A DNA stretch of 64,000 nucleotides from a virus. A model generated the notes under the pieces. It worked only from the letters and a program-made list of their open reading frames with translations. It did not search any database and was not told the DNA's origin. The stretch spans positions 1-64,000 of IMG/VR virus record IMGVR_UViG_3300009168_000008; one strand, given 5' to 3'. Of this stretch, positions 1 to 64,000 are shown one piece after another (position 1 is the first letter of the stretch; every line of letters begins with the position of its first letter). The translations under genes were made by a program, and so were the position numbers.

Positions 1-913
1 GCCCGATGACGATGATCCCGGTCTCGTCGTTCGTGCGCTTGGCTCCGCCGGCGGGGTCGACGCCGATGACCACGCGGTCCATCGGCGGGGCGATCGCCAC
101 ACGGTCCGGCTCGATCATCTCCCACGTCCACAACGCGCCCTCGACGTCCTCGAGGATCTCGCCGTGGAGCTCCTGTCGGCCCAACCGGGTCCCCTGATAC
201 CGCTTGATCACGCGGTCGGCGAAGGCCGGGGCGAGGTTGTCGAGGTTGTCGTAGGTCGAGGCGCGGGCGATCCGCGTGGTCGGGTCCTTGACGAGCTCCT
301 TGACCCACGGGCGGGGCTTCGGGGTCGACGTGGCGACGACGCGGGGACGCCGCCCGATCCGGAGCCCGAACATGAGGTTGTCCCAGACCTCCTGGATCAA
401 GGCGATGTGCGCCGGTTCGTCGATCCATGCGTAGCCATGCTCCGGGCCGCGCAAGCGGTCCGGCTCTTCCCCGGAGAACATCGTCCCGATGCAGCCGCTC
501 GGCCACGTGAGTCTCCGCTTCGACGGCTCATACCGGGGGCGCTTGCCGGGAGGGGCGATGGTCATCAAGCCCGATTCGCCCTCGATCATGACGTCGCGGG
601 TGTCCGCGCCGGTGGCCCCGACGATCGCCATTCTGCCCGTGACGTCACTCATCCGGTGCGTGTACTCGGCCCCCGTGCGCGTCTTGCCCGAGCCGCGCCC
701 GGAGAGCAGCAGCCACGTCAGCCAGTCGTTGTCCGCTGGCGGGTGTTGGTCCTGCCGGGCGTGGTTCCAGGCCCACTCCTCGTGGGGACGCCCGTCGCAC
801 GCCGGCCGCGCGCAGTAGAAGGGCCGCCACTCGTTGTCGGCGCGGGCCTTGAGCGCCTCCAACGCCTTCTGTTGGGCTTGCGGGGTCCACGACTTGTAGG
901 CGTCGGTGTTCAC
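1..913 (-). CDS. terL: Terminase large subunit, N-terminal part (cut by window edge)
   Basis: ATP-driven DNA-packaging motor and nuclease that loads the genome into the prohead. The 304 visible residues carry Walker A SGRGSGKTR (71-79), Walker B-type YAWIDEP (161-167), motif III TSTPKP (195-200) and the first nuclease acidic residue in VIGVDPAGG (282-290), the pattern of the GTA/Terminase_6 family. It starts at GTG 911-913, which overlaps the upstream stop as GTGA. The reading frame runs off position 1. The missing C-terminus appears at 63860-64000, so the window cuts a circular genome inside this gene. Confidence 0.95.
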   Translation of the reverse strand, partial: MNTDAYKSWTPQAQQKALEALKARADNEWRPFYCARPACDGRPHEEWAWNHARQDQHPPADNDWLTWLLLSGRGSGKTRTGAEYTHRMSDVTGRMAIVGATGADTRDVMIEGESGLMTIAPPGKRPRYEPSKRRLTWPSGCIGTMFSGEEPDRLRGPEHGYAWIDEPAHIALIQEVWDNLMFGLRIGRRPRVVATSTPKPRPWVKELVKDPTTRIARASTYDNLDNLAPAFADRVIKRYQGTRLGRQELHGEILEDVEGALWTWEMIEPDRVAIAPPMDRVVIGVDPAGGAKRTNDETGIIVIG

Positions 914-1236
914 AGGAGTAGGCCTCCGCGTAGGAAGTAGGGCAGGTCGCCGGGGTCGAGCTCGGTCATCGCCGCCATCCACGTCCCGAACCCGCGCCGG
1001 AACATCGTCTCGGCCCCGATCCCGCGCTCACGGGCCACGTCGCGCACGATCCTCATCTCGCCGACCGGGACCTTGAGCCCCAAGCGGACATCGGGGGACG
1101 CCTCGGCGAGGATGTCGGTCCGGTTCCCGCCCATCGCCCGCGCCCGCCACCGAGCCACCCGCGGCGACGCGTCGAGCGCGGCCAGCGCGGTACGCACGTA
1201 GGCCACCACCTCGTCGTCCTCAATCGGCAGTGGCAA
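910..1236 (-). CDS. Hypothetical protein between small and large terminase
   Basis: A 108-residue soluble protein I do not recognise. It overlaps the small terminase gene by 17 bases and shares a GTGA stop/start with the large terminase gene, so it is translated as part of the packaging operon. Its sequence is charged and helical, with a DDEVV start and a run of Met/Phe/Trp near residues 80-95. An accessory packaging role is inferred from position only. Confidence 0.75.
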   Translation of the reverse strand: MPLPIEDDEVVAYVRTALAALDASPRVARWRARAMGGNRTDILAEASPDVRLGLKVPVGEMRIVRDVARERGIGAETMFRRGFGTWMAAMTELDPGDLPYFLRGGLLL

Positions 1237-1684
1237 GGTCCACGTCGATCACGTCGGGCTCCATCGCCAAGAGCTCGCCGGCGGTGGAACTGATCATGCT
1301 GGCGACCCATGCGTCGATCTCGGCCGTGGTCGGAGAGTGGATGATGACCTCGGCCGGGGCGTCGAGCCCGTAGAGCCGACAGTGCCGGTCGATGAGCTCC
1401 TTGGCGACCTTGACGGCGGCCAGTTGCTCTGGGTGGTTCTGATCGGTGGCCTTCTGCCAGACGCTCCTCAGGAGTCGCTCGATGCGGGCTCCGTTCTCGG
1501 CGCGGAGCCGCTGTCGCCCCTCCACGTCGTCCCAGGCCCGCGCGGAGAGCGCATCCTCGGCCGCGGTACGGGCCGCCATCGCATCGGGCAGCCCCAAGGC
1601 GTCGGCCACTTCGTCGTAGCCCGCCCCGGCCAGCCGCAGCGCCAGGGCGGCGTTGGCCGTGCGCGCCGGGCGCGGCTCAGGCAT
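1220..1684 (-). CDS. terS: Terminase small subunit (HTH, DNA recognition)
   Basis: A 154-residue protein. The N-terminal helix-turn-helix region (ALALRLAGAGYDEVADALGL) is followed by helices rich in Arg/Leu and a segment with LYGLDAP, the usual layout of phage small terminases, which recognise the packaging site and hand DNA to TerL. The start at ATG 1682-1684 overlaps the upstream stop by 8 bases. A longer open frame upstream is an out-of-frame shadow of the neighbour. The family call rests on pattern and on its place two genes before terL. Confidence 0.8.
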   Translation of the reverse strand: MPEPRPARTANAALALRLAGAGYDEVADALGLPDAMAARTAAEDALSARAWDDVEGRQRLRAENGARIERLLRSVWQKATDQNHPEQLAAVKVAKELIDRHCRLYGLDAPAEVIIHSPTTAEIDAWVASMISSTAGELLAMEPDVIDVDLATAD

Positions 1685-1910
1685 CACTCGCCTCGAGCGG
1701 AGGCAGGTACTCCTTCGACCCGCCCGTGGCGCGGTCGCGGGTGTTCTTCGGGTCGACCTCCTTGGCCACACACCACCCCACGTAGTCGGAGAGGGACCAG
1801 TTGCGCCCCTTGGCCCGTTGCGCGGCCTCGCGGTAGTGGTCGAAGGGCAGTCGGACCGTCGTGGCGATCCGCGGCCCCTTGTTCATCCGCATGCACTGAC
1901 CATAGTGCAT
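1677..1910 (-). CDS. Ribbon-helix-helix-like DNA-binding protein
   Basis: A 77-residue protein. RIATTVRLPFDHYREAA followed by SLSDYVGWCVAKEV looks like a beta strand plus two helices of the MetJ/Arc ribbon-helix-helix fold. ATG 1910 sits five bases after the upstream stop, which suggests coupled translation; ATGs at 1892 and 1886 are alternatives. It probably regulates the packaging operon together with the related protein upstream (inference). Confidence 0.65.
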   Translation of the reverse strand: MHYGQCMRMNKGPRIATTVRLPFDHYREAAQRAKGRNWSLSDYVGWCVAKEVDPKNTRDRATGGSKEYLPPLEASDA

Positions 1911-1915
1911 CACTT

Positions 1916-2281
1916 TCAGCGCCAGGCCCCATCCGCCCCGCGGACCGCCCCGCACTTCACGCACTTGCGCATCCCCCCGGCGATCGAGGCCGAGCCGAGG
2001 TGCGAGCAGGCGGCGGAAGGCATCGGCACACGAGGTCGCGGCTGGCGGGTGTCCACCGGCTCAGGTGTCGTACGCACGTTCGATGCAGGTTGCCGCGGTA
2101 TCGACTCGCCCGTGCCGTCCGGCTTGGTCGGGCCTACTCCGGTCCAAGCCCGGCAGACCCAGTTCGCCAGGAAGGCCGAGGCCGACATCGAGAGCGCATC
2201 CGCCCGCGCCCGGACCTCACCGTCGACCCCGAGCGGGAGGCGGAGCGGGATCACTTCGCCCTTGAGCTTGGTGCGTGCCAT
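1916..2281 (-). CDS. Ribbon-helix-helix plus zinc-ribbon-like regulator
   Basis: A 121-residue protein. The N-terminus (KGEVIPLRLPLGVD, then SMSASAFLANWV) resembles a ribbon-helix-helix domain; a Pro-rich linker and a C-terminal Cys/His cluster (CSHLG...CVKCG) follow. The ATG lies one base from a CCGTATACG operator, and the upstream sequence has a TAACGT -10-like box but no Shine-Dalgarno, so the mRNA may be leaderless. Autorepression through the three adjacent palindromes is a reasonable inference. Confidence 0.7.
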   Translation of the reverse strand: MARTKLKGEVIPLRLPLGVDGEVRARADALSMSASAFLANWVCRAWTGVGPTKPDGTGESIPRQPASNVRTTPEPVDTRQPRPRVPMPSAACSHLGSASIAGGMRKCVKCGAVRGADGAWR

Positions 2282-2282
2282 C

Positions 2283-2357
2283 CCGTATACGTTAACACTG
2301 AGATGCGGTATCCGTATACGCCTCAGAGTCCTCCTGAGTGCCCTTCCCGTATACGGG
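2283..2357. promoter_or_regulatory. Three CCGTATACG operator-like sites
   Basis: CCGTATACG occurs at 2283-2291 and 2312-2320, and as the perfect palindrome CCCGTATACGGG at 2346-2357. The sites are spaced 29 and 35 bases apart directly upstream of the leftward ribbon-helix-helix gene. Short palindromes in tandem are the usual targets of such proteins. Confidence 0.65.
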
Positions 2358-2528
2358 ACTGGTCGGAATCACCGGACCCGCAGCGGAGCGGAGAGCACCT
2401 TCCCCGGATAGGCCGAAACGGCCGCGGGGGACCACCCCTCCGGGGAGCTCACGACCGACCGTTTCCCGGGCATTTCCCGGCCATCCGCCGGCCATAACCC
2501 CTGGTCACAGGCATATTTCGGAAATACG

Positions 2529-2557
2529 TTGCATTCCGTGAACCGTTCCGCTAGGTT
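2529..2557 (+). promoter_or_regulatory. Rightward promoter TTGCAT-N17-TAGGTT
   Basis: A -35 box TTGCAT at 2529-2534, 17-base spacer and -10 box TAGGTT at 2552-2557 match actinobacterial housekeeping promoters. It would start the long rightward early operon at the 2620 gene. A GC palindrome lies in the leader just before GAAAGGAAC. Confidence 0.65.
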
Positions 2558-2619
2558 ATCAATCGTCGAAGTCAAGCGATTCCCCGGAACCGGGGAACGG
2601 AACGAAAGGAACAACGACG

Positions 2620-2961
2620 ATGGCTACGGAAACTGAGATGAAGGCCCTGATCGCCCGGGCGGCGAAACTCCCCCGGATTGATCGTCCGGCGGTCGCCGGG
2701 AACTGGGATCACCCCGCCGGGGTGTTCGCCGATCCGGCGGCGGATGCGGTACGCAAGTTCGTCGCCGATGCGACGGCCGCTGGCCTGAAGCCCATCGAGA
2801 TCATGAATCTCGGCGGCTCGGGTGAGACGGAACTGAAGCTCCACAAGAACGGGAAGAAGGCCAACCTCCTCCCCGGTCGGGCGTTCCAGTCCGCTGAGGA
2901 TGTCCGCCGGGCGCTCCGCCCGGTGAAGGTCAAGGCCGAGAAGGTGGCCGCGGCCGCCTGA
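2620..2961 (+). CDS. Hypothetical protein, first gene of rightward operon
   Basis: A 113-residue protein of unknown function, preceded by GAAAGGAAC and ATGG. It is helical and basic, with an Ala/Lys/Val-rich end (KVKAEKVAAAA). As first gene behind a strong promoter it may be an abundant early protein or a nucleic-acid binder; nothing in the sequence settles that. Confidence 0.75.
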   Translation: MATETEMKALIARAAKLPRIDRPAVAGNWDHPAGVFADPAADAVRKFVADATAAGLKPIEIMNLGGSGETELKLHKNGKKANLLPGRAFQSAEDVRRALRPVKVKAEKVAAAA

Positions 2962-2977
2962 CGGTACGGGATGGCGT

Positions 2978-3057
2978 CCCGGGGATTCGTCCCCGGGCGT
3001 CGCCCGCTGGTCCCCGGCTTTCGGTCGGGTGCCGGCGTGCGATGCAGCCTGCGTCGC
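2978..3057 (+). promoter_or_regulatory. Leader with UUCG-capped hairpin and two further stems
   Basis: CCCGGGGA-TTCG-TCCCCGGG (about 2977-2997) is a stable stem with a UUCG tetraloop. A CCCGGC/GTCGGG stem follows, then GCGATGCAG/CTGCGTCGC near 3039-3057, which ends a few bases before GAAAGGAAC of the 3081 gene. It could be an attenuator, an mRNA-stabilising structure or a processing site. Confidence 0.5.
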
Positions 3058-3080
3058 GGTTCGTGAAAGGAACCCACATC

Positions 3081-3215
3081 ATGTACACCCATCCCCTCGA
3101 CGGGGACTTCCCGGAGGACCACGACCCCGTGCCTCCGACGGAGACCTACGACTTCGCCTTCGGGCTCGCCTGCTGGGTCGGTACGACCATCGTCCTCGAC
3201 GAGGTGCCGGCGTGA
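3081..3215 (+). CDS. Small acidic protein
   Basis: A 44-residue acidic protein with several Pro and Asp residues and a hydrophobic end, after GAAAGGAAC at 3066-3074. Its stop overlaps the GTG of the next gene (GTGA). Function unknown. Confidence 0.6.
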   Translation: MYTHPLDGDFPEDHDPVPPTETYDFAFGLACWVGTTIVLDEVPA

Positions 3216-3403
3216 ACGACGAGTGCATCCACGGCCTGGGCATGGCCTCGGCCTGCTCGGTCTGCAATGGCCGGGTGGCGCGAGAGCGTCGCCTGGCGGC
3301 CGAGCCGAAGGTGATCCCGTTCTGGCTCTTCGAGCGGAAGCGCCGCTCACCGTGGCTCGACGTGCCGACCGCTGGTCGGGACCTGCGCCGGGTGGTCCGG
3401 TGA
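3212..3403 (+). CDS. Small zinc-binding-type protein
   Basis: A 63-residue protein. CIHGLGMASACSVCNG near the N-terminus gives a CxH...CxxC set typical of small phage zinc proteins; the C-terminal half is basic and aromatic. It starts with GTG overlapping the previous stop and ends on the next ATG (TGATG). Nucleic-acid binding is possible but unproven. Confidence 0.65.
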   Translation: MNDECIHGLGMASACSVCNGRVARERRLAAEPKVIPFWLFERKRRSPWLDVPTAGRDLRRVVR

Positions 3404-3636
3404 TGCCGGAGTACCGACTCGGGCGAGGCCCGAGATGTGAGCTCGGCCAGGCTTGCCACCTGGCGCTGGGCTACCCCAACGGCACGTGGAAGCGGCTGCG
3501 TGAGCGGCTGGTGGATGCCGGCTGGACACCGATCGAGGTGCTAGCCGAGATGGACGCACGGTCCATCGACCCGAAGTGGCGGTGGGAGACGGGCATCGAT
3601 GCCCTGCTCGACCCGGAGTCGGGCTACTGGGGCTGA
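3403..3636 (+). CDS. Hypothetical protein
   Basis: A 77-residue protein with Trp-rich segments (WKRL, WTPIEV, WRWETG) and one Cys pair. It is translationally coupled to the preceding gene by TGATG. Unrecognised. Confidence 0.65.
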   Translation: MPEYRLGRGPRCELGQACHLALGYPNGTWKRLRERLVDAGWTPIEVLAEMDARSIDPKWRWETGIDALLDPESGYWG

Positions 3637-3644
3637 GCCCCGGG

Positions 3645-3707
3645 ACCTGAGCGCTGTCGTGGCGCTCAGGTCCACGACCCACGGAGAGTCCGTGGGCAGA
3701 AAGGAAC
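3645..3707 (+). promoter_or_regulatory. Repeated structured leader, copy 1
   Basis: Stem P1 ACCTGAGCGC/GCGCTCAGGT (3645-3654 with 3662-3671) has the 7-base loop TGTCGTG. CCACGAC (3672-3678), complementary to that loop, follows. Stem P2 CCCACGGA/TCCGTGGG (3678-3685 with 3689-3696) comes next, then the Shine-Dalgarno GAAAGGAAC. The same architecture recurs at 4817 and 6651 with different stem sequences. Confidence 0.65.
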
Positions 3708-3709
3708 CC

Positions 3710-4063
3710 ATGATCGGGTTGATCGGGCTGGCGCTGCTGGCCCCTGCGATGGACGTGCCGGCGGTTCCGGCACAGGTGGAGACCTGCGTCCCGAGTGACT
3801 ACGCACCGTGTCTGGTGCGGATTCCCCGGGAGGACGGGAGCGATCTGATCGTCATCCCGGCCAGCTGGGACTCGCCGTTCGATGCGGTCGCTGGCGACCA
3901 GATCGTCGTGCGATTCATCGGGAGCGATGGGATCGAGGAGGCCGACTTCCAGGCCAAGTGCGACGACATGGGCGGGCAGCTGAGCTGGTCGTCGATGTGG
4001 ACCGGTGGCGAGATGGCCAACGGCGAGTTCGTCTGCGGGATGGAAGGCGGCGTGGACTTCTGA
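3710..4063 (+). CDS. Putative secreted or membrane-anchored small protein
   Basis: A 117-residue protein. The N-terminus MIGLIGLALLAPAMDVPAV is hydrophobic and ends in a signal-peptidase-like region; the mature part has four Cys (ETC, APC, KCDD, VCGM) that could form disulfides. It sits behind structured leader copy 1 and GAAAGGAAC. An envelope-acting early protein, for example superinfection exclusion, is only a guess. Confidence 0.65.
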   Translation: MIGLIGLALLAPAMDVPAVPAQVETCVPSDYAPCLVRIPREDGSDLIVIPASWDSPFDAVAGDQIVVRFIGSDGIEEADFQAKCDDMGGQLSWSSMWTGGEMANGEFVCGMEGGVDF

Positions 4064-4098
4064 CGGAACCCGAGCCGGGGCGGACTCCCCGGCAACCC

Positions 4099-4162
4099 GG
4101 CCCTCCGGGCGCGAGCTGGTGCTTTCACCGCCAGCGCGTCGGTTCGACTCCGACGAGGGCCA
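4099..4162 (+). tRNA. tRNA-Glu-like element lacking a D arm
   Basis: The acceptor stem GGCCCTC/GAGGGCC (4099-4105 with 4155-4161) directly abuts a T arm GTCGG-TTCGACT-CCGAC (4138-4154). An anticodon arm TGGTG/CGCCA encloses the loop CTTTCAC (4122-4128), which would read anticodon UUC (Glu). Only 11 bases remain where positions 8-26 should be, so the D arm is missing. It could be a degenerate tRNA, a tRNA mimic or a processing signal. Confidence 0.4.
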
Positions 4163-4209
4163 CTGTCCGGCACACCCCGTGCCGGCGACGTGTGAAAGGA
4201 ACACGCACG

Positions 4210-4488
4210 ATGGCGACAGAGAGGCTGGCCTGCGGGCACAGCGAGGACATCCGGCCGGGACTCCGGCTGTGGTGCTTCTACGACACCACCTTCGGGGTGG
4301 TGACCAGGGTGGGCAGCGACAGCTGGCACACCTTCGACACGGACGGGAGTCCGTACAAGACGGCAGGCAACGACGCAGGCCTGTACGACGCAAGCCGACT
4401 GGCCTGCGTGCCGTGCGGGATTCGCGAGGTCGATGGCCGGGTCCGTGACCCGCTGGTCCTGACCGAGAGCTGGGAGCTGGTGCGATGA
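4210..4488 (+). CDS. Hypothetical protein with Cys/His pairs
   Basis: A 92-residue protein beginning MATERLACGHSED and holding a second pair (ACVPCGI) near residue 72; the CxH...CxxC arrangement could bind zinc. A CCGGCAC/GTGCCGG hairpin lies just before its GAAAGGAAC. ATGA overlap couples it to the next gene. Function unknown. Confidence 0.7.
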   Translation: MATERLACGHSEDIRPGLRLWCFYDTTFGVVTRVGSDSWHTFDTDGSPYKTAGNDAGLYDASRLACVPCGIREVDGRVRDPLVLTESWELVR

Positions 4489-4808
4489 GCGAGACCAACA
4501 ACCTCGCCGACACCGGCATCGAGCACTCCGCCACGGAGCGGATCACGCTCGAGTGGGACGACCCAGCACTGCTGCGGATCATCCGCATCCGGTACGTGGG
4601 CGACACGTGGTCCGGTCCGTTCGACCTGAGCTACTGCCTCGGGGTCGACACGCAGGGCCGGCAGGTGAGGGTCCGCATCCCCACCTACCAGGTGTTCGGT
4701 GGGCGGAACATCGTCCGCCAGCTGGTGGCCGACGCCCAGCGCGCAGGCGTGTACCTGCGGGGGCTGTGCGGAGGCCCGATCGATGACGTGCTCAGCGTCT
4801 GCTACTGA
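4485..4808 (+). CDS. Hypothetical protein
   Basis: A 107-residue, probably beta-rich protein (VGDTWSGPFDLSYCLGVD) with no recognisable motif. It overlaps the upstream gene by ATGA and precedes structured leader copy 2. Confidence 0.7.
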   Translation: MSETNNLADTGIEHSATERITLEWDDPALLRIIRIRYVGDTWSGPFDLSYCLGVDTQGRQVRVRIPTYQVFGGRNIVRQLVADAQRAGVYLRGLCGGPIDDVLSVCY

Positions 4809-4816
4809 GCCGGGAG

Positions 4817-4876
4817 GTGGGGCTGTCGTGGCCCCACAGCCCACGACCCGGCCACCCTGGCTGGGCAGAAAGGAAC
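4817..4876 (+). promoter_or_regulatory. Repeated structured leader, copy 2
   Basis: P1 GTGGGGC/GCCCCAC (4817-4823 with 4831-4837) carries the same TGTCGTG loop (4824-4830). Complementary CCACGAC follows at 4841-4847. P2 CCCGGCCA/TGGCTGGG (4847-4854 with 4858-4865) has a GU pair, and GAAAGGAAC follows. P1 and P2 differ from copy 1 yet stay paired, which is compensatory change. Confidence 0.65.
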
Positions 4877-4882
4877 ACTCCG

Positions 4883-5182
4883 ATGTTCGGAGACAGCCCC
4901 GCGGTCGAGATGCGTGAGCTCTCGACCCAAGAGACGTGGGACCTCAGCGAGATGACCGAGCTGACCTGCGTCAACCACCCGACTGCGGTGTACCTGACCA
5001 AGAACCCCTGGTCACGGAACATCCACTTCATCCGCTTCCCGGCGGAGGCGGCGAGCCCCGAGTGGCGAGCCGAGCACGGGACCGGCATCGCCAACTGCGA
5101 GTGCCGCTGCCCGTTCGCCGACCTGCGGATCGTGGTCCGCCGGCAGCCCCCGACCGTCATCACCCTCGACGAGGTGCAGTGA
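4883..5182 (+). CDS. Hypothetical Cys-containing protein
   Basis: A 99-residue protein with LTCVNHP near residue 30 and NCECRCPF near residue 75, a possible metal site. ATG 4883 is chosen because GAAAGGAAC lies just upstream. Its stop overlaps the ATG of the XRE regulator. Function unknown. Confidence 0.7.
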   Translation: MFGDSPAVEMRELSTQETWDLSEMTELTCVNHPTAVYLTKNPWSRNIHFIRFPAEAASPEWRAEHGTGIANCECRCPFADLRIVVRRQPPTVITLDEVQ

Positions 5183-5424
5183 TGGAGCGGAGGCAGGCCC
5201 TGGGCCTGGCGATCACGTCCCACCGGACGGCGCGCGGCATGGCCCGCAAGGTGCTCGCCGCCGAGGCGGGCATCTCGTACCCGTACCTCAGCGAGATCGA
5301 GAGCGGAGCCAAGGTGCCCACGATCGAGACGCTGTGGGCAATCGCCGAGGCGCTCGGCCGGGTGCCCAGCCAGCTGCTCACGACAGCTGAGCTGCTCGAA
5401 GCAGACGAGGACATCCTGCGATGA
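5182..5424 (+). CDS. XRE/Cro-family HTH regulator
   Basis: An 80-residue single-domain repressor-like protein. The helix-turn-helix runs through KVLAAEAGISYPYLSEIESG (about residues 20-39), followed by PTIETLWAIAEALG, the standard XRE layout. It is a DNA-binding dimer by family analogy. Its place in the middle of an early operon suggests a phage transcriptional switch or a host-promoter regulator rather than a classical lysogeny repressor, since no integrase is present. Confidence 0.85.
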   Translation: MERRQALGLAITSHRTARGMARKVLAAEAGISYPYLSEIESGAKVPTIETLWAIAEALGRVPSQLLTTAELLEADEDILR

Positions 5425-5672
5425 GCCTCCACTGCCAGTGCAACCAGGTGGCCTTCGACCACTCGGCCGGGTGCTGCCCCAAGGTGGGCACGATCCACGC
5501 CGAGCGAGCCGGAGTCGAGCTGTGGCTGTGCGTGGACTGCATCCTCAGCAGCGACGTCAAGCTCGACCCGGAGGACGACGACGAGGAGGACGACGTGGAC
5601 TGGGAGCTCGAGCGCAGCATCGAGCGATCCGAGATGGAGGCGGAGTGCGCACGACTCAACCGGCTGAGGTGA
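5421..5672 (+). CDS. Acidic zinc-finger-like protein
   Basis: An 83-residue protein. CQCNQ, GCCPK and LCVDC supply a Cys cluster in the first half; the second half is strongly acidic (PEDDDEEDDVDWELE). This could be a small metal-binding, DNA-mimic-like or protein-interaction module. Coupled to the XRE gene by ATGA. Confidence 0.65.
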   Translation: MSLHCQCNQVAFDHSAGCCPKVGTIHAERAGVELWLCVDCILSSDVKLDPEDDDEEDDVDWELERSIERSEMEAECARLNRLR

Positions 5673-6001
5673 CCGAGGTCCGCATCCGCGGCACGGTCAC
5701 CGTCAGGCCCAAGCGCAGCGTCATCCCCGCACTGCTCCTGCTGGGTGGGGTGGCGGCCATGCTCGGCTACGTCGTGGCCGGAGTCGAGAGACACCAGCCA
5801 CCGCCGACGCTGTACGACAAGCTCGCCGCAGAGCAGGCCGAGGAACAGGCCACCGCCGAGCGCAACGCGCAGCTGTGCGACCACGCCACCGTCGCCGACA
5901 TGATCGGCACGGAGTTCTACCACCACAACTGCGTCGAGCTCGGGCTCGGCACGAGCGAGCGAGCAGCCATCGCCCGCCAGATCGACGCCTCGCTGAGGTG
6001 A
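5645..6001 (+). CDS. Single-pass membrane protein
   Basis: A 118-residue protein with one transmembrane segment (SVIPALLLLGGVAAMLGYVV) near residues 23-42, preceded by basic residues, so N-in. A Glu/Ala-rich coiled-coil-like stretch and a short domain with one Cys follow. GTG 5645 has GGAGG at 5636-5640; GTG 5669, which overlaps the upstream stop, is the alternative start. Confidence 0.65.
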   Translation: MRTTQPAEVTEVRIRGTVTVRPKRSVIPALLLLGGVAAMLGYVVAGVERHQPPPTLYDKLAAEQAEEQATAERNAQLCDHATVADMIGTEFYHHNCVELGLGTSERAAIARQIDASLR

Positions 6002-6003
6002 GC

Positions 6004-6027
6004 CCCGGCCCCCGCGCGGGGGCCGGG
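6004..6027. repeat. Perfect 24-base GC palindrome (dispersed repeat, copy 1)
   Basis: CCCGGCCCCCGC is followed immediately by its reverse complement. The core GGCCCCCGCGCGGGGGCC recurs at 20031, 30025 and 51846, and with one mismatch at 63888. Here it follows a stop codon and could act as a terminator, although no T-run follows. Confidence 0.7.
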
Positions 6028-6047
6028 ATGGGACGCCTGCGAGGAGG

Positions 6048-6085
6048 CGCTGTACGGCCCGTAGGAGGGCGACAGCGCCCGGGCG
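6048..6085 (+). repeat. Left half of an inverted repeat pair
   Basis: Bases 6048-6067 (CGCTGTACGGCCCGTAGGAG) match the reverse complement of 19992-20011 in 19 of 20 positions, and similarity continues through an ACAGC...CCGGGC segment. In both places the GC palindrome lies about 30 bases upstream of the motif. The pair brackets 13.9 kb of small genes. Confidence 0.6.
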
Positions 6086-6135
6086 CGGGCGCGGGCGCGC
6101 CGGTAGCTCCCCGGCGTGCTGACAGGTGCTGACAG

Positions 6136-6204
6136 GGGGCTGGCCTCGGTGGCCGCGGGTTACGTGTTCCTTACCGCGAGCGGGTTCGATTCCCGCCAGC
6201 CCCA
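6136..6204 (+). tRNA. tRNA-like element with aberrant anticodon arm
   Basis: The acceptor stem GGGGCTG/CAGCCCC (6136-6142 with 6197-6203) abuts a T arm GCGGG-TTCGATT-CCCGC (6180-6196). Between them are a tiny GCC/GGC D-like hairpin and a stem CGCGG/CCGCG with an oversized loop, so no anticodon can be assigned. The 3' half is canonical and the 5' half is not. Confidence 0.35.
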
Positions 6205-6213
6205 CGACAGGGA

Positions 6214-6272
6214 AATACCTGCGTGCGGTAGCTATCCCAGCTCCGCCCGGGTACCGTGTCAATGGATCGCCG
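6214..6272 (+). promoter_or_regulatory. Conserved intergenic element A
   Basis: Starts AATACCTGCG and contains GTAGCTATCCCAGCTCC flanked by complementary GCGG/CCGC. It is about three quarters identical to 7193-7250, with changes in the flanking stem that keep pairing. TACCGT near 6252 could be a -10 box. Either a promoter/operator or a leader RNA for the 6306 gene. Confidence 0.5.
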
Positions 6273-6305
6273 CCAACGGGCAGCGACGAGGTGAAAGGAA
6301 CACCG

Positions 6306-6440
6306 ATGGACGAGAACTGGGGTCCGAGCATTCGGGCCATCTGCCGGGCGACGAGCTACGAGGACTACCTCCGGCTCGTCGTCGAGGAGGCGGCTGACGA
6401 ACTGGTCGCCGAGGTCGAGGCCGAGCTGGCGGCGCAGTGA
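6306..6440 (+). CDS. Small acidic helical protein
   Basis: A 44-residue protein, mostly acidic helix (VVEEAADELVAEVEAEL), behind GAAAGGAAC and intergenic element A. GTGA overlap joins it to the next gene. Unknown function. Confidence 0.6.
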   Translation: MDENWGPSIRAICRATSYEDYLRLVVEEAADELVAEVEAELAAQ

Positions 6441-6643
6441 GCGAGGAGTGGGAGGTGCTGCGCCAGCTGTGGCGGATCACCTCGTACCGAGACGGCTGCG
6501 TCTGGGGCACCGAGGACACCGGAACCCAGGTGTGGGTGCCGATGGGTTGCCACGGCAGCAAGGAGAGGCACGAGCTGTACGTGACGCTCGGGCCGGAGTG
6601 GGAGGACGTGCCCATGAGCAGGAAGATCCGCCGCAAGGCGTGA
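6437..6643 (+). CDS. Hypothetical protein
   Basis: A 68-residue Trp-rich protein (EEWEVLRQLWRITSYRDG) with a basic C-terminus. It starts at GTG overlapping the previous stop. No known motif. Confidence 0.65.
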   Translation: MSEEWEVLRQLWRITSYRDGCVWGTEDTGTQVWVPMGCHGSKERHELYVTLGPEWEDVPMSRKIRRKA

Positions 6644-6650
6644 CCCGGAC

Positions 6651-6707
6651 GGGTGGGCTGTCGTGGTCTGCCCGCCCACGACCACGGACCATCCGTGGCG
6701 GAAAGGA
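6651..6707 (+). promoter_or_regulatory. Repeated structured leader, copy 3
   Basis: P1 GGGTGGGC/GCCCGCCC (6651-6658 with 6670-6677) has one U-G pair, and its loop begins TGTCGTGG. CCACGAC follows at 6676-6682. P2 is CCACGGA/TCCGTGG (6682-6688 with 6692-6698), then GAAAGGAAC. Third copy of the element at 3645 and 4817. Confidence 0.65.
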
Positions 6708-6711
6708 ACAG

Positions 6712-6915
6712 ATGGACGACGACGAGCTGAAGTGCGAGGTCTGCGACAAGCCGGCGACCCACGTCCTCAGCGGAACGTGGACCGGCAGCACCGCAGGTCC
6801 GCTCACGTACTGCATCGAGCACCTGGTGCCGATGGTCACCGACCTCGCCGAGCACGGCGACGACGACTACGGCGACGGAGTGCTGCTGAGCTTCACGGTC
6901 GGGCGACTCGGATGA
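6712..6915 (+). CDS. Small zinc-binding-type protein
   Basis: A 67-residue protein with CEVCDKPATHV near residue 8 and YCIEHL near residue 36, which together look like a CxxC...CxxH zinc site. Preceded by leader copy 3. Coupled to the next gene by ATGA. Confidence 0.7.
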   Translation: MDDDELKCEVCDKPATHVLSGTWTGSTAGPLTYCIEHLVPMVTDLAEHGDDDYGDGVLLSFTVGRLG

Positions 6916-7181
6916 GCGCCGGCGCTGCGCTGCGCAAGCTGTACGCAGACTGGGAGGCGAACGGTGGTGTGGCCCCGGACACCTACGACGAGAACGTGGC
7001 CGTGGCCCTGGACCTCGGGCTCGACCCGCTCGATCGGGACGACCCCGAGCTGACCCGCATCTGGGAAGCAGCCCAGGACGGGCTGGATGACACCGAGGTG
7101 GCGGCGCTCCACGAGAGGGCACTGCGGGCCAAGGACAGTCGCGAGTTCGAGGCTGGGTGGGACGCGCCACCTGCCGGGTGA
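6912..7181 (+). CDS. Hypothetical acidic helical protein
   Basis: An 89-residue acidic, mainly helical protein rich in Asp/Leu (LDLGLDPLDRDDPEL). No recognised domain. Last gene before intergenic element B. Confidence 0.65.
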   Translation: MSAGAALRKLYADWEANGGVAPDTYDENVAVALDLGLDPLDRDDPELTRIWEAAQDGLDDTEVAALHERALRAKDSREFEAGWDAPPAG

Positions 7182-7192
7182 CCGGCCAGATG

Positions 7193-7250
7193 AATACCTG
7201 CGGGGAGTAGCTTTCCCAGCTCCCCCGCGCTACGCTTCAATTGTTCGCCG
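7193..7250 (+). promoter_or_regulatory. Conserved intergenic element B
   Basis: Second copy of the element at 6214: AATACCTGCG, GGGGAG/CTCCCC stem around TAGCTTTCCCAG, then TACGCTTCAATTG and TTCGCCG. It precedes GAAAGGAAC of the 7290 gene. The compensatory stem differences between the two copies argue for a conserved structure. Confidence 0.5.
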
Positions 7251-7289
7251 GGAATTGGCCAGGTGAACGGTTCGTTGAAAGGAACCAGC

Positions 7290-7511
7290 ATGAGCGAATC
7301 ATCGGGGCAGGGCTCTGCCCCCCGTTCGGAGGTCACGGCGGTCGACGCCTTCCCTCCCTGTGACATCAACCCGGCCCACGGGGCCGCGGCGTACGACGCC
7401 AAGACCACGATGGGCCCGTGGGGCAACCTCTGCCCGACGTGCTTCGAGAACTTCGGCTACGGCCTCGGCCTCGGGATCGGCCAGCGGCTGGTCCTGCGGG
7501 TGAAGCCATGA
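7290..7511 (+). CDS. Conserved small phage protein with Cys pairs
   Basis: A 73-residue protein. PPCDINPA, the phrase AYDAKTTMGPWGNLCPTCF and GLGLGIGQRL form a pattern I associate with a small actinophage protein family of unknown function, probably zinc-binding. ATG 7290 is chosen because GAAAGGAAC precedes it. Confidence 0.7.
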   Translation: MSESSGQGSAPRSEVTAVDAFPPCDINPAHGAAAYDAKTTMGPWGNLCPTCFENFGYGLGLGIGQRLVLRVKP

Positions 7512-7873
7512 GCGGCGAGGTGCCGGCGGAGGTGCGGGCTGCGGCCTGCTACCTCGTCGGGGACTGGAGCGAGGAGCCGGAGTTCCCGGTCGTGGTGATG
7601 GGCAACAGCACCATCGGCCCGGGGCCGGAGTGGTCGTTCGGCTACGAGGACACGGCGTACGTGGCCCGGATGGCGGACGAGCCCGGCACCTACGTCGTCA
7701 GTTGGGACGACGAGGACGGGTACCTGGTGACCTGCTACATCAGCGAGGTCGCCACCGATACCTACCGCGTGCAGATGCGCGAGGAGGGGGCGATGGTCGA
7801 GACGACCCGCTTCCGGATCGACACGCACGACACCGGCTACGTCGTGGTCGAGCTGCCGAGGGGGCAGTCATGA
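7508..7873 (+). CDS. Hypothetical protein
   Basis: A 121-residue, beta-rich acidic protein (TYVVSWDDEDGYLVTCYIS). Unrecognised. ATGA overlaps on both sides place it in a translationally coupled run from 7290 to 8853. Confidence 0.7.
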   Translation: MSGEVPAEVRAAACYLVGDWSEEPEFPVVVMGNSTIGPGPEWSFGYEDTAYVARMADEPGTYVVSWDDEDGYLVTCYISEVATDTYRVQMREEGAMVETTRFRIDTHDTGYVVVELPRGQS

Positions 7874-8073
7874 GCCGCCGCAAGACGGTCGACCTGATGC
7901 GGATGGCGAACGACCTGGAGCTGTTGAGCGCCCGGGTCGACGCCGTGTCCTCGGACGTGAGGCATCTGACCGAGGACGTGGCCGAGCTGGCCGCCAAGAC
8001 CGGGGAGTTCGCCCAGCAGGTGACCGACCTGCTCGCCGACATCCGTGAGCAGCAGCTGAGGGGGCAGCGATGA
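7870..8073 (+). CDS. Coiled-coil protein
   Basis: A 67-residue protein dominated by heptad-like helices (LELLSARVDAVSSDVRHLTE), likely an oligomeric coiled coil. Function unknown. Confidence 0.65.
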   Translation: MSRRKTVDLMRMANDLELLSARVDAVSSDVRHLTEDVAELAAKTGEFAQQVTDLLADIREQQLRGQR

Positions 8074-8339
8074 GCGGGCAGCGGCGCTTGCCGCGCGTCA
8101 CCTACGGACCGCCCATCGTGTCGATGCCGGTCCTCGAGGTCCAGCCCGGAGACGAGTGGACCCAGGACGCCGACACCGTGATCGTGCGCCTGGTCGAGCA
8201 CCTTCACGGCAAGGACGACGAGCCCGCCCGGGTCCGCCTCCACGGGGTCATCGTGCGCGGCGTGGGCCGCGGGACGAAGGTCCGCACGTGGAGCTTCGTC
8301 ACCGACCAGCACCTGCAAATCGTGAGGAGGACGAGATGA
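8070..8339 (+). CDS. Hypothetical protein
   Basis: An 89-residue basic, beta-rich protein with alternating Val/Arg strands (VRLHGVIVRGVGRGTKVRTW). No known motif. Confidence 0.65.
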   Translation: MSGQRRLPRVTYGPPIVSMPVLEVQPGDEWTQDADTVIVRLVEHLHGKDDEPARVRLHGVIVRGVGRGTKVRTWSFVTDQHLQIVRRTR

Positions 8340-8785
8340 GTGAGCTCTACGCCATCGACCCCGATGGCGAGATCATCCCCGTGGCGAGCAGCTTCGAGGG
8401 CATCAAGGCCGGGTGCGGGGGAGCGACGATCGACTTCATCCGCCCGCACGGAGGGTGCGGGTTCTACATCGACGACGAGGGGATGCTGACCAACCAGCAG
8501 CTGAACGTGGTCGCCTCGATCATGGCAGCGATGGCGCTGTACGGGCCTGCCGTGCTGACCGGGCCGGACCCGGACGACGAGGGCAACACCCTGCCCCCGA
8601 GCGCCGATGCGCTGGCCTTCGCCCAAGAGGTTGGCAAGCGGTGGCGGGCGGTGGTCAACGACGCCAAGCGCAAGGGCCAGGACCCGTACGTGACGGCCAA
8701 CGCCGAGACCATCCCGCCGAGCCGGATCATCAGCTTCGATGACCCGGACGAGTTCATGCGCCACCTGTTCGGGGAGCGTGAGTGA
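8336..8785 (+). CDS. Hypothetical protein
   Basis: A 149-residue protein. An N-terminal beta region with GCGG/GGCGF glycine-cysteine pairs is followed by a helical part (VVASIMAAMALYGPAVL) and an acidic end. Unrecognised. Confidence 0.7.
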   Translation: MSELYAIDPDGEIIPVASSFEGIKAGCGGATIDFIRPHGGCGFYIDDEGMLTNQQLNVVASIMAAMALYGPAVLTGPDPDDEGNTLPPSADALAFAQEVGKRWRAVVNDAKRKGQDPYVTANAETIPPSRIISFDDPDEFMRHLFGERE

Positions 8786-8853
8786 TGCCCTGGCAAGGAC
8801 TCGGCTGCATCGTGTTCCTCATCGTCGCCTTCGTGTCGGTGGTGAGGCGATGA
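8785..8853 (+). CDS. Tiny membrane protein (22 aa)
   Basis: MPWQGLGCIVFLIVAFVSVV plus RR: a single membrane helix with a basic tail. It lies exactly between flanking genes with TGATG and ATGA overlaps, which supports translation. Small phage membrane peptides often interfere with envelope processes, but nothing specific shows here. Confidence 0.55.
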   Translation: MPWQGLGCIVFLIVAFVSVVRR

Positions 8854-9170
8854 GGATGACCCAGGCCGAGGTCACCGAGGTGGCGCGGGGCATCGTCACC
8901 GGGGACCTGCTGATCGCCGACCTCTCGATGCCCGAGTGGCAGACGAGCCTGGCCCTGATCGTCAGCGCCCTGCCCGAGCAAGAGGCGAGGTGGAAGCGCA
9001 TCGGGCTGATCCTGGTGCCGGTCCGCCCGCACATGAACGGGCGCTGGATCAACGGCATCGCCCCGGGGTGCACCTTCGAGTGCCGGCTGGTCCACGTCAA
9101 CGACGTGCAGCGGGTGGGCGAGGCGATGGCCCCGATGTGGGGCGCGCTGTACCCGGAGGGCCCGACGTGA
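8850..9170 (+). CDS. Hypothetical protein
   Basis: A 106-residue mixed alpha/beta protein with HMNGRWINGIAPGCTFECRL in its second half. No recognised family. Confidence 0.7.
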   Translation: MRMTQAEVTEVARGIVTGDLLIADLSMPEWQTSLALIVSALPEQEARWKRIGLILVPVRPHMNGRWINGIAPGCTFECRLVHVNDVQRVGEAMAPMWGALYPEGPT

Positions 9171-9400
9171 GCTGGGTGATGGTCGAGCGGGTGACCGCCC
9201 GGCAGATGGTCTGGCTCGCATCGCAGCGGGCCAAGGTCAAGCTGCGCGACGGGAAGTACGCCGTGCTGGTGCGCTGGCCGAGCTCGCACAGCAACAGCCA
9301 CCGCGGGTGGCAGGTGCGCCTGGAGAACGGGTCCGGGGTGCGCTACTCGCTGCACGCCCGGGAGGTCGAGGCGGTCGAGGTCAAGGAGGGGCAGCTGTGA
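9167..9400 (+). CDS. Hypothetical basic protein
   Basis: A 77-residue basic protein with Ser/His-rich middle (WPSSHSNSHRGWQVRL), starting with GTG in a GTGA overlap. Possibly nucleic-acid binding by charge only. Confidence 0.65.
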   Translation: MSWVMVERVTARQMVWLASQRAKVKLRDGKYAVLVRWPSSHSNSHRGWQVRLENGSGVRYSLHAREVEAVEVKEGQL

Positions 9401-10365
9401 TCCACCCTCTTGACGTGCCGTCCGTGAACGGGCCGCGCGACCTGCCCGCCCTGCGGCGGTGGATCATGCGGCACTACCGCCAGGACGGCGTGCTCGGGTT
9501 CGCCAACGAGGCGCGCTTCATCGACCACGCGATGCCGGGTGCCCCGCTGTGGTGGGTCGACGGCGAGGCGTGCGACCTGCTCGCCGAGTCGAGCCCGACC
9601 CTGCCCGGGGACTACGTGCTGACGAAGGAGGACGTGCCCAGCCCGACCGGGTTCGTGGTGTTCGAGCATGACCTGGTCGGGACCGACAGCTACCCCAGCG
9701 CCGGAGGCCGGGAGGTGATCATCTCGGCGGTGCTCTGGTCGTACGGGCGACTGCCCGACATGGGCGGCCAGGCGCGCTACGGGATCAGCTTCATGCTGTT
9801 CACGAAGATGGACCTCGGCGACGAGACCCACGACATGCACCAGCTGTGGAAGATGCTCTTCCCGCCCGAGCTGCTGACCGGGCCGATCTGGGCGTTCATC
9901 GGGCGGACCGACTGGGTGTTCGACTGGGAGCTGGAGCAGGTCATCCCCGACAACCCGCACGGGTTCGATCCCATCGCCAACGCCTCGTTCGCCGAGGACC
10001 GCCGCCTGATGCTCGGGCTGTGGAAGCTGGCGACCACCCCCATCGTGCGCCACGAGCGCCGCTCACTCCCCCGCTACATGCGCCGACAGGCCGAGCGCGA
10101 GGGAACCAATCCCGATGTCCACGTGCTCTCGTTGCACGGGCCATCGGTCGGCGAGGCCCCGGATAGCGGATCCTCCGGGCCTCGCCATTACCGCAAGCGG
10201 TGGGTGGTCCGGCCGCACTGGGTCAACCAGCCATACGGACCAGGGCGCACCGAGCGCCGGCTGATACTCCGGGGACCGTTCGTCAAGGGACCCGAAGGTG
10301 CCCCGCTCATCGGCGGGGAGCGCGTCTGGCGCATCCAGGCACCCAAGCCAGAGGAAGGGAACTGA
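9397..10365 (+). CDS. Conserved actinobacterial mobile-element protein of unknown function
   Basis: A 322-residue protein. The C-terminal part RHYRKRWVVRPHWVNQPYG followed by KGPEGAPLIGG resembles a conserved tail seen in proteins of actinobacterial phages and integrative elements, often annotated only as hypothetical. The N-terminal two thirds have mixed alpha/beta content and several Trp. GTG start in GTGA overlap. It is one of the largest genes in the early operon. Confidence 0.7.
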   Translation: MIHPLDVPSVNGPRDLPALRRWIMRHYRQDGVLGFANEARFIDHAMPGAPLWWVDGEACDLLAESSPTLPGDYVLTKEDVPSPTGFVVFEHDLVGTDSYPSAGGREVIISAVLWSYGRLPDMGGQARYGISFMLFTKMDLGDETHDMHQLWKMLFPPELLTGPIWAFIGRTDWVFDWELEQVIPDNPHGFDPIANASFAEDRRLMLGLWKLATTPIVRHERRSLPRYMRRQAEREGTNPDVHVLSLHGPSVGEAPDSGSSGPRHYRKRWVVRPHWVNQPYGPGRTERRLILRGPFVKGPEGAPLIGGERVWRIQAPKPEEGN

Positions 10366-10367
10366 GC

Positions 10368-10541
10368 GTGGAGAGCAACGAGGAGAGGGTCGCCAAGGCC
10401 CTCACGAACGAGGCGCTGGCGGATCGACTGGAGCGCATCACGCGCTGGCCGACGAGCTGGTCAGCAGCCGAGCGGGAGGCCTTCGTGATGGAGGCAGCCA
10501 AGCGGCTGAAGGTCGGCGCACTGACCACGAGGAGGGGCTGA
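10368..10541 (+). CDS. Small helical protein
   Basis: A 57-residue charged helical protein (MESNEERVAKALTNEALADR) with GAGGAAGGGA upstream of its GTG. Stop overlaps the next ATG (TGATG). Unknown function. Confidence 0.6.
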   Translation: MESNEERVAKALTNEALADRLERITRWPTSWSAAEREAFVMEAAKRLKVGALTTRRG

Positions 10542-10993
10542 TGGGGTACGACATGTACCGCAGGGGCGTCGACCGCAACACCGACGAGGGCTACTTCCGT
10601 CTGAACATCTGGGGCATGAGCGATGCCCGCGAGCAGCTGCTCCCGCTCGGGATCGTGCGGCTCGCCGCCGCGCCGGTGGTGCCGATGACGTCCGACTTCG
10701 GCGTCGAGGACAGCTTCGACTGGGACGACGCGCCCGAGGCCAGGAGCCCCGCCGAGAAGGCCTACGTCGAGGCGCTGCGGGTGTGGCGCGAGGGCAGTGA
10801 CGGGGAGGGCCCGGGCATCCCCACCTACAAGCTGGGCAGCAACGACGGCTGGGTGGTGAACATCATCGAGGTCCAGTCGGGGGTGCGCCACGCCGACGAG
10901 CACCACCCGGGGTGGCGGACCACGGTGCACGACTTCGTCCGCGAGTTCATCGAGTGGGCCGAGACCTGCACCGAGGGCTTCGAGGTGTGGTGA
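10541..10993 (+). CDS. Conserved small phage protein (MGYDMYRR-type)
   Basis: A 150-residue acidic protein starting MGYDMYRRG and rich in Trp and Asp. Similar short proteins with this opening occur in actinophage accessory regions as far as I recall, with no known function. Coupled on both sides. Confidence 0.65.
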   Translation: MGYDMYRRGVDRNTDEGYFRLNIWGMSDAREQLLPLGIVRLAAAPVVPMTSDFGVEDSFDWDDAPEARSPAEKAYVEALRVWREGSDGEGPGIPTYKLGSNDGWVVNIIEVQSGVRHADEHHPGWRTTVHDFVREFIEWAETCTEGFEVW

Positions 10994-11232
10994 TGGACGA
11001 GACGATCCGGCTGGTCTGTCTGCCCGCCAGCAACCACGCGCCCCACGTTCCGGGGTCGGTGCGCAAGCCGTGCTACTCCTGCGCCGAGGACGTGTGGGTC
11101 AGCCCGGCCTCGATGGCGATCGCCGCCTCGCTGGAGTTCGTCTGCACCACGTGCGCGCCGTACGCGATGGACGACCCACGCTTCATGCCGCCGACCCCGG
11201 AGCAGCTGCGCGAAGTCAGGCGGTACCTGTGA
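10993..11232 (+). CDS. Zinc-finger-like protein
   Basis: A 79-residue protein with CYSCAEDVWVS near residue 30 and CTTCAPYAMDD near residue 55: a four-Cys CxxC...CxxC zinc-ribbon pattern. Possible nucleic-acid or protein binding. Confidence 0.7.
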   Translation: MDETIRLVCLPASNHAPHVPGSVRKPCYSCAEDVWVSPASMAIAASLEFVCTTCAPYAMDDPRFMPPTPEQLREVRRYL

Positions 11233-11813
11233 ATGAGCTCGAGACCGCGCTGGCCTTGGCCGAGGAATGGCGGCGGTGGTCGAGGGAGGTGGACTTCCCG
11301 TTCCGCCCCGACCACTGCATCAACGGCACGCGCGTGGTGACGCGGGCGCTGCACGCGATGGAGGTGTACGCCCGGCCGGTGAGCGTGGAGTTCTCGCTGT
11401 TCAACCAGGTCGCCTATCAGCTGTGGAAGCAGGGGGTGGAGATCGCCGAGTGGCCGCCCCACGCCTGGTCGCTCGGCGTCAACCGCGGTGCGCCGGCGAG
11501 CCGCGACCCGACGAAGTGGAACGGGCACCTGGTCTGCGAGGGGGTCGGATGGACGCTCGACATCTCGGCCGGGCAGTTCGACCGCAGCCCGCGCATCGTG
11601 GTCGACGGGCCGCAGATGTTCGACATGGTGCTGCCAGCCGACGGCGCGCAGCAGTGGCTGAGCGACGAGCGACAGCAGGTCTGGGTGATGTCGCGCAGCG
11701 GCGACAACCGCTGGCGCACCGCACCGGGGTGGAAGCGGATGCACGACACCGAGGTGCGAGAGATCGTCCGACGGACCCTCCGTCGGTTGAGCAGAAAGGA
11801 ACATGATGGATGA
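11229..11813 (+). CDS. Hypothetical protein
   Basis: A 194-residue protein. The segment HCINGTRVVTRALHAMEVYA suggests a Cys-containing helical core, and a later IVVDGPQMFDMVLP segment looks like strands. A papain-like or transglutaminase-like fold is conceivable but no triad can be confirmed. It carries the GAAAGGAAC of the next gene inside its 3' end. Confidence 0.65.
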   Translation: MNELETALALAEEWRRWSREVDFPFRPDHCINGTRVVTRALHAMEVYARPVSVEFSLFNQVAYQLWKQGVEIAEWPPHAWSLGVNRGAPASRDPTKWNGHLVCEGVGWTLDISAGQFDRSPRIVVDGPQMFDMVLPADGAQQWLSDERQQVWVMSRSGDNRWRTAPGWKRMHDTEVREIVRRTLRRLSRKEHDG

Positions 11814-12447
11814 CCCCAAGCAGTTCGCCGAGATGCACGGGCAGCTCGCCGACGAGATGCGCTCTGTGGCGTTCACGCCGACCGGTCTGGCGGAGATGTT
11901 CGCCACCGGGGCGAGACGCAACTTCGCCGAGTACGGGAGCCTGGTGCCGATCGTGGCGCTGCACTCCAAGACGCAGACGGTGATGGTGACGGTCGCCGCC
12001 GACACCCCGTACATGGCCGAGCGCTTCGGCTTCCTGGTCGGGATGTTCGTGGCCACGGTCGAGCCCGCCTACATCACGATCGTGATGGAGGCGTGGACCA
12101 AGGAGTTCCCGGCCGACACCAAGCCTGAGAGGATCAAGCGCGGGCAGCTCGGCGAGATGGCCGAGACCGGCGACCAGACAGTGCGCACGGCACTGGTGTC
12201 GATGACGGTGAGCCGCGACGGCAGAGGCCTGATGATCTACGACCGGGTGGACCCGGACGGCTTCGACCGCACGGTCAACGAGAATCCGGTCGGTGGCGTA
12301 CCCGATGCTGTGGCCGAAGGATGGAGGGTCGGCCTCGAGGAGGGCAGGCCAGAGTTCGGGCTCCAGCGGCTGGTCGAGATGGCCGCCGCGATCGGCTACA
12401 TCACGTCGGGCACGATCCAGGAGTGGGGCGAAGATGCTCCCTCGTGA
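11803..12447 (+). CDS. Hypothetical protein
   Basis: A 214-residue alpha/beta protein without known motif. Start ATG 11803 or 11806 directly after GAAAGGAAC, overlapping the previous gene by about ten bases. It is the last gene before an internal promoter. Confidence 0.7.
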   Translation: MMDDPKQFAEMHGQLADEMRSVAFTPTGLAEMFATGARRNFAEYGSLVPIVALHSKTQTVMVTVAADTPYMAERFGFLVGMFVATVEPAYITIVMEAWTKEFPADTKPERIKRGQLGEMAETGDQTVRTALVSMTVSRDGRGLMIYDRVDPDGFDRTVNENPVGGVPDAVAEGWRVGLEEGRPEFGLQRLVEMAAAIGYITSGTIQEWGEDAPS

Positions 12448-12461
12448 TTGGCGGGTATCAA

Positions 12462-12491
12462 TTGACGTGAGCAGGCCCCACGCGGTAGGCT
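12462..12491 (+). promoter_or_regulatory. Internal promoter TTGACG-N18-TAGGCT
   Basis: -35 TTGACG (12462-12467), 18-base spacer and -10 TAGGCT (12486-12491) form a good actinobacterial promoter, in the longest gap near this point. A CCGCC/GGCGG stem follows before GAAAGGAAC. It would drive the two-HTH gene and the AAA+ ATPase. Confidence 0.65.
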
Positions 12492-12536
12492 ACGGTACCG
12501 CCCCGCGGCGGGATGGCCCGATGAAAGGAACCGACG

Positions 12537-13016
12537 ATGAGTGAGAGTGAGCAGGAGTACTACACCCCGCCGCAAGCGGCGCTCGCCCTCGGCATCTCCA
12601 AGCAACGGACCTACCAGCTGATCTCGTTCGGGCAGTTCCCCGGGACGATCCGCAGGGGGCGGAACTACTACATCCCGAAGGAAGTGATCGAGGACAGACT
12701 CGCTGGGAACGAGCGGTTGGAATCGAAGAACTGCGTCAGCGCCCAGGAGGTGGCCGACTTCTTCGGGACCAACGTGCGCACGGTGCGCGACTGGAACACC
12801 GAAGGCCTACTGCCGGCGCAGCGCATCCACGGGCGGCTGTGCTTTGCGCCGACCGACGTGATCGCCTTCATCCCAAAGACCTACGGCTCGTCGGGCAGGT
12901 ACCCCGCCCGCAAGCCGACACGAACTCTCCGGGGCCGGAAGTACCCGGTGCCGGAGGGCCAACAACAACCACCCAATGAAAGGAACCCACGTGGGAAAGC
13001 AGAAGGAGCTTCGTGA
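12537..13016 (+). CDS. Tandem MerR/excisionase-like HTH protein
   Basis: A 159-residue protein with two winged-helix segments: YTPPQAALALGISKQRTYQL (about 9-28) and SAQEVADFFGTNVRTVRDWN (about 65-84), each followed by a wing-like strand. The C-terminus is basic and disordered. Such proteins act as excisionases, nucleoid-type factors or transcription regulators; without an integrase the last is likelier. First gene behind the internal promoter. Confidence 0.75.
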   Translation: MSESEQEYYTPPQAALALGISKQRTYQLISFGQFPGTIRRGRNYYIPKEVIEDRLAGNERLESKNCVSAQEVADFFGTNVRTVRDWNTEGLLPAQRIHGRLCFAPTDVIAFIPKTYGSSGRYPARKPTRTLRGRKYPVPEGQQQPPNERNPRGKAEGAS

Positions 13017-14442
13017 GGAGATGCTCGATGAGCTCGCCGTCGAAGGCGGGCGATTGCTCGGAGAGGACGACATCACCTTCGAAGGTGAGAAGTTCGTCAT
13101 CCCGGCCATCGTCAGCGACCTCAACGAGGCGATCGAATTCCTGACCGAGAGGCGTGACGACGAGGAGCGGACCACCCGCTACGACCGCACGTTTCCGTAC
13201 CGCCCGATGGACGGGGCGCGCGCCACTGCCAAGGCGATCACCAAGGGTGCCGGGTTCACGCTCGGCAAGACGGTGCACAGCTTCTTCGGGTCCAGCCCGC
13301 CGGAGTTGCGGACGATCACCACCGGGCCGAATGGCGAGACGGAGCAGGTGCCGTGGGGGGCGATGATGATCCCCGGCCTCGACCGCACGTCGGTCTATCT
13401 CAGCAATACCACCGACCCGGTGCTCGGCGAGGTGTTCCGCATCGTGGTCGAGGGGCCACGCAAGTATCGGCACCACATCAAGGGGCTGTTCAAGCGCATC
13501 GGGGAGTACCTCGCCACCGACAGCCTCTACCGCGGCAAGGCGATGGATGGAGCGATGAACTTCATGGACGTCTTCCGCATCAACCGCGACGACTACGTCT
13601 ATGCCGAGCGGGTCGAGCGCCGGTTGCAGTGCGAGGTGTGGGACCGCATCCGCTACGCCGACGAGTTCCTCGCCCTCGGCCAATCACCCAAGCGGGCCTA
13701 CCTGTTGGAGGGACCGTACGGATCGGGCAAGAGCGCCGCCGCTGACCTCACCGCTCAGGTGGCTCTGGAGCACGAGTGGACGTTCTTGTTCTGCCGGCCC
13801 GAGGACGACATCGCCACGGTGTTGCAGATGGGCCGGATGTACCAGCCATGCGTGATCTTCCGGGAGGATGTCGACTCCATCGCCCGGGCCGGTGCCGCCA
13901 ACATCGAGCGCACGCTCGACCTGATGGACGGGATCGACAACAAGGGCCTGAAGATGTTGGTGATCATGACCACCAACCACGCCGAGGAAATCCACAAGGG
14001 GATGATCCGGCCGGGCAGGTTGCACGGGATCATCCGCATCGAGGGGCTCGACGATCGGGCCATCGAGATGCTCACGCGGCGGGTCGTCGGCGAGGGCCTG
14101 GAGAGCAACATCGACTGGCGCTCTGTGTGCGACTCGATGCAGGGCTACATGCCCGCCTTCGTACGGGAGGCGCTCGACCGTGCGGTCGGGTACTCGGTGT
14201 CGTCCCACAACGGGCGGCTCGGGCTGATCGGAACGGACGAGTTGGTCAACGCCGCCGACAGCCTGCGCGAGCAGTACCAGATGATGGAGGATGCCAACGA
14301 GGGCGTCGTCCCCGACTGCATCAGCGAGGCGGTGCGCGACATCGTCGCCGAGGTCGTCACGGAGAAGGTGCACGGGGCGCACGTGGTCGACGGCGATGGC
14401 GACTACCGCTTCGAGCTGGCCGTCCAGCAGAACGGCGGCTGA
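12991..14442 (+). CDS. AAA+ ATPase
   Basis: A 483-residue protein. The N-terminal 230 residues are unique; the AAA+ module has Walker A GPYGSGKS (about 241-248), a Walker B-like CVIFREDVD (about 285-293), sensor-1 MTTNH and the RPGR arginine-finger motif, as in FtsH/CDC48-like ATPases. The Walker B strand has Arg between the hydrophobic residues and ED, which is unusual. GTG 12991 follows GAAAGGAAC; the upstream in-frame ATG lies within that ribosome site. Substrate unknown; a replication, remodelling or host-takeover role is possible. Confidence 0.85.
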   Translation: MGKQKELREEMLDELAVEGGRLLGEDDITFEGEKFVIPAIVSDLNEAIEFLTERRDDEERTTRYDRTFPYRPMDGARATAKAITKGAGFTLGKTVHSFFGSSPPELRTITTGPNGETEQVPWGAMMIPGLDRTSVYLSNTTDPVLGEVFRIVVEGPRKYRHHIKGLFKRIGEYLATDSLYRGKAMDGAMNFMDVFRINRDDYVYAERVERRLQCEVWDRIRYADEFLALGQSPKRAYLLEGPYGSGKSAAADLTAQVALEHEWTFLFCRPEDDIATVLQMGRMYQPCVIFREDVDSIARAGAANIERTLDLMDGIDNKGLKMLVIMTTNHAEEIHKGMIRPGRLHGIIRIEGLDDRAIEMLTRRVVGEGLESNIDWRSVCDSMQGYMPAFVREALDRAVGYSVSSHNGRLGLIGTDELVNAADSLREQYQMMEDANEGVVPDCISEAVRDIVAEVVTEKVHGAHVVDGDGDYRFELAVQQNGG

Positions 14443-14455
14443 CCGAATGAAAGGT

Positions 14456-14496
14456 GGGGGCGCGTTCACCACCGGCGGGAGTGGGATCGCGCCCCC
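14456..14496 (+). promoter_or_regulatory. GC hairpin ahead of ribosome site
   Basis: GGGGGCGCG (14456-14464) pairs with CGCGCCCCC (14488-14496). It follows the AAA+ stop codon and precedes GAAAGGAC of the next gene, so it may be a terminator/attenuator or an mRNA-stabilising stem. Confidence 0.5.
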
Positions 14497-14528
14497 GCCG
14501 CCAGTCTCGCAACAGAAAGGACAGATGG

Positions 14529-15083
14529 ATGAGGTATGACCTGGGCGACTTCAACGCCGCCCGCGACATCGCACTCGAAGTGGGCGACGGCAACTGGCCG
14601 TGGATGGTGATCGGGGTGTTCCCGCCCGAGGGCACGGATGCGCAGGACGGGTGGTGGAATCGCTTCTGCTACACGACCAAGGCCCCGATGCCGGCTGAGA
14701 TGTGGGCCCCGTGCTGCTCCATCGAGGGGCGGTGCATGGACTTCAACCTCACGGGGTCGATCCTCAACCGCCTGACGGCGGGGTACATCTACGGCCCGCT
14801 GAACGATGGCGACGACGTGATCGTTCCGCTCGGGATCGCCGAGGACCCGGAGCACGACGACGTGGACTCGGTGTGGTGGATCGGCAGCCCCGACACCCGC
14901 GAGCGCCGCCAGACGTTCCAGTCGAGCAAGCCCGTCGTGATCCCGGTGCTGTGGAGCTCGCCGCTGGGCTTCCGCTACGTCACCAAGAGTGGCCGGGTGC
15001 TCACCGACGAGGACATCCAGGAGCTCGCCGACGAGGCCGAGGCGGGCTACGACATCACGACCCTGGTCGAGAGGCAGCAGTGA
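14529..15083 (+). CDS. Hypothetical protein
   Basis: A 184-residue acidic protein rich in Trp with one CC pair (APCCSIEGRC). No known family. GTGA overlap with the next gene. Confidence 0.7.
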   Translation: MRYDLGDFNAARDIALEVGDGNWPWMVIGVFPPEGTDAQDGWWNRFCYTTKAPMPAEMWAPCCSIEGRCMDFNLTGSILNRLTAGYIYGPLNDGDDVIVPLGIAEDPEHDDVDSVWWIGSPDTRERRQTFQSSKPVVIPVLWSSPLGFRYVTKSGRVLTDEDIQELADEAEAGYDITTLVERQQ

Positions 15084-15295
15084 GCCGGGCGGTGTACGCC
15101 ATCATCGTCGACTGCGACGAGGAATCGCTGATGGTTCCCGCCCTGCTCGCTCAGGTGGTGACGGTGATCGAGGAGCGGGCCTGGCCTGAAGTTCGCGCCG
15201 CGGTGGTCAACGCCGTGGTGCCGCTGGCGGGTGACACCGCCAGGCAAGACCCGGAGAGGACGACAGCGGAGATCACTCTCGTCTTCACCGGTTGA
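15080..15295 (+). CDS. Hypothetical protein
   Basis: A 71-residue alpha/beta protein (AVYAIIVDCDEESLMVPALL). Unknown function; GTG start coupled to the previous gene. Confidence 0.6.
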   Translation: MSRAVYAIIVDCDEESLMVPALLAQVVTVIEERAWPEVRAAVVNAVVPLAGDTARQDPERTTAEITLVFTG

Positions 15296-15325
15296 CACAG
15301 ACAGCAATGGAAAGGAACTGAGGAC

Positions 15326-15487
15326 ATGAATGTTGGAGAGCTGAAGGCAGCACTGGACGACTACGGCGATCACGTCGAGGTCTACATCCGGGTGTTCAAC
15401 GACACCGAGCAAGAGGCCACTTTCGGGAGTCTCGAGGTGGAGTGGGGAACCGTCGACGGCGACGGCGCGGTGGTGATCAGCGGATGA
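15326..15487 (+). CDS. Small acidic protein
   Basis: A 53-residue protein beginning MNVGELKAALDDYGDHVEVY, a pattern common among small phage proteins of unknown role. GAAAGGAAC precedes it after a short gap; ATGA overlap with the next gene. Confidence 0.65.
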   Translation: MNVGELKAALDDYGDHVEVYIRVFNDTEQEATFGSLEVEWGTVDGDGAVVISG

Positions 15488-15693
15488 GCGGCGGCGACTT
15501 GCTCATCGGCCTGGTGATCGGGGTGGTCTGCGGAGGCTTCCTCGGTGTCGCCTGGGACCGGTGGTCGCGACGCGACGACGACAAGCGACCGGAGTATCTG
15601 CGGCGGGTGGTTCACCCGTCGCGGCTGGCCCGGATGCACGTGATCGAGGACGAAGGACTCCAGGGGAACTGGAAGAGGGAGGACCACCGCTGA
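15484..15693 (+). CDS. Single-pass membrane protein
   Basis: A 69-residue protein with an N-terminal membrane helix (LLIGLVIGVVCGGFLGVAW) and a charged C-terminal half. Confidence 0.65.
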   Translation: MSGGDLLIGLVIGVVCGGFLGVAWDRWSRRDDDKRPEYLRRVVHPSRLARMHVIEDEGLQGNWKREDHR

Positions 15694-16064
15694 TGGGAGG
15701 CACGACTTTCTACAACGAGGTGCCGGCGCACGGCGAGACGACGACCGTGTCCGCCGCGTTCCTGCACGCCGTCGAACAGGCGCAGTGGGAACACGGCCAC
15801 GGCGGCTACACCGGCACGATCGCCGAGAAGCACGGCTACGTCGAGTTCACCATCCCGGAGGGGCTGAGCGCGCAAGACGTGACCAAGCTGATCCGGGAGT
15901 ACGAGGAGAACCAGTGGGCAGCCGACGAGGCCAAGGTGCCGGTGGTGATCCCGCCGGGGCTCGACCTCGCCCGCATGTTCGCCGTGTACGACGACAAGTG
16001 GGGACCAGCCGTGGCCTTCAAGAGCGGCAACAGCTGGGTGTTCTGCGGATGGGCCAGTTGCTGA
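15693..16064 (+). CDS. Hypothetical protein
   Basis: A 123-residue alpha/beta protein, overlapping neighbours by TGATG on both sides. No recognised motif. Confidence 0.65.
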   Translation: MGGTTFYNEVPAHGETTTVSAAFLHAVEQAQWEHGHGGYTGTIAEKHGYVEFTIPEGLSAQDVTKLIREYEENQWAADEAKVPVVIPPGLDLARMFAVYDDKWGPAVAFKSGNSWVFCGWASC

Positions 16065-16267
16065 TGGCCGAGGACTACTTCGTAGACGACCGCCACGCGC
16101 TGTACGTCGGGTGGGTGGCGGGCATCGCCACCCGCCACGGACTGCGCGTCGCGCCGGTGATGGTCGACACCGACTACACCGACCGGATCGAGCTCATCTT
16201 CACCGACGAGCTGTCGATCACGGTCGTGGTGCCGTACCCGCCCGACGACTGGGAGTTGACGGCATGA
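16064..16267 (+). CDS. Hypothetical protein
   Basis: A 67-residue acidic protein (HALYVGWVAGIATRHGLRV). ATG 16064 is preferred to ATG 16049 because it gives the TGATG overlap typical of this operon. Confidence 0.6.
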   Translation: MAEDYFVDDRHALYVGWVAGIATRHGLRVAPVMVDTDYTDRIELIFTDELSITVVVPYPPDDWELTA

Positions 16268-16494
16268 GCGATCCGAACAAGGAGCTGATCGGCAGACTGG
16301 CCCGGCGAGGGGAGGTGGTGGAGACACCGCCGCCTCCCCCCGCTTACGTCGCCGACTGGAACGCGCCGATCGACACGATCCAGGCCGACTGCCTCTCGCT
16401 ACGGGCGGTGGTCAACGGCGAGTTCGCCGCCGCCAAGAGTCGAGCCCGGGAGTGGATACCCGGGCCGATGCCGCGGGACTGGTGGCCAGCATGA
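16264..16494 (+). CDS. Hypothetical protein with Pro stretch
   Basis: A 76-residue protein with a PPPPP run near residue 25. No recognised domain. Confidence 0.6.
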   Translation: MSDPNKELIGRLARRGEVVETPPPPPAYVADWNAPIDTIQADCLSLRAVVNGEFAAAKSRAREWIPGPMPRDWWPA

Positions 16495-16691
16495 GCGCCT
16501 GGATCACAGTCACCGGCTTCGAGACGGGAGCCAAGATCGACGTGCAGATCAGCTGCATCGCGGCGATCGCCGACCCCGACCCGAGCGGGGCGAAGACGCC
16601 GATGATCCAGCTGAGCATGGGCGGGTCCATCTCGATCCGCGAGGACCGAGAGAAGCTCCGGGCCCTGATCTGGGTGGCGGAGAACCAATGA
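16491..16691 (+). CDS. Hypothetical protein
   Basis: A 66-residue beta-rich protein (AWITVTGFETGAKIDVQISC). Unknown. Confidence 0.6.
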   Translation: MSAWITVTGFETGAKIDVQISCIAAIADPDPSGAKTPMIQLSMGGSISIREDREKLRALIWVAENQ

Positions 16692-16927
16692 GGGACCAAC
16701 CAGTACCGGGCTTCCGGATCAACGAGATCACCGCGTTCACCTGCATCGGGGACGACGACGAGGAGGGCTTGGTCGCCTTCCTCGACCCCGGCCTCGGGGT
16801 GTGGATGCCGATGGTCTCGGCCGACATCACCCGCCTGTCGATCTTGCGCGACAAGGCCGACGAGTTCCGCCGTGACGGCACGGTGATCCGCGAGCGGGTG
16901 TTCAGGGCGGTGGACGATGGCGCGTAG
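16688..16927 (+). CDS. Hypothetical protein
   Basis: A 79-residue acidic protein with FTCIGDDDEEGLVAFLDPG. Unknown. Confidence 0.6.
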   Translation: MRDQPVPGFRINEITAFTCIGDDDEEGLVAFLDPGLGVWMPMVSADITRLSILRDKADEFRRDGTVIRERVFRAVDDGA

Positions 16928-17288
16928 ACCCAACCGATACCTGACCGACCTGCGCGCGGGTGAAACCAACGTCGACTTCCAGACCTGTCGCACACTGCGC
17001 CACGCCTGGGACGTGATCGGCAAGGGCGACCGTCGACCCGAGTTCGGGACGATGATCTGCCTGCGCTGCGTACGTTGCTCGACGCTGCGCTACGACCGCT
17101 ACAGCCGCCTCACGGGAGAGCGGCTCGGTCCGCCCGCCTACGTGTGGCCTGACGGCTACCGCGATACCGAGGGCCACGACTCCGCCTGGTGGCGGGCACA
17201 GTGGGCCGAGGCGATGTACATCCAGGGCCTCTCGGCCGATGCAGAGGACGACGAGGTGGCAACCAAGCGAAGGAGGAAGCGAGCATGA
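16917..17288 (+). CDS. Zinc-ribbon-like protein
   Basis: A 123-residue protein. FQTCRTLRHAWDVIG and MICLRCVRCSTLRYDRYS form the C...H...CxxCxxC set of a small actinophage zinc-protein family. A basic end (KRRRKRA) suggests nucleic-acid binding. Confidence 0.7.
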   Translation: MARRPNRYLTDLRAGETNVDFQTCRTLRHAWDVIGKGDRRPEFGTMICLRCVRCSTLRYDRYSRLTGERLGPPAYVWPDGYRDTEGHDSAWWRAQWAEAMYIQGLSADAEDDEVATKRRRKRA

Positions 17289-17467
17289 GCGAGAGCGCGC
17301 CGGTGTGTCCGGGGTGCGGGGCGGTGGCGGTGCACCTGCCAGACGGCAACGAGTTCGTCGAGGGGCCGTGCTGGGAGACGATCCACAAGACGGGCTGCAC
17401 CTGGATGCACGACCCGGACGCCAAGCCGTACGACGACCACGACACCTTCGTGGTGACCGATGAGTGA
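17285..17467 (+). CDS. Small zinc-binding-type protein
   Basis: A 60-residue protein starting MSESAPVCPGCGAVAVHLPD; CPGCG plus later Cys residues suggest a zinc ribbon. Confidence 0.65.
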   Translation: MSESAPVCPGCGAVAVHLPDGNEFVEGPCWETIHKTGCTWMHDPDAKPYDDHDTFVVTDE

Positions 17468-17759
17468 CGACCCGAACATCGCCAAGCTGCGCTGGATCGA
17501 CGACCCACACGAGTGGGATGCCGAGCCCGGGTTTCGCACCCGCGACCTGACGAACGATGAGGCGTGGGATGCAATGCAGAGAGCCGCCGACGTCGTGGTC
17601 CTCAACGCCCTGGGCGGGCGGCGGTTGCTGCTCGAACTCGGGTTCTCCGTCATGCACTCGCTGTGCAGGGAGTTGGACGACACCGCTCGGCAGTACTCCG
17701 ACATCTACGAGGCGGTGCGCCGTCAGCGTCGGCCACCGAAGGAGGAAGCAGGTGAGTGA
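17460..17759 (+). CDS. Hypothetical helical protein
   Basis: A 99-residue largely helical protein (DAMQRAADVVVLNALGG). No recognised family. Confidence 0.65.
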   Translation: MSDDPNIAKLRWIDDPHEWDAEPGFRTRDLTNDEAWDAMQRAADVVVLNALGGRRLLLELGFSVMHSLCRELDDTARQYSDIYEAVRRQRRPPKEEAGE

Positions 17760-18066
17760 CGACCCGTGGGCCGACCCGCGCGCGCAGCGTTGGCTGAAGC
17801 ACGTCAAGGACGTGGTGGTCCCGATGGTCGAAGGAGTCAACGCCTTCGTCTCCATCGCCCCGCACGGCGAGCCCGACGTGAAGTTCTGCGTCGAGCTGGG
17901 CCTCGGGATCATGTACGGCAAGCCGATCATCGTCGTGGCGCGAGAGCGCGCCGATGTACCGAGCGGGCTGTGGATGATCGCCGAGGCCGTGCTCATCGGG
18001 GACATGACCGACCCGGTGTTCCAGGCCCGCATCGCCGAGACGATCAAGGGGGTGGCGCGTGACTAA
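17752..18066 (+). CDS. Nucleoside deoxyribosyltransferase-like Rossmannoid protein
   Basis: A 104-residue protein. NAFVSIAPHGEPDVKFCVELG followed by IMYGKPIIVVARERADVPSG resembles the compact core of nucleoside 2-deoxyribosyltransferase-like and SLOG-like phage proteins, where the Glu in a VELG helix is often catalytic. It could act on nucleotides or bind a nucleotide signal. The assignment is by pattern only. Confidence 0.5.
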   Translation: MSDDPWADPRAQRWLKHVKDVVVPMVEGVNAFVSIAPHGEPDVKFCVELGLGIMYGKPIIVVARERADVPSGLWMIAEAVLIGDMTDPVFQARIAETIKGVARD

Positions 18067-18259
18067 GTGCTACGACGACGACAACCTCAACGATGAGCTC
18101 GCCGTGGAACTGGAGGCCGAGCGGGCGCTGGCCGACGACCTGATGGACGTGCTCAGCCACATGGTCGTCGGGTGGGAGAACGTCATCGGGCACGACCTGG
18201 CTCAGCACCCCTCGGTGCTGCGGGTGGCGGCGCGGTACCGGGAAGCGCGGGGGCGATGA
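18059..18259 (+). CDS. Small acidic helical protein
   Basis: A 66-residue acidic helical protein (NDELAVELEAERALADDLMD). Unknown. Confidence 0.6.
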   Translation: MTKCYDDDNLNDELAVELEAERALADDLMDVLSHMVVGWENVIGHDLAQHPSVLRVAARYREARGR

Positions 18260-18426
18260 GCGCCGAGTGGGTGATGACATTCGTGATGGTCGCCTGCCAG
18301 TTCGTCATCGTGATGTTCTGCTGGCGCAAGCCGAAGTGGATGGCTGTCGCCATCGGCGGGTGGTTCCTGATGAACATCCTCACCGAGGTGCTCGGCGCGG
18401 TCAGCGGGACAAGGGCCACGCCATGA
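18256..18426 (+). CDS. Two-helix membrane protein
   Basis: A 56-residue protein with two hydrophobic segments (VMTFVMVACQFVIVMFCW and MAVAIGGWFLMNILTEVLG) separated by RKPK. It resembles small phage membrane proteins; a holin-like role is possible, but the lysis genes lie elsewhere. Confidence 0.65.
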   Translation: MSAEWVMTFVMVACQFVIVMFCWRKPKWMAVAIGGWFLMNILTEVLGAVSGTRATP

Positions 18427-18617
18427 GCATCTTCGACTGGCCGGTGGACAAGCCGGCCCACGAAGCGATCGGCGAGGCCATCGGAGCGGCGTCGATGTGC
18501 TGGATCCCCTCACCGGCCGATGTCCGTTCCCAGATGGTGTTCGACTCGACGCGCGCGGCGCAGATCGCGCAGGAACTGGAGGACCTGTTGAAGCGGAAGC
18601 TATGGGTGGAGCCATGA
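18423..18617 (+). CDS. Hypothetical protein
   Basis: A 64-residue protein (MSIFDWPVDKPAHEAIGEAI) of unknown function, coupled to both neighbours. Confidence 0.6.
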   Translation: MSIFDWPVDKPAHEAIGEAIGAASMCWIPSPADVRSQMVFDSTRAAQIAQELEDLLKRKLWVEP

Positions 18618-19234
18618 GGTACGACGACGAGGCCAGCGCGCTGATCATCGACGACGACTTCGCCCTGCCGGCCAAGTTCTTCATCAACGAGCACTACGAG
18701 TATCCGATCGGCACGTTCCGCGACCCGTCCCGGCAGCTGACCCAGGAGACGCGGGTGTTCCGCTGCACCTTCGAGAACCGGTGGTCGCTGTCGATCATCT
18801 GGGGGTCGATGACCTACTGCGTCAACCACGACCACCCGCACGGCGACTGGCGGGGCAACACCTCGCCGGAGTTCGTCGAGGAGCCGAACACTGTCGAGGT
18901 CGGGATCATCATGCCCGAGACGCGGGTGCGCCCGGCGACCAAGATCGACGTGGATGACCTGCCCGGGTGGACGGGGCCGTCCGAGATGCCCGAGCGGGAG
19001 TACGAGCTGTGGGGCGATCCCATCGGCTGGGTCGACGCGGCCGGGCTGCGCTTCCTGGTCGGGGTGGTCTCGCGCTTCGACTCACACACCTGGACCGAGC
19101 CAGAGGAAGGTCCGTACCTGGAATGCACCGACGGGGTCTACCGCCTCGTCACCACCGACGAAAGGAACGCCCATGAGGAAGGTCTGGAAGTACACGCTGA
19201 CCCCGGAGATAGCGACGCGGATCGACGGGGGTGA
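18614..19234 (+). CDS. Hypothetical protein
   Basis: A 206-residue acidic protein, probably beta-rich with many Trp and Glu. Its last 62 bases overlap the next gene, whose ribosome site lies inside it. Confidence 0.65.
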   Translation: MRYDDEASALIIDDDFALPAKFFINEHYEYPIGTFRDPSRQLTQETRVFRCTFENRWSLSIIWGSMTYCVNHDHPHGDWRGNTSPEFVEEPNTVEVGIIMPETRVRPATKIDVDDLPGWTGPSEMPEREYELWGDPIGWVDAAGLRFLVGVVSRFDSHTWTEPEEGPYLECTDGVYRLVTTDERNAHEEGLEVHADPGDSDADRRG

Positions 19235-19493
19235 CCCGCGGGTGGTCCACGTCGGGATCGACCCGATCTGGTTGAACTCGCCGCTGCGCAATCGACCGGA
19301 GGCCAACGTGCCGACGGTGTGGGTCGAGCTGGAGCCGGAGGTGCCGTCTGATCACCTGACCCTGGTGTTCGTCGGGACAGGGCACTCGATCCCGTGGAGC
19401 GACTACCAACACGTCGGGTCGTGCATCTCGCCAGCGGGCCTGGTGTGGCACGTCTACGACATCGACCGACAGGTGAGGTCGTTCCGTGGCTAG
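19173..19493 (+). CDS. Hypothetical protein
   Basis: A 106-residue protein preceded by GAAAGGAAC at 19160, which supports initiation inside the 3' end of the previous gene. WVELEPEVPSDHLTLVFVGT looks like beta strands. Unknown. Confidence 0.65.
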   Translation: MRKVWKYTLTPEIATRIDGGDPRVVHVGIDPIWLNSPLRNRPEANVPTVWVELEPEVPSDHLTLVFVGTGHSIPWSDYQHVGSCISPAGLVWHVYDIDRQVRSFRG

Positions 19494-19671
19494 GCGCAAG
19501 ATCGTCACGCTCCACACGCCGATGATGTTGAAGCTGTTCACGGAGATCCTCGACGTGGTGTCCGAGAAGTACCCGAACGCCGTGGTCGAGGGCGGCGAGG
19601 ACTACACCGTGTGGACCGAGCCAGCGTCGCCCCCGCTCAGCGGGACAGGAGTCGTGCCGTGCTCGACATGA
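19486..19671 (+). CDS. Hypothetical protein
   Basis: A 61-residue basic protein with GTG start overlapping the previous gene. Unknown. Confidence 0.55.
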   Translation: MARRKIVTLHTPMMLKLFTEILDVVSEKYPNAVVEGGEDYTVWTEPASPPLSGTGVVPCST

Positions 19672-19799
19672 GCCCGTGGGCAGACTTCGCCATCACCCTC
19701 GGCGTGGCGGCGCTTCTGCTGTGCGTTGCGCTCGGCATCGGGGCATGGTTAGAGCAAGGCGGCAAGTCAGACCCGGAGGACTACTCAGATGATGAATAG
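19668..19799 (+). CDS. Small membrane protein
   Basis: A 43-residue protein: one membrane helix (FAITLGVAALLLCVALGIGA) and an acidic tail. ATGA overlap with the preceding gene supports ATG 19668. Confidence 0.6.
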   Translation: MSPWADFAITLGVAALLLCVALGIGAWLEQGGKSDPEDYSDDE

Positions 19800-19917
19800 C
19801 GCGGTGCGCGTGTTCCTGTTCCTGCTCGTCGTGGGCGTCACCGCGACCGCCGTGGCGACCGCCGTGGTGTGGTACATGCGCCAGGAAGTGATCGAGCCCT
19901 ACCGGGGACCGCGATGA
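19792..19917 (+). CDS. Small membrane protein
   Basis: A 41-residue protein with one membrane helix (VFLFLLVVGVTATAVATAVV). Last clear gene of the long rightward operon. ATG 19789 is an alternative start. Confidence 0.6.
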   Translation: MNSAVRVFLFLLVVGVTATAVATAVVWYMRQEVIEPYRGPR

Positions 19918-19969
19918 GCGCCGCCTCCTACGGCTCTCAGCAGCTTCGTACGGGCGGGGCGCGGCGCGG

Positions 19970-20048
19970 GTACCGCCCGGGCTGTTGCGCGCTCCTACGG
20001 GGCGTACAGCGGCCCGCCCACGGGGCGACAGGCCCCCGCGCGGGGGCC
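19970..20048 (-). repeat. Right half of inverted repeat pair with GC palindrome (copy 2)
   Basis: Bases 19992-20011 are the near-perfect reverse complement of 6048-6067, and GGCCCCCGCGCGGGGGCC (20031-20048) repeats the palindrome at 6007. A 46-codon open frame (19914-20054) crosses this block but has no coding character, so I leave it uncalled. The palindrome ends four bases before a TAGCCT -10-like box of the glycosyltransferase gene. Confidence 0.6.
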
Positions 20049-20063
20049 GCGTAGCCTCCCCCG

Positions 20064-20747
20064 ATGCGCATCTACATCCCCAGCCTCGACAGGCCCGGCA
20101 ACGTGCCGGAGATGCAGGCACAGGCCGGGATCGCCGAGCTCGTCTGGTTGGTGCCCGAGGACCAGGAGCAGGCCTACCGGAAGGCCGGAGCCAAGAGCGT
20201 GATCACGGGGCCGCGCGACAAGCCGAGCAAGATCAACGCCATCCTCGACGCCTACCCGGACCAGTGGCGGGTGTTCTCCGACGACGACTGCCGCCGCCTG
20301 ACGATCCTCAACGACAGTGGAGCTTCGGTGCGTTGCACGCTCGGGCTGGCGGCCTCGGAGTACATCGCTGTCGGCAACCGCCGGCGCGACCACCTCGTCG
20401 CCATGCCGAACATGAGCAACGCCCACTTCGCCGCCCGGCGGGTGAGCGACTGGGGCTCGACGGTCGGGTGGTTCTTCGCCGTGGCCCCGGACACCGAGTG
20501 CCGGCTGGACCCCGAGATGCCCTACGGGGACGACGTCGACTTCGCCTGCCGGGTGTTCATGCGCTACGGCCGCATCGCCCGCGTGGGGTGGATCATCGGT
20601 GACTACCGATACGGCGACCGGGACAGCCACTTCCGCGTCGAGCACATGGCACAGAACGATGTCCACCGTGCGCTGATCGCTCGCTACCCCGGGCTGTTGC
20701 AGTGGAAGAACGACGCGGTGCTCGGGTTCCGCAGGGTGAAGGCGTGA
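20064..20747 (+). CDS. GT-A-type glycosyltransferase (TET-associated type)
   Basis: A 227-residue protein starting MRIYIPSLDRPG and holding FSDDDC at 71-76, a metal- and sugar-nucleotide-binding Asp cluster of GT-A enzymes. Its opening and Asp motif resemble the glycosyltransferases that accompany phage TET/JBP enzymes and glycosylate hydroxymethylated bases. It opens the modification island and overlaps the transferase gene by GTGA. There is no Shine-Dalgarno; TAGCCT six bases before ATG suggests a leaderless transcript. Acting on DNA rather than protein is inferred from context. Confidence 0.65.
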   Translation: MRIYIPSLDRPGNVPEMQAQAGIAELVWLVPEDQEQAYRKAGAKSVITGPRDKPSKINAILDAYPDQWRVFSDDDCRRLTILNDSGASVRCTLGLAASEYIAVGNRRRDHLVAMPNMSNAHFAARRVSDWGSTVGWFFAVAPDTECRLDPEMPYGDDVDFACRVFMRYGRIARVGWIIGDYRYGDRDSHFRVEHMAQNDVHRALIARYPGLLQWKNDAVLGFRRVKA

Positions 20748-21724
20748 CCGACCACTGGCGCATGTTCAGCGAGTTCGCCCGCTACGAGAAGGCGGTCGGC
20801 GGTCCGAGCGCCCACCTGTGCATGGTCGCCGGGATGAGCCGCGGGCTGCCGGTCGACGAGCAGGTGTGGCGGGCCGGGTGCTACGCAGCGGTCTACAACA
20901 CGGGCTCGGGGATGGCGCTGTGGAGTCACCTGAGCCGGGCCGAGGTGCTGGCGATGGACGAGGGCGAGTTGAGCAACGGGCTCGCCGACTGCTGGGAGGG
21001 CCTGCCGATGCACCGCCACCGCCGCGCCATCCGCACCCCCGAGAAGATGGCGCGCTACCTCCGCTCGTACGCCCTCGCCTCACGGGACTGGCCCGACCGC
21101 GACTGGTGGGTGGGCTCGGCGACCCCGGCCCGCTACGAGGACGCCTGGCGTGAGGTCAACGCCGTCTACGGGGTCGGGCGCTACATCGCCATCCGCATCC
21201 TCGAGCTGTTCTCCCGGTTCGGCGCGGGCACCGCCCTGCACGACATCCGGGCGCGCGACGCGTGGTCCCCGCGGCGCACGCTGTCGCTGCTCTGGCCGCA
21301 GCACACCCGGGTGCTCAGCGATGACCAGTCGTTGCGCGGGGCGGCCACCGCCGAGTCGATCGCCAACACCACGCTGGCCCGGGTGCACGAGGAGTACGGC
21401 GTGTGGCTCAACCACTACGAGTTGCAGGTGTTCACGTGCGAGTACCACCAGTCGATCGACAACAAGCGGCAGTTCCCCGGGCGGAGCATCGACGGCGAGG
21501 GGCAGGCGCTGCGCAAGGTCGAGCCGTACTGGGGCACGGAGGTCACCGCGGCGGGGTGGGCGGTGCGGCGCGAACTGTTCCCGGAGGTGTCGCTCGGCGA
21601 GGTGAACGGCTGGACCACCCGCGACGAGCTCATGCCGGTGGCCGCCGAGCGGGGCTACACGTGGAGCGACCTCGTCTACGACTACAACGCCACGACCGAC
21701 CTGTCTGTTCCGGTGCGGCGATGA
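20744..21724 (+). CDS. Amino acid:DNA transferase-like / aGPT-pyrophosphorylase-like protein
   Basis: A 326-residue helical protein. WRAGCYAAVYNTGSGMALW (42-60) and a helix-hairpin-helix-like NAVYGVGRYIAIRILELFSR (139-158), in a DNA-glycosylase-like setting, resemble the predicted amino acid:DNA transferases and alpha-glutamyl/putrescinyl-thymine pyrophosphorylases of hypermodified phages. Those enzymes replace an activated hydroxymethyl on a base with an amino acid or polyamine. Next to a kinase and TET, that would extend modified cytosine. The family call is by recall of pattern and needs a profile search. Confidence 0.55.
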   Translation: MTDHWRMFSEFARYEKAVGGPSAHLCMVAGMSRGLPVDEQVWRAGCYAAVYNTGSGMALWSHLSRAEVLAMDEGELSNGLADCWEGLPMHRHRRAIRTPEKMARYLRSYALASRDWPDRDWWVGSATPARYEDAWREVNAVYGVGRYIAIRILELFSRFGAGTALHDIRARDAWSPRRTLSLLWPQHTRVLSDDQSLRGAATAESIANTTLARVHEEYGVWLNHYELQVFTCEYHQSIDNKRQFPGRSIDGEGQALRKVEPYWGTEVTAAGWAVRRELFPEVSLGEVNGWTTRDELMPVAAERGYTWSDLVYDYNATTDLSVPVRR

Positions 21725-22191
21725 AGACTCTCTACGACGTGGGCGAGGGGCGGGTGTTCATGGCCGCCGAGATGCTCCGCTTCCCCGCCGCGCCCAAGCA
21801 GGCGGCGCTGCGCGAGCGAGGGATCACGATGGTGGTGAACCTGTGGCACGGGCGCGACGACGAGATCGCCGAGGTCACCGAGTACCTCCACGCGCCGCTG
21901 TCGGACGGGAAGCTGAGCGACGGGCACCTCGCCCACCTCGACGCCCTGGCCACCCTCGCCGCCAGGCATCTCGGCGAGGGCGGGACGGTGCTCTGCCAGT
22001 GCCAGGGCGGGCGGAACCGCTCAGGGCTGCTCGCCGGGTTGACGCTGTGCTACTGGCTCGGGATCAGCGGGAGCGATGCGCTGGAACGGGTGCGCGCCGG
22101 GCGCGGGGCGGTGGCCGTGGGCAACCATCACTTCGCCAGGTGGCTCGCCAGCATCCCGGCGAGCTCGGCAGCGGGCAGCGTCCCGTCGTAG
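21721..22191 (+). CDS. Dual-specificity/PTP-type phosphatase
   Basis: A 156-residue protein with the Cys-phosphatase signature CQGGRNRSG (C94, R100: CX5R) after a beta strand TVLC, and an upstream Asp-containing loop (PLSDGKLSD) that may supply the general acid. Such enzymes remove phosphate from protein or small molecules. Coupled to the transferase gene by ATGA and convergent with a P-loop kinase, it may process phosphorylated base or nucleotide intermediates (inference). Its last 64 bases overlap the kinase gene on the other strand. Confidence 0.75.
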   Translation: MKTLYDVGEGRVFMAAEMLRFPAAPKQAALRERGITMVVNLWHGRDDEIAEVTEYLHAPLSDGKLSDGHLAHLDALATLAARHLGEGGTVLCQCQGGRNRSGLLAGLTLCYWLGISGSDALERVRAGRGAVAVGNHHFARWLASIPASSAAGSVPS

Positions 22192-22637
22192 CGGACGTGC
22201 GGCCAGCGGGCGATGAGGTTGTCCACCTTGGTCATCCGCCCCTTCCACCACGGCTCGTTCTGCAACGGCTTGCCGAGGCGGTCGGCGCGCTCGGCCATGC
22301 GCTGGCGAGCGACCTCGACCGGCGTGTCGAGGTAGATCACTGTGAGCTCGGGGACAGCGGCGAAGAACTTGCCGTTGGCCAGGCGGTCGCCCTCGCCGAG
22401 CACCTCGTCGACCTGCGTGGTGTAGCGGGTGCGCCATATCCACTCGATCACGGTGGGCTGGATGCTCATGCTCAGCGCGTCGGTCCCGCCAAAGCCGTCG
22501 CGCCGCCGACCCAGCGCCACCAGCCAGCCGTAGTCCGTGTGGGCGAAGGGCTTGTCGCGCTCGACCCCCGACAGCAGCAGGCTGTCCACGGCCCCGTCGG
22601 TCATCGTCGTCTTGCCGCAGCCGGGCAGCCCGATCAC
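22128..22637 (-). CDS. P-loop kinase, hydroxymethyl-base/nucleotide kinase-like
   Basis: About 170 residues. Walker A GLPGCGKTT lies at the N-terminus, a VIYLDTP strand is the Walker B equivalent, and VARQRMAERADRLGKP looks like a lid with Arg residues. GTG 22637 leaves the first strand short; CTG at 22644-22646, which overlaps the TET stop as CTGA, would add LTY and is attractive. In this setting it may phosphorylate the hydroxymethyl group in DNA as 5-hydroxymethyluracil DNA kinases do. A free-nucleotide kinase is the alternative. Confidence 0.7.
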   Translation of the reverse strand: MIGLPGCGKTTMTDGAVDSLLLSGVERDKPFAHTDYGWLVALGRRRDGFGGTDALSMSIQPTVIEWIWRTRYTTQVDEVLGEGDRLANGKFFAAVPELTVIYLDTPVEVARQRMAERADRLGKPLQNEPWWKGRMTKVDNLIARWPHVRYDGTLPAAELAGMLASHLAK

Positions 22638-22642
22638 GTAGG

Positions 22643-23650
22643 TCAGGCGAATCGCTGGACCTTCTTCTTCACCTTGAACCCGGCAGCCCGGGCGTCCTCA
22701 GCTTCCGTCGCGTGCAGCGCGGCGCGCCGGGCCTCCTGGCTGGGGTCGGCGCAGCACTTGCGCATCCCGGTCTTGGCGTAGGTGACGAGGCTGTAGCGGA
22801 AGCCGCCGGGGTGGGCCATGCGCAGCCCGGTGACGCCGTGGACGACCGACTGCCCGTCGAAGATGGTGATGCTGCCGTGGGGCACGCCGAGGTAGGTGTC
22901 GTAGTCGGCGAGGTGGAGCAGCCCACCCTCGACCTGCCGCCGGCACACGAGCATGGCCGACCAGCTGGTCGAGATGTTGGCCTGGTCGCGGTGGTACGGG
23001 AGGCTCACCGTCTTGTTGATGATCCCGCTCGACCACGGCGTGCCGTTGATCAGCCAGGCCGGGGCGATGTTGTCGCTGACGCGCTGGGCGGTGAGGTCGT
23101 GGACGTCGCTGGCGTGGGTGCGAAAGACGTGCTCGGCAATCTCGCAGAAGCGGCCGATCTGGTCCATCGCCTTCGGGTACTCGCTGTTGAAGATGCTCCG
23201 CGAGCAGCCGTACCGCCGCCGCATCGGGACCGGGGGCTGGTAGCCGAAGGTGCGGTGCGTCACCGCCATCCCGTTGAGGCGCGACGTGGTGCTGGCGTTG
23301 TTGAACACCTGGTCGTCCCACTTCACCTGGCTCAGGGATGCGGCGAGGTCGGTGGCGAGGTCGGTGGCGCAGACGATGTGCACCGCGACGACCTTGCCCG
23401 TCTCGGCGTCCGTGATGGCGACGTTGCCCCGGATGATGCGGCTGTCCGGGCCGGGGTCGGGGGCGTGCGGCTTGATCAGCCGGTTGCCGCAGTTCGGGCA
23501 CAGCCGGCGCGGGAAGTACGGCACCATCGCCCCACAGGACAGGATGCGCCGCTCCCAGCGGTCGGTGACGCCCTCGGTGTACGCGCAGGGGACCAGCGGC
23601 TCGCCCCGGGGCAGCGTCAGCCGGGGGATGGCGCTCTGCTCACGCTGCAC
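22643..23650 (-). CDS. TET/JBP-family 2-oxoglutarate/Fe(II) dioxygenase
   Basis: A 335-residue protein. The double-stranded beta-helix motifs are complete: HRD (H220, D222), distal His in SVVHGV (H271) and 2-oxoglutarate Arg in GFRYSL (R285), with YLGVPHGSITIFDG between. The N-terminus carries a CPNCG zinc-knuckle-like pair (C51, C54) and Cys residues at 22 and 39. Phage TETs oxidise 5-methylcytosine in DNA to 5-hydroxymethylcytosine as the entry to hypermodification. GTG 23650 overlaps the ParB-gene stop as TAGTG. A thymine substrate (JBP-like) cannot be excluded, but the phage also encodes a cytosine methyltransferase. Confidence 0.85.
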   Translation of the reverse strand: MQREQSAIPRLTLPRGEPLVPCAYTEGVTDRWERRILSCGAMVPYFPRRLCPNCGNRLIKPHAPDPGPDSRIIRGNVAITDAETGKVVAVHIVCATDLATDLAASLSQVKWDDQVFNNASTTSRLNGMAVTHRTFGYQPPVPMRRRYGCSRSIFNSEYPKAMDQIGRFCEIAEHVFRTHASDVHDLTAQRVSDNIAPAWLINGTPWSSGIINKTVSLPYHRDQANISTSWSAMLVCRRQVEGGLLHLADYDTYLGVPHGSITIFDGQSVVHGVTGLRMAHPGGFRYSLVTYAKTGMRKCCADPSQEARRAALHATEAEDARAAGFKVKKKVQRFA

Positions 23651-24309
23651 TACGGCTCGACGAGCTTCAGCCCGGGCTCTTCGTCGGCATCTTCCAGCGC
23701 CTCGACCACCAGCCGCTCCACGACGTCGGCGTTGGTGTCCATGCCCCACAGGGCGCGCAGGCGAGCGAGCCCTTGGGCGACGGGCTCGTAGCGGGCGAAC
23801 TCGTACGGCAGGATCAGGCTGCGGATGTCGAGCTCGTTGTAGGCGTCGATGCGATCCTCGGGGATCACGCCCTGGCGGATGCCACCGACGATGGCGTCGC
23901 TCTCCACCGATTGCAGGAGCAGCTCGTAGGCGGCGCGGTCGTAGCCGGTGCCGTCGAGGCCCTCGCTCTCGACCAGTCCCTTCAACAGCCCGAACAGTGC
24001 CTCGTCGTCGTAGAAGGCGAGGTCGCTGGTGCGGTTGTCGGCCAGCAGGATGCGCGTCGCCGTCTCGTCGTCAGCGTCGACCCAGAACCCGGGGATCGTG
24101 TCGTGCCCCTCTTCGACCATCACCCGGTACCGAGTGTTCCCGGCGATGACGGCTCCGGTCGAGCGCTGGACGAGGATGGCCCCGAAGAAGCCGTTGCGGG
24201 CGATGCTCTCGCCCACGGACTGGTCGTCGCCGCGCCGGGGGTTCTCCGGGTGCTGGTGAATCTTGTCGACCGGGATGGCCGGGTCGAACTCCTGGTCCAC
24301 GATGTTCAT
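23650..24309 (-). CDS. ParB-like N-terminal domain protein
   Basis: A 219-residue protein. HPENPRRGDDQSVGESI and VIAGNTRYRVMVEEG are ParB/Srx-fold motifs (boxes I and II), followed by a helical C-terminal region. Such proteins bind nucleotide or DNA, and some are nucleases; they recur beside TET/JBP genes in phages. It lies between an HTH gene and TET with overlaps on both sides. It may target or license the modification machinery (inference). No helix-turn-helix typical of chromosomal ParB is obvious. Confidence 0.8.
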   Translation of the reverse strand: MNIVDQEFDPAIPVDKIHQHPENPRRGDDQSVGESIARNGFFGAILVQRSTGAVIAGNTRYRVMVEEGHDTIPGFWVDADDETATRILLADNRTSDLAFYDDEALFGLLKGLVESEGLDGTGYDRAAYELLLQSVESDAIVGGIRQGVIPEDRIDAYNELDIRSLILPYEFARYEPVAQGLARLRALWGMDTNADVVERLVVEALEDADEEPGLKLVEP

Positions 24310-24560
24310 CGCGCTGCCTTTCTGTTGCGAGCGACCAGCTTCTGCACGGCGTCCTCGCCAATCGGATCGCCGCCCGCCGCCACCGATGCCCTGGTGAGAC
24401 GGGCGGCGATCTCGACCTGGGTCATGCCATCACCGTAGAGCTTGACGATCAAGCGCTTCCGCCTCTCGTCGGCAAGCACACCCTGGGTGACGGTGCGCTG
24501 CACGCGCTCGAGGTCACGCTCATCGTTGGTGCGCGGTGGGCGGAGTCCGTTGCTGCTCAT
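24306..24560 (-). CDS. HTH DNA-binding protein
   Basis: An 84-residue basic protein with a helix-turn-helix-like IVKLYGDGMTQVEIAARL followed by GEDAVQKLVARNRKAAR, resembling the DNA-binding part of sigma-like or resolvase-like proteins. ATGA overlaps on both sides. Possibly the regulator of the modification operon. Confidence 0.65.
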   Translation of the reverse strand: MSSNGLRPPRTNDERDLERVQRTVTQGVLADERRKRLIVKLYGDGMTQVEIAARLTRASVAAGGDPIGEDAVQKLVARNRKAAR

Positions 24561-24919
24561 GTCTGGCCCCTGATCGATGCGTTGAGAGTGCGGAGAGCGT
24601 CGAGATGCGCCCGGAGGGTCAGCAGGTACTCACGCTTGGAGTTGCGTGCCGCCGTGGCGATCAGGTGCGTCCTGTGCTCATCGGCACAGTAGAGGTCGGC
24701 CCGGGCCGCTCGTTCCCCGACCGTCATCTTCTCGCCGTGCTGGATCACCGCCAGCATCGCCGTGGCGGCCTGCTTGCGGTAGTCAGCCTCGGCCTCGGCG
24801 GCATCGCGGGCGAGGGTGTCGTACTCCTCGGTGTGAATCTCCATCGCGTCGATGACGTGGGCGATGCGCTCTTCGACCTCGACCTGCGTCAGCGGCCGGG
24901 TGTGGCGGGTGTCGGTCAT
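24557..24919 (-). CDS. Hypothetical helical protein
   Basis: A 120-residue, almost wholly helical protein (EERIAHVIDAMEIHTEEYDT; YLLTLRAHLDALRTLNASI). Similar coiled proteins occur near recombination genes of actinophages, function unknown. The start is ATG 24919, coupled to the upstream gene by ATGA. Confidence 0.7.
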   Translation of the reverse strand: MTDTRHTRPLTQVEVEERIAHVIDAMEIHTEEYDTLARDAAEAEADYRKQAATAMLAVIQHGEKMTVGERAARADLYCADEHRTHLIATAARNSKREYLLTLRAHLDALRTLNASIRGQT

Positions 24920-25143
24920 GGGTAGGCCCTCGATCCGAGATAGCCACAGTGGACCTGATGCATGCGTAGACCCTTCGCCGTGATCACCTTCCCGCACTCG
25001 CAGCGCCGGTGCTCGCGGTGCTTGATCATCCACTTGCCGTGCATGTAGCCGCTGCCTCCGCAGTCGGGGCAGGCCAGCTTTCCTCCTGAGTTGGTGCGCG
25101 GCCAGAGGCGCGCCGCCTCGGTCATCCACTCGCCGTCGGTCAT
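24916..25143 (-). CDS. Zinc-finger protein
   Basis: A 75-residue protein with CPDCGGSGYMHG (DnaJ-type CxxCGGxG) and CECGKVITAKGLRMHQVHC (C2H2-like). Likely binds zinc and nucleic acid. ATG 25143 overlaps the upstream stop. Confidence 0.7.
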   Translation of the reverse strand: MTDGEWMTEAARLWPRTNSGGKLACPDCGGSGYMHGKWMIKHREHRRCECGKVITAKGLRMHQVHCGYLGSRAYP

Positions 25144-25415
25144 GGCTGCTCCTGTGGGGTCATCCCGTCCTTGCGCCAGTCCTTGGCCTGCGGACAGGTG
25201 GCGAAGTGTGAGAGGTAGGCGAGCGGCACGTTGCGCGGGATCGCGGCGCGGTTGGCCGCCACGTTCATCACCGGGGTGCCCGCCTGCCAGTGGTCGACCC
25301 ACATGTTGCCGTTCTCGGCAGGCTCGGGGTCGATGGGAGCTCGGTTCATCTTCGGCGCGACGTAGACCCAGCGGACGGGGGCGTGGCAGGAGCGGCAGCG
25401 CGACGAGGCGTTCAC
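25140..25415 (-). CDS. Zinc-binding-type protein
   Basis: A 91-residue protein with SRCRSCHAPVRWVYVAPKMN and a later HFATCPQA, a small phage zinc-protein pattern. It starts at GTG 25415 (GTGA overlap). Confidence 0.65.
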   Translation of the reverse strand: MNASSRCRSCHAPVRWVYVAPKMNRAPIDPEPAENGNMWVDHWQAGTPVMNVAANRAAIPRNVPLAYLSHFATCPQAKDWRKDGMTPQEQP

Positions 25416-26089
25416 GGCAACCACTGAATCGAGTTGGCCACGGCGGCGTGGAGTTGGGCAACGGCCTCGGGGCCCTCGCTCTCGGCCACCGCCTGGATGC
25501 GCGGCAACCCGGTGTCGAGCGAGTCCTGCACCTCGGCGCGCGTCGCCGTGCGGCCCTCGCAGAACCACTGCGCCCCGACGATGTTCGAGAAGCGGATCAG
25601 CTGGCCGTTGGGCACCCGCTCCACCCACCAGCGCTTGACGGCGAACAGTCCGGTCACGCCGGGGTTGCGCATGATCGCCTCGCCGCCGATGACCCCGGTG
25701 TTGTCGGGCAGTCCTGTCTCGCGGCGACCCTTGCTCGGGTTGCTCAGGAACGGGCAGGCGCGGGCGCTCCACATCGCACAGCCGGGGTGGGCCGGGGGCT
25801 CGGCGCTGACGCGGTTGACGAGGCACATCGGCCCGGCGACGAAGGTGTGGGGCTCGGCGCTCATCACCTCGACCTTGCCGAGGCGCTCCTGTGAGCTCGG
25901 CAGCTTGTGGCCGCACACCCAGCACAGCCGGCGCTTGATCGCGGTGCGGTAGTTCGTCTCGTTCATCACCCGGAAGTCGGGCTTGCCGTCGATCCACTGG
26001 ACGAAGAACGGCACCGGTCGCCCCACGTCGTCGCGGGGTAACAGCTTCATCGTGGTGGGCATGTCGGCGGGGAGTTGGATGGTGGGCAT
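25412..26089 (-). CDS. Conserved phage Cys-rich protein
   Basis: A 225-residue protein. RRLCWVCGHKL, AGPMCLVNRVSAEPPAHPGC and ACPFLSNP form a multi-Cys pattern that I recognise from conserved hypothetical proteins of actinophages and integrative elements. GAAAGGAAC precedes its ATG. Function unknown, probably zinc-binding. Confidence 0.7.
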   Translation of the reverse strand: MPTIQLPADMPTTMKLLPRDDVGRPVPFFVQWIDGKPDFRVMNETNYRTAIKRRLCWVCGHKLPSSQERLGKVEVMSAEPHTFVAGPMCLVNRVSAEPPAHPGCAMWSARACPFLSNPSKGRRETGLPDNTGVIGGEAIMRNPGVTGLFAVKRWWVERVPNGQLIRFSNIVGAQWFCEGRTATRAEVQDSLDTGLPRIQAVAESEGPEAVAQLHAAVANSIQWLP

Positions 26090-26304
26090 CAGGTTCCTTT
26101 CAGGGGCTCGATGACTATCTCGTAGCGGATGTGCTTCGTCTCTTTCAGGTGGCGGTCCTCACTCGCCATCGTGGTGAACTGCTCGCCGCAGGTCTTGCAG
26201 ATCGTCAGGTACGGGCCTTTGGCGGTGCTGCGGTCCTTCTTGCGCCCCGCCGGCACTGCCGCGCCCATCGCCCGGGCCTGGGCCGGGGTCACGTTGACGG
26301 GCAT
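26089..26304 (-). CDS. C2H2 zinc-finger-like protein
   Basis: A 71-residue protein with ICKTCGEQFTTMASEDRHLK and a following ETKH: CxxC...HxxxxxH of a C2H2-like finger. The start is ATG 26304; an in-frame GTG lies at 26313. Overlaps both neighbours. Confidence 0.65.
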   Translation of the reverse strand: MPVNVTPAQARAMGAAVPAGRKKDRSTAKGPYLTICKTCGEQFTTMASEDRHLKETKHIRYEIVIEPLKGT

Positions 26305-26618
26305 ACCACCCACACGATCGTCCGCCGCCCGCTGTTGGTCTTGGCGCGCTGGCCGCTGTCGATCACCAGGCCCATGTCGACGAGCTCGCTGCGCCGCGTG
26401 CGCAACCCGGAGGGTGACGCCACGGTGGACAGCTTGTGGCCGATCTCCGTGTCGGTCAGACCTTCGGGGAAGCGCTTCAACAGGTCGAGGATCTTCATCC
26501 GGGTCTCGGTGATCTTCACCGCTCGCAGGCTCTTGGCTGCTTCGTGGCTCGTCTCGGGATCGGTTGGGCGCGCCAGGGTGAACGGGTCAGGAGGGTCGAA
26601 GAGGCTGTCTTGGCTCAT
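26289..26618 (-). CDS. Winged-helix DNA-binding protein
   Basis: A 109-residue protein. DPETSHEAAKSLRAVKITE opens a phage winged-helix family; MKILDLLKRFPEGLTDTEIG and LRTRRSELVDMGLVIDSG are the HTH and wing. GAAAGGAAC precedes ATG 26618. First gene behind the TAGAAT promoter. Confidence 0.75.
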   Translation of the reverse strand: MSQDSLFDPPDPFTLARPTDPETSHEAAKSLRAVKITETRMKILDLLKRFPEGLTDTEIGHKLSTVASPSGLRTRRSELVDMGLVIDSGQRAKTNSGRRTIVWVVCPST

Positions 26619-26626
26619 CAGTTCCT

Positions 26627-26661
26627 TTCTCGAAGGCCCCCCGGGCCTTCCCCCTATTCTA
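26627..26661 (-). promoter_or_regulatory. Leftward promoter GCTAGAATAGGGGG and leader hairpin
   Basis: On minus, TAGAAT (26656-26661) lies in a GCTAGAATAGGGGG box identical to the one at 29747-29760 on plus. The leader then forms GAAGGCCC/GGGCCTTC (about 26631-26650) before GAAAGGAAC. No good -35 is visible. Confidence 0.55.
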
Positions 26662-26955
26662 GCCGGTGCCGCCGGGTGGCGGGGTACCCGACGAGCGGCG
26701 GATGACACCAGCCGCTTCGGCCCCAGCACGGTCCCGCTCATGGGCCCAGGTGTGGTGGCGCGGGCAGAGCACCAGCAGGTCTTCCAGGCGGTCCTGGCCC
26801 CCGTGTGATCTGAGCAGGGCGTGGTGGACGTGCAGCCCCTGCGAGCACCTGATGTCGGTGGCGAACCCGAGGTACGGAGCCTGGCACCTCTCCCGATCCC
26901 GAGACATCACCGCCTCGTACACCTCTTTGGGCATTGGCCCCTGTTTCTTCCGCAC
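26659..26955 (-). CDS. HNH endonuclease
   Basis: A 98-residue protein. RDRERCQAPY, LHVHHALLRSHGGQD and DLLVLCPRHHTWAH give the HNH order: Cys pair, HH, Asn/Asp region, then C-H-H. In many siphophages a small HNH protein near the packaging genes helps terminase cut DNA; here it lies in the early leftward block, so a homing or free-standing nuclease is equally possible. GTG 26955 lies just downstream of TACAAT with no Shine-Dalgarno, suggesting leaderless translation; ATG 26934 is the alternative. Confidence 0.8.
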   Translation of the reverse strand: MRKKQGPMPKEVYEAVMSRDRERCQAPYLGFATDIRCSQGLHVHHALLRSHGGQDRLEDLLVLCPRHHTWAHERDRAGAEAAGVIRRSSGTPPPGGTG

Positions 26956-26993
26956 TCATACATTGTAATGCAGGGCCAGCGTGGTGGGGCTAT

Positions 26994-27023
26994 TTGATGC
27001 CCAGGCTCTCCATAAGCTATACT
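26994..27023 (+). promoter_or_regulatory. Promoter TTGATG-N18-TATACT
   Basis: -35 TTGATG (26994-26999), 18-base spacer and -10 TATACT (27018-27023), the closest match to consensus in the window. GGGGCTAT/ATAGCCCC arms flank it. It drives the 27119 gene. Confidence 0.65.
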
Positions 27024-27056
27024 CTTGGATAGCCCCAAAGGCCAGCCGGGACGCGG

Positions 27057-27091
27057 AAGCGCCCCGGGAGCTCTGAGGTACCGGGGCGCTT
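27057..27091 (+). promoter_or_regulatory. 11-bp leader hairpin
   Basis: AAGCGCCCCGG (27057-27067) pairs perfectly with CCGGGGCGCTT (27081-27091) around a 13-base loop, between the promoter and the strong AAGGAGGT ribosome site of the next gene. Attenuator or stabilising stem. Confidence 0.55.
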
Positions 27092-27118
27092 AACCGATCT
27101 TGGAAGGAGGTCAGTCTA

Positions 27119-27406
27119 GTGCGATACAACACCACCCCTTGCCCGGGATGTGGGTTGCCGGTCGTGATCTTGACCCATCGCCTGAACCCGTCGAAGGGAA
27201 AGTACCGATCCAATCGGGGAGCTCGCACGGTGCGCGCCCGGGAGGAAACGGTGATGCGCCCGAAGGATGGAGGCGACTACAAGATCGACATTGCCGGGGT
27301 GCCGCACAAGGTGCGCAAAGGCAATGGTGAGTACGTCCTCCACACCTGTCGGGCCAAGCCGCAGTTGCCGGGTGGCCGACCGACGATGGGGTTCCGCCTG
27401 GATTGA
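27119..27406 (+). CDS. Zinc-binding-type basic protein
   Basis: A 95-residue protein with TPCPGCGLPVVILTHRLNPS at the start and LHTCRAK near the end, a CxxC...C pattern with many Lys/Arg. GTG 27119 follows a canonical AAGGAGGT. The only gene behind a consensus-like promoter, hence perhaps abundantly made; function unknown. Confidence 0.7.
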   Translation: MRYNTTPCPGCGLPVVILTHRLNPSKGKYRSNRGARTVRAREETVMRPKDGGDYKIDIAGVPHKVRKGNGEYVLHTCRAKPQLPGGRPTMGFRLD

Positions 27407-27768
27407 CCCATCCCAAACACGCGTCACCAACTGAACAACGCGAGGCGGGGGGACAACCGCTCAACAAGGGTTCCATTCCGAGTGATCGCTCGGGCCGGTG
27501 AAGGCAGACCCGGACGGCCCGCGACGCAGATGAGGCGATCACCTATCCCGGTCCTGACGCCGCGAGTAATTCCCGCAGCGTGGCTCTCAATGCAGAGCTT
27601 CTCCCGTCACAGGGGGGGGCTCTGCCCGGTACCGGGCTGGGCCCCGCGCCGGTACCACGGTGCGTGCCGGGGGCTTGCGCGCCCCCGCACCTGCGCCCCG
27701 GTAGCGCGTGAGTAACAGAGGCCGCGAGGAACGTGAGTGGCTTGCAATACGCGCGCGCGGTAGGCCCG
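27407..27768. other. Non-coding stretch with several structured segments
   Basis: There is no convincing gene. It holds GTGATCGC/GCGATCAC (27482-27489 with 27535-27542) enclosing CGGGCCG/CGGCCCG (27491-27497 with 27515-27521), GCTCT/AGAGC near 27582-27597, the palindrome CCCGGTACCGGG near 27625, and CGGGGGC-TTGCGC-GCCCCCG near 27668-27688. The last could terminate transcription from both sides. The nested stem at 27482 looks like a small RNA or leader. Confidence 0.45.
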
Positions 27769-29451
27769 TCAGCGTGTTGGAGGCAGCAGCAAGACGACGG
27801 TGGTGGTCGTGGTCGGGCCAGGTGGGAACGGTCCGTCCGGGTTGGCGCAGGCACTCGACTCAGGGGGGTAGCTGACGAGCACAGGGCCGGCGGTCGGGTT
27901 GACCTCGTAGGTCAGGAAGATGCCTTCACGGAGGAAGGCGTCGCTCGGGTCTTGCACCCAGAAGCCGTCGCTGTTGAGGTTCCACCCCGGCACGTTGGCC
28001 ACGGAGCCGTCGGGATTGACATCCGTGCCGGGGTAGAGCACATCCACCGTCGCGCCGGGCTGGTACACGACCGACTCGGTGCCGACCACGATGGCGTTGA
28101 CGTCGCGGAACGTCAGGGTGCCCACCTGCCCGGCCAGGCTCGGGAAGCCGGGCGTCTGGAAGGTGATGCGGATGGTCGGCACCTCGTTCACGCAGACCGT
28201 GCCCGCGGCTCCGAAGGTGAACGTCTCAGGGAGCGTCGTGGAGGTCGACGTGGTCGTGCTCGAGGTGGTGGTCGTCTGCACCTCGGACGTCGGGCTCACC
28301 GTCGTGGAGGTCGTCGTTCCCGGCACCGTCGTGGAGGTCGTTGAGGCCGCCGTGGTCGTCGTCGCACCCGTCCCCGTAGTAGTGGGTGCGACCGTCGTCG
28401 TCGTCGTGGACGGGGCGGTGCTCGTCGTGCTCGTCGAGCTCGTCGAGGTGCTGGTCGACGTTGGCGGGGACGTGGTCGTGGTGGACGTACCCGGCACCGT
28501 CGAGGTGGTCGTGGTCGTCCCGCCGGTCGGGTTGGTCGTGCACGTCTCTCCGATCGGACACTGCGGCACTGTGGTCGAGGTCGAGCTGCTCGTAGTCGAG
28601 GTTGTAGACGAGGTCGTAGGCGCGGTGGTGGAAGTGGTCGTGCTGGGCGCGGTAGTGGAGGACGTCGTTGGCGATGTCGTGGTTGTACCCGGAACCGTCG
28701 TGGTTGTGGTCGACGGGACGCACGGCAGGGTCGTCGTCGTGGGCGACGGATACCAGTTCAGCGACTCCCACCAGGACGGCTCCTCCGGCACGCACGGCTC
28801 GGTGGTCGTGGTCGTCGGCGCGACGGTCGTGGTGGTCGGCGGGGTCAGGAGGCACTCGGCGGCGGATGGCTCGGGCTGGCCGGTGTCGAAGGCGATCACC
28901 CGGGAGCGGCCCTGGGCGTCGGCGAAGAACGAGCCGATCAGCCCGTCCCAGCCGGGGATGGCGTTGACCGACACGCTGATCGGGTTCTGCCCGGTCTGCA
29001 ACCGCTCGTCATCTCCCGGCGTGCCGACGAACTTGCACACGAACACCTTCTTGGGGGCCGTAGTGGTCGTTGTCGTGCCCGCAGTGGTCGTTGTGGGCCC
29101 GCTGGTGGTCGTTGGGGCCGCGGTAGTGGTCGGTGCGGCTGTCGTGGTGGGCGCGGCCGTGGTGGTCGTGTAGGCGTGCGTGGTGGTCGTGTAGGCCGGG
29201 TGCGTCGTGGTCGGCGCGGCGGTTGTCGTCGGGACCGTCTGCGGGTTGGTCACGACCACGGTCGTCGTCGGCGCGGCGGTCGTCGGAGCAGCGGTCGTCG
29301 GAGCGGGAGTGGTCGGCACCGTCGTCGGGCCGCACTCGCTCTCGAGGTAGTCGTCCGGAGCGCACGTCCACGCCGTGGTCCTCTCGGCGAGCGTGATCGG
29401 CACCGCCATTGCAATGACAGCAGCACCGATAGCGATCAGACGAGATTTCAC
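27769..29451 (-). CDS. Secreted Thr-rich linker protein, host-like
   Basis: A 560-residue protein with an N-terminal signal peptide (MKSRLIAIGAAVIAMAVPIT), long PTTTA/TTTT linkers, a Cys-containing domain starting KKVFVCKFVGTPGDDERLQT, and a C-terminal beta-rich domain. The VFVCK...NPISVSVNAI domain resembles one found in secreted actinobacterial proteins, especially of Acidimicrobiia (recall, not a search). It ends in a Thr/Val/Leu-rich tail with no sortase motif. It may be a host-derived moron that coats the cell or alters receptors. Confidence 0.7.
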   Translation of the reverse strand: MKSRLIAIGAAVIAMAVPITLAERTTAWTCAPDDYLESECGPTTVPTTPAPTTAAPTTAAPTTTVVVTNPQTVPTTTAAPTTTHPAYTTTTHAYTTTTAAPTTTAAPTTTAAPTTTSGPTTTTAGTTTTTTAPKKVFVCKFVGTPGDDERLQTGQNPISVSVNAIPGWDGLIGSFFADAQGRSRVIAFDTGQPEPSAAECLLTPPTTTTVAPTTTTTEPCVPEEPSWWESLNWYPSPTTTTLPCVPSTTTTTVPGTTTTSPTTSSTTAPSTTTSTTAPTTSSTTSTTSSSTSTTVPQCPIGETCTTNPTGGTTTTTSTVPGTSTTTTSPPTSTSTSTSSTSTTSTAPSTTTTTVAPTTTGTGATTTTAASTTSTTVPGTTTSTTVSPTSEVQTTTTSSTTTSTSTTLPETFTFGAAGTVCVNEVPTIRITFQTPGFPSLAGQVGTLTFRDVNAIVVGTESVVYQPGATVDVLYPGTDVNPDGSVANVPGWNLNSDGFWVQDPSDAFLREGIFLTYEVNPTAGPVLVSYPPESSACANPDGPFPPGPTTTTTVVLLLPPTR

Positions 29452-29681
29452 GCCGTCATCTTGGTCGACGGAGCGGGAGTTGCGCGGAAACCGTCATCCG
29501 AATGCAACACGCGCGCGAAGGGCGGGCAGGGCCACTCGCCGGCGAAATGAGTGCGGATGTGGAGGGGCTTGCCGGGGAGAGTCCGCCGGGCCTCGCACTC
29601 CTGGCCACAGTGCGGGCAGATCGAGGGAATCCACGGCTGACGGTGCCGCCCATTTCCTTCCCGTGACCTGGCCATGCACAC
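29448..29681 (-). CDS. Small zinc-binding-type protein
   Basis: A 77-residue protein with SICPHCGQECEARRTLPGKP, then HIRTHF and CPPF: a CxxC...H..C zinc pattern. Its stop overlaps the ATG of the Thr-rich protein (ATGA). There is no ribosome site; TATCTT lies about seven bases before ATG 29675, so a leaderless start there is possible. Confidence 0.6.
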   Translation of the reverse strand: MCMARSREGNGRHRQPWIPSICPHCGQECEARRTLPGKPLHIRTHFAGEWPCPPFARVLHSDDGFRATPAPSTKMTA

Positions 29682-29746
29682 AAGATATGCACACCACGCC
29701 CACAGGCGGGCACCAGATGTAGGGCTAGCCGTCCCAGGTGTACCGC

Positions 29747-29760
29747 GCTAGAATAGGGGG
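29747..29760 (+). promoter_or_regulatory. Rightward promoter box GCTAGAATAGGGGG
   Basis: Identical to the leftward box at 26648-26663. -10 TAGAAT is at 29749-29754. Located 37 bases before the 29797 gene, it would drive the recombination module. Confidence 0.55.
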
Positions 29761-29796
29761 CGAGAGCTTGTTTCCCGCAGGCTTATGAAAGGAAGG

Positions 29797-30540
29797 ATGG
29801 AAGAGATGGAAATCCCAAGGTCCGTCGTCGAGACGGATCACCGCTTGGAGGGAGCCCACGACCGGGCTTCGGAGGAGCTCGCCCAGCACCGCTGGCAGTG
29901 CATCCTCAACCCCGACGGGCCGCGCTACCCCATCCGGCAGTACGCCCGGGCTGTGGGTCGCAACTACGCCACCGTCGCCCGCTACGCCAAGGGGTGGGCG
30001 CTGTACGTGGAGCGCCAGGCCAGCGGCCCCCGCGCGGGGGCCGCGTTCACGTTGCAGGACGCGATCCGTCAGTCGGAGATGAGCGCCGAGAACCAGGAGT
30101 TCGCCGAGGCGATTGCCGAGGGGTCGGGCAAGCCCGTCGCCCAGGTGAGCCGCGGCGACAACCGCCACAAGATGCACGAGATCGTCGGGCACGCCAAGGA
30201 GCGTGCGGAGCGCCGGGGGACGAACCCGGTGGACGAGGCTCGCAACATCGCCACCCACCAGCGCCAGAGCAAGGAGATGGACGAGCGCAACCGCAAGGCC
30301 AAGGCCAAGGCGCGCTCGTTGCGTTTCGTGGAGATCGAGGGCGACCTGGCCGCGGCCAAGCGCCGCCTGCTCCACGCGCTGCGCACGGCCGAGGGGGTCG
30401 GGTTCGCCGAGGAAGAGATGGAGCTGATCCGCGACACGATCAGCACCGTCCAGGCGATCCTGCAACTGCTCGACCTGCGGATGGCCGGCACGCCGGACGT
30501 CGACTGGGACGGTGAGCTCCAGAAGTTGAGCGCGCAGTGA
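29797..30540 (+). CDS. HTH-containing DNA-binding protein
   Basis: A 247-residue protein. YPIRQYARAVGRNYATVARY (about residues 45-64) is helix-turn-helix-like; the rest is helical and highly charged (RNRKAKAKARSLRFVEIEGD). Start 29797 follows AAAGGAAGG; ATG 29785 lies inside that ribosome site and 29806 is also possible. It contains a copy of the dispersed palindrome, read as GPRAGA. Possibly ParB- or replication-initiator-like, unproven. Confidence 0.65.
   Translation: MEEMEIPRSVVETDHRLEGAHDRASEELAQHRWQCILNPDGPRYPIRQYARAVGRNYATVARYAKGWALYVERQASGPRAGAAFTLQDAIRQSEMSAENQEFAEAIAEGSGKPVAQVSRGDNRHKMHEIVGHAKERAERRGTNPVDEARNIATHQRQSKEMDERNRKAKAKARSLRFVEIEGDLAAAKRRLLHALRTAEGVGFAEEEMELIRDTISTVQAILQLLDLRMAGTPDVDWDGELQKLSAQ
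30025..30042. repeat. Dispersed GC palindrome, copy 3 (coding)
   Basis: GGCCCCCGCGCGGGGGCC, extended by GC on each side to a 22-base perfect palindrome, within the HTH gene. Confidence 0.7.
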
Positions 30541-30956
30541 GCCGGGAGACGCGGCGTATCGACCTGCTGACGTACGCCATCGCCAACCCCGGCGGGATCA
30601 CGGTCGACGACATCATGGCCGAGTTCCACTGGGACCACGGGACCGCCAACAAGGCGATCCACGACCTCCGGCTGTGGCTCGGCGACTTCGACACGATCAA
30701 CTTCCCCTGCGACCCACAGGGCCCGCGACAGCGCTGGCTCTATCGCCTCGTCGGCACGCTCGATGGGGTGCGCGGGTGGGTGGCCAACCGCATCCTCGAC
30801 GCCGAGAGCCGTATCCGCACGATCCACGCCATGGTGGCGAGCATCGTGTCGGCGACGGACGGGCGCAGCAAGGCGGGCAAGAAGGTTCGCACGATGGAGG
30901 TGGCCCTGCGCCACCTGATCGAGAACCTGGAGCTGATCGACGCCGAGGACAGCTGA
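30537..30956 (+). CDS. Winged-helix-like protein
   Basis: A 139-residue protein. GITVDDIMAEFHWDHGTANK and AIHDLRLWLG look like an HTH, followed by a Tyr/Trp wing and a long helical tail. GTG start in GTGA overlap. A DNA-binding partner of the preceding protein is plausible. Confidence 0.65.
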   Translation: MSRETRRIDLLTYAIANPGGITVDDIMAEFHWDHGTANKAIHDLRLWLGDFDTINFPCDPQGPRQRWLYRLVGTLDGVRGWVANRILDAESRIRTIHAMVASIVSATDGRSKAGKKVRTMEVALRHLIENLELIDAEDS

Positions 30957-30967
30957 CCGGATACAGC

Positions 30968-30989
30968 GCCCCCCGGGCAACCGGGGGGC
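30968..30989 (+). promoter_or_regulatory. GNRA-capped leader hairpin
   Basis: GCCCCCCGG-GCAA-CCGGGGGGC: nine GC-rich pairs with a GCAA tetraloop, 12 bases before GAAAGGAAC of the methyltransferase-like gene. Confidence 0.6.
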
Positions 30990-31016
30990 ACCCACGTTCT
31001 TGAAAGGAACCGACAG

Positions 31017-31649
31017 ATGAACACGACGATGATGGAGAGGCTGCGCTACCGCGGCCCAGAGATAGACGACCTGGGCGTGAAGGTCGAGCGCTTCGAGGTC
31101 AAGCCCGAGGACGAGATGGACTTCGGGCAGTGGCTGAGCCACCTGATGCACGAGAGCGTCGGGCGCGGGTGCCCGCCGGGCATCTACACCGGGCTGCGAG
31201 TCGACGACGTGCTGTGGATGAGCGACACGCCCGCTGAGCGCAAGGACCATCTGGAACCGGTCGCGGCGAGCGGCATGTTCCCGAACGGGACCGGCCTGGT
31301 CAACGGTCTGGGGCTCGGTTGTGTGGTGGGTGCAATGCTCGACTCACTGGAGCATGTCGACGTGGTCGAGAAGGACGACCGGATCATCGACACGGTGGGC
31401 GAGTGGTACCGCGACACCTACGGCGACCGGATCACCATCCACCACGCTGACGCGCTCGCCAAGCGCTGGCCGCGGGGACAGTACTGGTCCGTGGTCTGGC
31501 ACGACATCTGGCCCAAGCTGTCCCCGGAGAACCTGCCCGAGATGGCGACGCTGCACCGTCGCTTCGCGCGTCGGTCCGCCTGGCAGGGTTCGTGGGGGCT
31601 CGAGTTCTGCCGGTGGATGCGCAAGGTGGAGGCCGACCGTGGCTGGTAG
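31017..31649 (+). CDS. Spermidine-synthase/SAM-methyltransferase-like Rossmann protein
   Basis: A 210-residue protein. GLVNGLGLGCVVGAMLDS is a glycine-rich motif I, HVDVVEKDDRI holds the acidic residue after strand 2, and GDRITIHHADAL then SVVWHDIW follow the class I methyltransferase order. Similar proteins appear in actinophages with unknown substrate. It could make or modify a polyamine or small molecule; a link to the base-modification island is speculative. Confidence 0.65.
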   Translation: MNTTMMERLRYRGPEIDDLGVKVERFEVKPEDEMDFGQWLSHLMHESVGRGCPPGIYTGLRVDDVLWMSDTPAERKDHLEPVAASGMFPNGTGLVNGLGLGCVVGAMLDSLEHVDVVEKDDRIIDTVGEWYRDTYGDRITIHHADALAKRWPRGQYWSVVWHDIWPKLSPENLPEMATLHRRFARRSAWQGSWGLEFCRWMRKVEADRGW

Positions 31650-31857
31650 GCGGGCGCGGCTGTTCCCCGAGCTCGCAGGTTCCACGTGGAACGTCTGGTG
31701 CTCGCATGAACGGGTGCGCAACGGGGCGTGGCGCATCCTGCTCAGCGGGCTGTCGGCCAAGGTCGCCGTCGACGAGATGACGACGCGGCAGGACCGCGTC
31801 CGGCGCACCAAGCAGCCGTGCAAGTTCCGGGCGCTGATCGATGGGGAGGAGCCCTGA
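31639..31857 (+). CDS. Hypothetical basic protein
   Basis: A 72-residue protein (MAGRRARLFPELAGSTWNVW) with GTG start inside the previous gene's end. Unknown. Confidence 0.6.
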   Translation: MAGRRARLFPELAGSTWNVWCSHERVRNGAWRILLSGLSAKVAVDEMTTRQDRVRRTKQPCKFRALIDGEEP

Positions 31858-32144
31858 GTGAGAACCGTGACCAACTCGCCCGGATCATCGCCGCCGCTGA
31901 GGCAGCCGCCGCGGAGACGCGCCGGCGGGCCCATCCATGCTCTGTCTGCGGCCGCTCGATGCTCGACTGGCCTGGACGTACCCGACACTTCTCCTGCGAG
32001 CCGGGGTCGCTCGCTGGCCTGGTCTGCACCTGTCCCCCCGGGTGCAGCGGGTCGCACTGGGGCGATGGTCCGTCCCGGTGCGACCCTGACTGCGCTCCGT
32101 GTGCGATCATGCGGGGGAAGGCGCTGCCGAAGCGGAAGCGATAG
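31854..32144 (+). CDS. Cys-rich protein, apparent CTG start
   Basis: About 96 residues. HPCSVCGRSMLDWPG, then CEPG, CTCPPGC and CDPDCAPC give at least ten Cys: a zinc or multi-metal protein. No ATG or GTG fits; CTG 31854 overlaps the previous stop as CTGA and has GGGGAGGAG just upstream. The 3' end of the gene forms one arm of the large hairpin at 32132-32257. Confidence 0.5.
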   Translation: MSENRDQLARIIAAAEAAAAETRRRAHPCSVCGRSMLDWPGRTRHFSCEPGSLAGLVCTCPPGCSGSHWGDGPSRCDPDCAPCAIMRGKALPKRKR

Positions 32145-32257
32145 CGTGTGGGCGGCACCGGGTCGGGCTTTCCTTTCGGACGTTGCTCCCTTCGGGTTGC
32201 AGCTTCGTTTGGTTCCTTTCAACCGGCCCGGTGCCCTCCACACGCTGGCGCTTCCGC
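32132..32257 (+). other. 27-bp interrupted hairpin with anti-Shine-Dalgarno loop
   Basis: Three perfect 9-bp stems stack: GCGGAAGCG/CGCTTCCGC (32132-32140 with 32249-32257), AGCGTGTGG/CCACACGCT (32143-32151 with 32238-32246) and GGCACCGGG/CCCGGTGCC (32154-32162 with 32227-32235), separated by 2x2 internal loops. The 64-base apical region contains GGTTCCTTTC (32211-32220), exact complement of the ribosome site GAAAGGAACC of the next gene. Possible translational switch or processing element. Confidence 0.6.
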
Positions 32258-32296
32258 CTCCTGGCGGCTATGATGGTGGGTACCTGAAAGGAACCG

Positions 32297-32818
32297 ATGA
32301 TGCCTGATGAACCCGTTGATCGCGCGCCCGCCGGAGTAGCCCTCGGCTGCCTGGTGGAGTTGCGCTCCGTACCCGACTGGACGACCGGCGACCTGCTCGA
32401 CCGAGCCGTCGCGCTGTCCCGCTTGAAGGAGGTCGTGGCGCTCTGCAAGGAGGCGATGACCGAGCTCGAACTGAGCCTCGCCGAGTCGATGACCGAAGAG
32501 ACGATGATCACCCCAGTCGGGCTCCTGCGCCGCACCGAGAAGGTCACCTCGACGTGGAAGTACGACGGGGCCGGTGACCTGTTCCGCGACGACCTCGCCA
32601 ACGCCGTCGTGATGCGGGTGGCCGTCGACGTCGGCACCGGGGAGATGGACCCGGTGAAGCGCAACGTCGCCCGCGAGGCGCTGCGCGTTCTCTACGACGT
32701 GATCCCGGCCATCTCGACCGTGAAGTCCGGGGCCAAGCGCGCCATCGGCATCGACGTCGGGGACTACCGCAGCTTCTCCCGCCACTACGCCGTCGAACTC
32801 CAAGGAGGGGAACCATGA
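32297..32818 (+). CDS. Hypothetical protein upstream of ERF
   Basis: A 173-residue protein of helical N-terminus (LKEVVALCKEAMTELELSLAE) and mixed C-terminus. Placed before an ERF gene, as are exonuclease-partner or unknown genes in other phages; no nuclease motif is evident. GAAAGGAACC precedes it and may be masked by the upstream loop. Confidence 0.7.
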   Translation: MMPDEPVDRAPAGVALGCLVELRSVPDWTTGDLLDRAVALSRLKEVVALCKEAMTELELSLAESMTEETMITPVGLLRRTEKVTSTWKYDGAGDLFRDDLANAVVMRVAVDVGTGEMDPVKRNVAREALRVLYDVIPAISTVKSGAKRAIGIDVGDYRSFSRHYAVELQGGEP

Positions 32819-33450
32819 TCGTTGCCAACGAGGGACAGGTGCTCGCTGCGTTCCACGCCGCGCTCGCCTCTGTCGAGGGAGTGACCAAGAGCGAGGCCGG
32901 TGGAGAGCGGGGCGGGCGAGTCATCTACTACGCCGGACTCAACGCCGTGCTCGCCGAGTGCGCCCGGGCCTGCGAGATGCACGGGCTCGCCATCGTCCAA
33001 GAGCCGACCGTGGTCGACGGGCTGTTCGGCGTGGCCACGTCGCTGATCCATGAGGACGGGTCCGTGCTCCACTTCGCCCCGATGTGCCTGCCGCTGCCCA
33101 AGGACGCTCAGGCGCTCGGCTCGGCCACGACCTACCTCCGCCGCTACTCGTTGACGGCGATCTTCGGCATCCCGGTCGAGGACGACGACGGCAAGGCCGC
33201 CACGTTGGGCGCGACGACAGCGCCGGGGCGGCGCACCGAGGCCGAGCGGATCATCCGTGAGGAAATGGGAGCGATGGACGAGGACGTGCGGCAGCAGTTC
33301 ATCGACGCCTTCAAGACCGAGTTCCGGTGCAGCCTGAGCGACCTGCCAGCCAGCCAACACGGACGGGCGCTGACGTGGACCCGGGAGTGGTCGCCGACGC
33401 CACCAGTGGACGAGCCAGCAACCATCGCTGACCCGCCGACAGGCGGGTAA
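32815..33450 (+). CDS. erf: ERF-family single-strand annealing recombinase
   Basis: A 211-residue protein. GSATTYLRRYSLTAIFGIPVED (about 102-123) is the ERF signature, preceded by the RECA-like strand/helix region; the C-terminal part is variable. ERF proteins anneal complementary single strands and circularise or repair phage genomes by RecA-independent recombination. Coupled to the preceding gene. Confidence 0.85.
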   Translation: MIVANEGQVLAAFHAALASVEGVTKSEAGGERGGRVIYYAGLNAVLAECARACEMHGLAIVQEPTVVDGLFGVATSLIHEDGSVLHFAPMCLPLPKDAQALGSATTYLRRYSLTAIFGIPVEDDDGKAATLGATTAPGRRTEAERIIREEMGAMDEDVRQQFIDAFKTEFRCSLSDLPASQHGRALTWTREWSPTPPVDEPATIADPPTGG

Positions 33451-33478
33451 CTACCCTGCGCACCAAGGAAGGAGAGCC

Positions 33479-33817
33479 ATGAGCGTGAGCGAGATACACA
33501 CCGAGACGTTGCACAGCGCCGAGGATGTGTGTGGCGCGGTCGGGATCACCTACCGCATCCTCGACTACTGGTTGCGCAAGGGCTACATCGTCATCGAGAA
33601 CGACGCCCACGGCAGCGGCAGCCACCGGCGCTTCACGGACGACGAGCTCGACGCGGTGCGCAAGCTGTTCGCCCGCTACGAGGCGATCCAGGCCGACCTG
33701 GCCGAGATCGCCGACGGCACGGCCTGGTCGATGATTCGAATGCTCCAACTGAAAGGAAACGACGATGACGAACCCACTGTCAGAGAGCGACATCCAAGCG
33801 CTCGTCGGACGGGCTGA
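33479..33817 (+). CDS. MerR-like HTH protein
   Basis: A 112-residue protein. EDVCGAVGITYRILDYWLRK and HRRFTDDELDAVRKLFARY form the MerR/excisionase winged helix. AAGGAGAG precedes its ATG. The last 53 bases overlap the next gene. Confidence 0.75.
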   Translation: MSVSEIHTETLHSAEDVCGAVGITYRILDYWLRKGYIVIENDAHGSGSHRRFTDDELDAVRKLFARYEAIQADLAEIADGTAWSMIRMLQLKGNDDDEPTVRERHPSARRTG

Positions 33818-34076
33818 GGCAGAGGCGCAAGCCGAGCTGCCGGATATGCCAGCGGCGGTGGTCGAGGTCGACCTGCCGCCCGACCGCGACGAGCGGCCTT
33901 ACGAGACGGCCCGCAACACCCTCAGCGTTGCCCTCGACCTGACCCGCGAGCGGCTGGCCGAGCGACGCGCTCACCGCGACGACGTGAACGCCGAGATCAA
34001 GCTGCTCGTGGAAGAGGCAGAGTTGCTCGACCGCATGTGGCGGATCGCTGCTGCCGCCGCCAAGAAGGAGAGCTGA
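33765..34076 (+). CDS. Coiled-coil protein
   Basis: A 103-residue protein with a long helix (LTRERLAERRAHRDDVNAEI) typical of coiled coils. GAAAGGAAAC precedes it inside the MerR-like gene. Unknown role. Confidence 0.65.
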   Translation: MTNPLSESDIQALVGRAEAEAQAELPDMPAAVVEVDLPPDRDERPYETARNTLSVALDLTRERLAERRAHRDDVNAEIKLLVEEAELLDRMWRIAAAAAKKES

Positions 34077-34258
34077 TGGACGACTCGATCGCTTCCCCCG
34101 CCGACCCGGAGATCGACATGACCATCGCCGGTGGTGTGCCGATCCCGCTGATGGCGGTGACCCACAACGAGGCGGGCGATCTGGTGATCACGATCCCCAA
34201 GGAGACGCGCGCCGGTGACCTCATCATGAGCCTGCTCAACGGGCTACGGACGTCGTAG
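34076..34258 (+). CDS. Small protein, last rightward gene
   Basis: A 60-residue protein (VPIPLMAVTHNEAGDLVITI). TGATG overlap with the previous gene. Its end overlaps the convergent leftward gene by 23 bases. Confidence 0.6.
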   Translation: MDDSIASPADPEIDMTIAGGVPIPLMAVTHNEAGDLVITIPKETRAGDLIMSLLNGLRTS

Positions 34259-34682
34259 CGCACGGGCAGTAGGCCGTCGTCGGGGGAGCCGTGCCCCCGG
34301 GGGCGGTCCCCGTGCTCGGCCCGCCGCCTGGGGCGGTCGTAGAAGCTCCTGGAAGGCTGCTGGTCGAGGTACCGGCCCCGCCCCCGCCCGCGGTAGTGGA
34401 CGGCCTCCCAGCGGTCGTAGAGGGGCCGCTCACAGCCGTCGAGGTACCGCCCCCGCCCCCCGGCGCTGTCGTCGTGGTGTTGCCGTTGCCGTTGCCGTTG
34501 TTCCCACCCCCGCCACCGTTGCCGCTGTTGCCGTTGTCGACCGTGGTCGGGGGAAGCGTGGGGCAGGTGAGCTCGGAGGCAGCGTGAGTCGTGGCGTCAT
34601 CGACGGCCGTGGCGACAGCGGTGAACGTCAGCCCGGCGCTGATCACGAAGAAGCCAGCAGCGGCGAGGATGCGGGCGTTCAT
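34236..34682 (-). CDS. Secreted Gly/Thr-rich protein
   Basis: A 148-residue protein with a signal or anchor helix (ILAAAGFFVISAGLTFTAVA) followed by low-complexity Gly/Asn and Thr/Pro/Gly. Last gene of the late operon, next to lysis genes, so a spanin-like or cell-wall-spanning role is possible. ATG 34682 overlaps the preceding stop; ATG 34694 is an alternative. Confidence 0.6.
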   Translation of the reverse strand: MNARILAAAGFFVISAGLTFTAVATAVDDATTHAASELTCPTLPPTTVDNGNSGNGGGGGNNGNGNGNTTTTAPGGGGGTSTAVSGPSTTAGRPSTTAGGGGAGTSTSSLPGASTTAPGGGPSTGTAPGGTAPPTTAYCPCATTSVAR

Positions 34683-34975
34683 CGTCGCCGCCATCCATGC
34701 CGACGCTCGTTCACGGCGATCGGGTGGTGGTCGGGCGGGGCCGGGGCCGCAGGTGTCTCGACGCCGAGGTCGGCCAGCTGCACGCGCAGGTTGGCGGCGT
34801 AGCGGCGCAGATCGATGTACGACTGGTCGGATCGGTAGAGGTCGGCGGTGAGCTCGTCGACTTCCTGGCGAGCAGCGTTGTGCTCACGGTTGCGGAACTC
34901 TCGCATGACCAACGCCATGCCGATCGCCGCGGTGAACACTGCGCCGATGCCGGCGAAGATCGCGGTCGAGTCCAC
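34679..34975 (-). CDS. Membrane-anchored coiled protein, lysis cluster
   Basis: A 98-residue protein: N-terminal membrane helix (AIFAGIGAVFTAAIGMALVM) then a charged helical domain (LTADLYRSDQSYIDLRRYAA). Placed next to the holin; could be a second holin-like or spanin-like factor. GTG start. Confidence 0.65.
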   Translation of the reverse strand: MDSTAIFAGIGAVFTAAIGMALVMREFRNREHNAARQEVDELTADLYRSDQSYIDLRRYAANLRVQLADLGVETPAAPAPPDHHPIAVNERRHGWRRR

Positions 34976-34983
34976 CCGTCACG

Positions 34984-35214
34984 TCAGAGCAGGAACAGCG
35001 CGAAGGCGATCCCGGCGACGGCGACAGCGAGGATGGCATGGGCGTAGGCGTGCCAGCCGACGCGCGCTGGTGGGTTGCCCGCTGGGCGCACGCCGGTGGC
35101 GAAGGCCGCAGCGGCGAAGAGGGCGAGCACCGTGGCGACGAGGAAGAACACGTCGGCCCAGTTGTAGTTGGCGTTGGCGATGCCGTCATCGACCGCCAGG
35201 AGGATGCTGTTCAT
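34984..35214 (-). CDS. Holin (two membrane helices)
   Basis: A 76-residue protein with hydrophobic segments DVFFLVATVLALFAAAAFAT and HAILAVAVAGIAFALFLL. Size, topology and ATGA overlap with the endolysin gene fit a holin that releases the amidase through the membrane. Confidence 0.7.
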   Translation of the reverse strand: MNSILLAVDDGIANANYNWADVFFLVATVLALFAAAAFATGVRPAGNPPARVGWHAYAHAILAVAVAGIAFALFLL

Positions 35215-36143
35215 CCCGGCTGCGCCAAGCTCTCGGCGGTCTCGATGCCGAACACCTGCTGCCAGTCGTCGCTCACCTTGGGCAGCTTGTTGATGTCGCG
35301 CACGACCGGGCGGCTGGCCTGGGTCGGGTCGTGGTAGGTCGGGCCGGTGCCCTGGCTGAGCGCCTTGGTGAGCTCGTCCGTCTCATCAGCACGGATGCGG
35401 CGCGACGAGATGCCGTCGCCGATCACGATGAGGTTCGGGTTCGAGTCGAGGCGAGAGATGAACAGCATGTTGTCCTCCTCCTCCGTTTCTGGTGGTTGTG
35501 GGGTGGGCTCGGGAGGATGGGTGCCGGCGCGCTTGCGGAGCTCGGCTCGGCAGTCGTCCTGGTTCCAGGTGCCGCTCGAGTTGATGCTCCGGGGCTTCCA
35601 CGGACCCTGCACGGCCGCCGCGGTGGCTGGGTCGATCTTGCGCCCGGGACACGAAGGCTCGCACCAGCCGGTGTGGGTCATGATGTCGTCGGGCTGGTTC
35701 CCGAACAGCTCGTTCATCACCAGGGTGGCCTTGAAGTACGTGTCGATCTGAACCTGCGGCCACGGCTCGCCGACGCCGTTGTTCGCCACCTCCCAGGCCC
35801 ACGTGGTGCTGTTGCCGCTGTCCTGCGGAGCGGTGCCGCGCGAGAACTTGATCGGCCCGCCCTTGCCCGCCGTGTTCGCTGCGCCGGCGGCGACCATCCA
35901 CACGGAGCCGTCGCGCATGATCGTGGCGTTGCCGACGGGGGCGTCGTCACAGCCCTCGGTTTGCCAGGCCGTGTCGTTCTCGGGCGTGGTCTTGCTCGCC
36001 GTGTGGTGCCACTGGATGCCGAGCGGGGCGCTGGCGAACCCGCCGGAGCTGCGCGCCCGGGTCTTCCACCCGTCGCACTCGACCACGGTGATCCCGGCGG
36101 CCCGCAGCTTGTCCGCCGCCTCGGTGTAGTACCTGCCCGTCAT
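35211..36143 (-). CDS. Endolysin: N-acetylmuramoyl-L-alanine amidase
   Basis: A 310-residue protein. The Amidase_2/PGRP domain includes IQWHHTAS (43-50), THTGW (156-160) and CPGRKID (165-171), the expected zinc ligands being His46, His157 and Cys165. It cleaves the bond between muramic acid and the stem peptide. A Pro/Glu-rich linker (PEPTPQPPETEEE) leads to a C-terminal domain that may bind the cell wall. ATG 36143 overlaps the upstream stop. Confidence 0.85.
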   Translation of the reverse strand: MTGRYYTEAADKLRAAGITVVECDGWKTRARSSGGFASAPLGIQWHHTASKTTPENDTAWQTEGCDDAPVGNATIMRDGSVWMVAAGAANTAGKGGPIKFSRGTAPQDSGNSTTWAWEVANNGVGEPWPQVQIDTYFKATLVMNELFGNQPDDIMTHTGWCEPSCPGRKIDPATAAAVQGPWKPRSINSSGTWNQDDCRAELRKRAGTHPPEPTPQPPETEEEDNMLFISRLDSNPNLIVIGDGISSRRIRADETDELTKALSQGTGPTYHDPTQASRPVVRDINKLPKVSDDWQQVFGIETAESLAQPG

Positions 36144-36526
36144 CGCCAGGCCCCCTCTCGGATCAGCCACTCGGCGAGCACCTTGGCCAGCGCCTCGGCG
36201 ACGGCCCGGCTGGACTCGTCGAGCTCGGCCCACGTCGGCAGGTCGTCCTGCTCGGCTCGGGCCTCATGGATCACCCGGGCCAGCTTCGCCCGCTCGCTCG
36301 GGTCGTGGCTCGTGACGAAGGCGACGATGTCCTCGCCGACCTGGAGGGCGTGGGTCTGTTCCTCGTCGGTCATGTCGAAGAAGTCGCCGATGTCGTTCCC
36401 GGCCAGGCGGCTGAGGTAGCGACGGATGCGGTGGATGCGGTAGGCGACCTGCTCGGGGGCGGGGGGCGCGTGGTCGAGCGCGTCGTCCGCTTCGAAGTCC
36501 TGGAACGCCGGGTTGGTGAGCGGCAT
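36140..36526 (-). CDS. Hypothetical helical protein
   Basis: A 128-residue acidic, helical protein (AELDESSRAVAEALAKVLAE) between fibre genes and the endolysin. AGGAGAG precedes ATG 36526. Function unknown. Confidence 0.65.
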   Translation of the reverse strand: MPLTNPAFQDFEADDALDHAPPAPEQVAYRIHRIRRYLSRLAGNDIGDFFDMTDEEQTHALQVGEDIVAFVTSHDPSERAKLARVIHEARAEQDDLPTWAELDESSRAVAEALAKVLAEWLIREGAWR

Positions 36527-36536
36527 CACTCTCCTC

Positions 36537-37163
36537 TCATGGCGCACACGCCAGCTTGAGCTCGTCGTAGGTGCACAGCGTGACGCGGAACGGGTTGGCC
36601 CCCGTGCCGTCGCCGGTCAGCCCGAACCCTGTCGACACCGAGCCCGCCGGGGCCTGGGTCGGGGGGCCAGGGTAGAACTTGCCGGTGGCGTCCATCGTCA
36701 GCACGTCGCCGGGGTTGCCGCCGGTGAAGGTGATGAGCGGGAGCAGGGCGCTGACGACGATGGGGTCGAGGGTTGTGCCCGACCCGCTGACGGTGAAGTC
36801 GACCTCGGTGGTGTCGGTGAACTGCACCCCGAAGCCGGACGCGCCGACCGCCTGCACCTGGAACGGGTCGGCCTCGGTGCCCGCCCCGTCGATCGTCCAC
36901 TTGATGCTCGGGGTGTCGACGAAGTTGATCAGCGGGTCGAGCTTGGCCACCGCCGAGAGGATGAACGGGTCGAACTGCGTCCCGCCGCCTTGCAGCGTGA
37001 TGTCGACAGACGGCGTGTCGTTGACGGTCACCGTGCCGGTGACGGCCATGATCGCCGAGACGACCCACGGCTTGGCCGACGACCCGTCGCCGGTCACGGT
37101 GGTGCCCGAGCCGGCGCGCAGGAAGCAGCCGCACTGCCCCTCGATGCATCGACACCGGGCCAT
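36537..37163 (-). CDS. Tail/baseplate appendage protein with repeated beta motifs
   Basis: A 208-residue protein. Short repeats of the type GTEADPFQV / GTTLDPIVV / GTGANPFRV recur about every 35-45 residues, giving a beta-rich fibre-like structure; an N-terminal CRCIEGQCGC Cys cluster is present. Starts one base before the S74 fibre gene stop. Likely a distal tail decoration. Confidence 0.65.
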   Translation of the reverse strand: MARCRCIEGQCGCFLRAGSGTTVTGDGSSAKPWVVSAIMAVTGTVTVNDTPSVDITLQGGGTQFDPFILSAVAKLDPLINFVDTPSIKWTIDGAGTEADPFQVQAVGASGFGVQFTDTTEVDFTVSGSGTTLDPIVVSALLPLITFTGGNPGDVLTMDATGKFYPGPPTQAPAGSVSTGFGLTGDGTGANPFRVTLCTYDELKLACAP

Positions 37164-38198
37164 CTACGGACCCGTCTCGAGCGCAGCGACCCGCAGGAGG
37201 ACCTCCTGCAACGTTGCCACGACGATCGGCATCATCCGGCTCACGTCGAGCTGTTGCAGGTCCGGCCCACCGGGGTCGAACTCGTCGTCGGGTGGGAGCA
37301 CGGCGTCCTTCTCGCCGGTGACCGCCTCGGGAACGTAGGGCTGGACCTCGTGGGCGATGAAGCCGTCGAACTCCAAGCCGTCAGCCTTGCCGCGCAGGTG
37401 CTTGGGCAGGAGGGCGGCGAGGCGCTCGGCGGCGTTGACCACCGGGCCGAGGTCGTCCTTGATGCGGTAGTCCGAGGTCGTGTTGTACTTGACGCCTGTC
37501 GTGCCGACCTGGGTGATCGAGCCGATCGTGAGGCCGGTCGCGCTGCGCTGGAAGAGCACGAAGATCGACCCGTCGTTGTCCATCCCGTTGGCGCTGACGT
37601 CGACGTGGCGGGCGATGAAGTTGGCGTACGAGTCCTTGTGGCTGGTGGTCGCGGTGGCCCGGCCGAGCCCGTTGCCAGCGCCGTAGATTTCCCATCCGGC
37701 GACCGCCGGGTTGGGGGCGGCCTTGCCGATCGTCACCATCATCGAGGTCGGGTTGGTGACGGCGATGACCGTGTGGTTGTTGGCCTGGAGGAACAGGTCG
37801 TTGTCGCTCTGGACGTAGAAGTCACCGGAGGCGGCGCGGATCATCCCGTGGAGCTCGCCGTTGCTGTGGTCGTAGAAGGTCACGTGCGGCGTGTTGTTGG
37901 CGTTGGTGACGTAGATGCCCTCGTTGGCGTCGGCGATCACGTCGAGGCGGTCGTTGACCTTGACCTGCGAGTCGAACGTGGCGATGCCGGTGACGTGCGA
38001 GGTGCCCTTGACGACGAGGTTCGAGTTCACCGTCAGGCTGCCGGTGACGGTGCCGCCGGTCGTGTTCAGCTTGCCGACGAGCGAGCTCGTCACGTCGTCG
38101 TCGATGGCGTTGGCGAGCGCCATCATGTCCCCGGCGACGTTGATCGGGTCGCTGTCGAGCGGGTACGGATACGAGCGGGGAGAGGTGCGGCCCGGCAT
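37164..38198 (-). CDS. Tail fibre with S74 intramolecular chaperone domain
   Basis: A 344-residue protein. Middle beta-helix-like repeats (GTVTGSLTVNSNLVVKG) lead to the C-terminal chaperone/peptidase TTSDYRIKDDLGPVVNAAER ... DGFIAHEVQPYVPEAV. This is the S74 auto-cleaving trimerisation domain, where the Ser of TSDYR and the Lys of IKD form the dyad. The N-terminus (LDSDPINVAGD) matches the collar protein's phrase GDPIDVAGDI, a shared attachment motif. Confidence 0.85.
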   Translation of the reverse strand: MPGRTSPRSYPYPLDSDPINVAGDMMALANAIDDDVTSSLVGKLNTTGGTVTGSLTVNSNLVVKGTSHVTGIATFDSQVKVNDRLDVIADANEGIYVTNANNTPHVTFYDHSNGELHGMIRAASGDFYVQSDNDLFLQANNHTVIAVTNPTSMMVTIGKAAPNPAVAGWEIYGAGNGLGRATATTSHKDSYANFIARHVDVSANGMDNDGSIFVLFQRSATGLTIGSITQVGTTGVKYNTTSDYRIKDDLGPVVNAAERLAALLPKHLRGKADGLEFDGFIAHEVQPYVPEAVTGEKDAVLPPDDEFDPGGPDLQQLDVSRMMPIVVATLQEVLLRVAALETGP

Positions 38199-38476
38199 CA
38201 GACCACCGACCTTTCGCTATGGAGGTCGTTCTTCATGGCCTGGCGCTCTTGCTCCTCGGCGTTGATCCACCACTCGGCCACGGCAAGCGTCTGTGGGTCG
38301 GTGACGGTGTTGACGCCCTCGGGCTGTTCCTCGGTCCGCTCGCCGCTGCCGATGAACAGCGCAAGCTCGCGATCGCAGAGGCACTGCTGGCCGGTGGCGA
38401 TGCTCGAGCCCTTGCGCAGCTCGCAGTTGCCGCGCTGGGCCGGGACTCCGACCTCTTGTCCGTATGGGCACTGCAT
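38198..38476 (-). CDS. Small Cys-containing tail-region protein
   Basis: A 92-residue protein starting MQCPYGQEVGVPAQRGNCEL, with GQQCLCD, then an acidic helix. TGATG overlaps on both sides within the fibre operon. Unknown; perhaps a tail chaperone or connector. Confidence 0.65.
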   Translation of the reverse strand: MQCPYGQEVGVPAQRGNCELRKGSSIATGQQCLCDRELALFIGSGERTEEQPEGVNTVTDPQTLAVAEWWINAEEQERQAMKNDLHSERSVV

Positions 38477-39252
38477 CAGGCGGTCCTCTTCCACATGTAG
38501 ACGGAGATGAAGGGTGGGAGCTGTGGCATCGGGGTGCCGCTCCCGGCGCTGCCGGTGGTGCCCGCGGTGGCCGCGCCCGACGATCCGGTGAACGTCGGGA
38601 AGTCGACGGTGTGGGTGTGGTTGACGCTCTGGCCGCCAGAGTTCCCGGAGAAGGCCGGGAGATTGATCGTGGTGGTGTGCGTGTGCCCGGCCTCGGAGTC
38701 CGTGCCGTAGTTCGTCTGGGTGCCGCCGGACGAGCGAGCGAGCAGGCCGTTGGACAGCGCCGTCGGGATGTTGCTGGCGGTGACGTTGTGGGTGTGGGCA
38801 GCGCTGGTCGAGCTCGTCGTCGCCGCGCTGGCGGCGTGGTCGTGAGCGATCGAGTGGACGTGGCTGACGTCCGCCCCGCCGGTCGCCCCGGCCGGGTGGT
38901 TGTGGTCGATCGGGTGGGTGTGGGCGTACCCGGGATGGGTATGCGCCGGGAGCTCGGCGATGGTGATGGCGTGGGTCTTCTCGCCGCCAGTGAGCTCGGG
39001 GATGGCGATCGGTGGGTCGGCCGAGTCGACGCCGATGAGCATTCGCCCGGTGCCGAAGGCCACCCACGTTCCGCCGAAGATGCCCGCCGGGTTGGCGGAG
39101 AGGACGCTGATGTAGATCGAGCCGACCGGATAGGCAGAGCGCGCCGCGGCACCGTCGATCGCCGTTGCGAGGCGTTGGATGTCTCCGGCGACGTCGATGG
39201 GATCCCCGCCCACCGGATACGGCAGGCCGAGATTGGGTGTGGTCGCTGGCAT
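38476..39252 (-). CDS. Phage tail collar protein, His-rich
   Basis: A 258-residue protein. AYPVGSIYISVLSANPAGIF, then WVAFGTGRMLIGVD, is the tail-collar signature; numerous HTH/HNH/HTHT motifs follow (AHTHPGYAHTHPIDHNHP), as in T4 gp12-type and microcystin-dependent-like tail fibres that bind metal along a trimer axis. AGGAGG precedes its ATG. Confidence 0.85.
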   Translation of the reverse strand: MPATTPNLGLPYPVGGDPIDVAGDIQRLATAIDGAAARSAYPVGSIYISVLSANPAGIFGGTWVAFGTGRMLIGVDSADPPIAIPELTGGEKTHAITIAELPAHTHPGYAHTHPIDHNHPAGATGGADVSHVHSIAHDHAASAATTSSTSAAHTHNVTASNIPTALSNGLLARSSGGTQTNYGTDSEAGHTHTTTINLPAFSGNSGGQSVNHTHTVDFPTFTGSSGAATAGTTGSAGSGTPMPQLPPFISVYMWKRTA

Positions 39253-39286
39253 CAGCGAGTCCTCCTGGTCGTGTGAACCATAGTGG

Positions 39287-40726
39287 TCATGGCGTCGCGG
39301 CCAGAGCCTTCTGCTCGTCGTAGGTGGCCGGGTAGTCGAACGCCGGAGCCGTCCCGGCTGGCCCGGTCGGTCCGGTAGGCCCCGCGGGACCGGGCACGGT
39401 GGAGGCTGGGCCTGTGGCCCCGACTGCGCCCGGTGCTCCGGTGGGGCCGGTCGGCCCGGTCGCTCCCGCCGTTCCTGGCGCACCCGTCGCGCCTGCCGTT
39501 CCCGGTGCCCCGGTGGGTCCGGTCGGGCCTGCGGGGCCTTGCGCGCCGGCGGTTCCTGGCGCACCCGTCGCGCCGGTCGGGCCGATCGCGCCAGCGGCCC
39601 CGGGTGCTCCGGTCGCTCCTGTGGCTCCCGTCGGGCCGGTTGGTCCGGCGATTCCCTGAGCCCCCGCCGTACCAGTGGGGCCAGTGGCACCGGTCGGGCC
39701 GGGCACCGTCGAAGCGGCACCAGTCGGTCCGGTAGGTCCGGGCACGACCGACGCTGCTCCGGTCGGCCCCGTGGGGCCTGGGACGGTCGACGCCGCGCCG
39801 GTTGGGCCGGTGGGGCCGGGGACCGTGCTCGCCGCGCCCGTGGGACCAGTCGGACCCGTCGGGCCGATGCCACCGGCCGCGCCCGGAGCACCCGTGGGCC
39901 CGGTGGGTCCGGGGACGACAGAGGCTGCGCCGGTCGCGCCCGTGGGCCCGATCGGACCTTGGTCTCCTTGCGCCCCGGTCAGGCCGATGGGTCCGGTCGC
40001 GCCGGTCGCCCCGACCACGCCCTGCGGTCCCGTCGCACCGGTCGGGCCGATGCCTCCGGTGGGTCCAGTCGGGCCGGGGACGATCGAGTCGGCACCGGTC
40101 AGGCCGATGGGGCCGGTCGGACCAACGGCACCCGTCGCCCCGGTGAGTCCGGTCGCGCCCGTCGGACCAGTCGGGCCGGTCGGGCCGCGGATCGCACCGA
40201 CGTCGACCCAGGCCGTGCCGTTCCACACCCAGCCGTGGCCGGTGTCGTTGGAGATCCACATGTCGCCGGGGTTGCCGGTCGGCGGCAGGCCAGCGGGAGC
40301 AGCGGGCACCGAGCCGACGATGGTGACACCGGTCCCGGCCGCGCCCGTCTCGCCGGTCGGGCCGGTCGGTCCCACGGCCCCTGTTGCGCCCGTCGCACCC
40401 GTCGCGCCGGTTGGCCCTGCCGGTCCTGCCGGGCCGGTCGGTCCCGGGACGATGGAAGCGGCACCGGTCGCTCCGGTCGGTCCGGGTACGGTGCTGGCCG
40501 CACCCGTGGGGCCGGTCAATCCTGTCGGCCCTGTTGCGCCGGTCGGCCCCACGGGACCAGTTGGCCCGGCGGGGCCAGCGCCACCGGTTGCGCCAGTCGC
40601 ACCCGCCGGACCCGCCACCCCGGTCGCGCCCGTGGGGCCAGCGGCCCCGGTCGGACCTGTGGGTCCGGTCGCCCCGCCCGATGCCGGAACCCACTGCCCG
40701 TTGACTCTGGCGTACAGGGTTCCCAT
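39287..40726 (-). CDS. Collagen-like tail fibre protein
   Basis: A 479-residue protein. A short N-terminal domain ([18 protein letters not shown]) is followed by about 430 residues of Gly-X-Y, largely [14 protein letters not shown] with [10 protein letters not shown] units, interrupted by one globular insert around [19 protein letters not shown], and a short C-terminal cap. It likely forms a trimeric triple-helical fibre. Gly-rich repeats make this gene prone to length variation. Confidence 0.85.
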
Positions 40727-40757
40727 CAGGCTCTCCCTCGGTCCCGGTCAGTCTTGC

Positions 40758-40940
40758 TCACGGCTGGTACCACAGCTCGACGTTGGGGTCGGTAGGCGGG
40801 GTGGGGCCGATCCACACCTCGTTGACCGAGCCGCCGCCGCCTCCGCCACCGCCCATGGCGCGCCGCTCCTGCTGGGTCAGCCGCTTGTCGAAGTCCTTCA
40901 ACAGCCCGGTCATGGTCTCGCGGTCGACGCCGTTCCTCAT
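40758..40940 (-). CDS. Small Gly-rich fibre-associated protein
   Basis: A 60-residue protein: helical start (RETMTGLLKDFDKRLTQQER), eight-Gly run, and end NVELWYQP that matches the terminal FELWYQP of the collagen-like protein at 50517. This suggests a shared fibre-attachment tail. ATGA overlap upstream. Confidence 0.65.
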   Translation of the reverse strand: MRNGVDRETMTGLLKDFDKRLTQQERRAMGGGGGGGGSVNEVWIGPTPPTDPNVELWYQP

Positions 40941-42046
40941 GGCAGAGTCCCCGGCGGGAGGTCGGCGACCGAGCCCGGCGCAGCCACCGCGGTGAAGTTG
41001 ACGACCTCGCCCTTCGGTGCCGTCTCTTCGACGCGCACCTCGTGGAGGCGGTGCCACTCGCTGACCTTGCGGCACATCCGCGTGGCCACGGCGAGGAACC
41101 AGGCTCCGGGGATCATGTCCGGGATGGTCCACGGCGCGCCGGGGAGCAGCGTCGTGTTGGCCGGGATGACGATGGCCACCGGGGCGGGCGAACGGTCGGC
41201 GATGTTGCGCGCCGCCGTCTTGCTCCACGAGGCGATCTCGGCGGCGTCGGGCGCGGAGAGGTCGGAGTCGTCGAGGTTGGTGATCAGCCAGTCGATGTCG
41301 CCGTAGAGGTCGAGCATCGTCTGCGGCGCGCTGGCCGTGCCGGCGTAGCCCTCGGTGTTGGAGACGAAGCCCTGGGTCGCGGCCTGGTTGCCGTACTCGA
41401 CGATGCGCGGGAACTGCGACAGGTGATCGTCGTGCAGCGTCGGGATGATCTTCCAGCGCAGGTGGACGTCCCAGTAGTAGATGTCACGATTGACCACCGT
41501 GTAGTCGGTGCCGTTGTCCTCGGCGTACTTGTCGAAGTCCTCCCAGGTGTAGTACTGGAACGCCCCCACCTTGCGGGTGGTCGATGGCTCGTCCTCGTGG
41601 CGCACCGGGTGGAGGTGCGGGACCATCTTCCACGGGTCGCTGTTGCGGGCGTAGGTCTGCGAGCGCATCAGCCAGTCCATCCGGTCGAGCACGTTGCCGA
41701 TGTTCGGGTAGCTCTGGTCGTAGCCCGTCCGCAGCACCGTGCGCTTGGCCACCCAGAGCATGTCCTCGGCGTAGACCTTCACGTTGTCCCACTCGTACTC
41801 GATGCGGGTGATCGGCCCCTGCCAGACCTCCACGCCGTCGCGCTCGATGTGGAGCTCGTGGAGGATCGTGCGCAGATCGCCGAGCAGGTCGCAGCAGTTC
41901 GTCGTGCCGACGGCGACGTAGCCCTCGGAGATGTTGTCGCGGATGCGGTTCCAGCGCACCGCCGTCGCCGGGGTCAACTCCCCGATCAGCGGCGAGCCAC
42001 CGCGCCCGTAGACGAAGGCGCGATGCCTCCCGCAGGTGAACGCCAC
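40937..42046 (-). CDS. Minor tail protein, siphovirus Gp37-like
   Basis: A 369-residue protein. VRWNRIRDNISEGYVAVG, HIERDGVEVWQGPITRIEY and the following Trp-rich region match the ReqiPepy6 Gp37-like family, a baseplate-hub component after distal tail proteins. It sits downstream of the tape measure as expected. Confidence 0.8.
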   Translation of the reverse strand: MAFTCGRHRAFVYGRGGSPLIGELTPATAVRWNRIRDNISEGYVAVGTTNCCDLLGDLRTILHELHIERDGVEVWQGPITRIEYEWDNVKVYAEDMLWVAKRTVLRTGYDQSYPNIGNVLDRMDWLMRSQTYARNSDPWKMVPHLHPVRHEDEPSTTRKVGAFQYYTWEDFDKYAEDNGTDYTVVNRDIYYWDVHLRWKIIPTLHDDHLSQFPRIVEYGNQAATQGFVSNTEGYAGTASAPQTMLDLYGDIDWLITNLDDSDLSAPDAAEIASWSKTAARNIADRSPAPVAIVIPANTTLLPGAPWTIPDMIPGAWFLAVATRMCRKVSEWHRLHEVRVEETAPKGEVVNFTAVAAPGSVADLPPGTLP

Positions 42047-42047
42047 G

Positions 42048-42428
42048 TCACGCGCTCATCGCTTGCAAGGACACCTCGACCATCACGTCGACGGCGAGGG
42101 TTGGGTCTTGATCGAGGGTCAGCCGGTAGGTGCCGCGCGGGATCACCAGCGCCTCCGGCCGACCACCGTCGTAGGACTGGACGTAGTTGTGCAGGCGTCG
42201 CGCCTCGCCGTTGGCGTGCCCGGTGACGACGTTGCCCTCGATGTCGAGGAAAGCCCCGGCCGGGAGGCGTGGGACGATCCACCCGGCGACGAGGCTCTGG
42301 CCCTTCCACAGTCCGATCCGCAGTCGCCCCGCGCCGTCGTGGGCGAGCAGGCGGATGCGCGGGATCACCTCGTCGAAGATGACCACCCGGTCGGTGTCGA
42401 TGATCCGCTCGTCGCGCAGCCACCTCAT
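42048..42428 (-). CDS. Minor tail protein, small
   Basis: A 126-residue beta-rich protein (RLRIGLWKGQSLVAGWIVPR) between two minor tail genes; ATGA overlap with the upstream gene. Probably a baseplate component. Confidence 0.65.
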   Translation of the reverse strand: MRWLRDERIIDTDRVVIFDEVIPRIRLLAHDGAGRLRIGLWKGQSLVAGWIVPRLPAGAFLDIEGNVVTGHANGEARRLHNYVQSYDGGRPEALVIPRGTYRLTLDQDPTLAVDVMVEVSLQAMSA

Positions 42429-43594
42429 CCGGGCACCAACTCGGGCAGCGCCCACGGGTCGTGGTACGGAGTGGGGACGGGTGGGGGCGGATCGTCGATC
42501 AGCATCTCGCCGTGCATCAGCCCGACGTTGGGGATGACGTAGGGCAGTGAGTACTGCACGGGATCGGCGCAGACGATGGTGAACTCGACCTCGGCCATCG
42601 CCCCGCCCGAGTGCATCGCCGGGTGTTGGAGGATCGTCGGGCCCTCGGTGACGCGCACGTTCTTGAACTGCCGCACGTACGGCACGACGCAGGCCTCGGC
42701 GCAACAGGACCACGGCGGCGGGCCACTCTTCAGCGTGTAGTAGTGGTTCGGCCAGGCGCACCACTCGTCGGACTCGGGTGGTGGCCCGACCTTGATGTCA
42801 CCGTACGTGACCGGCCAGTAGTCCGGATTGCAGGCCGGCTCCGTTCGCAGCTCCAGGTAGTTCTCGGCCCAGCACGGTCCGGCCTCGGAGGCGACCCACG
42901 GGGGTGGGCCGGTGTCGAGGCGGAAGTACGTCTCGGGCCACATCGACCACTCGCTGTCGTCGGGTGGTCCCTCCTTGATGTCCCCGTACGTGTCGGGCCA
43001 GTAGTCGGGATCGCACGCCGGTTCCAGGCGGAGCTCGCGGTAGTTGACCGCCCAGCACGGGTTGGGCCGCGGCGAGGTCTCCTGCTGACACACGCACGGG
43101 CAGCAGTCGAAGAAGGTCATCGGGTCGCCCTCGCACAGACTGACGAACGTGGCGTACTGCGCCCGCAGCCACGTGAGCCCGTACTGCAGAGCGCACTCGT
43201 CGAGGGCGATGGCGATGGCGCGCACGACGAGCGTGCGCGGGCCCATGTACGTCGGGCCGATGACGCCGCCGCCGGTGAGCCCCATCGTCACCGACGCCTG
43301 GCGGGTGGAGTTCTCCGCGCCCGTCACCTCGATGCCGATGACGCCGAGGAACCCGCCGGAGTCGGGGTTGGCCGCGGTGTACCACGGAGCGGGGTCGGCG
43401 ACCGGGGAGACGAAGCCACCAGCCGAGCCGGGCATGATGATCAGTGCTTCGGGGCAGGTGTCGCACTCGTTGAGCCAGCAGATGCCGGCGTTCTCGGCGT
43501 AGGAGTAGGCGCGCTGGTTGTTGACGATCTCGTGGAGTTGCTGCCCGGCCATGAACGGGTCCTCGGTGCCGATGGTGATATAGCCGGGGTACAC
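42425..43594 (-). CDS. Minor tail protein with internal tandem duplication
   Basis: A 389-residue protein. It starts like a distal tail protein (TIGTEDPFMAGQQLHEIVNN) and is Cys-rich. Residues about 182-305 contain two copies of a 60-residue unit (EPACDPDYWPDTYGDIKEGP and EPACNPDYWPVTYGDIKVGP) inserted before the C-terminal tail-type region. First gene after the tape measure, thus the distal tail/baseplate position. GTG start. Confidence 0.75.
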   Translation of the reverse strand: MYPGYITIGTEDPFMAGQQLHEIVNNQRAYSYAENAGICWLNECDTCPEALIIMPGSAGGFVSPVADPAPWYTAANPDSGGFLGVIGIEVTGAENSTRQASVTMGLTGGGVIGPTYMGPRTLVVRAIAIALDECALQYGLTWLRAQYATFVSLCEGDPMTFFDCCPCVCQQETSPRPNPCWAVNYRELRLEPACDPDYWPDTYGDIKEGPPDDSEWSMWPETYFRLDTGPPPWVASEAGPCWAENYLELRTEPACNPDYWPVTYGDIKVGPPPESDEWCAWPNHYYTLKSGPPPWSCCAEACVVPYVRQFKNVRVTEGPTILQHPAMHSGGAMAEVEFTIVCADPVQYSLPYVIPNVGLMHGEMLIDDPPPPVPTPYHDPWALPELVPG

Positions 43595-43602
43595 GGTTCC
43601 TC

Positions 43603-46600
43603 CTAGCCGACCATCGCCGCGGCGCGGTTGAGGGTCTGCACGGCAACGGCCTCGGGGTCGGCGCTCGTCAAGGTGAAGTACTGGTTGATCGGGCGCGGCA
43701 TCCGCGACACGTTGCCCTCGGTACGCGCCGGGTGCTCGCCGCGCAGCAGTGCCGCCATCTCGCGGACCTCGGGGCTGACCCGGTTGAGCGGAAGCTGCAA
43801 CGGGATGATCGCCTCGGCCAGCCCGCGCTCGCCGACGTGGACCATCTGGTCGCCGGAGACGATGCGCCCGGCCATCGCGTCGACGGTGGAGTTGCGGGTG
43901 ACGGCATTGGTGGTGATGGTGACCGTGCGGTCGCGTGTCGCCATCAGGTTCGCCTGCACGTTGTCGATCTGCTGCATCACCAGCGCGTAGCCGTCGAGCT
44001 TGACCTTCGGCGAGGCGACCATGCCGCTGAGCCCGAGCATCTCGCGCTGGAGGGTGTCGAGCTTGGTCTTCACGCCGTCGTAGTCGGTGACGTTGATCGT
44101 CGGGTCGACGACCTTGTCGTTGATGGCGTCGAGCTGCTGGCCGACCACTCCGAGCGCCTGGATCACTGTGACGTAGGTGCTGATCTGGACGATGGGGTCG
44201 GCCACCTTCTTGCCGAGGGTGTCGACGTCTCCGCTCACGCCCTCCACCTTGGTCTTGGCGTCGGCCACCCCCTGAACCTCGACGCCCGGCTTGACCTTCT
44301 TGTCGTCGAGGTTGTCGAGGTCAGTGCTCGTCTGCTGCACGGCAGCAGCGGCCGGGGCAACGCCCTCGGTGCTGACGTAGGGGTTTGCCTCGTCCTCGTC
44401 GAGCACCTGCATCTGAGCGTGGATCGCCGCCCCATGTTCCTCCGCCGGGGTGATCCCGTCGATGAACACGTACGGGCGCGCCTCGACTCCATCCAGCTCG
44501 TCGGCGTCCATCTTGGCGGCGCGGAACTTCTCGCTCGCCGCGACGATCTCGGTGGTGACGACCTGGGGCTCGATGTGCGTGCCGTTGACCTCGTTGATCA
44601 GATCGATGAACTCCTGGCTGGTGACGAGCGCCGGATTGAGACCCAGCTGCTCGAACTCGGTGATGACCGGATTGCCGGCGTCGTCGTAGAGCACCGTCAG
44701 GTCCTCGACGTTGAGCATCGCGTCGAGCAGGCCCGGGTTGCGGACGATCGTCTCCATCGACTCCGGCGTGCCGAGCAGGGTGTCGATGTAGTCCGACGCC
44801 GCCTCCTCGCTGAGCCCGAAGCCGACGAGGTTGTCCTGCATCTGGTCGCGCATCGACTGCATGTTGTTGGTGATCTCGGTGACGCCCAGGCCACCCTCGA
44901 TGCCCGCTTTGCCGACGCCGATGATCTGGTCGGCCATCTCGAAGGCCACGTCTTGGAGGGCGCGCCCGGCCTCGTTGGCGAGGTTGAATCCGGTGGCGAT
45001 GTGGTCGTTGGCGTCGACCACGTTGTTGCTGGCGTCGACGACCCGCTCCGACCAGCCTTCCATCGTCTCGGAGTTCTCGTCGGCCTTGCCGGTCACCCCG
45101 TCCATCAGGTCGATCATCTTGTCGAGCGTTTCCTCGGCGGCGGCGTTCGCCTCCGGCCAGTTCTGCTGAACGCCGAACAGCGTGTCGTAGACGTCCTGGA
45201 AGTCGGAGCCCGCGTCGGCGGCGTCGCGCACCTTGTCGCCGAGGTCGGCGAAGCTCTCGGTGACGTCGCTGGGGATGCCGAAATCGTTGCGGATGGCGAT
45301 CCCGGCCGCCCTGCGCAGCTCCTCGGTCAGGCGCTGTTCGGCCTCCCATGCATCCATCGCCGCGTCGCGCTCCTCCTTGCGCGCTGCGGCCAGTTCCTCG
45401 GCGGCGAGCTCGGCGTTGCTGGACTCGGCGGTGAGGCCGAACATCCCATCGGAGTACTTGTTGGTGGCGTCGGCCGCGGCGTCGGTGGAGTCGATGACGC
45501 CATCGGTGATGTCCATGTACTCGTCGAACAGAGCGACTGCGCCAACGCCGGTGTCGATGATCTGGTCGAGCGTCGGCACGAGACCGAGGTTCGTGCGCGC
45601 CAGTTCGAGGTTGGCCAGAGAGGCGTCGTTGAGCGTCCTGGCGTGATCGATCGCCTGCGTGGCGACGGCGGTCATGTCGATCTTGCCCGCCGTCTCCTGG
45701 AGGTTCCACATCGACTCGGTCGTGGCGTCGAACTCTTCGCGGGAGATGCCGGCGGCCGTGGCGGCGTCTCCGAAGGTCGCCCATAGGCGGTCCTGTGTTT
45801 CGTCCAGACTCTTGCCCGCGGTGTTCAGGTTGGCGAGTTGGGAGCCGAGGTTGTGGAAGCCGTCACCGGCGAGGTCGGTCGAACCGCGCAGCTCCTCCAT
45901 CTTGTCGGCGGCGTCGGAGCTGTCGCCCTGGAAGGCCTCGACGATCGAGCGGGCGTCGTCCATCGTCTGGTTCAGTGGCTTCATCGCCTCGCGCAACTCG
46001 GTCGACTGGTCGCCGGTGTTGGCGAGGGCGTCGTTCCACACCGCCGTCGACGCGGCGAGATCGCCGACGACGTGGTCGGCCGACTGGAACGTGGTCAACC
46101 CCGCTTCCAACGACGAGACCAGGGCGTCGATGTTCTTCTGCCCCTGATCGGTGTCGCCGGAGAAGTGCTCCCACAGGAACAGCCCGGCCGACAGGGCGAT
46201 GTTGAGCCCGGCGATCCAGCCGGTACCGATGCCGATGCTCTTCATGGCGTCGTTGAGCGGACCCATCAGCTTCGTCACCACGATGACCTGACCGGCGAAC
46301 TCCTTCATCGGGGCGGGCAGATGCTGGAACTGCTCGGACAGGAAGCCGAGCACCTGCACCGTGTTGGAAATGCCCTGGCCGATGTTCAGGTCGGAGAGCG
46401 CGCCGAGGAATTGGGCGATGCCGGGCAGGGCGTCGGCGATCTGCTGCGTCATCGTGCCGAAGTCGTTGCCCTTGTCGCCGGTGAGGATCTCCCAGGCTTC
46501 CTTCAGGCTCTGCACGATCGGGTCGAGGTCGATGATCGCCTGCTGGCCCTTCTCGAAGAACTCGGTCAGCGAGTCCTTGCCCTTGCCGCTCTCGAGGAAC

Positions 46601-48894
46601 TCGTTCCACCTGACCATCACGTTGTCGAGCTGGGCGATGAAGTGGTCGCCAGGACCCTTGCCCGAGCCGATGACGTCTCCGAGGGCGTCGCCGAAGTGGC
46701 CGACCATCTGGCTCCACAGCTTCAGGCTGTCGACGCCTTCCTGGAAGAACGAGGTCAGCTTGTCCGGGTTCTTGATGACCCAGTTCTTCAGCGCCTCCGC
46801 CCCGTCCTCCAACCAGCCGGTGAACTCCTCGGCGGCCGGGCCGGTGGTCTTGAGGAACGGCCCGAGCGTGCCGGCCAGGGCGACCACCGAGTCACCGGCG
46901 TTGTCGAGCGCAGGCTTCAACGCCAGCATCGTCCCGGACCAGTCGGTCTCCTCGGCGGCCTGGGCGACGCCCTTGAAGAAGCGGTTCATCGAACCGGCGG
47001 CGATGACCAGCGCCCCCTCGATGTCGGGCAGGGTCGTCTGGACGAAGGTGTTCAGCTCGGTGTCGAGCCCCTCGAACAGACCCGCCTGCACCTTCTCGCG
47101 GACCTCGGAGAAGCGGTCGCGCACCCCGGCGAAGGCGAGGGCGAACGACTGGGCGTGCGGCGAGAGATTGTCGAGGGCGTCGGCGACGTCGCCGGTCATC
47201 ACCCGCATCGGGCGGCCCATCTCCTTCGCGGTGGCGAACTCGGTGTTGATCGCCTTGAGCGCGGCAGGCACGCCCTGGCTACCGACGAGGACGGCCGCCA
47301 GCCCAGCCCCGGCCGCGGCACCGGTCCCGGCGATCGCGCCGAGCGCGCCGCCGATGGCGAAGAGGCCGGACGAGGCCACGGCGGTCGCCGCCGACGCCAC
47401 TCCTTCCAGGCCCTGGGCGATGCCCGGCCCCCAGGTAGCGATGGCCGCCACGGCGAGCTGGCCGCCGTCCTGGAGGGCGTTGGCGAAGCCCTTGCTGAAG
47501 CCGCCCCCGGCCGAGTTGCCGCTGTCGGCGAAGCCCTGCTCCCAGTCCGGCCCGGAGAACAGCCCCTGGAGCTTGATCTTGGCCAGCGCCCACTTGCCGA
47601 CCTTGATGTCGGGGACGATCTCGGCCTCGATCTGGCCCATCAGCTTGTTGATGATCGCCTTCTTGCGAAGGATCTCGATCGGGTCGACATCGATCTTGGT
47701 GTCGAGGCTGATCTGCAACTTGCTGAGCTTGGCCAGCAAGAGCAGCGCCTCGGTCTCGGCGCGCTTGGTCTTCAGCCCGACAGCGAGCTCGATGTTGTTG
47801 GTCTCCTGCTCGATCCGCCAGGCCTCGATCCCAGCGTTGGCGGCGGCGATCTGCGCTCCGACCTCGATGTTGACCGCGTCCGTCTCCTCCTTGATCCGCC
47901 ACGCTTCGAGCGCGGCGTTGATCTTGGAGACGTCGGTGCCCAGCCTGATGTTGAGGAGGCGGGCTTCCTCTGCCGCACGCCATGCGTCGATCCCGGCGTT
48001 GGCCCGGGCGATGTCGGCACCGATCGTGATGCTGACCGCATCCGTTTCCTCGGCCCGCCGCCATGCATCCATGGTGGCGTTGACCTTGGCGACGTCCGCG
48101 CCGATGGAGAGGCTGAGGCGATCCGCCTCCTGCTCGTCGCGCCACGTCTTGATGCGGCTGTTGATCGCCGCCATGTCGGCTTCGAGCTTCAACTCCAGCT
48201 TGAGGTCGTCGGCCTCCTGCTTCCTCCGCCACTTGGCGATGTTGGCGTTGGCCTTGGCGATCTGCACGCCGACCTCGATGTCGACGGCGTCGGTCTCTTC
48301 CTTCAACCGCCAGGCCGCCATGTTGGCATTGACCTTGCTGACATCGGCCCGGATGCCCAGGTTGATCTCGTCGAGCTCCTGCTGCTCGCGCATCGCGTTG
48401 ATCCGCTCGTTGGCGGCGGCGATGTCCGCGCCAAGGCGGATGTCGATGGCGTCGCGGTCGTGGTCCTGCTTCCACGCGGCGAGGCGCTCGTTGGCGGCGG
48501 TGACGTCGAGGCCGATGGCGAGGTTGAGCGCGTCGGCTTCTTCCTTCTCGCGCAGCTCCTTCAGCTGCGCCTCCAACTTGGTCAGCACACCGTCGAGGGG
48601 CACGTCGATGGAGGTGGCCTCGATCTGCTCCTTCAACTCCCGCGCCCGCGCCCGGGCCTCGCGGCCGTCGATGCCGAGCACGATGTCGTCGACGGCCTCG
48701 AGCTCCCGGTTGATCGCGGCGACCACGTCCGCCATCGCCGCCAGGGTCTTCTTCTGGTCGAACTTGGCGAGTTCCTTGCCGAGCTCCTTGGCTCCGGCCT
48801 TGCCCGCCGTCCGCGCGCCGGCGGTGACCTGTGCCTTCAGCTTGCCGGTATCGGCATCGACGGTTACCTCGATGCTGCCGACGTTGCGAGCCAC
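43603..48894 (-). CDS. Tape measure protein (1763 aa)
   Basis: Sets tail length and is ejected with DNA. The N-terminal quarter has many near-identical 28-residue units with the core ADIAxANAxIxAWRxxEE. A hydrophobic Ala/Gly-rich membrane-prone stretch (ATWGPGIAQGLEGVASAATA) lies near residues 485-545, and helices with TMP-type ends follow (DGQMVHVGERG-like GDQMVHVGERGLAEAIIPL). At about 1.5 angstrom per residue the tail would be about 260 nm. GTG start. Confidence 0.95.
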   Translation of the reverse strand: MARNVGSIEVTVDADTGKLKAQVTAGARTAGKAGAKELGKELAKFDQKKTLAAMADVVAAINRELEAVDDIVLGIDGREARARARELKEQIEATSIDVPLDGVLTKLEAQLKELREKEEADALNLAIGLDVTAANERLAAWKQDHDRDAIDIRLGADIAAANERINAMREQQELDEINLGIRADVSKVNANMAAWRLKEETDAVDIEVGVQIAKANANIAKWRRKQEADDLKLELKLEADMAAINSRIKTWRDEQEADRLSLSIGADVAKVNATMDAWRRAEETDAVSITIGADIARANAGIDAWRAAEEARLLNIRLGTDVSKINAALEAWRIKEETDAVNIEVGAQIAAANAGIEAWRIEQETNNIELAVGLKTKRAETEALLLLAKLSKLQISLDTKIDVDPIEILRKKAIINKLMGQIEAEIVPDIKVGKWALAKIKLQGLFSGPDWEQGFADSGNSAGGGFSKGFANALQDGGQLAVAAIATWGPGIAQGLEGVASAATAVASSGLFAIGGALGAIAGTGAAAGAGLAAVLVGSQGVPAALKAINTEFATAKEMGRPMRVMTGDVADALDNLSPHAQSFALAFAGVRDRFSEVREKVQAGLFEGLDTELNTFVQTTLPDIEGALVIAAGSMNRFFKGVAQAAEETDWSGTMLALKPALDNAGDSVVALAGTLGPFLKTTGPAAEEFTGWLEDGAEALKNWVIKNPDKLTSFFQEGVDSLKLWSQMVGHFGDALGDVIGSGKGPGDHFIAQLDNVMVRWNEFLESGKGKDSLTEFFEKGQQAIIDLDPIVQSLKEAWEILTGDKGNDFGTMTQQIADALPGIAQFLGALSDLNIGQGISNTVQVLGFLSEQFQHLPAPMKEFAGQVIVVTKLMGPLNDAMKSIGIGTGWIAGLNIALSAGLFLWEHFSGDTDQGQKNIDALVSSLEAGLTTFQSADHVVGDLAASTAVWNDALANTGDQSTELREAMKPLNQTMDDARSIVEAFQGDSSDAADKMEELRGSTDLAGDGFHNLGSQLANLNTAGKSLDETQDRLWATFGDAATAAGISREEFDATTESMWNLQETAGKIDMTAVATQAIDHARTLNDASLANLELARTNLGLVPTLDQIIDTGVGAVALFDEYMDITDGVIDSTDAAADATNKYSDGMFGLTAESSNAELAAEELAAARKEERDAAMDAWEAEQRLTEELRRAAGIAIRNDFGIPSDVTESFADLGDKVRDAADAGSDFQDVYDTLFGVQQNWPEANAAAEETLDKMIDLMDGVTGKADENSETMEGWSERVVDASNNVVDANDHIATGFNLANEAGRALQDVAFEMADQIIGVGKAGIEGGLGVTEITNNMQSMRDQMQDNLVGFGLSEEAASDYIDTLLGTPESMETIVRNPGLLDAMLNVEDLTVLYDDAGNPVITEFEQLGLNPALVTSQEFIDLINEVNGTHIEPQVVTTEIVAASEKFRAAKMDADELDGVEARPYVFIDGITPAEEHGAAIHAQMQVLDEDEANPYVSTEGVAPAAAAVQQTSTDLDNLDDKKVKPGVEVQGVADAKTKVEGVSGDVDTLGKKVADPIVQISTYVTVIQALGVVGQQLDAINDKVVDPTINVTDYDGVKTKLDTLQREMLGLSGMVASPKVKLDGYALVMQQIDNVQANLMATRDRTVTITTNAVTRNSTVDAMAGRIVSGDQMVHVGERGLAEAIIPLQLPLNRVSPEVREMAALLRGEHPARTEGNVSRMPRPINQYFTLTSADPEAVAVQTLNRAAAMVG

Positions 48895-48905
48895 GGCGAG
48901 GAATG

Positions 48906-49169
48906 CTAGACGGCGACCTCTTCGTGGTCGGCGACTACCGGCGGTGGCTTCACGCCGAACGCCGCGGCGAAGGCCATGAACGAGTCGCCCTCGGCCTCCT
49001 GCTCGGCCCTGCTCGGCTTGGTCGCGCCGCCGCCGAGCGGGCGCTCCAGCTCAGCGAGGAACCGCTCCGGGTCCTTCACCCGCTCCATGACCCAGGACTG
49101 GATGGCGTTGCAGAAGCGGTCGATGCTCAGTTCGAGGTAGTTGCCGGCACCGTGACGGATCGCTTCCCC
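48906..49169 (-). CDS. Tail assembly chaperone, frameshift extension
   Basis: This is the -1 frame continuation after the chaperone gene: YWAQIDGEAIRHGAGNYLEL ... MAFAAAFGVKPPPV. It has no start codon of its own in a sensible place, runs up to the tape measure, and is typical of the T part of gpG-gpGT. Candidate slip sites in the overlap are GGGGAAG (49163-49169) and CCCTATC upstream; neither is a classic heptamer. The upstream limit given is approximate. Confidence 0.7.
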   Translation of the reverse strand, partial: GEAIRHGAGNYLELSIDRFCNAIQSWVMERVKDPERFLAELERPLGGGATKPSRAEQEAEGDSFMAFAAAFGVKPPPVVADHEEVAV

Positions 49170-49525
49170 GTCGATTTGCGCCCAGTACCGTTCACCGTAG
49201 GCGACGAGACGGAGGACGGCTTGATAGGGCGGCCGGACCACTCTCCGATCAGGTCGTTGCTGATCTCGCTCAGCACGTCGATGTCCATGCCGTCGCGCAG
49301 GCGAGTCTCGATCTTCCGCCAGGAGGCGTCGTCGAGCACGTCGGCGAAGAACTCCAACAGGGCGTCGATCGAGCGCAACCCGCCCTTGGCCCCACCGCGG
49401 AAGAACAGCGACAGCTGGCCGGTGGTCGGGCACGTCGCCGTCATCTCGTCGTCGCCGAGCTTGAACTTGATCTTGTGGTCGTTGTTGAACACCGCCCGCC
49501 CGGTGGCGACTTCGTACTCTTTCAT
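49127..49525 (-). CDS. Tail assembly chaperone (gpG-like)
   Basis: A 132-residue protein. MKEYEVATGRAVFNNDHKIK and a helical middle (DALLEFFADVLDDASWRKIE) fit siphophage tail chaperones, which coat the tape measure during tail assembly. A -1 frameshift near its end would fuse it to the extension at 48906. The Ser/Thr-rich final 30 residues read like out-of-frame coding, which supports the frameshift. Confidence 0.8.
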   Translation of the reverse strand: MKEYEVATGRAVFNNDHKIKFKLGDDEMTATCPTTGQLSLFFRGGAKGGLRSIDALLEFFADVLDDASWRKIETRLRDGMDIDVLSEISNDLIGEWSGRPIKPSSVSSPTVNGTGRKSTGKRSVTVPATTSN

Positions 49526-49579
49526 GCTTCCCCTTCGGTCGATCCAGCATCGCGCAGCCGGATCGGGCGAGGTTAGCTA

Positions 49580-50011
49580 TCAGCCCAATCCCTGGGAGCC
49601 CATCACCGCAAGGAGCGCGTCGCGGAGGATGTGCTTGCCCTGACGACCACGGGTGCTGGGGACCGTGCGGCTCTCGCCCCGCCATCCGGTCCACGAGAAC
49701 CGCTGCTGCTTGAAGCTCGGCTTGCGCCCTTCCTCGACGTACTCGGCGTGGGGCGCGCCGTTGTAGATCGTCGCCCTCACGCGATGGCCGTTGGAGCCGA
49801 CCCTGTCCCAGCCCCACGACCTCTTGAACTGCCCGACTTCGCCACCGCGGTGATGGGCGTTCATCGGGTCGTTGACCGGGCTGGTGACGATCGCCTTGGT
49901 GGTCACCCGGTCGCCGATGTCGTCGCGCCAGTTCGACACCGCTCCGCCGGGCGTGTTCAGCGCCGAGATGATCGCCCGGTCGGAGATGTGGACCTCGACG
50001 TCGGCGGCCAT
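49580..50011 (-). CDS. HK97 gp10-like head-tail/tail completion protein
   Basis: A 143-residue protein. SPVNDPMNAHHRGGEVGQFK, then ATIYNGAPHAEYVEEG, match the HK97 gp10 family of tail-completion proteins that cap the tail tube. Order before the major tail chaperones is usual. TGATG overlap with the upstream gene. Confidence 0.75.
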   Translation of the reverse strand: MAADVEVHISDRAIISALNTPGGAVSNWRDDIGDRVTTKAIVTSPVNDPMNAHHRGGEVGQFKRSWGWDRVGSNGHRVRATIYNGAPHAEYVEEGRKPSFKQQRFSWTGWRGESRTVPSTRGRQGKHILRDALLAVMGSQGLG

Positions 50012-50520
50012 CAGTCGATCGCCAGGTAGGCCGTCCAGAAGCCACCGACACAGCCACCATCGGGGCCGACCGGCTGGTACCGCTCCGCCGCCACCTCGAG
50101 CTCGCAGCACCTGATGCCGTCGAGCAACGCCTGGGCATCCAACACCTGGGCCAGGACGATCTCGGCCATCGCCACCGGTTCGATGATGTGGCCGTCGCTC
50201 GGCTGTGGCACGCAGCGCAATGCCCCGACCTCGATGGAGTAGGCGATCGGCTTGGCGCAGTGGAAGTCCACCGTCGGCACCGGGAACACCTCGTAGGGGA
50301 ACACGCCGGTCAGGCGCACGTAGCCCATGCCGCAGGTGCCTGATCCGCACTCGCCGCAGTATTCCCACGACACCGCCGCGCCGGGGTACAGCCCACACCA
50401 ACACGTCGGCCCCGCCCCGTTGACGGCGAGTTGGTTGCAGACGCAGTCGGCAAGGTCGATGAGGGCCGCGGCGATGCGCGGCGGCGCGATGGCGATCGGG
50501 TGGGTCGGGTGATCGTTCAT
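50011..50520 (-). CDS. Head-tail connector-region protein, Cys-rich
   Basis: A 169-residue protein with [23 protein letters not shown] and RCCELE: a Cys-rich core. Location between connectors suggests a head-tail joining role. ATGA overlap with the collagen-like gene upstream. Confidence 0.65.
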
Positions 50521-51998
50521 GGCTGATACCACAGCTCGAACGTAGCCAGTGGGTCGAGGGCGTACGGGTCTACGTCGCCGACGAACACCTCCTCGATGCT
50601 CGGCCCGGTCGGCCCGATGACGCCCGTTGGGCCGGTCGGTCCGGTGTCCCCGGCGATGCCTTGCGCGCCCGCCGGTCCCGTGGCCCCGGTCGGCCCGGTT
50701 ACACCTGTGACACCTGCGGGGCCGGTCGGCCCGGGGACCGTGGAGTCGAGCCCCGGTGGACCCGTCGGGCCGGCAGCTCCGACGGGTCCGGTCGCCCCGG
50801 GAGGACCGGGGACGATTGAGGCGGGTCCTGCTGGTCCGGTCGCGCCCGCCGGTCCGGTCGGTCCGACTGCTCCTTGCGCGCCGCTCGCTCCTGACGCGCC
50901 CGCTGGCCCGGTCGCGCCGCGCGGCCCCATCGGGCCGGTGGGGCCTGCCGGGCCCGTGCTCCCGGTCGGGCCTGTCCCGCCGACGATGTTCATGCGCAGC
51001 GTCCACGTCGCGTCGTCGGTCTTCTCGTAGACCTTGCCCGTCGAGGTGTCGAGGTACCAGTCGCCGGTCGTGCCGGTGGTGCCGCTCGGGTCGCCGATGT
51101 CGCTGTGCCACTGCTCGGCCTGTCCGGTCGGGCCGGTGGCCCCGGTCGCCCCCGGTGGACCGGTGGGGCCGACGAGGGTGGATGCGGCCCCCGTCGGCCC
51201 CGGTGGTCCGGTGGTCCCCTGCGGCCCGGTCGGTCCTGGTGGCCCGGGGACGGTCGATGGCGCGCCGGTCGGCCCCGGCGCGCCGGTCGGCCCGCGGGCT
51301 CCCGTGGGTCCGGTGGCTCCGATGGGACCGGCCACTCCCGCCGGTCCGCGCAAGCCCTGGACGCCCTGCGGTCCTTGTGGCCCGGTCGGGCCGGGGACGG
51401 TGCTCGCCGCGCCGCTCGGCCCGGTGTCGCCGACCGCGCCGCGCTGTCCCGTCGGTCCCGTCGGACCTGGCACGGTGGAGGCGGGTCCAGCCGGTCCGAA
51501 CCCCCCGGTCGGGCCGGCTGGCCCCGTGTCGCCAACAAGTCCCTGCGGGCCGGTCGGCCCCGTGACGCCGCGCGGGCCCGTGCTCCCGGTCGGGCCGGGG
51601 ACCGTGGACACCGCGCCCGTCGGTCCCGTCGGGCCGCGCAGCCCTTGCGCGCCCGTCGGCCCTGGAGCGCCAGTGGGGCCGGTGGGGCCGGGTACGGTCG
51701 ATGCTGGTCCGACCGGCCCGGTGGGTCCCGCAGGTCCGGTCGGGCCGGTCGGTCCGGTCGGGCCACCGATGGACGTGATCACGCCGAGGTCGGGGGGCAG
51801 CGTGACCATCGCCGTCGAGCCGTCAGCGCGCGACACGCCGACGCTGGCCCCCGCGCGGGGGCCGACGAGGACACCGTGCTGTGGCGCGGTGGCGGCGACC
51901 GCCCGCGCCGTGGCCGCCCGGGCGACGACGACCTTGCCGTCGGGTGCGTTGACCACCCGGACCCCGCGCCCCGGTGGACGGGGGACGGTGACGGTCAT
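50517..51998 (-). CDS. Collagen-like head/neck fibre protein
   Basis: A 493-residue protein. An N-terminal globular domain (about 75 residues, [20 protein letters not shown]) is followed by long Gly-X-Y runs of GPTGPTG type, one short insert ([20 protein letters not shown]) and the C-terminal [12 protein letters not shown]. It lies among head-tail connectors rather than tail fibres, so it may form whiskers on the neck or capsid. It carries dispersed palindrome copy 4. Confidence 0.8.
51846..51863. repeat. Dispersed GC palindrome, copy 4 (coding)
   Basis: GGCCCCCGCGCGGGGGCC, read as GPRAGA in the collagen-like protein, as also in copy 3. Confidence 0.7.
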
Positions 51999-52414
51999 GG
52001 CCGGGAGACGTCCCCCTCGACGGTGATCGTGCCGCGGATCAGCGTGGTCACCTCGCCGTCGAGCGTCATCTCGACGTCGTAGACGTAGGAGGGCTCGACG
52101 AGCGATGCCGATGTGGCGGCGTCGAGGACGACCTCGATGATGTGCGTCTGACCGGCGAGCGGCTCGATGGTGAACTCCGCCGCCGCCGCGACATCAGCGT
52201 CGGTGAGGCGTATCTGTGCCGACCAGGTCGCCGCCGAGATGTCGACCGGGGTGGTCCCGTCCGCCTCGGTCACAGCCACCTGGAAGCGGCCGGTGTCGCC
52301 GCGGTAGACCCACAGGTCGGTCACCAGCGGCTCGCTCAGGGGCAGCGGCGCGCCCGAGCAGGAGCCGGGGGACGAGGCGATCCCGAGGGCGGCGAGGGAC
52401 AGAGTGACGGTCAT
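51995..52414 (-). CDS. Beta-sandwich connector-region protein (BppU-like)
   Basis: A 139-residue protein. [20 protein letters not shown] and [13 protein letters not shown] resemble the N-terminal Ig-like domain of phage baseplate upper proteins. ATGA overlap with the collagen-like gene suggests it may anchor that fibre. Confidence 0.65.
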
Positions 52415-53175
52415 GGGGTCACCGCGATCTGGGGGGTGAGGTAGCGGTGCTTGGCCCACGGCACGTCGGGGCTCCACACCATCGGCGGCAGCTTCAAGCC
52501 GTTGGGGTTGACCGAGACGAGGTAGGCGTCGACCTCGCGGATGCCGGTCATCCCGCCGGGGAAGGCGGAGGCCTCCATCGTGAACGACACGCCCTGGCGG
52601 ACGAGCGACGTGACCGAGCTCGGCAGTCGGCACTTGCTGCCGCTGCACGCCTTGGAGAACTCGCAGGCGAGCACCCCGGCCGCCCACAGCGCGCCCTCGT
52701 CGGGGACGATGCCGGGGATGTAGGTCATCGTCAGGTCGACGCAGGCGGGCCAGCACTCGCCGTCGGTGCGGGCGATGCGGTGCCCGTTGATCACCTGGAA
52801 GGTCTCCAGCGGCATCGCGCAGCCGCCGACACTGACCTGGAGGATCGCCGCCACCGGCCCGGGCATGACGATGTCGCAGAGCCGCTCGCAGTTGCACTCC
52901 TTGCCGGCGCACGTGCAGTTGTGCCAGTTGCCGTCGCGGATGTACGGCGTCATCCACGGCCCCGTCGACCACACCTGGCCCCAGCGCTCGGTGCACGGGT
53001 TGCACGGCTGGGCCAGGCACGGCTTGACGACCACCGGGCAGTTGCCGACCTGCCCGCCGCTCAGCGCCCGCAGCGTCGACCAGGCGAGGGAGTCGGCCCG
53101 CTCCTGGAGCTCAGGAGCGAGGCCGTCCCATTCGTCGCAGCAGGCGCGGTCGGGGTCGAACGGGACACAGCCCAC
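52411..53175 (-). CDS. Head-tail adaptor-like Cys-rich protein
   Basis: A 254-residue protein. The start CDEWDGLAPELQERADSLAW, with a later WRTLRALSG-like LAWSTLRALSGGQVGNCPV, is typical of actinophage head-to-tail adaptors; many Cys follow (CTCAGKECNCERLC). Position after capsid genes fits. GTG start. Confidence 0.65.
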   Translation of the reverse strand: MGCVPFDPDRACCDEWDGLAPELQERADSLAWSTLRALSGGQVGNCPVVVKPCLAQPCNPCTERWGQVWSTGPWMTPYIRDGNWHNCTCAGKECNCERLCDIVMPGPVAAILQVSVGGCAMPLETFQVINGHRIARTDGECWPACVDLTMTYIPGIVPDEGALWAAGVLACEFSKACSGSKCRLPSSVTSLVRQGVSFTMEASAFPGGMTGIREVDAYLVSVNPNGLKLPPMVWSPDVPWAKHRYLTPQIAVTP

Positions 53176-53204
53176 GGTCTACCCCTTTCGCGTCGTGATG
53201 ATCT

Positions 53205-54164
53205 CTACTTGCCCGCCGTGGCGGCCTTGGCCGATGCGGCCTGCGTGGCGAGGGCTGCCATTCCGGCGACCCATGCCGTGCCGTCCCAGTGCATCTGCCC
53301 GGCGGCTCCGGGCGTGGTGCCCTGAACGTACTGCCCGGTGGTCCAGGCCGTGTTCGGGTTGGCGACGACTCCGGTGCTCGTGGCTCCGGCGGCGTCAGCG
53401 GGATGGACCGATCCGGCGGGCGTCCACACACCAGGCGTGCCAGCGGTGGCCCCGGTGGCGTTGGGAGCGCCGACGGGCGGGACGAGCTCTTCGCAGCCGT
53501 CGGTGGCGTCGGGCGGAGGCACCGTGGTGAACACGGCGTAGAGGTGGTCGTCGCCGTCGAGCGGGTCGGGCAGCGGACCCGCTGCTCCGGTGTCGTCGCC
53601 GATGACGTCGTAGGGGCCAGTGCCCCAGCCGTTGCCGTCCTTCGTCGAGGCCCCGGTGACGGTGAAGGTGATCGCCGCGTTCTCGATCGTGAAGTCGCCG
53701 ATCACGCCGCCCTGGAGGCAGGGCAGGAGCAGGTAGCCGAAGGCCCCCACGTCGCCCGAGCAGGCCACGCCGGGCACGCCCATCCAGACCTCGAGAGCGA
53801 AGCCGGCGTCACAGACGCTGACCGAGCTGTTCATGCGGAAGCCGATCACGTCGCCCGCTCCGTTGAGCACCACCGGCTGTCCGGTGACGATCGAGAACAG
53901 ACACGGCGACACCTCGCAGAAGGTGATCTCGACGCCGTAGCCGAGGAACTCCGAGCACCCTGGGTCGCGCACGCACGTCTTGCCGTTGGCGTTGACGACG
54001 GTGATCTCCTCGGCGTCGTTCATGTTCGCCGTGAGGGCGATCGAGACGAAGCCGTCGGTGACGACCATGTTGTCCGGACCGTACGCCGGAGCGCAGCAGC
54101 CGTCGACGCGGGTCACGCGCATGATCCGGCCACGGACCAGGGGGAAGCTCTTTGGGTTGGCCAT
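53205..54164 (-). CDS. Putative major tail or head-decoration structural protein
   Basis: A 319-residue protein. The N-terminal 200 residues are beta-rich with Cys pairs (RVDGCCAPAYGPDNMVVTDG). The C-terminus is Ala/Gly/Thr-rich with Ig/fibre-like character (GQYVQGTTPGAAGQMHWDG). Between capsid and connectors with no paralogue elsewhere, it could be the tail tube protein or a capsid decoration. AGGAGCTAG-type ribosome site upstream of ATG 54164. Confidence 0.6.
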   Translation of the reverse strand: MANPKSFPLVRGRIMRVTRVDGCCAPAYGPDNMVVTDGFVSIALTANMNDAEEITVVNANGKTCVRDPGCSEFLGYGVEITFCEVSPCLFSIVTGQPVVLNGAGDVIGFRMNSSVSVCDAGFALEVWMGVPGVACSGDVGAFGYLLLPCLQGGVIGDFTIENAAITFTVTGASTKDGNGWGTGPYDVIGDDTGAAGPLPDPLDGDDHLYAVFTTVPPPDATDGCEELVPPVGAPNATGATAGTPGVWTPAGSVHPADAAGATSTGVVANPNTAWTTGQYVQGTTPGAAGQMHWDGTAWVAGMAALATQAASAKAATAGK

Positions 54165-54183
54165 GACTAGCTCCTCTTCGGGA

Positions 54184-54972
54184 TCATGAGCAGGACACTT
54201 CGACCTTCGCCACGAGGCAGTCGAACACGGGGACGTAGACACGCTCGGCGAGGGCACGCATCGGGGCGAAGGTGCCGTCGTCGAACACTTGCTGGGGCAC
54301 GGAGATGTTCTTCTCGGGGCCGCGGAACAGGGTGACCGAGCCGGTGACGTACATCGTCCCGGTGGTGATCGTGACCGGGACCGGGACCGCCGTGGTCAGC
54401 GGGGCGACCTTGCTCCCGGCGCAGGTGGACAACGTGCCGTCGAGGTTGGCGTGGAGTGCCCCGTTGGAGCACCCGCACTGGATGAACAGCCGCGGGATCA
54501 TCAACGTCGGCTGGCCGCCGTACCACGTGGCGGCGAAGGCCTCGGCCGCGCCGATCGCCTGTGGGATGGGGAAGGGCCCGCCGAGGTCGATCACGTCGAC
54601 CGAGTCGGAGAGGAAGGCGTCGACGTACTGGTCGATGCCGCGCGGCTCGCCGTGGCCGAGCCGGGCGGTCGCCCGGCGCGCTCCCTCGTCCAGCCGTTGC
54701 AGGTCGCAGCTGACCCCGGCGTAGAGCACGAACGGGTCGCCGACGACGTGCTCCTGGGTGTCCTCGAACACCTTGAGGATCGCCGGGTCGATCGTGCACC
54801 ACTGCGACCAGATTTCCGCTGACGAGCAGGCGTCGGTCAGCGCTTCGACCCCGAGCAGGCGATGGTCGCCATCGGCGACGTCGACGACGTTGGCGACGGA
54901 GAGCACCCCGCCCCCGAGGGGGACGGGCGCGGGGAGCTCGACCCACGTACGGGCTCCGGTCATCATCGGCAT
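54184..54972 (-). CDS. Structural protein next to capsid
   Basis: A 262-residue protein. A helical middle (CDLQRLDEGARRATARLGHG) and a beta-rich C-terminus (VTGSVTLFRGPEKNISVPQQ) resemble secondary capsid or head-completion proteins of actinophages. GAGGAGGTGAG precedes its ATG. Exact role unknown. Confidence 0.6.
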   Translation of the reverse strand: MPMMTGARTWVELPAPVPLGGGVLSVANVVDVADGDHRLLGVEALTDACSSAEIWSQWCTIDPAILKVFEDTQEHVVGDPFVLYAGVSCDLQRLDEGARRATARLGHGEPRGIDQYVDAFLSDSVDVIDLGGPFPIPQAIGAAEAFAATWYGGQPTLMIPRLFIQCGCSNGALHANLDGTLSTCAGSKVAPLTTAVPVPVTITTGTMYVTGSVTLFRGPEKNISVPQQVFDDGTFAPMRALAERVYVPVFDCLVAKVEVSCS

Positions 54973-55008
54973 CGACTCACCTCCTCGGGGTCACTCGTAC
55001 GGATCGGA

Positions 55009-56682
55009 TCAGGGCGTTGCCGTTGCCGGGGGCCAGACGCAGCCGACGAGGTCGGCGGCGGCGGAGCGGCCCGAGGCGCAGACCGGAATCTCCACGGCGC
55101 ACGTGTGCGTGCAGCGCTGCACGGCGAGGATGCCCTCCTCGATGAAGAGCGCCGTGTTGATGTTCTTCTCGAGCGAGGTCGAGTCGTAGACGGCATCGAC
55201 GTTGATGACGTCGATCGAGCCCTTGACCCACGTGCCGGCCGGGTACATCAGCACCTTCACCGGGTCCGGGAAGGTCACGATGCAGGCGTCGACGTCATCG
55301 ACCACCGGGTCCTGGAAGTCGAACACCCACTGCACGCTCATGTTGCGGGCGGTGAACCAGGCATCGACGGCGGCGTCGCTCACGTCGGGCGGGAACTGGC
55401 GCATGCCCCAGTCGGCCTTGATGAACTGCTTCAGCCACCACGGGGCGATGACCTCGATGGTGTGGCTCTCGGCCATGCGGTAGCGGTAGCGCATGCCGGT
55501 GGCGGCGAAGGAGAGCGCCTCCATCGAGTGGCTGATCGACTCCATGTCGGCCGCTGCGCTCGCCGTCCCGGCGGCCAGCTCGATGGTGTTGATGATGTAG
55601 GCGTTGACCTTGTGCTGCTGGGCGACCAGCGCGCCCTCCATGTACCGGCGCACGAGCTCGGGGTAGGTCGCCTGGGTGACCAGGGGGGCCTTCACGCAGA
55701 GCCCGATGAGGTCGGCGCGGATTTCCTCGAACGGCGGGCAGTCGACGATGCAGCAGGTCTTCTCGGCGGTGCCGGCGATGACCTCGGACTCGGTGAACGA
55801 GAACCCGCGGTTGGCGTAGATGTCGCCGAAGTCGGGGCCCTGGGTCCAGCGGATGCCGCCGCGGGGGATGCTGATCTCGGGGATGTCGAGGATGCCCTGG
55901 ACCGTCTCGTACTGGCAGAGGTCGTAGAGCGTCTCGGACGGGGAACACCACCCCCCGGCGGCCACGAGAGAACCGCCGGGGAGACGGCGCTCGTCACCCG
56001 CTCGCCACACCACGTCGTAGTCGCTGATCTCGCCGCCGGTGGCGACGAGGTTGCCGAAGCCCTCCTTGCGGATCATCGCCGCGCCGTAGCGGTGACGGAC
56101 ACCGGACTCGCCGCCGATGTGCGTGGTCGGCAGGTTGCGCATCCGGGCGATCACGGCGGCACAGGCCGCGGAGAGGCCGTCGAGCGGAGCCCCGGTTGGG
56201 ATACCGGGGACGTCCGCGGCGGCGGTGAGTGCTGCCACAGCTGACCGCTGGCGGGGAAGGGCCGGGGGCTGGCTGTTGGCGGCGGCTCGGCGCGCCGGGG
56301 ACTGACGGCCGCTCGCGGCGACCGGCTCTGGCGCGAGCACCTCATCAGGCGTCACGACTTCCTCACCTTCTGGGGTTGCGGGAGCGTCGCCTTCTCCGCC
56401 CTCGGGGGGCGTCTCGGGCTCCGGCTCGGGAGCGGGCTCTTCCGGGGTCGATGCCTGGATCAGCGCCTCGGCCCGGGCGGCGTTGGCGACCGAGGTCTCC
56501 ACGGCGCGCTGGGCGTCACGGGCGGTGTTGATCAGGCCGACGATCCGCTCACCCTCGGCGAGGGTCGCCTCGTCCGACTCGGCGGTCACCCCCAGGGCAC
56601 GCAGGGCGTCGAGGCCACCGTCGATCTGGGCTTGCAGTTCCTGAGCCGACAGGTCGGCAAGGTTCTCTGGCAGTTCGAACAT
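55009..56682 (-). CDS. Major capsid protein with fused scaffold region
   Basis: A 557-residue protein. The N-terminal 110 residues are coiled-coil-like (ELQAQIDGGLDALRALGVTA), followed by a Pro/Glu-rich hinge. This looks like a delta/scaffold domain removed during maturation. The rest has HK97-type features: a GGWCSPSETLYDL loop near the start of the mature part, FSFTESEVIAGTAEKTC, and HTIEVIAPWWLKQFIKADWG in the P-domain region. ATG 56682 is the internal start fitting the scaffold. Confidence 0.85.
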   Translation of the reverse strand: MFELPENLADLSAQELQAQIDGGLDALRALGVTAESDEATLAEGERIVGLINTARDAQRAVETSVANAARAEALIQASTPEEPAPEPEPETPPEGGEGDAPATPEGEEVVTPDEVLAPEPVAASGRQSPARRAAANSQPPALPRQRSAVAALTAAADVPGIPTGAPLDGLSAACAAVIARMRNLPTTHIGGESGVRHRYGAAMIRKEGFGNLVATGGEISDYDVVWRAGDERRLPGGSLVAAGGWCSPSETLYDLCQYETVQGILDIPEISIPRGGIRWTQGPDFGDIYANRGFSFTESEVIAGTAEKTCCIVDCPPFEEIRADLIGLCVKAPLVTQATYPELVRRYMEGALVAQQHKVNAYIINTIELAAGTASAAADMESISHSMEALSFAATGMRYRYRMAESHTIEVIAPWWLKQFIKADWGMRQFPPDVSDAAVDAWFTARNMSVQWVFDFQDPVVDDVDACIVTFPDPVKVLMYPAGTWVKGSIDVINVDAVYDSTSLEKNINTALFIEEGILAVQRCTHTCAVEIPVCASGRSAAADLVGCVWPPATATP

Positions 56683-57017
56683 CACGGCCTCCGGCGACTC
56701 GATGTAGGACAGGGATGGAAGGGCCCACCACCACACCGCTATGCGGCGTACGTCCCGGGAGCTGCGCTCTGACCGGACGGGTCGGCTACGGGGGGCAAGG
56801 TACACCCCCGGTGTCACGTTGTCGAGGATGCCGCCGTGCCCACGCTCCACGATCCCCCGGCGCTGGTGGGCCTAGCGCGTGTCCCGGGTATTCATCCGAG
56901 TGTCACCGGCGACATCCACTCCTGGAACCGAGAGGTCGTCTCGGAGCCGGTTTGCGCCTCTCGTTCTACACCCGGGGTGTCATAGGGAGGCGAGCTCCCC
57001 GATCCTCGCGGGAAATC
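56683..57017. promoter_or_regulatory. Capsid upstream region with repeated GTGTCA / ACACC-GGTGT motifs
   Basis: A non-coding gap of 335 bases. GTGTCA (TGACAC on minus) occurs at 56811-56816, 56900-56905 and 56977-56982. Inverted repeats ACACCCgGGGTGT (56968-56980) and ACACCcccGGTGT (56802-56814) surround two of them. TAGAAC and TAGGCC on minus could be -10 boxes. It probably holds the late promoter(s) for the capsid operon and their control sites. Confidence 0.5.
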
Positions 57018-57158
57018 TCAGACCTTCACCGGCTGGTACTTGCCGCCCTCGCGGCGGATGATCGCCATCGCCGCCACGAGCGAGTCGACCGTCTCCGTTC
57101 GCCCCTCGCGGGTCGTGACGATGTACTTCTTGCGACCGCCGCCGCAGTTGCAGCCCAT
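57018..57158 (-). CDS. Small conserved basic protein
   Basis: A 46-residue protein: MGCNCGGGRKKYIVTTREGR then a helix (DSLVAAMAIIRREGG) and YQPVKV. A short MGCNCGG...KK protein occurs near capsid genes of many actinophages as far as I recall. TGATG overlap with the Ig-domain gene. Confidence 0.7.
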   Translation of the reverse strand: MGCNCGGGRKKYIVTTREGRTETVDSLVAAMAIIRREGGKYQPVKV

Positions 57159-57571
57159 CAGCTGACCGTGAAGGCCTTGGCCGTCGAGGTGCCGCCGTCG
57201 GGGTTGCGCACGGTGAACTGCTTGGCCCCGGCGCTCGTCGCGTCGTAGCTCGTCGTCAGCGACGTCGGCGAGACGAAGGTCGTCGTGGCGTCCACGCCGT
57301 CGATGCGGATCTTGGCCCCGGAGACGAAGCCGCTGCCGGTGGCGGTGACGGTGACCGCGGCGTCGGCGACGAGGGCGGTGGCCGGGCTGATCGAGGTCAG
57401 CGTTGGCGGGGTGACGGGGGGCGGTCCGCCGCCGGTCGACGGGGTGTCGGCCATGCCGCCGTTCTCGCGCTCCGCCCAGTCATGGGTGCCGCGGTCGTGC
57501 GACGAGACGAGCGTGGTCGTGGTGCGACCGGTCGCCGGGTCGAAGTCGGTGATGTTGGTCTGGTCGGGCAT
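57158..57571 (-). CDS. IPT/TIG Ig-like head decoration protein
   Basis: A 137-residue protein. The C-terminal domain PPTLTSISPATALVADAAVT ... FTVRNPDGGTSTAK is a TIG/IPT immunoglobulin-like fold, used by phages for capsid decoration and weak binding to surfaces. The N-terminus is polar and flexible. Confidence 0.75.
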   Translation of the reverse strand: MPDQTNITDFDPATGRTTTTLVSSHDRGTHDWAERENGGMADTPSTGGGPPPVTPPTLTSISPATALVADAAVTVTATGSGFVSGAKIRIDGVDATTTFVSPTSLTTSYDATSAGAKQFTVRNPDGGTSTAKAFTVS

Positions 57572-57595
57572 GGGCCTCCAACGTACTCTCGCTCC

Positions 57596-58276
57596 ATGGC
57601 CCGGCCGGTGTTGCTCGACCTGTTCTGTGGGGCGGGCGGCGCGGCGATGGGCTACGCCCGCTCCGGGTTCCGGGTGATCGGCGTGGACCGCGACCACCAG
57701 CCGCACTACCCCTTCGAGTTCCGCCGGGGCAACGCGCTGTGCCCGCCGATCGGTCTGCGCAACGTCGACGCCATCCACGCCAGCCCGCCGTGCCAGGCGT
57801 ACTCCATCGCCAACTACATCCACGGCAACGCCCACGCCGATCTCGTCGGGGCGACGCGCGAGCTCCTCGAGGCCAGCGGGCTCCCGTACATCATCGAGAA
57901 CGTGCCCGGCGCGCCGCTGAACGACCCGGTGCTGGTGTGCGGGCGGGCGCTCGGGCTCGGCGTCAAGCGCCACCGGCTGTTCGAGTCGAACGTGGCGCTC
58001 GTCGGCACGGAGTGTCCCCCCGGCCACCCCGGCCACTGGGTCAGCGTCTACGGCAACTCGACGATGACGCGGGGCGGGATCGTCGGGCGGGCGAGCAACG
58101 GGTCACCGCGCATCGCCCGCGCCCACGTCGGGGCGACGCTCGGCAGACGGGCGATGGGGATCGACTGGATGTCGCGCTACGAGCTGTCCCAGGCGATCCC
58201 GCCCGCCTACACGCAGTGGCTCGGGGGTCAGCTGCTGGCGGCGGTGAGCGCCTCGACGCGCAGCTCGGTCACCTGA
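57596..58276 (+). CDS. DNA cytosine-C5 methyltransferase
   Basis: A 226-residue protein. Motif I DLFCGAGG (8-15), acidic GVDRD (29-33), catalytic PPC (64-66, Cys66), ENV (101-103) and KRHR near 124-127 are in the canonical order; it is short, with a compact target-recognition region. It transfers methyl from SAM to cytosine C5 and would supply substrate for the TET enzyme. It is the only plus-strand gene inside the late module. ATG 57596 has TACTCT six bases upstream and no Shine-Dalgarno, so it is probably leaderless with its own promoter. Its 3' end overlaps the protease gene by 49 bases. Confidence 0.9.
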   Translation: MARPVLLDLFCGAGGAAMGYARSGFRVIGVDRDHQPHYPFEFRRGNALCPPIGLRNVDAIHASPPCQAYSIANYIHGNAHADLVGATRELLEASGLPYIIENVPGAPLNDPVLVCGRALGLGVKRHRLFESNVALVGTECPPGHPGHWVSVYGNSTMTRGGIVGRASNGSPRIARAHVGATLGRRAMGIDWMSRYELSQAIPPAYTQWLGGQLLAAVSASTRSSVT

Positions 58277-60183
58277 GCGACGAGCTCGGCGGCGCGCACC
58301 CGGCGGGCCTTCTCCGCTTCGCGCTCGTCCAGCGCGGCGAGCACGGCGATCGCCACGCGGTCGGGGTCGATCCCGGCGTCGATGGTGACGATCCCGGCGG
58401 CGACGAGCGACAGCTCGACACCGGCCGACGCCGCCATCTCCATGCGCGGGATCGGGAAGCCGGGCACGTTCACGGCGAGGGCGGCGACGAGTTCGAGGTT
58501 GCCGCCGATCCGCCGCCAGTCGCCGGAGATCGAGCCGGTCGCCTGGAGCACGTACATCTGCTGCTCGGACACCCCGGGACGCATCGCCCCGGCGACCCAG
58601 ATGCCGATGTCGTCCTCGCCGGCGGCCACGTCGGCCACGCCCGTGCCGGTGTCGTCGTAGTGGGCCACGGCCGCTGCCGCGGCGGCGTCGCGCCCGGCGT
58701 GCCCCGTCTCCATCGTGATCTGCCCGACGGGGACGCGGCTTCCGTCGGCGGTCTCGACCTCGCCGGTTCGGAAGTAGGCGTAGTCGGTCTTGCTCTTGGG
58801 CGGGGTGACGCACTCGCCGCTGATCCCGACGTGGCACGTGTCCCACGTCGCCAGGTGCCCGACGACTCGGCCGTCGCGGGCGATGGTCAGCGGCGTGGCG
58901 GCGGTGAGGCCGGGGTTGGCGAACCACTCGGTCGGTGGGTTGAGCATGTGACTGTCCTCCAGGGGGACGGCGAAGGCGGCGTCGATCAAGGCTTGCATCT
59001 CGGGGGTGGTCTCGTCGGCGATCCCGGCGGCGACGAGCTCGGCCATGCCGTCGGCGAGCCGGCGGTGGTGCTTCGACTCCGGGTTCCAGTAGCCGAGCGC
59101 CTCCTTGTGCATGTTCTGGCACGTGCCCCAGGCGTACGGCCCGACGTACTTGGCCATGTGCTTGTGGCAGCGGGTCAGGTCGCCGGGGGTGCCCCAACGG
59201 ATCTTCGCCGCACCCGGTCCGCGCTCCCAGTAGTTCCGGAGGCGCTGGGTGTCCTTCGGATTCGTCAGCCAGCCGGGGCCGTCGTGGGTGCCGGGGGCGG
59301 CGACGATCACCTCGTCGTCCACTTCCTCGGCCGAGGCCGTCCACGAGTCCGGGATGAGCTCGGCGTGTCCGAGGGCGCGGGCGCGCTTGCGGATGTGGCG
59401 CTTGGCCGCCGCCGGGTCCTTGGCCCGTCCGATCGCCTGGATGGCGTTGTGCAGGTCCTCGAGGTTGGCGATGGGGAAGCTGCCGTCGGGCATGGCGTGG
59501 CCCTTGTCGGCGAGGCGCTTGCGCTGATCGGTGTCGAAGGCGCGGGCGAGCAGCGGCTCGTGGGGCTGGGTGAGCACGGGGTCGCTCGTCGTGTTGAACT
59601 CGATGGCGTTGGTGGTCAGGGGGGGCGGAGTGTGGTTGTGGCTGATCGAGTGCGTGTGCATCGGGTTGGGCATCTCGCCTCCGTCCGCGGTGAGGCCGAG
59701 GTCGAGGTGGCATCGGCAGTTGATCCAGATGTCCGGCGGGCCGACCGGCTCGCCCGGGTAGTGCAGGCTGTAGCCGCCGACGTTGAAGGTCTGCCCGGCC
59801 GCCACGGTCACGCCGTGCATCGGGATGTGGTGGTCGCGGACGCGGTCGTCGAGCATCGTGATCCACGTCTTGGCGGCCTTGGGGGCGGAGTAGTACCGCG
59901 CCGCGTTGGCAGCGGCGATCCCGCAGATGTCACTGATCCGGTCGATCTGTGCGTCCGTGCCGTCGGGGTTGGTCTGGCCCATCGCCCCGTTGATCTGGTT
60001 GAGGAAGTCGATGGACGCCTGGTCGACGCCCTTGGGGTCGCCGGGCACCTCGTCGTAGGCGAGCCGGAAGATCGTGTCGGCGGCGGCGCGCAGCATCGTC
60101 ATCCGCATCGACTGGTCCGGTTCGGCGAGCGCCGCGGCGATGTCGTCGCGGATCATCTCGGAGAGCTCGGCGGCGGTGGTCAT
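58228..60183 (-). CDS. MuF-like head morphogenesis / capsid maturation protease fusion
   Basis: A 651-residue protein. Residues about 60-180 are MuF/SPP1 gp7-like (TWITMLDDRVRDHHIPMHGV ... INCRC). The middle has a DUF6582-type helical segment (LADKGHAMPDGSFPIANLED). The C-terminal third (HLATWDTCHVGISGECVTPP ... ISGDWRRIGGNLELV) is the actinophage capsid-maturation-protease type that removes the scaffold. ATG 60183 overlaps the portal stop. Fusion of the two activities is known in this group. Confidence 0.8.
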   Translation of the reverse strand: MTTAAELSEMIRDDIAAALAEPDQSMRMTMLRAAADTIFRLAYDEVPGDPKGVDQASIDFLNQINGAMGQTNPDGTDAQIDRISDICGIAAANAARYYSAPKAAKTWITMLDDRVRDHHIPMHGVTVAAGQTFNVGGYSLHYPGEPVGPPDIWINCRCHLDLGLTADGGEMPNPMHTHSISHNHTPPPLTTNAIEFNTTSDPVLTQPHEPLLARAFDTDQRKRLADKGHAMPDGSFPIANLEDLHNAIQAIGRAKDPAAAKRHIRKRARALGHAELIPDSWTASAEEVDDEVIVAAPGTHDGPGWLTNPKDTQRLRNYWERGPGAAKIRWGTPGDLTRCHKHMAKYVGPYAWGTCQNMHKEALGYWNPESKHHRRLADGMAELVAAGIADETTPEMQALIDAAFAVPLEDSHMLNPPTEWFANPGLTAATPLTIARDGRVVGHLATWDTCHVGISGECVTPPKSKTDYAYFRTGEVETADGSRVPVGQITMETGHAGRDAAAAAAVAHYDDTGTGVADVAAGEDDIGIWVAGAMRPGVSEQQMYVLQATGSISGDWRRIGGNLELVAALAVNVPGFPIPRMEMAASAGVELSLVAAGIVTIDAGIDPDRVAIAVLAALDEREAEKARRVRAAELVAQVTELRVEALTAASS

Positions 60184-61991
60184 GCCGGCTCCAGCGCGAT
60201 CGTCTCGGGGCACGACGCCAGGAGCGTCCCGAGAACGACCGCCGAGTGGGCCCGCTGTGACCCGAGCAGCCCGCGCACGTAGAAGTCGAGCGTCGAGATG
60301 ACCGTCGGGGGGTCGTCGGTGTACGGCTGCAACACGTCGTACGCGCAGTCCCACGCCCCGGCGAGCAGCTTGTCCGGGTCACCGGCGAGCGAGCGGTACA
60401 CGTCGGTCGCCTGCATCGCCGAGGTGTCGGTGCGCGGGTGGGCGTTGCGGAGCCGGTTGCCCGCCCGCTCCAAGGCCCGGTACACGAGCACGTCACACGT
60501 CGCCGCCAGCCCGGGGCCGCCGCGGTCGATGGCGCGCTGGGTCCGGGCGATCCGCGCCTCGGCGTCGGCGCGGGTCGGAATCTCGCGGCTCGGCAGGTCG
60601 GGGTTGGTATCGGTGCGCATGTCGTCGGGGGGCGGGCGGTTCTCCTTCGACGTCATCGCCGGCATCTGGAGGTCGGCCCCGAGCAGGCGCAGCGCGGCGT
60701 CGGTCTGCTCCGGGGAGGTCGAGCCGGTGGCGATCTTGCGCAGCAGCCAGCGGACGAACTCCTCGGCCGGGGGCGTGTCCTCGGGTTGGAACCCCGTCTC
60801 GCGGCGCAGCGCCAGGCCGCTGAGCTCGCCGCGGTCGTACAGCTCGATCGCCTCTTGCGAGCGGTTGGGGCGCAAGCGGATGGACGACGTGTCGGCGAGG
60901 CAGAAGAAGTTCTCGGGGTCGGGGACCAAGCCCTCGATCGCCGGGCGGAGGTAGGCCGTGGTCGTTGCATAGGAAACGACGCTGAGCCTCGGCTCGAGGT
61001 GTGCCTTGACCGCCGACTCCTCGCTCAGCCATGCGTTCCAGTGGTTGGCGTCGGAAATGCCCAGCAGGACTTCCGGGGGCACGTCCCATCCGAGGGCGAG
61101 GCGCTTGATCGCCGCGTCGCGCATCTCGATCACGGCCTTGTCGAGCTCGGTCCAGAACTTGATGTGCTCGTTCTTGCCCAAGCTCTCCGTCGGGACCATC
61201 GCCACGATCGGGACGATCGCGGACGGGTCGGAGCGGTCGGCGATCGGCGTCATCATCGACTCGCCGAGTAGGGCCATGAAGATCTGCGCCTGGGACGCTT
61301 GCGGGTCCATCCCGGGGGGGACCGGGAACTGCACCTCGTTGGAGAGGAACAGGATTCCCGCGCCGGCCAGGCGCGACGTGATCTGGGCGGTGATGTGGGC
61401 GTCGTACGACACCACCTGGGCCAGCGTCGACAGCGTGGAGCGGACGGGGCTGTCGGGGCGGGTCGGGTCACGCGGAGGGGGGGTCCAGATGCGGATGACG
61501 AGGTCCTGCGTCGGGTCCATCGGCGTGCGCCCGCCGTCGGTGCCGAAGTCGGCCGTGATCTTGGGGGCGACCTTGCCCGGCTGCTGGGTGACCTTCCCGG
61601 CGGCGAGCACGTTCCAGATGTCGCCCTTGGCGCGGTTGGTGACGTAGCACTCGCCGGCCACGGTGAGGTGGACGCCGACGTTCTGGAGCATCTCCGACTG
61701 GCCCTGGGGGCCTCCGTAGAACTCCTCCATCGCTTCCGCCGCCGGTCCGTTGGCGAGCGGAATGAGCATCCGGCCTTCCAGATGTGCCGCCGTGAGGCGG
61801 GCGCGGCTCATCACGTTGCCGGTCCAGTTGGCGACCTGGCGCAGCTCGCCGACGGTGTCGTGGTAGTTCCAGGCCGTCGACTGCCACTCCTCGGAGCGCC
61901 CCGCTTGGTTGCGGGAGGCGGTCGGCAAGCGGACCGCCGAAGCGAGGAATCCGGTCGGGGCCTCGGGCTCTTTCGTGCGCGGCCGTGCCAT
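60180..61991 (-). CDS. Portal protein
   Basis: A 603-residue protein forming the dodecameric gateway for DNA. EEWQSTAWNYHDTVGELRQV and NWTGNVMSRARLTAAHLEGR at the N-terminus, PPEVLLGISDANHWNAWLSE in the crown/stem part and ELSGLALRRETGFQPEDTPP near the C-terminus match actinophage portals. The position beside MuF/protease fits. Confidence 0.9.
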   Translation of the reverse strand: MARPRTKEPEAPTGFLASAVRLPTASRNQAGRSEEWQSTAWNYHDTVGELRQVANWTGNVMSRARLTAAHLEGRMLIPLANGPAAEAMEEFYGGPQGQSEMLQNVGVHLTVAGECYVTNRAKGDIWNVLAAGKVTQQPGKVAPKITADFGTDGGRTPMDPTQDLVIRIWTPPPRDPTRPDSPVRSTLSTLAQVVSYDAHITAQITSRLAGAGILFLSNEVQFPVPPGMDPQASQAQIFMALLGESMMTPIADRSDPSAIVPIVAMVPTESLGKNEHIKFWTELDKAVIEMRDAAIKRLALGWDVPPEVLLGISDANHWNAWLSEESAVKAHLEPRLSVVSYATTTAYLRPAIEGLVPDPENFFCLADTSSIRLRPNRSQEAIELYDRGELSGLALRRETGFQPEDTPPAEEFVRWLLRKIATGSTSPEQTDAALRLLGADLQMPAMTSKENRPPPDDMRTDTNPDLPSREIPTRADAEARIARTQRAIDRGGPGLAATCDVLVYRALERAGNRLRNAHPRTDTSAMQATDVYRSLAGDPDKLLAGAWDCAYDVLQPYTDDPPTVISTLDFYVRGLLGSQRAHSAVVLGTLLASCPETIALEPA

Positions 61992-62010
61992 CGCCGCGAG
62001 AGGTTACGCC

Positions 62011-62349
62011 CTAGCGCTGGTCGGGCGGGATATCCCTCATGCTGATGTAGGCGGCGAGCCACGAGACGGCGGCCCAGCCGTTGACGATCCACCAGGCCCA
62101 ATTGTTGACCGTCCAGGTCGGGAATCGCCACATGAGGGCGAACCAGGCGACCGCCGGGAGCGACACGTACGGCGCAACGCACCACGGGCACTCGATCAGC
62201 GGCAGCCACTCGTCGCTGGCCTTGCGGGCGTACAGACGGCGCGCCTTCTCCATCGGCGGCCATGCGTCATCGACCACGAGACGCACGACCCGCGTCACCG
62301 CCAACACGCCGACGATGATCGCCAGGACGAGGACGAACTCGCGGCTCAT
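62011..62349 (-). CDS. DUF1360-like membrane protein
   Basis: A 112-residue protein with an N-terminal helix (VLVLAIIVGVLAVTRVVRLV), a middle ECPWC motif and two more hydrophobic stretches. RLVVDDAWPPMEKARR plus CPWC is the DUF1360 pattern, frequent between terminase and portal in actinophages. Function unknown. Confidence 0.75.
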   Translation of the reverse strand: MSREFVLVLAIIVGVLAVTRVVRLVVDDAWPPMEKARRLYARKASDEWLPLIECPWCVAPYVSLPAVAWFALMWRFPTWTVNNWAWWIVNGWAAVSWLAAYISMRDIPPDQR

Positions 62350-62552
62350 GCGTGCTCGGCGTTCCACTCGGCCAAGCGGTCCTCGGGGACGTAGACCTCG
62401 GCCGGGCGGTCGCCGTTCCACTCGACGCTCCCCGTGGCGACCAAGGTCACGGTCGGCCCCGGGAAGCGGCAGTAGGCGAGCGGGCGGGCCTCGAACTCGC
62501 GCCACTGTCCTTCGAGCGCCGGGTCGCCGGTGAGGCGGAGGACGGCGATCAC
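62346..62552 (-). CDS. Hypothetical protein
   Basis: A 68-residue beta-rich protein (PTVTLVATGSVEWNGDRPAE). GTG start in GTGA overlap. Unknown. Confidence 0.65.
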   Translation of the reverse strand: MIAVLRLTGDPALEGQWREFEARPLAYCRFPGPTVTLVATGSVEWNGDRPAEVYVPEDRLAEWNAEHA

Positions 62553-62737
62553 TGCGTCAGCTCGGGGGGTAACTGGTCGCTGGCGGCGCGCAACTTGGCG
62601 ATCTCGGCATCGGTGATCTGGCGGTGGACGCCCTTGGTCGGCACGAACGGCGGGCCGTCGGCGACCTCTTCCTCGCAGAACGCGCAGAGGATCGTGCCGT
62701 CCTCCAAGCGGACCTGGAGCATGTGCTTGCACGTCAT
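62549..62737 (-). CDS. Small zinc-binding-type protein
   Basis: A 62-residue protein with MTCKHMLQVRLEDGTILCAF, i.e. CxH...CxxC, followed by a short helix. Unknown role; start overlaps the glycosyltransferase stop. Confidence 0.65.
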   Translation of the reverse strand: MTCKHMLQVRLEDGTILCAFCEEEVADGPPFVPTKGVHRQITDAEIAKLRAASDQLPPELTQ

Positions 62738-63657
62738 GCCGCAGCGACGATCTCGTCGCCGAGGGCGTCGAAGCTCTCGCCCCACGCGCTCTGCTCCGTG
62801 GTGTAGAGCGTCTGGTCGGTGCACAGCCCGCCGAAGGCGTAGGCCATCGAGGCCTCGACCACGTCGCCCCGCGTGAGGTAGAACCTCGCCAGGTCGACCC
62901 ACGGCTCGCGGCGCTGTGAGCTCTCGCCGATCGCCGCCCACAACCACCGCTCCGGCTCGTAGTCGATCGCGGCCAGGATGCGCAGAGCCTCGGCCCGCTC
63001 CGCGCTCCATCCGTTGGGCAAGGAGAGGAAGTAGGTCATCGCCGCCCGGCAGCGGTCCCAGTGCCCCGCGTACCAACACTCGCGCCCGTAGTAGAAGGCC
63101 ATCCGGTGGTCGTTGGGGTACTCGATCGTCGCCTCGCGCAAGGCGTCGAGGTTGCGGTCGTGGTGGGGCCGGCGCTCCTTCGGGTGGTGGTGAATCTGGA
63201 TCACCGTCGGGACCACGGGGCCGACCTCGCCGACCAGGACCTCGTGCGTCGGATACTTCCAACGGTGGCCCGCTCTCCGGTGGATGTCGTCGCGGGTATG
63301 GCTCAGCCACCCGTTGCCGTGGTTGATCACGGTCACCCGATACCGACTGGCGGCGGGGTGGTAGCAGCTCTCCAATTGCTCGCGCCATCCCTCGCCGAGA
63401 CGCTCGTCGGCGTCGAGCCGCACGTACACGTCGGCGGCGGGGGCCAGGGCCAGCGCGGCGTTGCGGGCGTCGTCGAAGCGGAAGGGGTCGAAGAAGGCCT
63501 TGGCGTGTTCGATGGAGAGGCCGTGGAGCATGTCGTGGGTCTGATCGGTGCTCCCCGTGTCGAGCACGAAACAGGCGTCAGCCGCCGCCGTGGTCTCGGC
63601 CCAGTCGCTGACGTTGTGCTCCTCGTCGCGCATGATGGCGTAGACGCAGACCTTCAC
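62734..63657 (-). CDS. Family 2 glycosyltransferase
   Basis: A 307-residue protein. The GT2 core has VLDTGSTDQTHDML (31-44), FDDARNAAL and the metal-binding YVRLDADERLGEGW (78-91). The C-terminal half is helical with TPR-like spacing. Between terL and portal, such enzymes may glycosylate capsid or tail proteins, or modified DNA bases. It belongs to a different family from the 20064 glycosyltransferase. Confidence 0.8.
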   Translation of the reverse strand: MKVCVYAIMRDEEHNVSDWAETTAAADACFVLDTGSTDQTHDMLHGLSIEHAKAFFDPFRFDDARNAALALAPAADVYVRLDADERLGEGWREQLESCYHPAASRYRVTVINHGNGWLSHTRDDIHRRAGHRWKYPTHEVLVGEVGPVVPTVIQIHHHPKERRPHHDRNLDALREATIEYPNDHRMAFYYGRECWYAGHWDRCRAAMTYFLSLPNGWSAERAEALRILAAIDYEPERWLWAAIGESSQRREPWVDLARFYLTRGDVVEASMAYAFGGLCTDQTLYTTEQSAWGESFDALGDEIVAAA

Positions 63658-63863
63658 AGGAACCTCACCAGCGTCAGCCCGTCGTGGCCGTGGACGTGCT
63701 CGACAGATGCGATGCCGCCGTCGTGCCAGACGACACTCGTCGGGTACTTGCCGACCCATCGGAGGCAGACCGTGCCGTCGGTGAACTCGACGCCCTCGGC
63801 GACGATCCCGTCCCCGGAGACGCCGGTCACGTCGACCGAGCGGTCGAGCACGAACATCCTCAT
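63654..63863 (-). CDS. Small conserved protein after terminase
   Basis: A 69-residue beta-rich protein (GIVAEGVEFTDGTVCLRWVG ... VHGHDGLTLVRFL). A recurrent actinophage protein type in this position; function unknown. Overlaps terL stop by ATGA. Confidence 0.7.
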   Translation of the reverse strand: MRMFVLDRSVDVTGVSGDGIVAEGVEFTDGTVCLRWVGKYPTSVVWHDGGIASVEHVHGHDGLTLVRFL

Positions 63864-64000
63864 CGACGGACCTCGATCCGCGGGCGCGGCCCCCGCGCGG
63901 GGGTCGGTCGGCCGCGCAATTGCGACGGGCTTGCAATAGCGCCGACCTGTGACCTACCCAGAAGCTCGGTCGCGGCGTGGACGAGAGCGTCGAGCCGGTT
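63860..64000 (-). CDS. terL: Terminase large subunit, C-terminal part (cut by window edge)
   Basis: Forty-six residues: NRLDALVHAATELLG, the typical TerL C-terminal helix after the last nuclease motif, then a basic tail to a TGA that overlaps the next ATG. It enters at position 64000 from outside and completes the gene that runs off position 1. Joining the two edges directly would be out of frame, so bases are missing between them. Confidence 0.85.
   Translation of the reverse strand, partial: NRLDALVHAATELLGRSQVGAIASPSQLRGRPTPARGPRPRIEVRR
63888..63905. repeat. Dispersed GC palindrome, copy 5 (one mismatch)
   Basis: GGCCCCCGCGCGGGGGTC in the terL C-terminal codons; 17 of 18 bases match the other copies. 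Confidence 0.6.

Follow-up and report, generated by a model that had tools for sequence, protein, structure and literature searches.

A TET-centred candidate DNA hypermodification island with a constant transferase-phosphatase pair in a phage genome

Gene content and layout of the island

The window analyzed here is a 64,000-nucleotide stretch of DNA from a soil-type bacteriophage (positions 1 to 64,000 of IMG/VR record IMGVR_UViG_3300009168_000008). Six genes between 20064 and 24309 form a compact island; two further genes bear on its interpretation.

20064..20747, + strand: probable TAGT-like GT-A glycosyltransferase (227 aa; DDD at residues 73-75, nt 20280-20288)
20744..21724, + strand: ADDT, predicted 5-phosphomethyl-pyrimidine DNA transferase (PF18724 and PUGT fold; GVGRY at 143-147, D167-IR)
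21721..22191, + strand: DSP, dual-specificity-type phosphatase (PF00782; Cys94 and Arg100 in CQGGRNR)
22128..22637, - strand: P-loop kinase, probable 5-hydroxymethyl-pyrimidine DNA kinase (PF18751 Ploopntkinase3)
22643..23650, - strand: TET/JBP 2-oxoglutarate/Fe(II) dioxygenase (335 aa, GTG start; PF12851)
23650..24309, - strand: ParB-like protein (PF02195 and PHROG_723)
24306..24560, - strand: small HTH protein (HTH_23, 0.0017), upstream and in one run with ParB, TET and kinase
57596..58276, + strand: C5-cytosine DNA methyltransferase (PF00145), outside the island; possible source of 5mC for TET

The initial annotation described this six-gene set as two convergent operons centered on a TET enzyme, and both gene set and arrangement hold. 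All six frames are open with coding-type codon bias (GC3 0.93-0.97), and the genes tile the stretch via 4-nt or 1-nt overlaps (4 nt between the glycosyltransferase and ADDT genes) or short gaps, the DSP and kinase genes meeting tail to tail in a 64-bp overlap (22128-22191). The TET start is most likely 23650, in place of 23749, while a CTG at 22646-22644, overlapping the TET stop, may be a likely alternative start for the kinase. Leaving aside the glycosyltransferase, the same core of ParB, TET, ADDT, DSP and kinase is present in four IMG/VR contigs (L007-L010), indicating that the grouping is not due to chance; in L009 the core genes are collinear with those of the window, with an ADDT identity of 39%. 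The small HTH gene is conserved in L007, L008, L010, L012 and L013, and a ParB gene precedes TET in most TET loci.

Profile searches placed five of the six proteins in families, with ADDT falling 0.3 bit short (PF18724, 9.5e-6, 25.9 bits against a cut-off of 26.2). The ParB-like protein matches PF02195 (6e-6) and PHROG_723 (6.7e-33), the kinase Ploopntkinase3 (4.2e-15), and the phosphatase PF00782 above its cut-off (6.4e-9) with the CX5R signature present. The dioxygenase matches Tet_JBP at the cut-off (9e-9), and the proline/AlkB-type hydroxylase that had been named as a possible refutation was not borne out. Its active site is complete, as first read from the sequence: the HxD motif (22985-22993), distal His (22838-22840) and Arg (22796-22798) correspond to H220, D222, H271 and R285, all conserved across relatives, and the protein shares 28-39% identity with TET-like gene products in actinophages. 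The labels “queuine tRNA-ribosyltransferase” for TET (PHROG_6059, RefSeq) and “terminase small subunit” for the kinase (PHROG_800) were set aside as inherited, given the matches of the two window proteins to Tet_JBP and Ploopntkinase3. A reading of the locus as anti-phage defence was likewise rejected, as PADLOC returned methyltransferase-type matches only (ParB, the C5-methyltransferase and one other methyltransferase-like gene).

The glycosyltransferase is a weaker call. It matches TAGT (PF20691) at E=0.0025 and 18.2 bits against a cut-off of 27.5, spanning positions 1-189 of the 205 in the profile, and the glucosyltransferase family PHROG_842 at 0.0042. A three-sequence TAGT-type profile did not pick it up, no relatives were found in IMG/VR, and its AF2 model (pLDDT 40) is too poor for fold use; we retain the TAGT-like identity as probable.

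The transferase-phosphatase pair and its two front ends

The AF2 model of ADDT (pLDDT 81) has as its top Foldseek matches PUGT (8z2n/8z2m, probability 1.00, TM 0.52), a 5-phosphomethyl-dU glycinyltransferase and the sole convincing fold match. Because the fold matches only PUGT, the proposed succession of kinase and transferase is well founded, and an origin of the 20744 product in an unrelated family did not hold. The related ADDT of Rhodococcus phage Tonitrus matches PUGT by sequence at 1.2e-8. A scan of genome contigs confirmed no host or prophage relatives of ADDT.

In all 24 viral contigs carrying an ADDT of the window clade, a DSP gene lies directly downstream and a kinase gene follows, a pattern found from either end. 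DSP presence coincides exactly with this ADDT clade, and the DSP-linked ADDTs form one clade across both types of front end (100/100 support), with the DSP Cys and Arg invariant across ten aligned relatives. The front end is TET in five of the DSP-clade contigs and a thymidylate-synthase-like enzyme in 16; in L055 and L058 neither thymidylate synthase nor Tet_JBP was found, the Tet_JBP search having been run without a positive control. The kinase family mostly follows the front-end type. The constant ADDT-DSP pairing is the new element here, and the ADDT clade serves two front ends. The phosphatase, listed without a role in the initial annotation, is the distinctive part of the island.

An inositol-phosphate synthase (MIPS) is encoded beside ADDT in half of the synthase-type contigs (8/16), which suggests a phosphorylated donor trimmed by DSP; this context may leave room for a donor other than an amino acid. 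Inositol as a universal donor was rejected, MIPS being absent from the window, from G010 and G011 and from the TET-type records. So was the idea that the radical SAM enzymes act like BtrN, as the match was limited to the SPASM part.

A proposed pathway and its starting base

Based on these families, motifs and recurrent gene order, we consider it likely that the locus is a phage DNA-base hypermodification island, as first proposed, in which TET, the kinase, and ADDT with DSP act in turn on a pyrimidine in phage DNA; the reactions, their order, the base and the donor are what we infer from the gene set and its relatives. TET would hydroxylate the 5-methyl group of thymine, or of 5mC made by the phage C5-methyltransferase, and the kinase would add a phosphate to the new hydroxymethyl group. 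By analogy with PUGT, which uses glycine, ADDT would then exchange the phosphate for a small nucleophile. DSP would work with ADDT, most likely by stripping a donor-borne phosphate, or else by resetting unreacted phosphorylated bases. The TAGT-like enzyme may glycosylate leftover hydroxymethyl bases, ParB probably guides the enzymes to DNA, and the final modified base would shield the genome from host nucleases. An hmdU-kinase-transferase pathway has been described (PMC6449724).

The kinase may have another role, given that Ploopntkinase3 is carried by 389 named records against 91 for TET and also occurs without a nearby TET. In the two cluster B mycobacteriophages examined, Zenteno07 and Phipps, it adjoins terminase in stretches lacking TET, as would be expected of a packaging or nucleotide kinase that lies beside TET by accident. 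We regard this as very unlikely for the window: Ploopntkinase3 occupies the slot held by an HMUDK-like kinase in synthase-type loci, and in L041 it sits with a synthase-like front end. The window kinase belongs to one clade with kinases of TET phages.

The starting base is a closer question, and here ADDT-DSP relatives beside dUMP-type hydroxymethylases indicate thymine and 5hmU. All examined synthase-like partners of ADDT-DSP carry the dUMP-type Asn, and L041 joins one such enzyme to the window's own kinase family and ADDT-DSP. PUGT, the fold relative of ADDT, uses phosphomethyl-dU, Tonitrus has been described as a thymidine system (PMC11955845), and the named TET-ADDT-kinase phages lack both C5-methyltransferase and thymidylate synthase. 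We therefore lean modestly towards a JBP-like TET that makes 5hmU in DNA, on which kinase, ADDT and DSP would act, bearing in mind that the synthase-like partners might simply be normal thymidylate synthases and that TET, kinase and ADDT may differ in specificity from clade to clade. The competing substrate is 5mC, converted by TET to 5hmC for kinase and ADDT. The C5-methyltransferase matches PF00145 above the cut-off and has motifs I, IV, VI, VIII and X (FCGAGG, PPCQ, ENV, RHRLF); it is kept in the window clade, occurring together with TET, in non-adjacent genes, in the window and its two largest close relatives, G002 and G004. According to passages in PMC12730594 and PMC11404850 that cite Burke 2021, published phage TETs act on 5mC. 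However, the gene for this methyltransferase is 33 kb from the island, in the midst of structural genes; the family is widespread across actinophages (297 named records) rather than specific to TET phages, and nine named TET phages lack any such enzyme, so that a 5mC route, while plausible, seems somewhat doubtful.

For DSP, a purely recycling role, in which it dephosphorylates unreacted phosphomethyl bases and has no part in donor chemistry, is less likely than not. It would fit a pairing with ADDT that is independent of both kinase family and front end, and the many loci without MIPS, the 82-kb G010 included; the more distant ADDT systems nevertheless have no DSP in the stretches seen, and the exact match of DSP to an ADDT clade hints at donor chemistry. 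A specific form of such chemistry, unlikely but distinct from other hypermodification, would have ADDT link the phosphomethyl base to a phosphate-bearing donor, either inositol phosphate or a similar cyclitol, which phage MIPS makes in some phages or the host provides; DSP would then remove the donor phosphate. If true, the DNA would carry a cyclitol-bearing pyrimidine with no counterpart among known DNA bases, and the hydroxymethyl base beneath it could come from either TET or the synthase. More generally, we found no description in the literature of a phosphatase taking part in DNA hypermodification, and the product may for this reason be a new DNA base; such a base, if made, could be useful for evading restriction and for labelling DNA.

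Relation to known systems

The initial annotation viewed a kinase-transferase arm attached to TET as new, which does not stand: annotations of ParB-TET-ADDT-kinase exist already for phages of Gordonia, Rhodococcus, Mycobacterium and Microbacterium (among them Tonitrus, Wooper, Phelemich and Kozie), and the Tonitrus set has appeared in print as a system presumed to hypermodify thymidine (PMC11955845). A ParB-TET-aGPT-Pplase2(ADDT)-kinase cluster is carried by Tonitrus and by Gordonia phage Wooper, which share with the window ParB, TET, ADDT and a Ploopntkinase3-type kinase in one run. Mycobacterium phage Phelemich shares the same core, and Microbacterium phage Kozie shares TET-ADDT-kinase, with ParB not detected. 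Unlike the window, these four have no DSP in those stretches and no C5-methyltransferase, several have an oxidoreductase-like gene near the kinase, and their ADDTs fall outside the DSP clade.

The M6/YuA-type thymidine pathway, with PUGT/gp46 (PDB 8z2m, 8z2n), resembles the window in its ADDT fold and in placing a kinase before the transferase. It obtains 5hmdU from a synthase-like enzyme, whereas the window has TET, and its transferase adjoins PLP and radical SAM enzymes, with no DSP seen. Mycobacterium phage Acadian and Arthrobacter phage Altadena share ParB, TET and a TAGT-type glycosyltransferase with the window, but there TAGT is followed by a PIG-L/GlcNAc deacetylase-type gene, and those stretches hold neither ADDT nor DSP.

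Closest in the back end are the synthase-type cassettes of uncultured viruses (L018, L036, L039, L041 and others), which have the window's ADDT and DSP clade with a kinase next, a thymidylate-synthase-like enzyme for TET, often MIPS and/or radical SAM, and mostly an HMUDK-like kinase. Bridging loci offer a direct handle on the question of thymine versus 5mC as the substrate of such TETs. Viewed together, these systems suggest that phages mix and match DNA-decorating chemistry, joining one transferase-phosphatase back end to two unrelated sources of the hydroxymethyl handle.

Layout of the island

The window, almost the whole of a 64,455-base IMG/VR virus record with a G+C content of about 69%, carries terminase, portal and tail genes and looks like an actinobacteriophage. 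All six genes that the initial annotation assigned to the island are present, and the two convergent operons it described were confirmed, plus- and minus-strand runs converging so that their 3' ends overlap by 64 bp.

Genes of the island and their Pfam matches
20064-20747, plus: probable TAGT-type glycosyltransferase; TAGT 0.0025, under the curated cut-off
20744-21724, plus: amino acid:DNA transferase (ADDT); ADDT 9.5e-6, under the curated cut-off
21721-22191, plus: dual-specificity-type phosphatase (DSP); DSPc 6.4e-9; CX5R loop CQGGRNR
22637-22128, minus: P-loop kinase; Ploopntkinase3 4.2e-15
23650-22643, minus: TET/JBP dioxygenase (TET); Tet_JBP about 1e-8, at the cut-off
24309-23650, minus: ParB; ParB_N 6e-6

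Successive plus-strand genes share 4-nt overlaps, suggesting coupled translation; ParB, TET and kinase follow one another closely on the minus strand. The TET, proposed to be complete, has the expected HxD, distal His and Arg. Within 22646-22637 (minus), the kinase may start at a CTG (22646-22644) overlapping the TET stop codon (CTGA), which would yield the N-terminus MTYVIGLPG (MNVVYVIGLPG in relatives). A 60-base stretch of the island (23557-23616) shares 78% identity with 52285-52347. The window also holds a possible second glycosyltransferase (62734-63657, minus; weak family 2 match, PF13704, E 9e-4) and a small methyltransferase-like gene (31017-31649, plus; PHROG_15480, 1.2e-32), which a gene of the IMG/VR contig L008 (6111-6851) resembles.

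The ADDT-DSP pair and its front ends

What is new in the island is the ADDT-DSP pair. The window DSP had no match among 50,697 named phage records. IMG/VR scans from the ADDT side and from the DSP side gave 24 contigs, the window among them and some nearly identical to each other, and in all 24 the DSP directly follows the ADDT with a kinase next (convergent in the window, L008 and L010). The front end, the enzyme giving the hydroxymethyl base, is a TET in five (the window, L007, L008, L009 and L010) and thymidylate-synthase-like in 16; none was seen in L017 (a short contig), L055 and L058. Profile searches of the 67-kb L055 and 31-kb L058 records, where the cassette order is rSAM-ADDT-DSP-kinase, found neither thymidylate synthase nor Tet_JBP. 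Thymidylate synthase was absent from all TET-type records searched, and Tet_JBP was not found in the synthase-type records searched, in a search without a positive control.

In maximum-likelihood trees, DSP-linked ADDTs with either front end form one clade (100/100 support), outside which ADDTs without a DSP fall, whereas kinases split (100/100) into a Ploopntkinase3 group of TET phages and an HMUDK-like group of synthase phages. The exception, contig L041, combines a synthase-like front end with Ploopntkinase3 (5.9e-16; long branch, clear family assignment), and thus places this kinase where 5hmdU is expected. ADDT-DSP therefore behaves as a back end moving between front ends. In the sister phages L012 and L013, whose TETs are 75% identical to the window's, a second dioxygenase-like gene (L012) and/or a convergent glycosyltransferase-like gene stands where the ADDT arm would be; the genes concerned lie at L012:3406-4035, L012:3958-4323 (minus) and L013:3097-3966 (minus).

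Members of the kinase family are also found in phages that have no TET close by. Ploopntkinase3 genes adjacent to the large terminase go under the names "terminase small subunit" or "adenylate kinase" in hundreds of mycobacteriophages (L033:1519-2064, L044:1-567, L003:1786-2382), many of which gave no TET match.

Proposed chemistry and the modified base

The best PDB match (Foldseek; E 1.5e-3, probability 1.00, TM 0.52) of an AF2 model of the ADDT, built from an 11-sequence alignment (pLDDT 81), was PUGT from a Pseudomonas phage, a 5-phosphomethyl-dU glycinyltransferase; OGG1-type DNA glycosylases came next, poorly supported. A sequence match to PUGT (1.2e-8) is seen for the ADDT of Rhodococcus phage Tonitrus. 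Given these matches, the natural reading is that the kinase would form a phosphomethyl base whose phosphate the ADDT would replace, although we infer every reaction in the island.

Myo-inositol-phosphate synthase (MIPS) lies beside the ADDT in 8 of the 16 synthase-type contigs (the one tested was of the mycothiol INO1 type), and other loci have a radical SAM/SPASM enzyme that matched nothing in the PDB but the SPASM part of the cyclitol dehydrogenase BtrN. These neighbours suggest a phosphorylated, perhaps cyclitol, donor for the ADDT, with its phosphate stripped by the DSP. The window encodes no MIPS; actinobacterial hosts could provide inositol phosphate, which would account for this. Because MIPS is also missing from further loci, including one 82-kb record, simple recycling by the DSP has about the same likelihood as donor-phosphate removal. 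Uncultured phages (L018:6019-8996, L036:2406-5375, L043:205-2884) encode an inositol-phosphate synthase of actinobacterial type upstream of ADDT-DSP, in some cases together with a radical SAM/SPASM enzyme.

We put thymine at slightly better than even as the starting base: all the synthase-like partners that were examined carry Asn at the position of the CMP hydroxymethylase Asp, and phosphomethyl-dU is the PUGT substrate. The initial annotation began its route at 5mC, which we regard as plausible at somewhat under even chances. A C5-methyltransferase with core motifs is encoded in the window and another in each of its two largest close relatives, but this is weak evidence, since 297 named records contain a member of the family. 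The enzyme is also absent from nine named TET phages.

Relation to known phage systems

TET relatives were found in 91 named phage records, mostly of actinophages. RefSeq and PHROG_6059 call the TET genes of cluster B mycobacteriophages "queuine tRNA-ribosyltransferase" (e.g., L003:776-1744, L027:810-1673, L031:813-1691), probably a mislabel, as they match the window TET and Cooper gp2 has been treated as TET/JBP (PMC12730594).

The kinase-transferase arm on a TET, initially put forward as a new route, does not hold up as novel, because such clusters are already annotated or published. The ADDT adjoins a TET, with a kinase nearby, in Tonitrus, Wooper and other Gordonia phages, Phelemich/Reprobate and Kozie, and in more divergent form in LilMcDreamy. 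The Wooper annotation names a Tet-like J-binding protein, an aGPT-Pplase2 domain protein and a 5-hmU DNA kinase, and in Tonitrus ParB, TET, aGPT-Pplase2 and kinase are described as what is presumed to be a thymidine hypermodification system (PMC11955845). TET-TAGT pairs are already known in Acadian and Altadena.
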